This document shows, piece after piece, positions 1 through 20,648 of a stretch of DNA of 20,648 bases. This DNA is from a virus. The notes under the pieces are model-generated. The model searched no databases, was not told where the DNA came from, and saw only the letters and a program-made list of their open reading frames with translations. Made by a program: the position numbers and the translations under genes. How positions within the stretch are numbered: the stretch's first letter is position 1; every line of letters begins with the position of its first letter. The stretch spans positions 1-20,648 of the IMG/VR virus record IMGVR_UViG_3300037189_001653; one strand, written 5' to 3'.

Positions 1-1
1 A

Positions 2-388
2 AGCGCAACTTCTACTCAAGGTGGGGCTGGCGGGGCTGGCACAGCTTCTACAATTACCGGATCATCTGTAACATACGCTGGCGGCGGCGGCGGCGGCGGC
101 GACTACCGTGGCACAACGGCTGGTGCTGGCGGGTCTGGCGGCGGCGGCGCAGGCAATGTTAACGGAACTGGAACCGCAGGAACAACAAACACTGGCGGTG
201 GCGGTGGTGGTGGTGGTTTTGGCACCGGCAATATTGTTTATGGCGGCGGAGCCGGTGGTTCCGGCGTTGTCATCTTGAGTATTCCAACAGTTTTCTATAC
301 CGGCACAACAACCGGCTCGCCTACAATAACGACTAATGGCGCTAACACCATTATCAAGTTCACCGCATCAGGGAGCTATACGGCATGA
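2..388 (+). CDS. Glycine-rich tail fibre/appendage protein, 3' part only
   Basis: The window opens inside this gene; the frame is open from base 2 to the TGA at 386-388, leaving 128 residues. The visible part is dominated by Gly, Ala, Ser and Thr with runs of seven to eight glycines, then GGAGGSGVVILS and a closing stretch TTTGSPTITTNGANTIIKFT. This layout is known from the glycine-rich domain proteins of phage tail tips and fibres, where polyglycine-II-like bundles display receptor-binding loops. It is a paralogue of the gene at 1409-2059, but carries an extra C-terminal strand-rich segment after the VVIL motif. Its stop overlaps the start of the next gene by four bases (ATGA), so the two are probably translationally coupled. 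The N-terminus, start and true size are unknown. Confidence 0.8.
   Translation, partial: SATSTQGGAGGAGTASTITGSSVTYAGGGGGGGDYRGTTAGAGGSGGGGAGNVNGTGTAGTTNTGGGGGGGGFGTGNIVYGGGAGGSGVVILSIPTVFYTGTTTGSPTITTNGANTIIKFTASGSYTA
80..100 (+). repeat. (GGC)7 trinucleotide run
   Basis: Seven perfect GGC codons encode seven consecutive glycines in the partial fibre gene. Such in-frame repeats can change length by slippage without breaking the frame, altering the number of glycines. A mixed GGC/GGT run also occurs at about 193-216 in the same gene. Confidence 0.9.
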
Positions 389-759
389 GCCACTTTGCTA
401 AAGTTCTTGATGGCAAGGTCATTCAGGTCATTGTCGCTGAGGCTGACTTTTTTGACACGTTTGTCGATAGCTCGCCCGGCCAGTGGATACAGACCAGCTA
501 CAACACCCGTGGCGGGGTCCACTATGGGCCAGATGGTGAGCCTGACGGTGGTGAGGCTTTGCGCGGAAATTATGCTGGGCTTGGCTACATTTACGATGCC
601 GTGAACGATGTGTTCTATGCATCGAAGCCCTATGGCTCGTGGATTTTAGATCAATCCACTTGGCTGTGGAATGCGCCTGTTGCTTATCCTGATGACGGAC
701 AGCAATATGTCTGGGACGAGCCAACAGTCTCTTGGAAATTGGTTGAGGAAGTCCAATGA
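385..759 (+). CDS. Tail-associated hypothetical protein (124 aa)
   Basis: The protein begins MSHFAKVLDGKVIQVIVAE and contains WIQTSYNTRGGVHYGPDG, LRGNYAGLGYIYDAVNDVFY and a Trp/Pro-rich C-terminus (PYGSWILDQSTWLWNAPVAYPDD). This pattern matches a small, widespread phage family usually found beside tail fibre genes; its biochemical role is not established. No signal peptide, membrane segment or catalytic motif is visible. It overlaps the upstream glycine-rich gene and the downstream S74 fibre gene by four bases each (ATGA at both ends), placing it firmly in the tail-appendage operon. A role in fibre assembly or as a minor virion component is inferred from position only. Confidence 0.75.
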   Translation: MSHFAKVLDGKVIQVIVAEADFFDTFVDSSPGQWIQTSYNTRGGVHYGPDGEPDGGEALRGNYAGLGYIYDAVNDVFYASKPYGSWILDQSTWLWNAPVAYPDDGQQYVWDEPTVSWKLVEEVQ

Positions 760-1418
760 CCATCTCTCGCAACCTGTCCATCTTAGCTGAAGGCGTCAAT
801 TCTTCTGGCGTTCTTTTAGCGACTAATGGCGGCACTGGTGTTACAACGTCTACCGGCTCCGGCAATGTCGTTCTCAGCACCAGCCCGACGCTTGTTACGC
901 CAATCCTTGGAACGCCTATCTCTGTCACACTGACCAACGGCACTGGCCTTCCTTTAACTACGGGCGTCACCGGAACCCTTCCTGTTGCGAACGGCGGCAC
1001 TGGCGTCACAACCAGCACCGGCACTGGAAGCACTGTCCTGTCGGCATCGCCTACTTTCACTGGCACGTTGGCTGCGGCGACGATCACTGCTACCGGCAGC
1101 ATAACAGCCTATTTCTCTGACGACCGGCTCAAAACCCGCAAGGGCAACATTCAGGATGCCCTAGCCAAGGTTGAAACGCTCAACGGCTTCAACTACGAAG
1201 CTAACGAAGTCGCGCAGGCGCTGGGATATGATGTGAAGCCTGAAGTCGGAATTTCGGCGCAGGAGGTTCAGGCTGTCATGCCTGAAGTTGTTGTGCCTGC
1301 CCCTATTGATAAGAAGTACCTGACCATACATTATGAGCGTATGGTCCCACTTCTTATCGAAGCTATCAAAGAGCTGTCTGCTAAAGTCAAAGAACTGGAG
1401 AGCAAACAATGTCCGTAA
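756..1418 (+). CDS. Tail fibre with C-terminal S74 intramolecular chaperone
   Basis: The N-terminal half (about residues 20-110) is a Thr/Ser/Gly-rich beta-repeat shaft with two copies of NGGTGVTTSTG, starting at residues 24 and 79, each followed by VLS(T/A)SPT. The C-terminal 100 residues match the S74 peptidase (endosialidase chaperone) family: FSDDRLKT with Ser121 and Lys126 spaced as in the known Ser-Lys dyad, then GISAQEVQAVMPEVV and a C-terminal helix (LLIEAIKELSAKVKELE). In this family the domain trimerises the fibre and then cuts itself off just before the serine; that leads to the inference of a roughly 120-residue mature fibre. The N-terminus must attach to another tail protein. The gene overlaps both neighbours (756-759 and 1409-1418). 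Confidence 0.88.
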   Translation: MTISRNLSILAEGVNSSGVLLATNGGTGVTTSTGSGNVVLSTSPTLVTPILGTPISVTLTNGTGLPLTTGVTGTLPVANGGTGVTTSTGTGSTVLSASPTFTGTLAAATITATGSITAYFSDDRLKTRKGNIQDALAKVETLNGFNYEANEVAQALGYDVKPEVGISAQEVQAVMPEVVVPAPIDKKYLTIHYERMVPLLIEAIKELSAKVKELESKQCP

Positions 1419-2059
1419 TTCTTGGCAGCACCGGGATCACCTTCCCTGACGCGACAACGCAGACCACCGCAGCTACGGCTGGCGGCTTCAGCAACCTTCA
1501 AGTTTTTACCTCCTCCGGCACGTTCACTGTCCCCGCAGGCATCACCAAGGTAAAGGTGACGGTTGTTGGCGGCGGCGGCGGCGGACCCGGAAGCTCTGGC
1601 GGTGGCGGTGGCGGCGGCGGCGGAACTGCTATTAAAATTGTTTCTGGCTTGACCCCCGCAGGAACCGTATCGGTTACTGTCGGTTCGGGCGGCACTGGGG
1701 GCGGAAACAATGCTAATGGAAACACTGGAGGAACTTCTTCTTTTGGTGCTTATTGCTCCGCAACAGGTGGCTCTGGTGGCTTGGCAACCGGCGGTGCTTA
1801 TGGTGGCACAGGCGGTATTGGATCAAGTGGTGATTTAAACATAAAAGGTAGTGGCGGCGGAAATGGAACATCAGGCGGTATTAACAACGGTGGAACAGGC
1901 GGCTCTTCTTTTATGGGTGGTGGAGCAGTAGGGACAGGTGATGGAGTTGGCACTGAAGCAGGAAAAGCTGGCGGTGCTTATGGTGGCGGCGCAGGTGCCC
2001 CTATAGGCACTAACACAAGTGCCGCAGGTGCGTCCGGTGTCGTAGTGGTGGAGTACTAA
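1409..2059 (+). CDS. Glycine-rich tail fibre/appendage protein (216 aa)
   Basis: The start ATG lies inside the end of the S74 fibre gene (10-base overlap). Residues 1-30 (MSVILGSTGITFPDATTQTT) are a motif frequent at the N-terminus of phage appendage proteins. Residues 30-55 form FTSSGTFTVPAGITKVKVTVVGG, the classic entry to the phage glycine-rich domain. The rest is very Gly-rich (up to nine consecutive glycines) with GGT(G/S)S and GGAYGG repeats, ending GASGVVVVEY. This ending equals the VVIL motif of the partial gene at 2-388 but stops right after it, so the two are paralogues of different length. The role is inferred as an exposed tail tip or receptor-binding element; no enzymatic motif is present. 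Confidence 0.82.
   Translation: MSVILGSTGITFPDATTQTTAATAGGFSNLQVFTSSGTFTVPAGITKVKVTVVGGGGGGPGSSGGGGGGGGGTAIKIVSGLTPAGTVSVTVGSGGTGGGNNANGNTGGTSSFGAYCSATGGSGGLATGGAYGGTGGIGSSGDLNIKGSGGGNGTSGGINNGGTGGSSFMGGGAVGTGDGVGTEAGKAGGAYGGGAGAPIGTNTSAAGASGVVVVEY
1598..1624 (+). repeat. GGN run encoding nine glycines
   Basis: Nine consecutive glycine codons, mostly GGC with two GGT and a final GGA, lie in the glycine-rich fibre gene. A shorter (GGC)5 run sits just upstream at 1568-1582. Both are part of the coding sequence. Confidence 0.88.
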
Positions 2060-2060
2060 T

Positions 2061-2501
2061 ATGAAACAGGCTCTCATCTCCCCTACTGAAAAAGTTTATA
2101 GCTACGGCGGTCAGCTTCTTGGCGAGCGCGTTGCAGAAGTTGTTTCCGTTCCATTTCTTGTTGCGCCTCCATTATTTTGGACGGCCTGTGCTGATGATGT
2201 CGTCGCAGATAAATTTTACTATGATGTTGCAACTGGATTGATAAACCCAATCCCGCCTGCGCCTTCCATCACAGCTTCGTTCGTTCCTAACCCAGCAACG
2301 GCTGGCGGGACAACCGTGCTGTCTTGGACCGCGACAAACGCTACTGGTGTAAAACTTAGTTCGTATGGCGATCAAGTGTTTCCTGTGTCTGGCTCTCAGA
2401 ACTATTCCTATGCTAACACTGGAACATACACTGAAACTGTCACGGCGATTGGCTCAGAAGGAACTGTGTCTCGCGCTGTGAAGGTCAGTGTAATTTCGTA
2501 A
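2061..2501 (+). CDS. Small tail protein with C-terminal Ig-like domain (146 aa)
   Basis: It starts one base after the preceding stop. Residues 1-66 begin MKQALISPTEKVYSYGG and contain PPLFWTACADDVVADKFYYD, a pattern familiar from short phage proteins encoded next to tail fibres. Residues 68-146 form a separate bacterial Ig/PKD-like module (SFVPNPATAGGTTVLSWTAT, NYSYANTGTYTETVTA), recognised by the alternating strand pattern and the central LSW tryptophan. Ig-like modules on phage virions commonly bind weakly to surface carbohydrates; a similar accessory adhesion role here is inference. No membrane segment or signal peptide is visible. It appears to be a fusion of a short tail-associated protein with an added decoration domain. 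Confidence 0.72.
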   Translation: MKQALISPTEKVYSYGGQLLGERVAEVVSVPFLVAPPLFWTACADDVVADKFYYDVATGLINPIPPAPSITASFVPNPATAGGTTVLSWTATNATGVKLSSYGDQVFPVSGSQNYSYANTGTYTETVTAIGSEGTVSRAVKVSVIS

Positions 2502-2520
2502 CCATAAAAAGGGGGTTTAA

Positions 2521-2700
2521 ATGGATAACATCACTGTCGCGCTTCCGGTTCAGGCTTGGAACAATATCCTTGCGGTTCTCGGAGATCGCCCATTCAAGGA
2601 CGTTGCCGACCTGATCATGGAGATCAAGCGTCAGGCTGAAACACAAGTGTCTCAAACTCCTATCGTAGAGTCGGTAGAAGCTGAAGATACCGTTCAGTAA
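2521..2700 (+). CDS. Small hypothetical protein (59 aa)
   Basis: An ATG at 2521, preceded by a purine-rich AAAAAGGGGG stretch a few bases upstream, opens a 59-codon frame ending in TAA at 2698-2700. The protein begins MDNITVALPVQAWNNILAVL and reads GDRPFKDVADLIMEIKRQAE before an acidic tail (VESVEAEDTVQ). It is probably alpha-helical and soluble, and it fills the otherwise empty gap between the Ig-domain gene and the first membrane protein. The strong ribosome-binding site and fit to the compact layout support a real gene. The central part resembles short helical phage proteins of unknown role; no function is claimed. Confidence 0.68.
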   Translation: MDNITVALPVQAWNNILAVLGDRPFKDVADLIMEIKRQAETQVSQTPIVESVEAEDTVQ

Positions 2701-2714
2701 GGAGTAATGGCGCT

Positions 2715-2945
2715 ATGGACCAGACAACGATTAATCTGGCCCTTAGCGCCGCCCTTGCCGTGGCTGGCTGGTTTGGTCGCCAACTATGGGAAGCTGTTCA
2801 AAAGCTCAAGGATGACATTCATCGTATTGAAGCTGACATGCCAAAGAGCTATGTCCTAAAAGACGACATGGACAAGCGCATGGACCACATCGAGACGATG
2901 TTCCAGCGCATCTACGACAAACTCGACGGAAAGGCGGATAAATGA
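2715..2945 (+). CDS. Single-span membrane protein with coiled coil (76 aa), holin-region candidate
   Basis: The start is supported by AAGGAG at 2699-2704, ten bases upstream. Residues 6-25 (INLALSAALAVAGWFGRQLW) form a membrane-spanning or amphipathic helix, followed by a charged helical tail (EAVQKLKDDIHRIEAD, MDKRMDHIETMFQRIYDKLDG) suited to coiled-coil formation. Small proteins of this shape are frequent in phages immediately before lysis genes and are sometimes annotated as holin-like, but the assignment is not proven. It overlaps the next gene by four bases (ATGA), and with the following two genes makes a run of three one-span membrane proteins leading to the endolysin. A membrane role in lysis or superinfection control is inferred from this context. 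Confidence 0.72.
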   Translation: MDQTTINLALSAALAVAGWFGRQLWEAVQKLKDDIHRIEADMPKSYVLKDDMDKRMDHIETMFQRIYDKLDGKADK

Positions 2946-3415
2946 GCACGACCGAAGAGAAGCAGGAAAAGATTGCCCTTGAAATGGCTGCGAACGCCTC
3001 CAAGGGCGCGTTGGTCGAGAAGATCGTCTTCGCTGGCATCCCCATCCTGTTCTCCTGCGTCGTCTACCTCATGGGCTCCCTGTCCAGCGCCAACAACGAA
3101 ATCATTCAGCTTAAGTCTAAGATCGCTGTCGTCGTGAATGCCGACAACAAGGCGATCCCCCCGCAGGGCACGACCATCGACATGGCCCAGATCCGTGAGA
3201 GCCTAAGCGAGCAGATCGCGAGGGTCGAGAAGGAGGCTGCACTTGGTCGCGCCGCCATGACGCTCGACCGTGAGCGTTCCATGTCCGCCGTTGAAAAGTC
3301 CCGCCTCGACATGGCCGCAGACGCTGCGCAGGCGCGCGCCGCAATCCGCTTCGACACTATGAAATTGGTGTCCGAACTCGACAAGCGCATCACCCTGCTT
3401 GAGAAAGGGCATTGA
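2942..3415 (+). CDS. Membrane-anchored helical protein (157 aa), lysis-region
   Basis: Residues 1-27 are charged and helical, residues 28-47 (IVFAGIPILFSCVVYLMGSL) are a clear membrane span, and the remaining 110 residues are a long Ala/Glu/Arg-rich helix with heptad-like spacing (ARVEKEAALGRAAMTLDRER, DMAADAAQARAAIRF). The shape suggests a one-span protein with a large coiled-coil domain on one side. The family is not recognised. It overlaps the previous gene by ATGA and is followed one base later by the probable start of the next membrane protein, so it belongs to the same translation unit as the endolysin. It could be a holin regulator, an envelope-spanning factor or a minor virion protein; none can be chosen from sequence. 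Confidence 0.68.
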   Translation: MSTTEEKQEKIALEMAANASKGALVEKIVFAGIPILFSCVVYLMGSLSSANNEIIQLKSKIAVVVNADNKAIPPQGTTIDMAQIRESLSEQIARVEKEAALGRAAMTLDRERSMSAVEKSRLDMAADAAQARAAIRFDTMKLVSELDKRITLLEKGH

Positions 3416-3416
3416 A

Positions 3417-3881
3417 TTGGACCCCCTCAGCCTCCTTGCCGCAGCCAAGGTCAGCTATGAAGCCATCAAGGCCGGGATAGCTGTCGGCAAAGAATTGCAA
3501 GGAATGGCTGTTGACCTTGGTTCAATGTTTGACAGCGTAGCAGCGATCACCCGCGCCGCCGCCGATCCCAAGGGCAGTTTGATGAGCGGCAAGTCCGCGC
3601 AGCAAATCGCCATGGAAGCCTATGCTGCCAAGGCTGAAGCTGACGCGATGATGGAAGACCTGAAGAACCAATTCATTGGTGAGTTTGGTATTGCAGCCTG
3701 GGATCAGGTTCTTTCTCACACAACACAAATCCGCAAAGACCAGAGAGCTGCGGCTCTTCAATCTGCGAAAGAGCAAGAAGAGATGATGGGCAATGTTTTG
3801 GTTGGTGGGATTGTTGTGGTTATGGCTATCACCGTTTTTGTCATCCTCGCCTTACTTACAATCAAACTTCTCGCACACTAG
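3417..3881 (+). CDS. C-terminally membrane-anchored phage protein (154 aa)
   Basis: The chosen start is TTG at 3417, giving M(L)DPLSLLAAAKVSYEAIKAG, because AGAAAGGG lies seven bases before it and the DP-S/L beginning is typical of this phage family. An earlier in-frame TTG at 3399 has no ribosome-binding site. Residues 1-120 are helical and contain VGKELQGMAVDLGSMFD, SAQQIAMEAYAAKAEADAMM and FGIAAWDQVLSHTTQIRK; residues about 127-150 (VLVGGIVVVMAITVFVILAL) are a membrane anchor. Similar proteins are common in aquatic phages beside lysis or tail genes, with unknown function. With the membrane helix at the very C-terminus, the body would lie in the cytoplasm. It directly precedes the endolysin. 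Confidence 0.72.
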   Translation: MDPLSLLAAAKVSYEAIKAGIAVGKELQGMAVDLGSMFDSVAAITRAAADPKGSLMSGKSAQQIAMEAYAAKAEADAMMEDLKNQFIGEFGIAAWDQVLSHTTQIRKDQRAAALQSAKEQEEMMGNVLVGGIVVVMAITVFVILALLTIKLLAH

Positions 3882-3891
3882 GAGTGTCGCC

Positions 3892-4638
3892 ATGCAGATG
3901 AGCCCAGAAGGAATTGACGCACTTCTCAAAAAGTTTGAGGGCTGCAAACTTAAGGCATATCGTTGCCCAGCTAATGTTTGCACCATTGGCTACGGCCATA
4001 CTTCGGCTGCGGGTGCGCCGGAGGTGCATGACGGAATGACAATCACCCAGAAGGATGCTGACGACATTCTGCGGCGTGATTTGGTCAAGTACGAGACTGC
4101 GGTCTTTGGCATGGTTCAACAGCCACTGAACCAGCACCAGTTCGACGTTCTGGTTGATTTTGCCTACAACGCTGGCGTTGGCGCGTTGAAATCATCCACT
4201 TTGTTGAAGAAGGTGAACGCCGCTCAGTTTGATGCTGTGCCAGGGGAATTGATGAAATGGACCAAGGGTGGCGGCAAGGTGCTTCCGGGTCTTGTGCGTC
4301 GTAGGCAAGCCGAAAGCGCGTGGTGGACTACAGATTTGCCAAAGACGCCCGAGCAGGTCTTTGAACATGAGCAAGAGAATCGTGTAGAGCCTGATCCCGT
4401 GCCAGTCCGTACCATGGCTGATAGCAAACAAGGGAGTGCAGCCATTGTCACAGCCAGCCTTGGTGGACTTGGGGCAGTTAAGGAAGTCGCTGCACAGGCG
4501 AAGGAAGCTTCTGATACGGCAGATCAGCTTGCTGGCTTACTTGCTAACCCTAATTTTCTTATCATGCTTGCCATCATGGGGCTCGCAGCGGCAATCTGGT
4601 TCTGGCGCAAAAAGCACATGGACGAACACGGTGTTTAG
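3892..4638 (+). CDS. Endolysin: GH24 lysozyme with C-terminal membrane anchor (248 aa)
   Basis: The start ATG at 3892 has AGGAG seven bases upstream; the open frame runs further back, but that part overlaps the previous gene. Residues 5-165 are a T4/P22-type lysozyme that cuts the MurNAc-GlcNAc bond of peptidoglycan. FEG gives catalytic Glu16, and CPANVCTIGYGHT gives Cys25 and Thr31. The spacing (9 and 6) equals T4 lysozyme E11-D20-T26, with Cys replacing Asp, a variant known from many phage enzymes. The substrate-cleft region FDVLVDFAYNAGVGALKSST and the closing GLVRRRQAE also fit. After a linker and Ala-rich helix, residues 221-238 (NFLIMLAIMGLAAAIWFW) followed by RKKH form a transmembrane anchor, which is not part of the usual 150-170 aa enzyme. 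There is no N-terminal signal peptide. Confidence 0.9.
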   Translation: MQMSPEGIDALLKKFEGCKLKAYRCPANVCTIGYGHTSAAGAPEVHDGMTITQKDADDILRRDLVKYETAVFGMVQQPLNQHQFDVLVDFAYNAGVGALKSSTLLKKVNAAQFDAVPGELMKWTKGGGKVLPGLVRRRQAESAWWTTDLPKTPEQVFEHEQENRVEPDPVPVRTMADSKQGSAAIVTASLGGLGAVKEVAAQAKEASDTADQLAGLLANPNFLIMLAIMGLAAAIWFWRKKHMDEHGV

Positions 4639-4861
4639 TTTGCTCTTGTCTCCACTTACTCGTTATCTAATCCTTGGTGCGTCCATTGTTATGGTCGCGC
4701 TAGGTATCTATGGAAAAATACGCGCAGACGCTATTGCCGAAGTTGAGGCGGCGGCGGTAGCGGATGCTTTACGGAGAACACAAGATGCGATTCGTGCTGG
4801 CGATGCTGTCAATATCTCTCCTGACCGGGTGCGCGAGTCTGACGGGTTCCGCCGAGACTAA
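4631..4861 (+). CDS. Rz-like inner-membrane spanin candidate (76 aa)
   Basis: The frame opens with GTG at 4631, overlapping the endolysin stop by eight bases. The protein has a short N-terminus, a membrane helix at about residues 10-27 (TRYLILGASIVMVALGIY), then a charged helix (ADAIAEVEAAAVADALRRTQ) and the ending DAVNISPDRVRESDGFRRD. That C-terminal pattern (AGDAV..SP.R.R..DG.RRD) is frequent in small phage lysis-cassette proteins. Inner-membrane spanins have one N-terminal span and a periplasmic helix; this one is shorter than lambda Rz but shows the same plan. A lipoprotein gene nested at its 3' end supports the Rz/Rz1 reading. The start codon is uncertain because the ribosome-binding site is weak. 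Confidence 0.7.
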   Translation: MFSLLLSPLTRYLILGASIVMVALGIYGKIRADAIAEVEAAAVADALRRTQDAIRAGDAVNISPDRVRESDGFRRD

Positions 4862-4982
4862 CGCCTCCGTGTGCTATGTCTGGCGAGATATTTCTTGGTC
4901 TGGAAAAGACACAACCTCGACAATAATTGAGGTAAAGCAAAATAATGCGCGCCGGGAGGGCTGGTGCGCCGGGAAAAAATAG
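4785..4982 (+). CDS. Rz1-like outer-membrane lipoprotein candidate (65 aa)
   Basis: The ATG at 4785 has GGAG at 4773-4776 and begins inside the Rz-like gene in the +1 frame, overlapping it by 77 bases. Residues 1-15 (MRFVLAMLSISLLTG) are a signal peptide ending in a lipobox, with Cys16 as the lipidation site, so the mature protein should sit in the outer membrane. The mature part contains CYVWRDISWSGKDT and IIEVKQNNARREGWC, which together resemble a small lipoprotein family common in phage lysis regions. Two further cysteines (in VCYVW and GWC) may form a disulfide. By analogy with lambda Rz/Rz1 it would join the inner-membrane partner to disrupt the outer membrane at lysis. It lacks the strong proline richness of lambda Rz1. 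Confidence 0.75.
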   Translation: MRFVLAMLSISLLTGCASLTGSAETNASVCYVWRDISWSGKDTTSTIIEVKQNNARREGWCAGKK

Positions 4983-5014
4983 GTGCTATAATGGCTTAGC
5001 ATCGGAGTTCTGAG

Positions 5015-6139
5015 ATGACCACCGGCCTTAATTACACCCAGTATGTCAGTCAGATCTCCACAATGGCTGTGGTAGAGCCGACCAACACTGCTTTTCAAAG
5101 CATCCTGACGCAGATGATCACTTATGCCGAGAATCGCATGTACCGCGACCTCGACTTTCTATTTACATCTGGGTCTAGCACTGCCTATGGCTTGACTGCC
5201 GGTAGCCGTACCTTGAATGTGGCCGCAGCTACGTTCCCCTATGGCACCTTGGTCGTCCCAGAGCAGATCAACGTCCTTTCTGGCGTAACCCCGGCATTAT
5301 TTAATGCCTCAATATCTGGCGTTAACATGTCTGTAAGCGCAGTTACGTCAGGCACGATTGTGGCTGGGATGGAAATCTCTGGCACGGGGGTGGCGGCCAA
5401 CACGTTCATTGTCTCCGGCGCTGGCCTATCTTGGACGGTTAGCGTTTCGCAAAATGTCAGCACTACATCCATGAACGGCGTCAGCGTTGATCTTGCTACG
5501 CGCGTCCCACTACTGCCCACAACAAAAGAGTTTTTGGACGCAGTCTACGGGTCCGGCGCTGTCGCCAATCGTGGGCTCCCGCAGTACTGGGTGCCATTTG
5601 ACGACTACACGTTCTTGGTTGGCCCGTATCCTGACCAGGATTACTCAGTCGAACTGGTTGGGACATATAGGCCGCAGTCCTTGGGCTATCTGCCTTCTGT
5701 TGTGTCGGCATCTGGTGGCCAGATTGTCTTCTCGTCTGCCCATGGGTTAGCGAACAATGACCTTATAACACTTTATGGGTTTGTTCCGACTGGGTGGAAT
5801 ACGACATTCTCGGTCACGATCATCAATTCGACAACTGTCTCGGTGTCTTCGTCTGCTGGATCTGCAACGACCATTGGGACGGCAGCCAGCACTAATTCGA
5901 CAACATTCATCAGCCTGAACCTCCCTGACATCATGATTATGGCCAGCATGATCTATATCTCTGCGTATCAGCGCAACTTTGGCCGGGCCAATGATGATCC
6001 TCAGATGGCGATTACCTATGAGAGCCAGTATCAGGCGCTTCTGAAGGGCGCGATGGTCGAGGAGGCTCGCAAGAAGTTCGAGGCTGCTGGTTGGTCTTCG
6101 CAGTCTCCGTCTCCTGTCGCCACTCCAAGTCGAGGTTAA
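5015..6139 (+). CDS. Head-tail adaptor protein, SU10-type, with two domain insertions (374 aa)
   Basis: The ATG has GGAG seven bases upstream. The helical start (residues 1-50, with LTQMITYAENRMYRDLDFLF) and end (residues 297-374, with LPDIMIMASMIYISAYQRNF, DDPQMAITYESQYQALLKG and VEEARKKFEAAGW) and the core PLLPTTKEFLDAVYG and PQYWVPFDDYTFLVGPYPD match the SU10-like phage adaptor family, which forms a ring between portal and nozzle. Two segments look like additions: residues about 93-156 (ISGVNMSVSAVTSGTIVAGM and ISGTGVAANTFIV) and about 225-292 (GGQIVFSSAHGLANNDLITL, then NSTTVSVSSS). Both are Ser/Thr/Gly/Val-rich beta modules. The next gene encodes the expected neighbour in the neck. The family call is by eye. 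Confidence 0.82.
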   Translation: MTTGLNYTQYVSQISTMAVVEPTNTAFQSILTQMITYAENRMYRDLDFLFTSGSSTAYGLTAGSRTLNVAAATFPYGTLVVPEQINVLSGVTPALFNASISGVNMSVSAVTSGTIVAGMEISGTGVAANTFIVSGAGLSWTVSVSQNVSTTSMNGVSVDLATRVPLLPTTKEFLDAVYGSGAVANRGLPQYWVPFDDYTFLVGPYPDQDYSVELVGTYRPQSLGYLPSVVSASGGQIVFSSAHGLANNDLITLYGFVPTGWNTTFSVTIINSTTVSVSSSAGSATTIGTAASTNSTTFISLNLPDIMIMASMIYISAYQRNFGRANDDPQMAITYESQYQALLKGAMVEEARKKFEAAGWSSQSPSPVATPSRG

Positions 6140-6142
6140 GAC

Positions 6143-8461
6143 ATGCCGCATCAGGCGCTTAAACTCCTGCCAGGCGTGGATCAGAACAGGACTCCTGCGC
6201 TTAACGAGGCTGCGCTCTCGCAGAGCCAACTTGTGCGTTTTATCCCAGACCGCATTCTTGGCGGCTTGGTTCAAAAGCTTGGCGGATGGGCTAAATATCT
6301 CAATACGGTAGTGTCATCGACTGTCCGTGCATTGTGGGGTTGGGAGGACACCAACAACAAGTCCTATCTTGCAATTGGCGCAGAAGGCATTGCTGCCGGT
6401 GGCGGCCAAGCGCTTCAAGTTTTGGATGCTGCGGCTGCCAACTTGGTCAACATCACGCCGGAAAAAACAACGGCAAATCCAGCAGTTAGCGTATCATCAA
6501 CAGTTGGGACAAACGCTTTTGTCATCACCGACACTGGCAGAAATGTAAGCAGCTACGATTCTGTTGATATACAGACGCCCATTTCAGTTGGCGGGATTGT
6601 TCTTTTTGGCCTGTATCAGTGCTACAACCCTACTAACAACACCAACACATACACAATTTACGCGATAGATCAAAATTCTGGCAGTCCAGCACTTGCGACG
6701 TTTTCTACGACGACGCCCATAACAGTGACTGGATCTTCTGGAACTGGTTCAGTGGCAACATTAACTTTTGCCGGTGCATATGTTTTCCCCGTTGGCAGCT
6801 CCATCACCGTGGCTGGGATGACTCCAACTGGCTACAATGGGTCATATGTTGTCACGGCATCTGCCGCCGGTAGCGTGTCTTATGCTAGCACTGCAACAGG
6901 TGCTTTGTCGGTTGCAGGCACAATTTCCAACACCGGCCTTGTCCCCCTGTTCACAACTGTATCTGGCCAAAGCATTGTTTTAGTTACGCTAAGCAACCAT
7001 GGGTATGCTGCCGGGGATGCATTTCCGGTTCTCATCAGTACGACTGTCGGTGGCATCACTCTTTCTGGAAATTATGTTGTTAACAGTGTCGTCTCTACGA
7101 GCCAATTTACAATTGGCGGCAACGTATCAGCATCATCAACAGCATCTGTTTTTGAGAACAGTGGGTTAGCCCGATATGTCTACTACAAGGGCGTCGGTCC
7201 ACTGGCATCAGGAACTGGGTATGGCATTGGCGGATACGGCACGGGCGGATACGGTACAGGTACTGCCCCAACCATCACGCGCGGCACACCCATCAATGCT
7301 GTTGACTGGACGCTCGATAACTGGGGCGAGATCCTAATCTCATGCCCGTTGAACGGCCCTGTCTATCAATGGTCCCCAACCACGGGGCAGCCATTGGCAT
7401 TGGTGATCCCCGAAGCGCCAACCGTCAATGACGGTGTGTTTGTCGCCATGCCGCAGCGACAGATCATCGCTTGGGGCAGTACATTTGACGGCATCAAAGA
7501 CCCATTGCTGATCCGTTGGTGCGATGTCGAAGATTACAACCAGTGGATCACAACGGTGACCAACCAGGCTGGCTACTATCGAATCCCCAAGGGATCGCGA
7601 ATTGTGCAAGGCATCCAAGCCGGGCAACAGGGTTTGCTTTGGACGGATCTTGGCATCTGGGCAATGCAGTATGTCGGGCCGCCCTATGTCTATCAGTTCA
7701 ACGAGCTTGGCAATGGCTGCGGCTTGATTGGCCGCAAGGCTGCGGCATCCGTGAATGGCGTCGTCTACTGGATGGGACCAAGTCAGTTCTTCCGGCTTTC
7801 TGGTGGCGGCGTTGAGCCAATTCGCTGCCCTGTCTGGGATGTGGTCTTCCAAGATTTGGACACCACAAATCTCGACAGAATCCGTGTCTGCCCCAACTCG
7901 CGTTTTGGCGAGATCGCTTGGCATTTTCCGACCAATGGAAATGGCGGCGAAAACTATGGCTACGTGAAGTACAACTACATTCTCGACCAATGGGACTATG
8001 GGTTCAATTCGTCAGCTAATCCATATGTGGCTAGGTCTGCATGGATCAACGAGTCGGTCCTTGGCGCTCCCATTGGCGCAGGGCTCAACAAGGCCATCTA
8101 CCAGCACGAAGTCTCGCCTGACGCTGATGGCGTCGGCATGGATTCTTACTTCCAGACTGGCTACTTCGTCCTTACCGAAGCTGATGTAAAGATGTTCATT
8201 GATCAGGTCTGGCCTGACATGAAATGGGGCTACTACGGCGGCACCCAAGGCGCAAACATCCTGTTGACGTTCTATGTCACGGATTACCCTGGGCAAGCGC
8301 CAACAGCCTACGGGCCATTCACGCTGACTGAAGCTACGACCTTCATCACGCCGAGGTTTAGGGCTCGACTTGTTGCAATCAGGATTGAGAGCAATGATAT
8401 TGGGTCTTGGTGGCGACTTGGAAACTTCCGTTATCGCTTGCAGCCTGATGGGAGGTTCTAA
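6143..8461 (+). CDS. Neck/nozzle-like tail protein (772 aa)
   Basis: It starts three bases after the adaptor gene. The N-terminus (QALKLLPGVDQNRTPALNEA, VRFIPDRILGGLVQKLGGWA) and later segments (DNWGEILISCPLNGPVYQWS, RIPKGSRIVQGIQAGQQGLL, WTDLGIWAMQYVGPPYVYQF, GNGCGLIGRKAAASVNGVVY) match a conserved podophage structural family that follows the adaptor and is thought to form the beta-propeller nozzle closing the tail channel. The end (FRARLVAIRIESNDIGSWWR, LGNFRYRLQPDGRF) is also typical. Residues about 190-262 (PVGSSITVAGMTPTGYNGSY, VVTASAAGSVSYAS) look like an added beta module, and residues about 362-372 hold a Gly-Tyr tandem repeat. The stop overlaps the next start (TAATG). SU10 gp10 is the nearest named comparison; this is inference from context and motifs. 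Confidence 0.78.
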   Translation: MPHQALKLLPGVDQNRTPALNEAALSQSQLVRFIPDRILGGLVQKLGGWAKYLNTVVSSTVRALWGWEDTNNKSYLAIGAEGIAAGGGQALQVLDAAAANLVNITPEKTTANPAVSVSSTVGTNAFVITDTGRNVSSYDSVDIQTPISVGGIVLFGLYQCYNPTNNTNTYTIYAIDQNSGSPALATFSTTTPITVTGSSGTGSVATLTFAGAYVFPVGSSITVAGMTPTGYNGSYVVTASAAGSVSYASTATGALSVAGTISNTGLVPLFTTVSGQSIVLVTLSNHGYAAGDAFPVLISTTVGGITLSGNYVVNSVVSTSQFTIGGNVSASSTASVFENSGLARYVYYKGVGPLASGTGYGIGGYGTGGYGTGTAPTITRGTPINAVDWTLDNWGEILISCPLNGPVYQWSPTTGQPLALVIPEAPTVNDGVFVAMPQRQIIAWGSTFDGIKDPLLIRWCDVEDYNQWITTVTNQAGYYRIPKGSRIVQGIQAGQQGLLWTDLGIWAMQYVGPPYVYQFNELGNGCGLIGRKAAASVNGVVYWMGPSQFFRLSGGGVEPIRCPVWDVVFQDLDTTNLDRIRVCPNSRFGEIAWHFPTNGNGGENYGYVKYNYILDQWDYGFNSSANPYVARSAWINESVLGAPIGAGLNKAIYQHEVSPDADGVGMDSYFQTGYFVLTEADVKMFIDQVWPDMKWGYYGGTQGANILLTFYVTDYPGQAPTAYGPFTLTEATTFITPRFRARLVAIRIESNDIGSWWRLGNFRYRLQPDGRF
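7229..7258 (+). repeat. Tandem 15-bp repeat, two copies
   Basis: GGCGGATACGGCACG is followed at once by GGCGGATACGGTACA, with two differences, encoding the repeated GGYGT in the nozzle-like protein. Being 15 bases long, gain or loss of a unit keeps the reading frame. Confidence 0.85.
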
Positions 8462-8817
8462 TGACTGTCAGTCTCGCCGATATCCTTACCACGCAGAAGA
8501 ATGGCGTCGTTGCAATTAACGGGCTTGCTCAAGCAACTGCCCGAAGCCTTGGAACCCAAACATCATCTACTATTACCTCCGCAACAGTAATTTATGTTGG
8601 CAAGGGATACCTTGTTAACTTTTCAGTTGTTGTGGCGGGCACAACTGCTGGCACAATCAGCAATACAGATTCCATTAGCACTGTAGCCGCATCAAACGCG
8701 CTTTGCGCAATTCCAGCTACCCTTGGAATAGTAAAACTTGGGCAGGTATTTTCAACGGGCTTGGTAGTTACGCCGGGTACTGGACAGTCCGTCAATGTCA
8801 CATATTCACCGGGGTAA
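8461..8817 (+). CDS. Small virion-associated hypothetical protein (118 aa)
   Basis: The start overlaps the previous stop by one base (TAATG), with GGGAGG just upstream. The protein begins MTVSLADILTTQKNGVVAIN, then becomes a Ser/Thr/Val-rich beta protein (ATVIYVGKGYLVNFSVVVAG, GTISNTDSISTVAASNALCA, LVVTPGTGQSVNVTYSPG). The N-terminal SLADILT..KNGV.AINGLA pattern recurs in small phage proteins encoded after the nozzle gene. No signal peptide, membrane span or catalytic residues are visible. The repetitive strand pattern and position suggest a minor structural component of the tail or neck, but no function is established. Confidence 0.7.
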   Translation: MTVSLADILTTQKNGVVAINGLAQATARSLGTQTSSTITSATVIYVGKGYLVNFSVVVAGTTAGTISNTDSISTVAASNALCAIPATLGIVKLGQVFSTGLVVTPGTGQSVNVTYSPG

Positions 8818-8820
8818 ATC

Positions 8821-9390
8821 ATGCCACTGAAAAAAGGTTCCTCACAGAAAACGGTTAGCTCCAACATCAGTGAGCTTGTGCATTCTGGCCGCCCCCAAAA
8901 GCAGGCAATTGCCATTGCCCTTAGCGAAGCCCGGAAGCATCGCGCAACTGGTGGGAAGACTAAGGCTATGGCTCCTCCCATCCCTGCACCTGGAACGGTC
9001 ATCAAGCCCCATGTAGGCCCTATCCACAGCGCCGTGGCTGGGAGGACTGATCATCTCCCAATGCATGTGCCGTCAGGGGCTTACGTGATCCCTGCTGACA
9101 TAATTTCTGCCATGGGCGAGGGAAATACCATGGCGGGCTTTAAGATCATGAACGATATTGTGAAGCAATACGGCGGCATCCAGCCAAGGATGGCTGATGG
9201 GGGTGCTGCCGGGCAGAAGGTTGCCATTGTTGCTGCCGGTGGGGAATACGTAATTCCTCCAGAAGTGGTGGTGAACATGGGGAATGGCAGCATGGAAGCC
9301 GGTCACACGGAATTGGACGACTTCGTCAAGAAGATGCGCGCCAAGACCGTACAAACTCTTCGAAGCCTTCCTGGCCCGAAGAAAAACTAG
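8821..9390 (+). CDS. Phage structural-region protein with duplicated YVIP motif (189 aa)
   Basis: The N-terminus (PLKKGSSQKTVSSNISELVH, GRPQKQAIAIALSEARK) is a conserved basic helical segment seen in many phage proteins encoded near the neck genes. Two later segments share a repeat: VPSGAYVIPADIISAMGEGN with YVIP at residues 88-91, and AGGEYVIPPEVVVNMGNGSM with YVIP at 143-146. The second belongs to the (D/G)GE(Y/F)V(I/V)PA(D/E)VV...GNGS pattern common in phage virion-region proteins. The spacing of 55 residues suggests internal duplication. The C-terminus is basic. Function is unknown; a minor virion or assembly role is inferred from position between neck and ejection genes. Confidence 0.75.
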   Translation: MPLKKGSSQKTVSSNISELVHSGRPQKQAIAIALSEARKHRATGGKTKAMAPPIPAPGTVIKPHVGPIHSAVAGRTDHLPMHVPSGAYVIPADIISAMGEGNTMAGFKIMNDIVKQYGGIQPRMADGGAAGQKVAIVAAGGEYVIPPEVVVNMGNGSMEAGHTELDDFVKKMRAKTVQTLRSLPGPKKN

Positions 9391-9398
9391 GGGGTAAT

Positions 9399-9890
9399 AT
9401 GTCTGAAGAATTGGGGGTAAGGCTTGGTACACCGGATGATGTCCATGCCTGCATGGATCTCGCACTGAAAGCTTCTGAGGAAAATGGGTTTGTAAAGTCC
9501 AATCCCCAGAAGCTTTTACAGGAACTCTGGCCTGGGTTGAATTTAGACAACGGACTGGTTGGGATAATCGAGGGGGAAGACGGGCGAGTAGAAGCAGGCA
9601 TTCTTCTCAGGATTGGGTATATGTGGTACTCAGATGATCCAGTGCTTGAGGAAAAGGCCATTTTTGTGGCTCCAGATTGTCGTAGCGCCAAGGGGGGCAG
9701 GGCTCGTCGGCTGTGTGAGTTCTCGAAACAGGTCTCGGACATGCTAGGTCTGCCGTTAATTATCGGCGTCCTGTCAAATCACAGAACGGAAGCCAAAGTC
9801 CGTCTGTACGAACGTCAATTTGGAAAGCCCACGGGCGCATTTTTCCTGTATAATGCGCGCACTGGCTCCTACCAGGAAGCAGTGGAGTAG
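9399..9890 (+). CDS. GNAT-family acetyltransferase (163 aa)
   Basis: It opens with ATG at 9399 after a GGGGGTAAT stretch. The protein begins MSEELGVRLGTPDDVHACMD, the usual beta1-alpha1 entry of the GNAT fold, and has a short beta-rich centre (DGRVEAGILLRIGYMWYSDD, EEKAIFVAPDCRSAKGGRAR). The last segment is the acetyl-CoA loop region, where Arg/Gly-rich residues (RSAKGGRAR) follow the beta4 strand, and GLPLIIGVLSNHRTEAKVRL, YERQFGKPTGAFFLYN completes the fold. Very similar short acetyltransferases are common in podophage structural operons, where the substrate is not known. It could modify a phage virion protein or a host protein. The next gene starts four bases after its stop. Confidence 0.82.
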   Translation: MSEELGVRLGTPDDVHACMDLALKASEENGFVKSNPQKLLQELWPGLNLDNGLVGIIEGEDGRVEAGILLRIGYMWYSDDPVLEEKAIFVAPDCRSAKGGRARRLCEFSKQVSDMLGLPLIIGVLSNHRTEAKVRLYERQFGKPTGAFFLYNARTGSYQEAVE

Positions 9891-9894
9891 TCGG

Positions 9895-12800
9895 ATGAGT
9901 GGTGGCGGCAAGACAAGCACATCGAGTTCTTCGGTATCCATCCCGCCCGAAGTCTTGGCGCGATACAATGCCGTCAACGCCCGCGCCGAAGAGACTGCAC
10001 AGCAGCCATTTCAAGAATATGGTGGAGAATTTGTTTCTCCATTAAGCCAGACTCAACAGGCTGGTATTCAGTCTACGAATGTCGCTGCTGGGCAAGCTCA
10101 GCCGTACTATAATGCTGCGACTGGGCTTACGCTGTCCGGGGCAAGGGATGTCGGCCCACTGACACAAGGGCAGATTGGTTACTACCAGAACCCCTACACA
10201 CAGGCCGTTGTTGACCCGACCGTACAGGCTCTTCAGCAGCAATTTGGCCAACAGAACGCTGCCCAGCAAGCGCAAGCTATTAAAGCCGGTGGGCTTGGCG
10301 GCGGCGGCGATGCTCGCGCCCGCGCAATGCTTGCCGGGCAGCAGGGCCTTGCTTTCGGCCAGGCAATCGCGCCCCTGTACTCACAAGGCTATGACAAGGC
10401 AGCAGCGCTTGCCCAGTCCCAGCAGGGCGTTGTGGCATCTGACCTCGCCCGCCGCATGCAGGCTGGTACACAGATCGCCAACTTGGGCACTGGCGCACAG
10501 ACGGCTGGCCTTCAAGGCGCTGCTGCGCAGTTGCAAGCTGGCCAGCAGGAACAGCAGACCCAGCAGGCGCTGGATACCGCCAAGTATCAGCAGTTCCTCC
10601 AGAAGCAGCGTTACCCATTCGATGTGACTCAGTTCCTTGCCAACATCGCGGAAGGCACTGGCGCGTTGTCTGGCTCGACCACAACGACAACGTCCCCGCG
10701 CGGCCTATTCGGCAATCGCGGCGGCGCGATGACGGGGCGTCATGCCAAGTATGCCGGTGGTGGTTTGGTCCCTGAGGGCTTTGATGAAAGCTCAATGGGT
10801 GGCGCTGTCATGCCTGACATGGAAGGCATGGGCTTTGCCAGGGGTGGCTACGCAACTGATGGTGGCGTTGGCCCCTACAGCAATACCAGCCTCCTCAATG
10901 CTGGAACCGGGATTGTTCCACCGCCCATGCAGACCAACTACAAGCTGATGGTCTCCCAAGCCAAGATCCCAGAATCCACGGGTGGCCTTGGTGATGCCCT
11001 TCAGCGCGGTCAACAAATGGCTGGCCTGTATAAGTTTGGCAAGGAGGGCCTGATTGGCACTCCGAAGACTTCTGTTGATCCCACTGGCGGCGCTGGTCTT
11101 ATCGGTGGTCAGGGCCAATGGGGTGGCGAAAATGTCTTCAGCAAGCTGAAAGACTTTATGAAGCCTGCGGCTGCCCATGGCGGCTTGATCCTTGAGCGCG
11201 AGCATCATGCTGGTTACACCGGCAACGTTGCTGGTGATGATTACGATGATGAAGACGCACCGAAGAAAAAGGAAATGAACAACAGGGCCGAAGTCCCTGA
11301 GACATTCCTGACACCCAGTTTCCTTCAGGCTGGCGCGCAGCATCCGACTTTGCAGACTGCTGGCGGCGGTGGCGGTGGGGGTAAATCCTCCAACACAATA
11401 GGACAGCTCGGCCAGTTGGCTGGTGCAGGCAATGCAGCCATGAAGCTTGGCAAAGGCGCTGCTGGCCTATTTGGCGGCGCTCCGTCTGCGATACCTGAAG
11501 TCATTGATCTGACGACCCCAGTGGCTGCTGGCGCTGAAGCTGCTGGCGGCACTGGTTTGCTTGCTGGTCTTGGTGAGGGACTTGGTAGTCTTGCTGCGTT
11601 TATCCCGTTCCTTCAGGACGGCGGGCGTGTCCCACATTATGATTACGGTGGCCTCGTTATGCGCGAGCATCACGATGGCAGCGAAGGAAATGTTGCTGGT
11701 GAAGCGCCCGCTGCGCAAGCCGAAGCGCCTCCCGCTGACGACCGCCTTGATCGCACTCTTGGCGCGCTTCGCCGCATTGAGAGCGGTGGCAAGTATGACA
11801 TTGTCGGCCCTGCATCACGCAAGGGTGACCGACCTTATGGCGCGTACCAAGTCATGGGCGCAAACATCCCGTCTTGGACGGAGGCTGCCCTTGGCCGTCG
11901 ATTGACGCCTGAAGAGTTTTTGAAAGACAAGGAGGCGCAAGACGCCACTGTGCGCCATCGTGCCGGTCTTTATCTCAAGCAATATGATGACCCCAGACAA
12001 GTTGCATCAATGTGGCTTTCTGGCAGGCCAATTGAAAGAGCTGGCAACGCTGCTGACGTTCTTGGAACTGATGTCCCAAAATATCTCTCGATGTTTGACA
12101 GGTATTATGGCGGCAAGGACCTTGCACCGGCTGACGGCAAGAAGGCGGGCCTAATGCCGCCTGCGGATATCGGGCGCACTGTCAGCGATACAGCTACCGG
12201 GCTGTTTGACAAAGCCACATCCCCCAGCTTTGCGGTGCCTGCTTTGGGCTTCCTTGGCTCGATGTTGTCTTCCAAGAGCCGCACACTAGCTGGCGCTCTT
12301 GGCGAGGGCATGCTTGGTGGCGTTGGGGCTTATCAAGCCAACAAAAAGCAGGAGCAGGAGACGGCCAAGAACTTGGTCGAAATGCTCGGCAATCGTTTTG
12401 AGCGCCAGCTTGTGAATGGTCAAGTTATCTATCGCAATAAGCTTACCGGCAGTGAAATCCCTGCATCTCAAATGGCCAACACGGCAGCCGGAATGTTCAA
12501 GAATGCCGGTCTTGATCCCAAAGATTATGGCATTGCGCCGCCGTCTGCGCCCACGGCCCCCGGTCTTGTCCCTGCAACTGGCGCAGCCCCATCTGGCGTT
12601 GTTCCTGCTGCCGGTGCGCCCGGCGCAGCGCCTGAGGCAGCTCCCGGTGCGACTAGTACTCCTGCGGCTCCCGGAGAGAAGCCACCGGCAGCAGGCGCGA
12701 AGCCGCCTGTAACGCCCACAAACCCGTCTGACATGACGGCAACTCAGTTGCGCGCTTATTACGAAAAGAACCCCGAAGCTGCTGGCTTGGTTGGGGACGA

Positions 12801-13728
12801 TGACCCGCGAGTGATCAGAGCAAAGATCAAAGCTCTGAAGAGCCGTGCTGAAGATTTCCGCAGCAAATTGAATGACAATGCTGGGGCTACGGAAGCTGAC
12901 CGGCAGGCACAAGAAGAAGAGAAGCGCCTTGATAAGCTTCTTGATCAGGCTAGTTCGCATCAGTCTGCGATTAACCAGAAGCTCAACGAACAGCAGGCTG
13001 CCCAGTCTGGTGAATTTGAGAAGGAAATTCTCAAGCGCCAAGAGTTGTATCAGCGCGCTCGCGGCAACTGGGAGCGTCTTGGCGACATCTATTCGGAACT
13101 CAAAACAGGCCGCGCAGAGACTTTTAAGGCAGATCTTGCTAGCTGGGCTGATGGTTTTGGTATTCCATTGCCGGGCCTCCAGCAAAAGCTTGCAAATGCT
13201 GCTGATGTTGATGCTGCGACTAAGATCACTATGCAGGAAGTTTACGACGCTATGGCTAGGGAGAACTTGGTCCGCGCGCCTGCGGCTTCTGCCAAGGGTC
13301 TTTCGCAGACGGTTCCAGGCCCCAACCTCACCCCTGGCGCTGTCTACGAAATCGTTGGCAAGAACCTTGGCGAGCTTGAGCATGTTCGTAAGCGCGATGA
13401 TGCCTATCTCGATCAGGCTCGCGGTACTGTCCCTGCGAAGTTCCTGCGTGATTACGACAGGGCCAATCCCAGCTCCCTCAAGGAAGATGTTGCTCGCGGC
13501 CTGAATATGCTGACGATCAACCCTGCTGTGCCAAGGGAGACCATAAACAGTCTCTACACGACCTATGGACCACACGGCTATAAACCCAAGGGCATGGAAG
13601 TTGAAGGCGGCGCGCCTGCTGCTACCCCAGCCAAGCCTGCTGTCCCCGAAGTCGGCACTGTCATGCAGGGCTATCGCTTCAAAGGCGGCAACCCCGCAGA
13701 TCCCAATAGCTGGACAAAGGTGCAGTAA
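9895..13728 (+). CDS. Large internal/ejection-type virion protein with lysozyme-like domain (1277 aa)
   Basis: The ATG at 9895, with GGAG at 9883-9886, is chosen over an earlier one inside the acetyltransferase gene. Residues 1-270 are Gln/Ala-rich and helical (AAQQAQAIKAGGLGGGGDAR). Residues 283-610 are Gly-rich with GGL motifs at 289, 429 and 585, the last two continuing as REHH(A/D)G..GNVAG. Residues about 611-735 resemble a transglycosylase/lysozyme-like domain: LGALRRIESGGKYDIVG with the candidate catalytic Glu629, and GAYQVMGANIPSWTEAALGR. Residues 880-945 are a Pro/Ala linker, followed by coiled coil and a C-terminal part ending GGNPADPNSWTKVQ. Such proteins are ejected into the host and locally open peptidoglycan for DNA entry. 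The next gene starts in the stop codon (TAATG). Confidence 0.8.
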   Translation: MSGGGKTSTSSSSVSIPPEVLARYNAVNARAEETAQQPFQEYGGEFVSPLSQTQQAGIQSTNVAAGQAQPYYNAATGLTLSGARDVGPLTQGQIGYYQNPYTQAVVDPTVQALQQQFGQQNAAQQAQAIKAGGLGGGGDARARAMLAGQQGLAFGQAIAPLYSQGYDKAAALAQSQQGVVASDLARRMQAGTQIANLGTGAQTAGLQGAAAQLQAGQQEQQTQQALDTAKYQQFLQKQRYPFDVTQFLANIAEGTGALSGSTTTTTSPRGLFGNRGGAMTGRHAKYAGGGLVPEGFDESSMGGAVMPDMEGMGFARGGYATDGGVGPYSNTSLLNAGTGIVPPPMQTNYKLMVSQAKIPESTGGLGDALQRGQQMAGLYKFGKEGLIGTPKTSVDPTGGAGLIGGQGQWGGENVFSKLKDFMKPAAAHGGLILEREHHAGYTGNVAGDDYDDEDAPKKKEMNNRAEVPETFLTPSFLQAGAQHPTLQTAGGGGGGGKSSNTIGQLGQLAGAGNAAMKLGKGAAGLFGGAPSAIPEVIDLTTPVAAGAEAAGGTGLLAGLGEGLGSLAAFIPFLQDGGRVPHYDYGGLVMREHHDGSEGNVAGEAPAAQAEAPPADDRLDRTLGALRRIESGGKYDIVGPASRKGDRPYGAYQVMGANIPSWTEAALGRRLTPEEFLKDKEAQDATVRHRAGLYLKQYDDPRQVASMWLSGRPIERAGNAADVLGTDVPKYLSMFDRYYGGKDLAPADGKKAGLMPPADIGRTVSDTATGLFDKATSPSFAVPALGFLGSMLSSKSRTLAGALGEGMLGGVGAYQANKKQEQETAKNLVEMLGNRFERQLVNGQVIYRNKLTGSEIPASQMANTAAGMFKNAGLDPKDYGIAPPSAPTAPGLVPATGAAPSGVVPAAGAPGAAPEAAPGATSTPAAPGEKPPAAGAKPPVTPTNPSDMTATQLRAYYEKNPEAAGLVGDDDPRVIRAKIKALKSRAEDFRSKLNDNAGATEADRQAQEEEKRLDKLLDQASSHQSAINQKLNEQQAAQSGEFEKEILKRQELYQRARGNWERLGDIYSELKTGRAETFKADLASWADGFGIPLPGLQQKLANAADVDAATKITMQEVYDAMARENLVRAPAASAKGLSQTVPGPNLTPGAVYEIVGKNLGELEHVRKRDDAYLDQARGTVPAKFLRDYDRANPSSLKEDVARGLNMLTINPAVPRETINSLYTTYGPHGYKPKGMEVEGGAPAATPAKPAVPEVGTVMQGYRFKGGNPADPNSWTKVQ

Positions 13729-16223
13729 TGGCAGGACCTTGGGAGCAATTTCAGCCTTCTTCCGAAGCCCAGTCAGCGCCTGCTGAAAGTGGGCCTTGGA
13801 GCCAATTTTCTGCAAAGCCTGCTGCGGAAGGCCCTGCTGTCGCAGCCACACCCGGCGAGCGAGAGTTTGCTGCTGACAAGGCGCTTGTCGAGCAGGCTGC
13901 TGGGCTTACGCCCGGCGCGCTGAAGGCTGCCAATTACGCTGCCCTCAATGCGTTCTTCCTGAATGCTCCCTCGCATGTTGTTTCTGCCTACACCGCCTTG
14001 AAGGAAGGCAGGCCTTACAAGGAGACTTTCGAAGAGCAAAAGCGCTATGAGAAGGCTCTGGAGCGTCAATATCCGACAGCCTCGACTGCTGGCACGGTTG
14101 CTGGTATGGGTGCTGGCTTCCTTGTTCCCATGGGCGCTGTTGGTCAAGCAGGGCGTCTGGCGGAAGCAGGGATGGCTGCGAAGCTGGCTGGGACTGCTGC
14201 TCCAGAGATCGTCAAGAAGGGCGCTGCAAAGATCGCTGGCCTTGCGCCTGCTGCGGGCGTGTCTGGGGCTATGTCTGGCATTGCTGGCGGGCTGGAGAAC
14301 CTTGATCCACAACAGGCCGTCAGGGACGCTGCTATTGGCGCTGGCGTAGGCGCGGCGGCGCAGGCGGTGCTGCCTGCTGTTGGTCGTTACTTCTCCAAAT
14401 ATCCAGACGCTTTTGATTCGGTGACTGGCAAATTAAAGCCAGAGCATGAAGCAGCCGTTCAGCAGGCCTTTGAAGGCCGTATGTCGCAGGCCGACATTGA
14501 CTCCTTCAAGGGCGAGCTTGCCGCCTCCTTTAAGAAGAGTGGCCCGACCGAGGCCGCTGCAAAAGAAGCCCTCCTAGCCAAGGAGACGGGCCAGCAGCCT
14601 ACGCGCAGTATGGTTACAGGCGAAAGGCCTACCACGGAGGCTACTGGGATTGCTGAGAAGGGCGCTATTGAAGCAGAATCAGCCTTGGAGGCCAAGCGCG
14701 CTGGCATGGCTGCGCCTGCTGGCTCTCCTACAGGTATTTCTGATGTTCTCCATGGCGCTCAGCAGGCCGGTAAGGCAGATGTCGCAACAGCATATAAGCC
14801 GGTGGACACTGCAAAGGGCAGATTTGTAGCGCCAGACCCGGATGCGCCAGCGCCTAATTTGGTGAAGCGCATCGATCCAAAGACAGGTGAGGTTGTTTGG
14901 AGGGATGCCTACTTCCTTCCCTCAATAAATCAGACCCTTCGCGCCGCCAAAATGCCGACAACTTTCAGCGCGCCTGGCGGCACTCAGGACCTGTATCCGC
15001 AGGCGGCGAAGGCGAAGCAGTTTCTTGAGGAAGGCCTTGGCTCTGGGCGCGCTCCCGATCCTGGCCAGCCATTCACATTCCCTAATTTGGAGCTTGTGAA
15101 GCGAACCCTGAACAAGTTTGCCAAGGATGCCGATCCCAGAGATGCCGAGATCATCCGCAAAATGGGTGATGGGTATGAGCTTGGCTTGAAGAAGATGATC
15201 GACGCCAATCTTTACCAGGGAGGCAACGGTCGCCAGATCTTTAAGGATCTGATGGACGCCCGTGCGGTTACCACAGAGTTCAAGAACAAGTTCTACGACA
15301 ACAAGGGTCCTGAAGGTCAAGCATTTGCCCGCGCCATGAAGGCGCTTGTAGACAGTCAAGCCAACAAGATTACGCCTGTCCTGTCTGATGCGTCAGCCAA
15401 GGCTGCGCAAGATGTTCTGACTGGCAGCATGCTCAACAGAAGCGTTGGGCTAGGCATGTATGATCGCTTTGAGCGCATCCTCAAGCCAAACTCTGCTGAG
15501 ATGGGGACTGTGCGCGACCAGATCCGTAATCAGGTTCTCAATGTTGGTGGGGACATGTCAAAGCTCCCATCCAAGATTGATGAGTTCTTGCGTGAGAACT
15601 CGGCGATAGCTTCGCGCGTCTTCACGGGCCAGCAGGGCGCTCCATCTGTCTCTGATCTTCGCCGCATGTCTGAGGCCATAAAGATCATCAATAAGAAGCC
15701 GGTATCGGGCGAGCAAAAAGAAAGCATGATTGTTAACGCAATCAAGGAAATCAATTCTGCGCTTGCTGGCGGTGCGACTGCTTACTTTCATGGGCCACTA
15801 CTGGGAACTGCTGCGTATGTTGGGTCCAAGGCCCTCAGGAAGGGCAGCGAAGCCATACAGGCTTCCTCGCGCAGGGCTGCCGAAAGGGCTGGCGCTCCAA
15901 ATGCTGAGTTTAAAGCGCCTGAATCTATGCGCTTCATCGATAAGCCGCCGGAGTTTGGAACATCTTTGAATGTGGAGCCTGCCCTTGAGGATCAAGGCGC
16001 TGGCCCAGGCTATCGTGCGCCTACGCCATTGCCACCCCTGACAATCAAAGGCCCCGGCAATCGCATGGGCAGGAAGTCTGGCGGGCGCGTTTCTGACAGG
16101 CTTGTCGCGGCTGTTGACCGGGCCAAGAAGAACATCAACAATCAGACGCAGACGCTTCTCAGAACCCCCGACAACCATGTCGCGCAAGCTCTTGAGATCG
16201 CCAACCGCAACCTAGAGAGCTGA
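13728..16223 (+). CDS. Ejection-type internal virion protein (831 aa)
   Basis: The start overlaps the upstream stop by one base. The N-terminus carries GPWEQF (residues 3-8) and GPWSQF (22-27), short motifs often repeated at the start of phage internal proteins. Residues about 120-143 (AGTVAGMGAGFLVPMGAVGQ) and 168-222 (IAGLAPAAGVSGAMSGIAGG, AAIGAGVGAAAQAVLPAVGR) are Gly/Ala-rich hydrophobic segments able to insert in membranes. The remainder is largely helical, with Lys/Glu-rich regions, and ends GGRVSDRLVAAVDRAKKN and TPDNHVAQALEIANRNLES, a C-terminal pattern seen in several phage ejection proteins. Together with the preceding muralytic protein it likely helps to form a DNA-entry channel. 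No catalytic motif was found, so the assignment is by context and composition. Confidence 0.68.
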   Translation: MAGPWEQFQPSSEAQSAPAESGPWSQFSAKPAAEGPAVAATPGEREFAADKALVEQAAGLTPGALKAANYAALNAFFLNAPSHVVSAYTALKEGRPYKETFEEQKRYEKALERQYPTASTAGTVAGMGAGFLVPMGAVGQAGRLAEAGMAAKLAGTAAPEIVKKGAAKIAGLAPAAGVSGAMSGIAGGLENLDPQQAVRDAAIGAGVGAAAQAVLPAVGRYFSKYPDAFDSVTGKLKPEHEAAVQQAFEGRMSQADIDSFKGELAASFKKSGPTEAAAKEALLAKETGQQPTRSMVTGERPTTEATGIAEKGAIEAESALEAKRAGMAAPAGSPTGISDVLHGAQQAGKADVATAYKPVDTAKGRFVAPDPDAPAPNLVKRIDPKTGEVVWRDAYFLPSINQTLRAAKMPTTFSAPGGTQDLYPQAAKAKQFLEEGLGSGRAPDPGQPFTFPNLELVKRTLNKFAKDADPRDAEIIRKMGDGYELGLKKMIDANLYQGGNGRQIFKDLMDARAVTTEFKNKFYDNKGPEGQAFARAMKALVDSQANKITPVLSDASAKAAQDVLTGSMLNRSVGLGMYDRFERILKPNSAEMGTVRDQIRNQVLNVGGDMSKLPSKIDEFLRENSAIASRVFTGQQGAPSVSDLRRMSEAIKIINKKPVSGEQKESMIVNAIKEINSALAGGATAYFHGPLLGTAAYVGSKALRKGSEAIQASSRRAAERAGAPNAEFKAPESMRFIDKPPEFGTSLNVEPALEDQGAGPGYRAPTPLPPLTIKGPGNRMGRKSGGRVSDRLVAAVDRAKKNINNQTQTLLRTPDNHVAQALEIANRNLES

Positions 16224-16226
16224 GCC

Positions 16227-17084
16227 ATGACTACTGCCAACAAGTCGCTCTATCAGCCTGCCAACGGGTCAAACGTCAATACGTGGGATGTGCCGTTAAA
16301 CGCTAATGCTGATTACATCGATGCGGCCTTTGGCGCGGTCACGCTGCTCAATGCATCGTCTGGATCTGCGACCCTGTCTCTTGCGCAATATCGCCCCCTG
16401 ATTCTCGATGTCAGTGGAGTTATGTCCGCAAATGTCACCTACACCATCCCAACTGGTGTGGGAGGCCAGTGGATTGTCAGGAACAGGACCACAGGCGGCT
16501 CATACACGGTTACCATTGCCTACCAAGGCGGTGGCCCTACCCTTGAGGTGCCCCGTGGCGCTACGGTCCCACTCTACTCCGATACGACGACAAGCCCTGC
16601 CACATACGGCATCTATGCGTCTTCTGTTGGCGTTGGATCTACAGTCCCAGGGTCGTCTACCCAAATCATATTTAACAATGCCGGTGCCTACGCAGCGTCT
16701 GCGAACCTTACTTGGAATGGCACCACCTTGGCTGCCAGCAACATATCGACCGGCGGCACGATCACGGCGACAGGGGCTATCACATCGTCTGATGCGGTTA
16801 CCGCCTTCTCTGATCGTTCTTTGAAGCGCGATATCCAAACCATCGAGCATGCTGTCGATCTTGTGAAGAGAATGCGCGGCGTCTCTTACGAGATGATTAA
16901 TACAGGCAAGCTCGGTGTTGGAGTCATTGCGCAGGAGATGCAGGAGGTTATCCCACAGGTCGTCTTGGACAACAACGGCATTCTGTCGGTAGCCTATGGC
17001 AACTTGACTGCTGTACTGATCGAGGCCGTCAAAGAGATGGCTGCGCGCATCGATCAGCTTGAAGGAAAGACCCCAGCCGGTTAG
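16227..17084 (+). CDS. Tail fibre with C-terminal S74 intramolecular chaperone (285 aa)
   Basis: Residues 1-35 (MTTANKSLYQPANGSNVNTW, DVPLNANADYIDAAFG) form a common N-terminal attachment module of aquatic phage fibres. Residues 40-130 are a beta-rich shaft containing GQWIVRNRTTGGSYTVTIAY. The C-terminus is an S74 chaperone: FSDRSLKRDIQTIEHAVDLV with Ser195 and Lys200 at the dyad spacing, GVGVIAQEMQEVIPQVV, and the helix AVLIEAVKEMAARIDQLEG. By family knowledge the chaperone trimerises the fibre and is cut off before Ser195. It is distinct in N-terminus and shaft from the S74 fibre at 756-1418, so the phage has at least two such proteins. Its stop codon lies in the loop of the hairpin at 17070-17093, and it is the last + strand gene. 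Confidence 0.88.
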   Translation: MTTANKSLYQPANGSNVNTWDVPLNANADYIDAAFGAVTLLNASSGSATLSLAQYRPLILDVSGVMSANVTYTIPTGVGGQWIVRNRTTGGSYTVTIAYQGGGPTLEVPRGATVPLYSDTTTSPATYGIYASSVGVGSTVPGSSTQIIFNNAGAYAASANLTWNGTTLAASNISTGGTITATGAITSSDAVTAFSDRSLKRDIQTIEHAVDLVKRMRGVSYEMINTGKLGVGVIAQEMQEVIPQVVLDNNGILSVAYGNLTAVLIEAVKEMAARIDQLEGKTPAG

Positions 17085-17093
17085 GGCTGGGGT
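17070..17093 (+). terminator. GC-rich hairpin, likely end-of-module terminator
   Basis: ACCCCAGCC at 17070-17078 pairs perfectly with GGCTGGGGT at 17085-17093; the six-base loop GGTTAG contains the TAG stop of the fibre gene. A run of T is missing after it on the + strand (AAGTGCGTTTC follows), so it is only a probable intrinsic terminator. Read on the - strand it is followed by TCTTTCC, slightly more terminator-like, so it may act on transcripts arriving from either side of this convergent junction. Confidence 0.6.
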
Positions 17094-17215
17094 AAGTGCG
17101 TTTCGAACAATCACGAAGTGAGCTGGGCCTACAAGCGCCTGACGCATAACTATCGCCGCATGTAAGCCAAGGACCATTCCTTGACTCGATTAGTGTGCCA
17201 CAGTTCCGATTAGCT
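17085..17215. other. Convergent intergenic region between structural and early-type modules
   Basis: The + strand genes end at 17084 and the - strand genes end at 17216. Besides the terminator arm, it contains a smaller hairpin (CAAGGA at 17168-17173, TCCTTG at 17178-17183), one GACTC site (17183-17187, a GANTC methylation target) and an open + frame from 17085 to the TAA at 17163-17165 that continues the frame of the fibre gene past its TAG. No start with a ribosome-binding site is seen for that short frame. Confidence 0.6.
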
Positions 17216-17410
17216 TCAAGCTGGATTTCGGTTGAAGGTGATATTTATTTCTGCGCGAATGTCCTGATTGCGCCAGCACCAGCACTCCCCATTTTCCTGA
17301 AAGCATACCCAGATAAGGTCATGTTCAGGGCCATAGTCTATCGTCATCTGGGCTAGAGCTTTTCCCTTCGGAGTCACCACGGGTATAGGTGGGTTCAATT
17401 GTAAGATCAT
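17216..17410 (-). CDS. Small conserved phage hypothetical protein (64 aa)
   Basis: The chosen start is the ATG at 17410, giving MILQLNPPIPVVTPKGKALA; the open frame extends upstream to 17518, but that part overlaps a stronger gene and does not resemble a family. The rest reads MTIDYGPEHDLIWVCFQENG, ECWCWRNQDIRAEINITFNR. The pattern NPPIPV.TPKGKALA...IDYGPEHDL.W.CF...GECW...N..IRA..N is frequent in phages of Proteobacteria, always as a short protein of unknown role. It overlaps the end of the upstream gene by 86 bases in another frame. It is the last gene of the leftward module. The small size, conserved Trp/Cys and lack of membrane span give no clear function. Confidence 0.75.
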   Translation of the reverse strand: MILQLNPPIPVVTPKGKALAQMTIDYGPEHDLIWVCFQENGECWCWRNQDIRAEINITFNRNPA

Positions 17411-17936
17411 GTTCTGGGTTCCATTCGTTGCGCTTCTTGATGAAGACTGGATGTAGTTCGTTCTGAGGTATGAAGAAGTAAGGTGGTCGCCCACCCATGC
17501 TCCAGAAGTGTTTCTCATTGCTTTTCGCGTCCAAACCCTTCATCCAACCACGGACGCAAAGATAAGGCGCATATCCTGTTACCAAGAAATAGTAGTGATC
17601 TGGATTGTCTTTCTCGTCTTCCTTAACAACACGAAGGAAGCCGTTGTGTTTCAGTGTCGCCCGCACTTGGATGTTTGTTCCAATGTCTGCTTTGCTGTAG
17701 GTGTTGACAGAACCATCGTAGTAAAGGTCCAAAACCTTGGCGACACAGACTTCACCCATTGCTCCTTGAATGTGTATTTGCAGCATTGAAAATTCGTCTT
17801 CTACAAAGCCGCCGGAAGCTTTTGAATTTCGTTTCGTTGATTCATGATGGCGCACCACGCCAACATTTGATGCGTTCTGCATTTCTGTTTGGGACAGGGT
17901 TACCCATACGCATCCGCCGTCTTGTCTCATTGTCAT
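17325..17936 (-). CDS. Phage protein with possible PD-(D/E)XK nuclease fold (203 aa)
   Basis: It begins with an ATG overlapping the end of the GcrA-like gene (ATGA). Residues 58-95 hold GAMGEVCVAKVLDL, ADIG and IQVRATL, giving Glu62, Asp84 and Gln90-Val-Arg92. This order resembles the E...D...(E/Q)XK signature of PD-(D/E)XK nucleases, with Arg replacing Lys. After it come YYFLVTGYAPYLCVRGWMKG and GGRPPYFFIPQNELHP, a pattern familiar from widespread phage proteins (VTG...V.GW..G.DAK....GRP.YF.PQ..L). Activity is inferred; the Lys-to-Arg change could mean a degenerate or binding-only fold. The C-terminus, from about residue 165, is polar and overlaps the next gene. A role in DNA processing would suit this module. 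Confidence 0.7.
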   Translation of the reverse strand: MTMRQDGGCVWVTLSQTEMQNASNVGVVRHHESTKRNSKASGGFVEDEFSMLQIHIQGAMGEVCVAKVLDLYYDGSVNTYSKADIGTNIQVRATLKHNGFLRVVKEDEKDNPDHYYFLVTGYAPYLCVRGWMKGLDAKSNEKHFWSMGGRPPYFFIPQNELHPVFIKKRNEWNPEHDLTIEPTYTRGDSEGKSSSPDDDRLWP

Positions 17937-18451
17937 TCCTTGATCACCTTCTTTACAGGCGGAAGATAGCAGAGCTTCATATGCTCATCGCAATAGGAGC
18001 GTCCAACTTTGGTGCGCCCACAGAACAGGAAGTCTGCCGGATTGCCTGCGTTGATGATGAAGCGACATGATTTGGATGTTAGTTTTTCGAATGGTATTGC
18101 CCTTACAGGCTCCGGTTCAGGCGGCTCTTCACAGACGATTGGCATGGCTATCTCCCCCACAGGCTCTACGTTAACCATAGCCAATGGGATTGCCTTGTCT
18201 TCAATCTGGTAGATAGCATTCTCAACAGGTGGCGGAAGATTTGCTAGGCGTTCCGCCTCCAGTCTCCTTGTTTCAGCCCTGATGGCTCGGACGCGCTGAT
18301 CAGATATCCTTACATCAAGCTTCCCAGCTTCGCGCATCCTGTGGATTTTCCCAAGGATAGAGCTTCGCGTAACGCCTAAACGCTTGGCTATCTCAGCGCC
18401 CGTAAGGCCTTGAGACCATAGGCCAATCATCTCATTGACTTTGTCGTTCAT
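17933..18451 (-). CDS. gcrA: GcrA-family cell-cycle regulator homologue (172 aa)
   Basis: The N-terminus (MIGLWSQGLTGAEIAKRLGV, TRSSILGKIHRM) matches the GcrA helix-turn-helix, in which ..LW.EGLS..QIA..LG.VTRNAVIGK.HR is typical. The C-terminus carries SCRFIINAGNPADFLFCGRT and GRSYCDEHMKLCYLPP, matching the family's C-terminal CRWP...P.F.FCG....G..YC..H...AY pattern, here Cys129, Cys144, Cys154 and His157. In alphaproteobacteria such as Caulobacter, GcrA binds RNA polymerase sigma70 and acts at promoters with CcrM-methylated GANTC sites. A phage copy could steer host cell-cycle genes or phage promoters. The middle (residues 70-120) is a Pro/Glu-rich linker. It overlaps the next gene by four bases and follows a hairpin. 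Confidence 0.9.
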   Translation of the reverse strand: MNDKVNEMIGLWSQGLTGAEIAKRLGVTRSSILGKIHRMREAGKLDVRISDQRVRAIRAETRRLEAERLANLPPPVENAIYQIEDKAIPLAMVNVEPVGEIAMPIVCEEPPEPEPVRAIPFEKLTSKSCRFIINAGNPADFLFCGRTKVGRSYCDEHMKLCYLPPVKKVIKE

Positions 18452-18469
18452 AGCTTCACCCGTTGTGGG

Positions 18470-18495
18470 GTGGCGGCTAGGTCAGCAGCCGCCAC
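18470..18495 (-). other. Hairpin in the leader of the GcrA-like gene
   Basis: GTGGCGGCT at 18470-18478 pairs perfectly with AGCCGCCAC at 18487-18495, with an eight-base loop. It lies between the stop of the DUF6378-like gene and the GcrA-like start, ending 19 bases before that ATG. On the - strand no T run follows (CCCCACAACGGG), so a plain intrinsic terminator is unlikely; an RNA-stability or translation-control element is possible. Confidence 0.6.
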
Positions 18496-18503
18496 TGGTT
18501 TGG

Positions 18504-18866
18504 TTAGGAATGCTCTTGGCTCTCTTCAAGGTTTATCGCTGCTGTCTCTGCGATATCTCTTTCTAGCTGAGCCATGTGCATCGCATCTAGCTCCGGGCTC
18601 CCTGCTTGCTCAGTGATTAACTCACCGGCAAAGGCCAAGTAATTGATCCCATCCACGTAGTGATCAGGGTTCTGCCGGTCGTTCCCAATACGGGAAAGCT
18701 TTACTGCATGCAGGACAAGCGCGATGTCATGTGGCGTCAGCTCCATGTTGGTGAGGATGCTAGCGATTTGCGCCACACGGCCCATGCCAACACGCATGTC
18801 GCCGTACTTTGGATTGCGCTCGTTGAAGATGCGGGTCGCATCCATCATGAAGTCTCTATATTCCAT
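18504..18866 (-). CDS. DUF6378-like phage protein (120 aa)
   Basis: A strong AGGAGA six bases upstream supports the ATG at 18866. Residues 8-75 read DATRIFNERNPKYGDMRVGM, GRVAQIASILTNMELTPHDI and ALVLHAVKLSRIGNDRQNPD HYVD, matching the DUF6378 pattern (R...YGD......A...S......LTP.D.AL....LKL.R......D...D..GY). This all-helical fold is common in phage early regions; its function is not known, although its helical pattern recalls MazG-type nucleotide hydrolases, which is only a resemblance. The C-terminus is acidic. It is translated in the same direction as the recombination genes upstream of it and precedes the hairpin and the GcrA-like gene. Confidence 0.82.
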   Translation of the reverse strand: MEYRDFMMDATRIFNERNPKYGDMRVGMGRVAQIASILTNMELTPHDIALVLHAVKLSRIGNDRQNPDHYVDGINYLAFAGELITEQAGSPELDAMHMAQLERDIAETAAINLEESQEHS

Positions 18867-18893
18867 GGTTTTCTCCTGAGGTTATTGGATTGA

Positions 18894-19232
18894 TTAGTAG
18901 CTCCGGGGACCAGGCCTGATTGGCCCCCTTGGCGGATTACGCATGGACCCAGATGCTCTAGAACCATCTTCCATGATCTCTTCTTGGTCCATGTCCAAGA
19001 ACTCCTGCGCTTTACCAATGCAGGAGGTGTTGATGATGACCTTGCCCCTGTCCTGCCACCAGACTTCGCCGCCCATGTTCTTGCGCCGGTAGAACAGATG
19101 GAAGACAACAAACTCCTGCCTGTTCATGATGGCGCACAACTCTTCCTCAGAGTTGGCTGGGTGGTCTAGGGTTAGTTGATGGGTCAGCATACCAGACGCG
19201 CTGCCCATGTTCATTGTGATCAAGAATCGCAT
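18894..19232 (-). CDS. Conserved phage hypothetical protein (112 aa)
   Basis: The ATG at 19232 has GGTGGGG just upstream and overlaps the end of the HNH gene by 13 bases. The protein begins MRFLITMNMGSASGMLTHQL, continues TLDHPANSEEELCAIMNRQE, FVVFHLFYRRK, and then WWQDRGKVIINTSCIGKAQE. Its ordered part (about residues 1-80) resembles a small family seen in phage early regions, with MRFLITM.M.SA.G at the start and a central RG.(I/V)IINT..IGK. The last 25 residues are Pro/Arg-rich and likely disordered. No catalytic motif or membrane span is visible, and the role is unknown. Confidence 0.72.
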   Translation of the reverse strand: MRFLITMNMGSASGMLTHQLTLDHPANSEEELCAIMNRQEFVVFHLFYRRKNMGGEVWWQDRGKVIINTSCIGKAQEFLDMDQEEIMEDGSRASGSMRNPPRGPIRPGPRSY

Positions 19233-19591
19233 GTATCCCCACCGTCATTTCTAAGGACCACTGACCCGTCCATGCGTTTTTTCCATTTAGAAAAGCGCCC
19301 GCCGGGAAGTGGTGACTTGGTTCTTGATGCCCCTATGTGCTTTTGGTGCTTTCTTTTCACCTTGGCAATCAACGGAGCGTCAACGCTGCTAGTATGAGCC
19401 CTGTGGCACTTGCGATGAGCAACCAGCCAGTTGCTTTCATCGTCTCTGCCACCAGCCTCCAAAGGAATATCATGACTTACATCCCACTCTTGGCCAGGAA
19501 CGACCTTCATACTGCATAGATGGCATACGCCTTCATGCCGCAGAAAGATATCAGCCCTCATCTTGGCCGTTATGCGTACACGCTTGATCAA
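19220..19591 (-). CDS. HNH endonuclease (123 aa)
   Basis: The protein has the short HNH (beta-beta-alpha-metal) domain. CHLC (Cys23, Cys26) with HRKC (His59, Cys62) forms a likely structural zinc site. WDVSHDIPLEAGGRDDESNWLVAHRKCH supplies the catalytic histidine (His40), Asn54 and the metal-binding His63. The family cuts DNA using one metal ion. Free-standing HNH proteins of this size occur in phages both as selfish homing enzymes and as DNA-processing factors; here the tight ATGA overlap with the preceding gene and 13-base overlap with the next favour a long-resident operon gene, not a recent homing insertion. The C-terminal 45 residues are basic, suiting DNA contact. Confidence 0.88.
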   Translation of the reverse strand: MIKRVRITAKMRADIFLRHEGVCHLCSMKVVPGQEWDVSHDIPLEAGGRDDESNWLVAHRKCHRAHTSSVDAPLIAKVKRKHQKHIGASRTKSPLPGGRFSKWKKRMDGSVVLRNDGGDTCDS

Positions 19592-19833
19592 TGGACCGGC
19601 TCGTCTTCGCTGCTGTAGAAAGAGTTGATGGTGTTCATGGCATTATGCATGAAGGTAGCCGCCATAGCTTGAGCCATCAGAAGACCGCCCTCCTGAGACA
19701 GGACGATCTTGATGAAGGTAAAGTTAAGGGCGGCAACGGCTATCTGTCTTCTTTTGCCAGATAGCATCTTGTCAATCTTTTCGGACAGAGCGACAACTTC
19801 TGTGGCTTCTTCATCTTCTAAATGTGACATCAT
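19588..19833 (-). CDS. Small hypothetical protein (81 aa)
   Basis: It begins at ATG 19833 and overlaps the HNH start by ATGA. The first 25 residues are acidic (MSHLEDEEATEVVALSEKID), followed by MLSGKRRQIAVAALNFTFIK and the moderately hydrophobic IVLSQEGGLLMAQAMAATFM. The C-terminus ends in SFYSSEDEPVH. The protein appears helical; the hydrophobic stretches are interrupted by charged and polar residues, so a true membrane span is doubtful. The family is not recognised. Its place between the helical protein and the nuclease suggests it belongs to the DNA-handling operon, without a definable role. Confidence 0.65.
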   Translation of the reverse strand: MMSHLEDEEATEVVALSEKIDKMLSGKRRQIAVAALNFTFIKIVLSQEGGLLMAQAMAATFMHNAMNTINSFYSSEDEPVH

Positions 19834-19834
19834 T

Positions 19835-20152
19835 TTACAGTCTCATTTCTGCGCGTTTTGACGCTTCGATTGATTGCCATTCATGGAACTTCATGCGGAT
19901 GTATTCGAGCTTTACCTTCAAGAAGGCAGCCTTCTCGCGAGCCTTCACCATGCTGGTGATGAACTCGCCCCATTCCTGAGATGCTTTCGTCTGCATCTCA
20001 GCGCGACTGACCGGCATGTCGCCCAAGGAGAGCATCATGCGGGCCAGTACTGCGCTTTTGGTCTCTTCCAGAAGAGATGCGGCAGAGTCAGCATCCACAT
20101 ATGCTTTCGCAACAATGCGATACTGTTCCGAAAGTGGCAGATTGCTGTCCAT
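19835..20152 (-). CDS. Helical phage protein from recombination module (105 aa)
   Basis: It starts at ATG 20152 and ends one base before the next gene. The sequence is almost entirely alpha-helical: IVAKAYVDADSAASLLEETK, SAVLARMMLSLGDMPVSRAE, MQTKASQEWGEFITSMVKAR and LKVKLEYIRMKFHEWQSIEA. The pattern (DA..AA..LEE.KSA.L...M...GDMPVSRAE...KAS..W..Y......AR..A..LKVKLEYI+MKF) is characteristic of a phage family found beside lambda-type exonuclease and single-strand-binding genes. Its biochemical role is not established; a partner in strand handling is inferred from that neighbourhood. No membrane segment or signal peptide is visible. Confidence 0.75.
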   Translation of the reverse strand: MDSNLPLSEQYRIVAKAYVDADSAASLLEETKSAVLARMMLSLGDMPVSRAEMQTKASQEWGEFITSMVKAREKAAFLKVKLEYIRMKFHEWQSIEASKRAEMRL

Positions 20153-20160
20153 GCTTCACC

Positions 20161-20418
20161 TCAAAATGGGATCGAGTCTTCGTCGTAGCTGCTTGTCTGG
20201 GCGGCTTGAGCCTTCTGGCTATTGGCCGCAGTCGGGTTCTTCTCTTTGAACGCCAAGCTCATCCACTTCTCACCGTTCTTGTCGGTCTTGGTCCAAGCAC
20301 TGATCCAGTACTCGACGCCGCCAATCAGGGCGTTGCCCGTCAGGGGAGGCGACTTGTCACTGTTTGGACGGGAGTTCTTGAAGACCGCCCCACTGTTATC
20401 TTTCTGCTCAAATGCCAT
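20161..20418 (-). CDS. Small protein with SSB-like acidic C-terminal tip (85 aa)
   Basis: It begins at ATG 20418, overlapping the exonuclease-like stop by 11 bases. The first 60 residues (MAFEQKDNSGAVFKNSRPNS, SPPLTGNALIGGVEYWISAW, KTDKNGEKWMSLAFKEKN) are a small beta domain of a pattern common in phages (KDNSG.LFKN......P...G...+.G..YW+SAW.K....G.K++SL). A polar linker follows, ending YDEDSIPF. The Asp/Glu-rich tip ending in Pro-Phe is the hallmark used by bacterial single-strand DNA-binding proteins to dock partner enzymes such as exonucleases. Here the fold itself is shorter than SSB, so it may be a mimic or a reduced binding protein. Location beside an exonuclease supports DNA recombination. 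Confidence 0.75.
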   Translation of the reverse strand: MAFEQKDNSGAVFKNSRPNSDKSPPLTGNALIGGVEYWISAWTKTDKNGEKWMSLAFKEKNPTAANSQKAQAAQTSSYDEDSIPF

Positions 20419-20648
20419 CGTACTTCTCCTTCAACTCTCCGACTTTCTTGTCGAGTTCACCCAAGAACATGATGACTTCCCTTTCCAAAAGGGAGATCGT
20501 CTCGTCATTGCGCTGAATACGCTCAACGAACAACTGCATGCTCTCAGGCATTCTAGGATCAAACGATACGAAATCGCACCACTTGCGACCCGTGCAGGCC
20601 ATCTGCCACTGCATCTGGGTGACGTACCGCCCAGGTGTAGATTGTCCC
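20408..20648 (-). CDS. YqaJ/lambda-exonuclease-like recombination nuclease, 3' end only
   Basis: The - strand frame is open to the window edge and leaves 79 residues; the start is outside. The visible part reads GQSTPGRYVTQMQWQMACTG and RKWCDFVSFDPRMPE, followed by a helical end (FVERIQRNDETISLLEREVI, ELDKKVGELKEKYDGI). The Q.Q..M.CTGR.WCDFVS(F/Y)(D/N)P.+P pattern is the C-terminal signature of the YqaJ/lambda exonuclease family, where the glutamine belongs to the active-site region. Members digest one strand of double-stranded DNA 5'-3' to prepare ends for annealing-type recombination. The main catalytic acidic residues would be upstream and cannot be checked here. Confidence 0.85.
   Translation of the reverse strand, partial: GQSTPGRYVTQMQWQMACTGRKWCDFVSFDPRMPESMQLFVERIQRNDETISLLEREVIMFLGELDKKVGELKEKYDGI

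Follow-up and report, generated by a model that had tools for sequence, protein, structure and literature searches.

Bacterial GcrA activates genes at GANTC sites that are methylated, and the locus described here raises the question of what a protein of this family does in a phage. The window, the whole stretch of DNA that we analyzed, is a 20.6-kb virus record that ends before terS and closely matches none of 50,697 phage records. On its minus strand it carries an ORF starting with ATG (Table 1), which is a real gene and, as judged from its sequence, encodes a GcrA homologue. The sequence-only reading had proposed such a homologue, with an N-terminal helix-turn-helix (HTH) and a C-terminal Cys/Cys/Cys-His motif, and the searches bear this out. 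The Pfam GcrA profile PF07750 matches residues 3–164, hence both domains, with an E-value of 7.2e-18 and 65.9 bits (cut-off for the GcrA call, 26.9 bits). The closest solved structure, as found with phmmer against the PDB, is Caulobacter GcrA (7ye1, E = 7e-11, residues 3–167), and in the same type of search the C-terminal domain matches the GcrA sigma-interacting domain (SID) over residues 122–167. The orthologue in contig L002, 67% identical, lies in an identical gene order. The window protein has C129, C144, C154, and H157, and none of the four varies among 54 viral relatives, most of which were found with a search pattern that had C154, H157, and C161 built in; these three residues also occur in five full-length and two domain-only relatives from tail-gene or Pfam-model searches. 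The GcrA profile also scores above its cut-off in the control genome of Sulfolobus acidocaldarius.

The window protein shares with Caulobacter crescentus GcrA (PF07750; 5yix, 7ye1) the HTH, the flexible linker, the C-terminal SID, and the elements C, C, YC, and H in identical order, but the C-terminal domains are only about 30% identical. Phage-borne GcrA proteins are in general already known, such as phiCbK gp222, described in 2012 (PMC3556154), and gp5 of Agrobacterium phage Atu_ph08 (PMC6630229). These annotated proteins belong to the same Pfam family as the window protein; however, 37 phage records match when bacterial GcrA is the query and only one when the window protein is (tblastn, E 0.01). 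The only phage binding-site study that we found reports no asymmetry for GcrA motifs (PMC9437464).

The AlphaFold model of the window protein, built on 54 viral sequences (pLDDT 81.5), consists of an HTH with helices 2–13, 18–25, and 29–42 (pLDDT around 90 or above), a long helix 47–71, and, after a disordered linker, an ordered C-terminal domain. A check set beforehand, whether a predicted structure has the GcrA sigma-binding domain, came out in favor of the homology: the top PDB match of the modeled C-terminal domain is the GcrA SID bound to sigma70 domain 2 (5yix_B), at 2.1 Å over 44 columns with 30% identity, and a second comparison with the GcrA SID gave a Z-score of 5.2 over 48 residues at 2.5 Å. 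Since the Foldseek E-value of the C-terminal match is only 0.027 and the modeled HTH matches many unrelated helix-turn-helix proteins, sequence weighs more than structure in the assignment to GcrA. In the model and in the alignment with bacterial GcrA, the window protein has both the HTH and the SID fold of the family. The fold and the Cys/His pattern suggest that it would bind sigma70 domain 2; the GANTC depletion and islands described below point indirectly to m6A-dependent binding at GANTC, which it may share with bacterial GcrA.

Table 1. Features of the gcrA locus in the window and GANTC islands in three related contigs
Feature	Position	Strand	Evidence
Phage gcrA, 172 aa	17933..18451	-	Pfam GcrA, PDB 7ye1, L002 orthologue
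N-terminal helix-turn-helix, residues 1–44	18320..18451	-	Model helices
C-terminal sigma-interacting-domain homologue, residues 121–164 (C129, C144, C154, H157)	17960..18091	-	Structure match
203-aa gene, PHROG 18407, with a 4-bp overlap at the gcrA stop	17325..17936	-	E 2.5e-21
Hairpin of the gcrA leader (perfect 9-bp stem, loop of 8 nt)	18470..18495	-	Fold and conservation
DUF6378 gene, upstream of gcrA	18504..18866	-	Pfam E 1.6e-12
HNH endonuclease gene, same module as gcrA	19220..19591	-	Profile matches
Single-strand DNA-binding protein gene, same module as gcrA	20161..20418	-	PHROG 7364, E 8e-12
Phage recombination exonuclease gene, end only	20408..20614	-	PHROG 149, 434
GANTC island of G053 (L235), adjoining terS	24000..26720		31 GANTC vs 8.9 expected
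GANTC island of G054 (L238), adjoining terS	28570..31890		42 GANTC vs 11.6 expected
GANTC island of G002 (L256), adjoining terS	1..1260		22 GANTC vs 3.6 expected

Relatives of the window protein are encoded in 118 viral stretches. A tree built from 41 viral and 19 bacterial proteins places bacterial GcrA in one clade (support 0.999) and the window protein outside it, with viral nearest relatives. All 19 bacterial proteins have an N-terminal Trp and one extra residue in the HTH turn, both missing from the window protein, which also has C-R-[YF] where bacterial GcrA has C-[KR]-W-P; the viral proteins as a group likewise lack the Trp, the extra turn residue, and C-W-P. C161 is replaced by Ala in the bacterial set, a difference that is partly by construction, as C161-Y was required by the pattern used to gather the viral set, although seven viral proteins found by another route have it as well. 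The position outside the bacterial clade and the different HTH signature are new; the absent Trp and turn residue separate a viral subgroup, leave membership in the GcrA family unaffected, and may give the phage HTH a site preference different from the bacterial one. Given its place beyond the bacterial clade in this tree sample, the protein does not look like a recent copy from a host, and a recent capture of gcrA from a host finds no support.

In the window, late structural genes on the plus strand (lysozyme, SU10-type adaptor, Peptidase_S74 fibers, and a relative of a product annotated as phage stabilization protein) converge with a recombination module on the minus strand (exonuclease, SSB, HNH), whose exonuclease gene is complete in L002 (725–1345). 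The gcrA gene, previously placed at the downstream end of this module, is indeed near that end without being the last gene, a position taken by the overlapping 203-aa gene. The hairpin reported beside gcrA is real: it is located upstream of the ATG at a distance of 18 nt, has a folding energy of -22.4 kcal/mol (z -3.2), and recurs with hardly a change in L002 and L092/L176, where the GcrA proteins are only 67–68% identical to that of the window and, unlike the hairpin, the first gcrA codons are clearly different. A role as terminator was rejected, as a U run is absent on the strand of the gene. The conservation of the whole non-coding leader (18452–18503) exceeds that of the start of the flanking gene. 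The element CCCCACAACGGG, which precedes gcrA in the window, is linked with a leader common to two promoters of the related contig G002 (see below).

GANTC is depleted in the window, with 28 sites observed and 73 ± 8 expected from dinucleotide shuffles, a new observation. In related contigs none of the other 15 XYNY'X' palindromes has a ratio of observed to expected sites as low as that of GANTC (0.40–0.43); the ratio is 0.43 within genes, and it rises to 0.76 in intergenic DNA, where the sites are avoided less strongly. Shine-Dalgarno-like sequence accounts for 29 of the 153 intergenic sites and terminator-stem sequence for some others. In Alphaproteobacteria, GANTC has a 1.5-fold intergenic excess (PMC7987155), and the phage pattern mirrors these chromosomes and suggests CcrM-bearing hosts. 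In a Bradyrhizobium metagenome-assembled genome, one contig has both a copy of gcrA and, 16 kb away, a distant relative of the tail protein, which fits a prophage and hosts among the Alphaproteobacteria. The position of GANTC relative to sigma70-like promoters gave no clear signal and no general link, and clusters of four sites in 100 bp are in modest excess only (8 vs 2.4). In the gcrA-bearing G071, a search of 40 kb found no GANTC, and MW202675, a window relative whose complete genome is devoid of gcrA, has only 2 in 61 kb.

The families PF01555, PF05869, and PF05063 have no match within the window, so that the absence of a CcrM-type methyltransferase noted earlier is right for the families tested. 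Counting family matches of any specificity, PF01555 occurs in one of the 50 tail-related records and in two of the 50 gcrA-bearing ones, PF05869 in none of 25, and PF05063 in 1 of 25, namely G028, a phage with the SID only. None was recognized as a GANTC enzyme, small NPPY-type enzymes being outside the families tested; methylation reading would therefore rely on the host CcrM. Sinorhizobium and Paracoccus phages encode GANTC methyltransferases (PMC5537653): as proposed here, the mark of the host CcrM is used by a phage, but those phages encode the writer, whereas the group of the window encodes a putative reader.

Against this depleted background, the three long contigs that most resemble the window (G053, G054, and G002) contain GANTC islands of 1.2–3.3 kb (Table 1; expectations computed from each island's own trinucleotides), the remainder of each contig being about twofold depleted. 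Among gapped 4-mers in these islands GANTC is the most enriched (6.7x; runner-up 2.1x). The GcrA proteins of G053 and G054 are 44–47% identical to that of the window, and the tail protein of G002 is 76% identical. In seven further contigs an island also lies against terS, that of G078 being weaker (z 3.6). The islands were first detected as density maxima and the position of terS was recognized afterwards, with a terS-profile match in 10 of 10 contigs and Sf6_terminase in all seven checked with Pfam; it is because all ten lie at terS that the islands are convincing. The aligned profile of the ten contigs shows 8–10 GANTC/kb over most of -1.5 to 0 kb from the terS start and 6–8/kb out to -2.5 kb and within terS, then about 1–2/kb in the late genes. 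Global clustering z-scores alone were distrusted, as GC-rich control motifs cluster too, and the argument is based on the own-composition expectation and the terS anchor. Full-length gcrA is present in nine of the ten contigs, 14–17 kb from terS and on the opposite strand in each, while the tenth, G002, ends before the gcrA region. A single operon running from island to gcrA is wrong, since the intervening genes are on mixed strands.

Nine other terS-bearing contigs have no island: G044, G069, G070, G071, and G074 with full-length gcrA, G012, G028, and G081 with the SID only, and the gcrA-free MW202675. A search for more terS relatives gave two loci only, of which L283 has neither island nor gcrA on its 6.9-kb fragment. 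About half of the testable relatives carry an island in front of the packaging genes; as the contigs were mostly chosen for gcrA, the association of island and gcrA is not a fair test. The terS-anchored islands in ten related contigs, nine of them with gcrA, are new; the window stops before terS, and we infer an island in its own phage from these relatives. At about 190–258 and 671–745 of G002 are two similar sigma70-like promoters with a common CCCACAAYGG leader, both of which have, in our reading, GAGTC directly 3' of the -10 element as TGAGTCG, which conforms to the GcrA motif of Caulobacter, YGAKTCG (PMC7987155). The gapped word ACNTC/GANGT is strongly depleted inside the islands (2, 4, and 1 vs 11, 17.5, and 6.3 expected) and normal elsewhere.

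The best explanation, which we favor tentatively and at somewhat less than even chances, is that the phage protein works as a cofactor of sigma70 on the early–late control region of the phage itself. Made from the early/recombination module, it would be a small adaptor whose C-terminal domain binds host sigma70 domain 2 and whose HTH binds DNA; it would steer host RNA polymerase to the GANTC-rich region beside terS and, acting at the island, help to initiate transcription of the late (packaging and virion) genes; for this it would use m6A marks written on phage GANTC by the host CcrM. The GcrA homology and fold, the GANTC depletion, the terS islands, the G002 promoters, and the lack of an island in the SID-only phages and MW202675 speak for this explanation. 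Against it, the island covers coding as well as intergenic DNA and is wider than a promoter; the five island-free phages with full-length gcrA listed above include G071, without any GANTC; some intergenic GANTC belongs to Shine-Dalgarno or terminator-stem sequence, with no general link to sigma70 promoters; the HTH has changed residues; and the island of the window's phage is deduced from relatives. Moreover, five isolates of already known GcrA phages, some of them covered in part, show GANTC depletion and no island. The earlier suggestion that methylation state times the genes of the phage itself is supported by the islands of the relatives, which tie a putative phage methylation reader to one place in the genome, a concrete and testable target. 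The data hint at a phage that reads host DNA methylation to time its late program, host methylation being a possible clock for the lytic program.

The first alternative, less likely but a live rival, is control of the host cell cycle, in which the phage protein would mimic host GcrA at methylated host promoters and promote S-phase-like expression, as proposed for phiCbK gp222 (PMC3556154). It accords with a domain plan identical to that of host GcrA and would account for gcrA in island-free phages, most of all in G071; however, it does not predict GANTC islands at terS, and the window protein falls outside the bacterial clade with conserved host HTH residues changed. The redirection of host division genes, raised in the sequence-only reading, is not required to explain these data.

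The islands themselves could instead be methylation-controlled pac or replication elements, with GcrA acting elsewhere, a reading that we consider improbable. Headful pac sites are often located in or near terS, and phage P1 has a Dam-regulated pac, a cluster of host methylation sites at its packaging genes. Dense GANTC at terS, the comparable feature, was found in the ten relatives. The run of the islands into terS, with a sharp drop about 0.5 kb past the terS start, fits a packaging element, as do the sites lying within genes as well as between them. The sites are, however, GANTC instead of GATC, the packaging role is only putative here, and the islands, at 1.2–3.3 kb, are far longer than P1 pac; the SID-only phages tested lack an island, and full-length gcrA is present in nine of the ten island contigs, a weak point given that contigs were chosen for gcrA.

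Some phages retain the sigma-binding domain alone, a new finding, and the three of them tested (G012, G028, G081) have no island. The 71–72-aa proteins of L153–L157 correspond to the SID alone, and similar ones are encoded in L089/L162, L090/L168, L152, and L169, the L152 gene being without an obvious start codon. In L153 the 71-aa gene (3989–4204) occupies the gcrA slot, with a transglycosylase gene overlapping its start. No HTH was found within 1.5 kb upstream of these genes in any frame, while positive controls were detected. Such forms would reveal what the sigma-binding half does by itself. Methylation-independent appropriation of sigma, in which the C-terminal domain would bind sigma70 domain 2 in competition with host GcrA and the HTH would be secondary, draws on these HTH-less phages, L153 among them, but is the least probable of the readings, as the HTH is kept in most relatives, the window protein included, and the model of the SID-only form has modest confidence (pLDDT 72).

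A more far-reaching reading, possible if doubtful, is a podovirus-like lineage with its own epigenetic switch: GANTC would be avoided genome-wide and concentrated in an island at terS, the host CcrM would write and the phage GcrA read the marks to time late transcription (or packaging), and some relatives would have only the sigma-binding half and no island.

Two further observations concern the gcrA-bearing genomes. A DnaA domain IV-like protein is encoded beside the domain-only GcrA gene of L090 (999–1505), and another, below the Pfam cut-off, in a gcrA-bearing prophage-like region (L175, 4927–5274). GcrA genes are also present in PP438432, OM868079, and ON014757, phages listed with cyanobacterial hosts; the family is known from Alphaproteobacteria, and these host labels may deserve a check.
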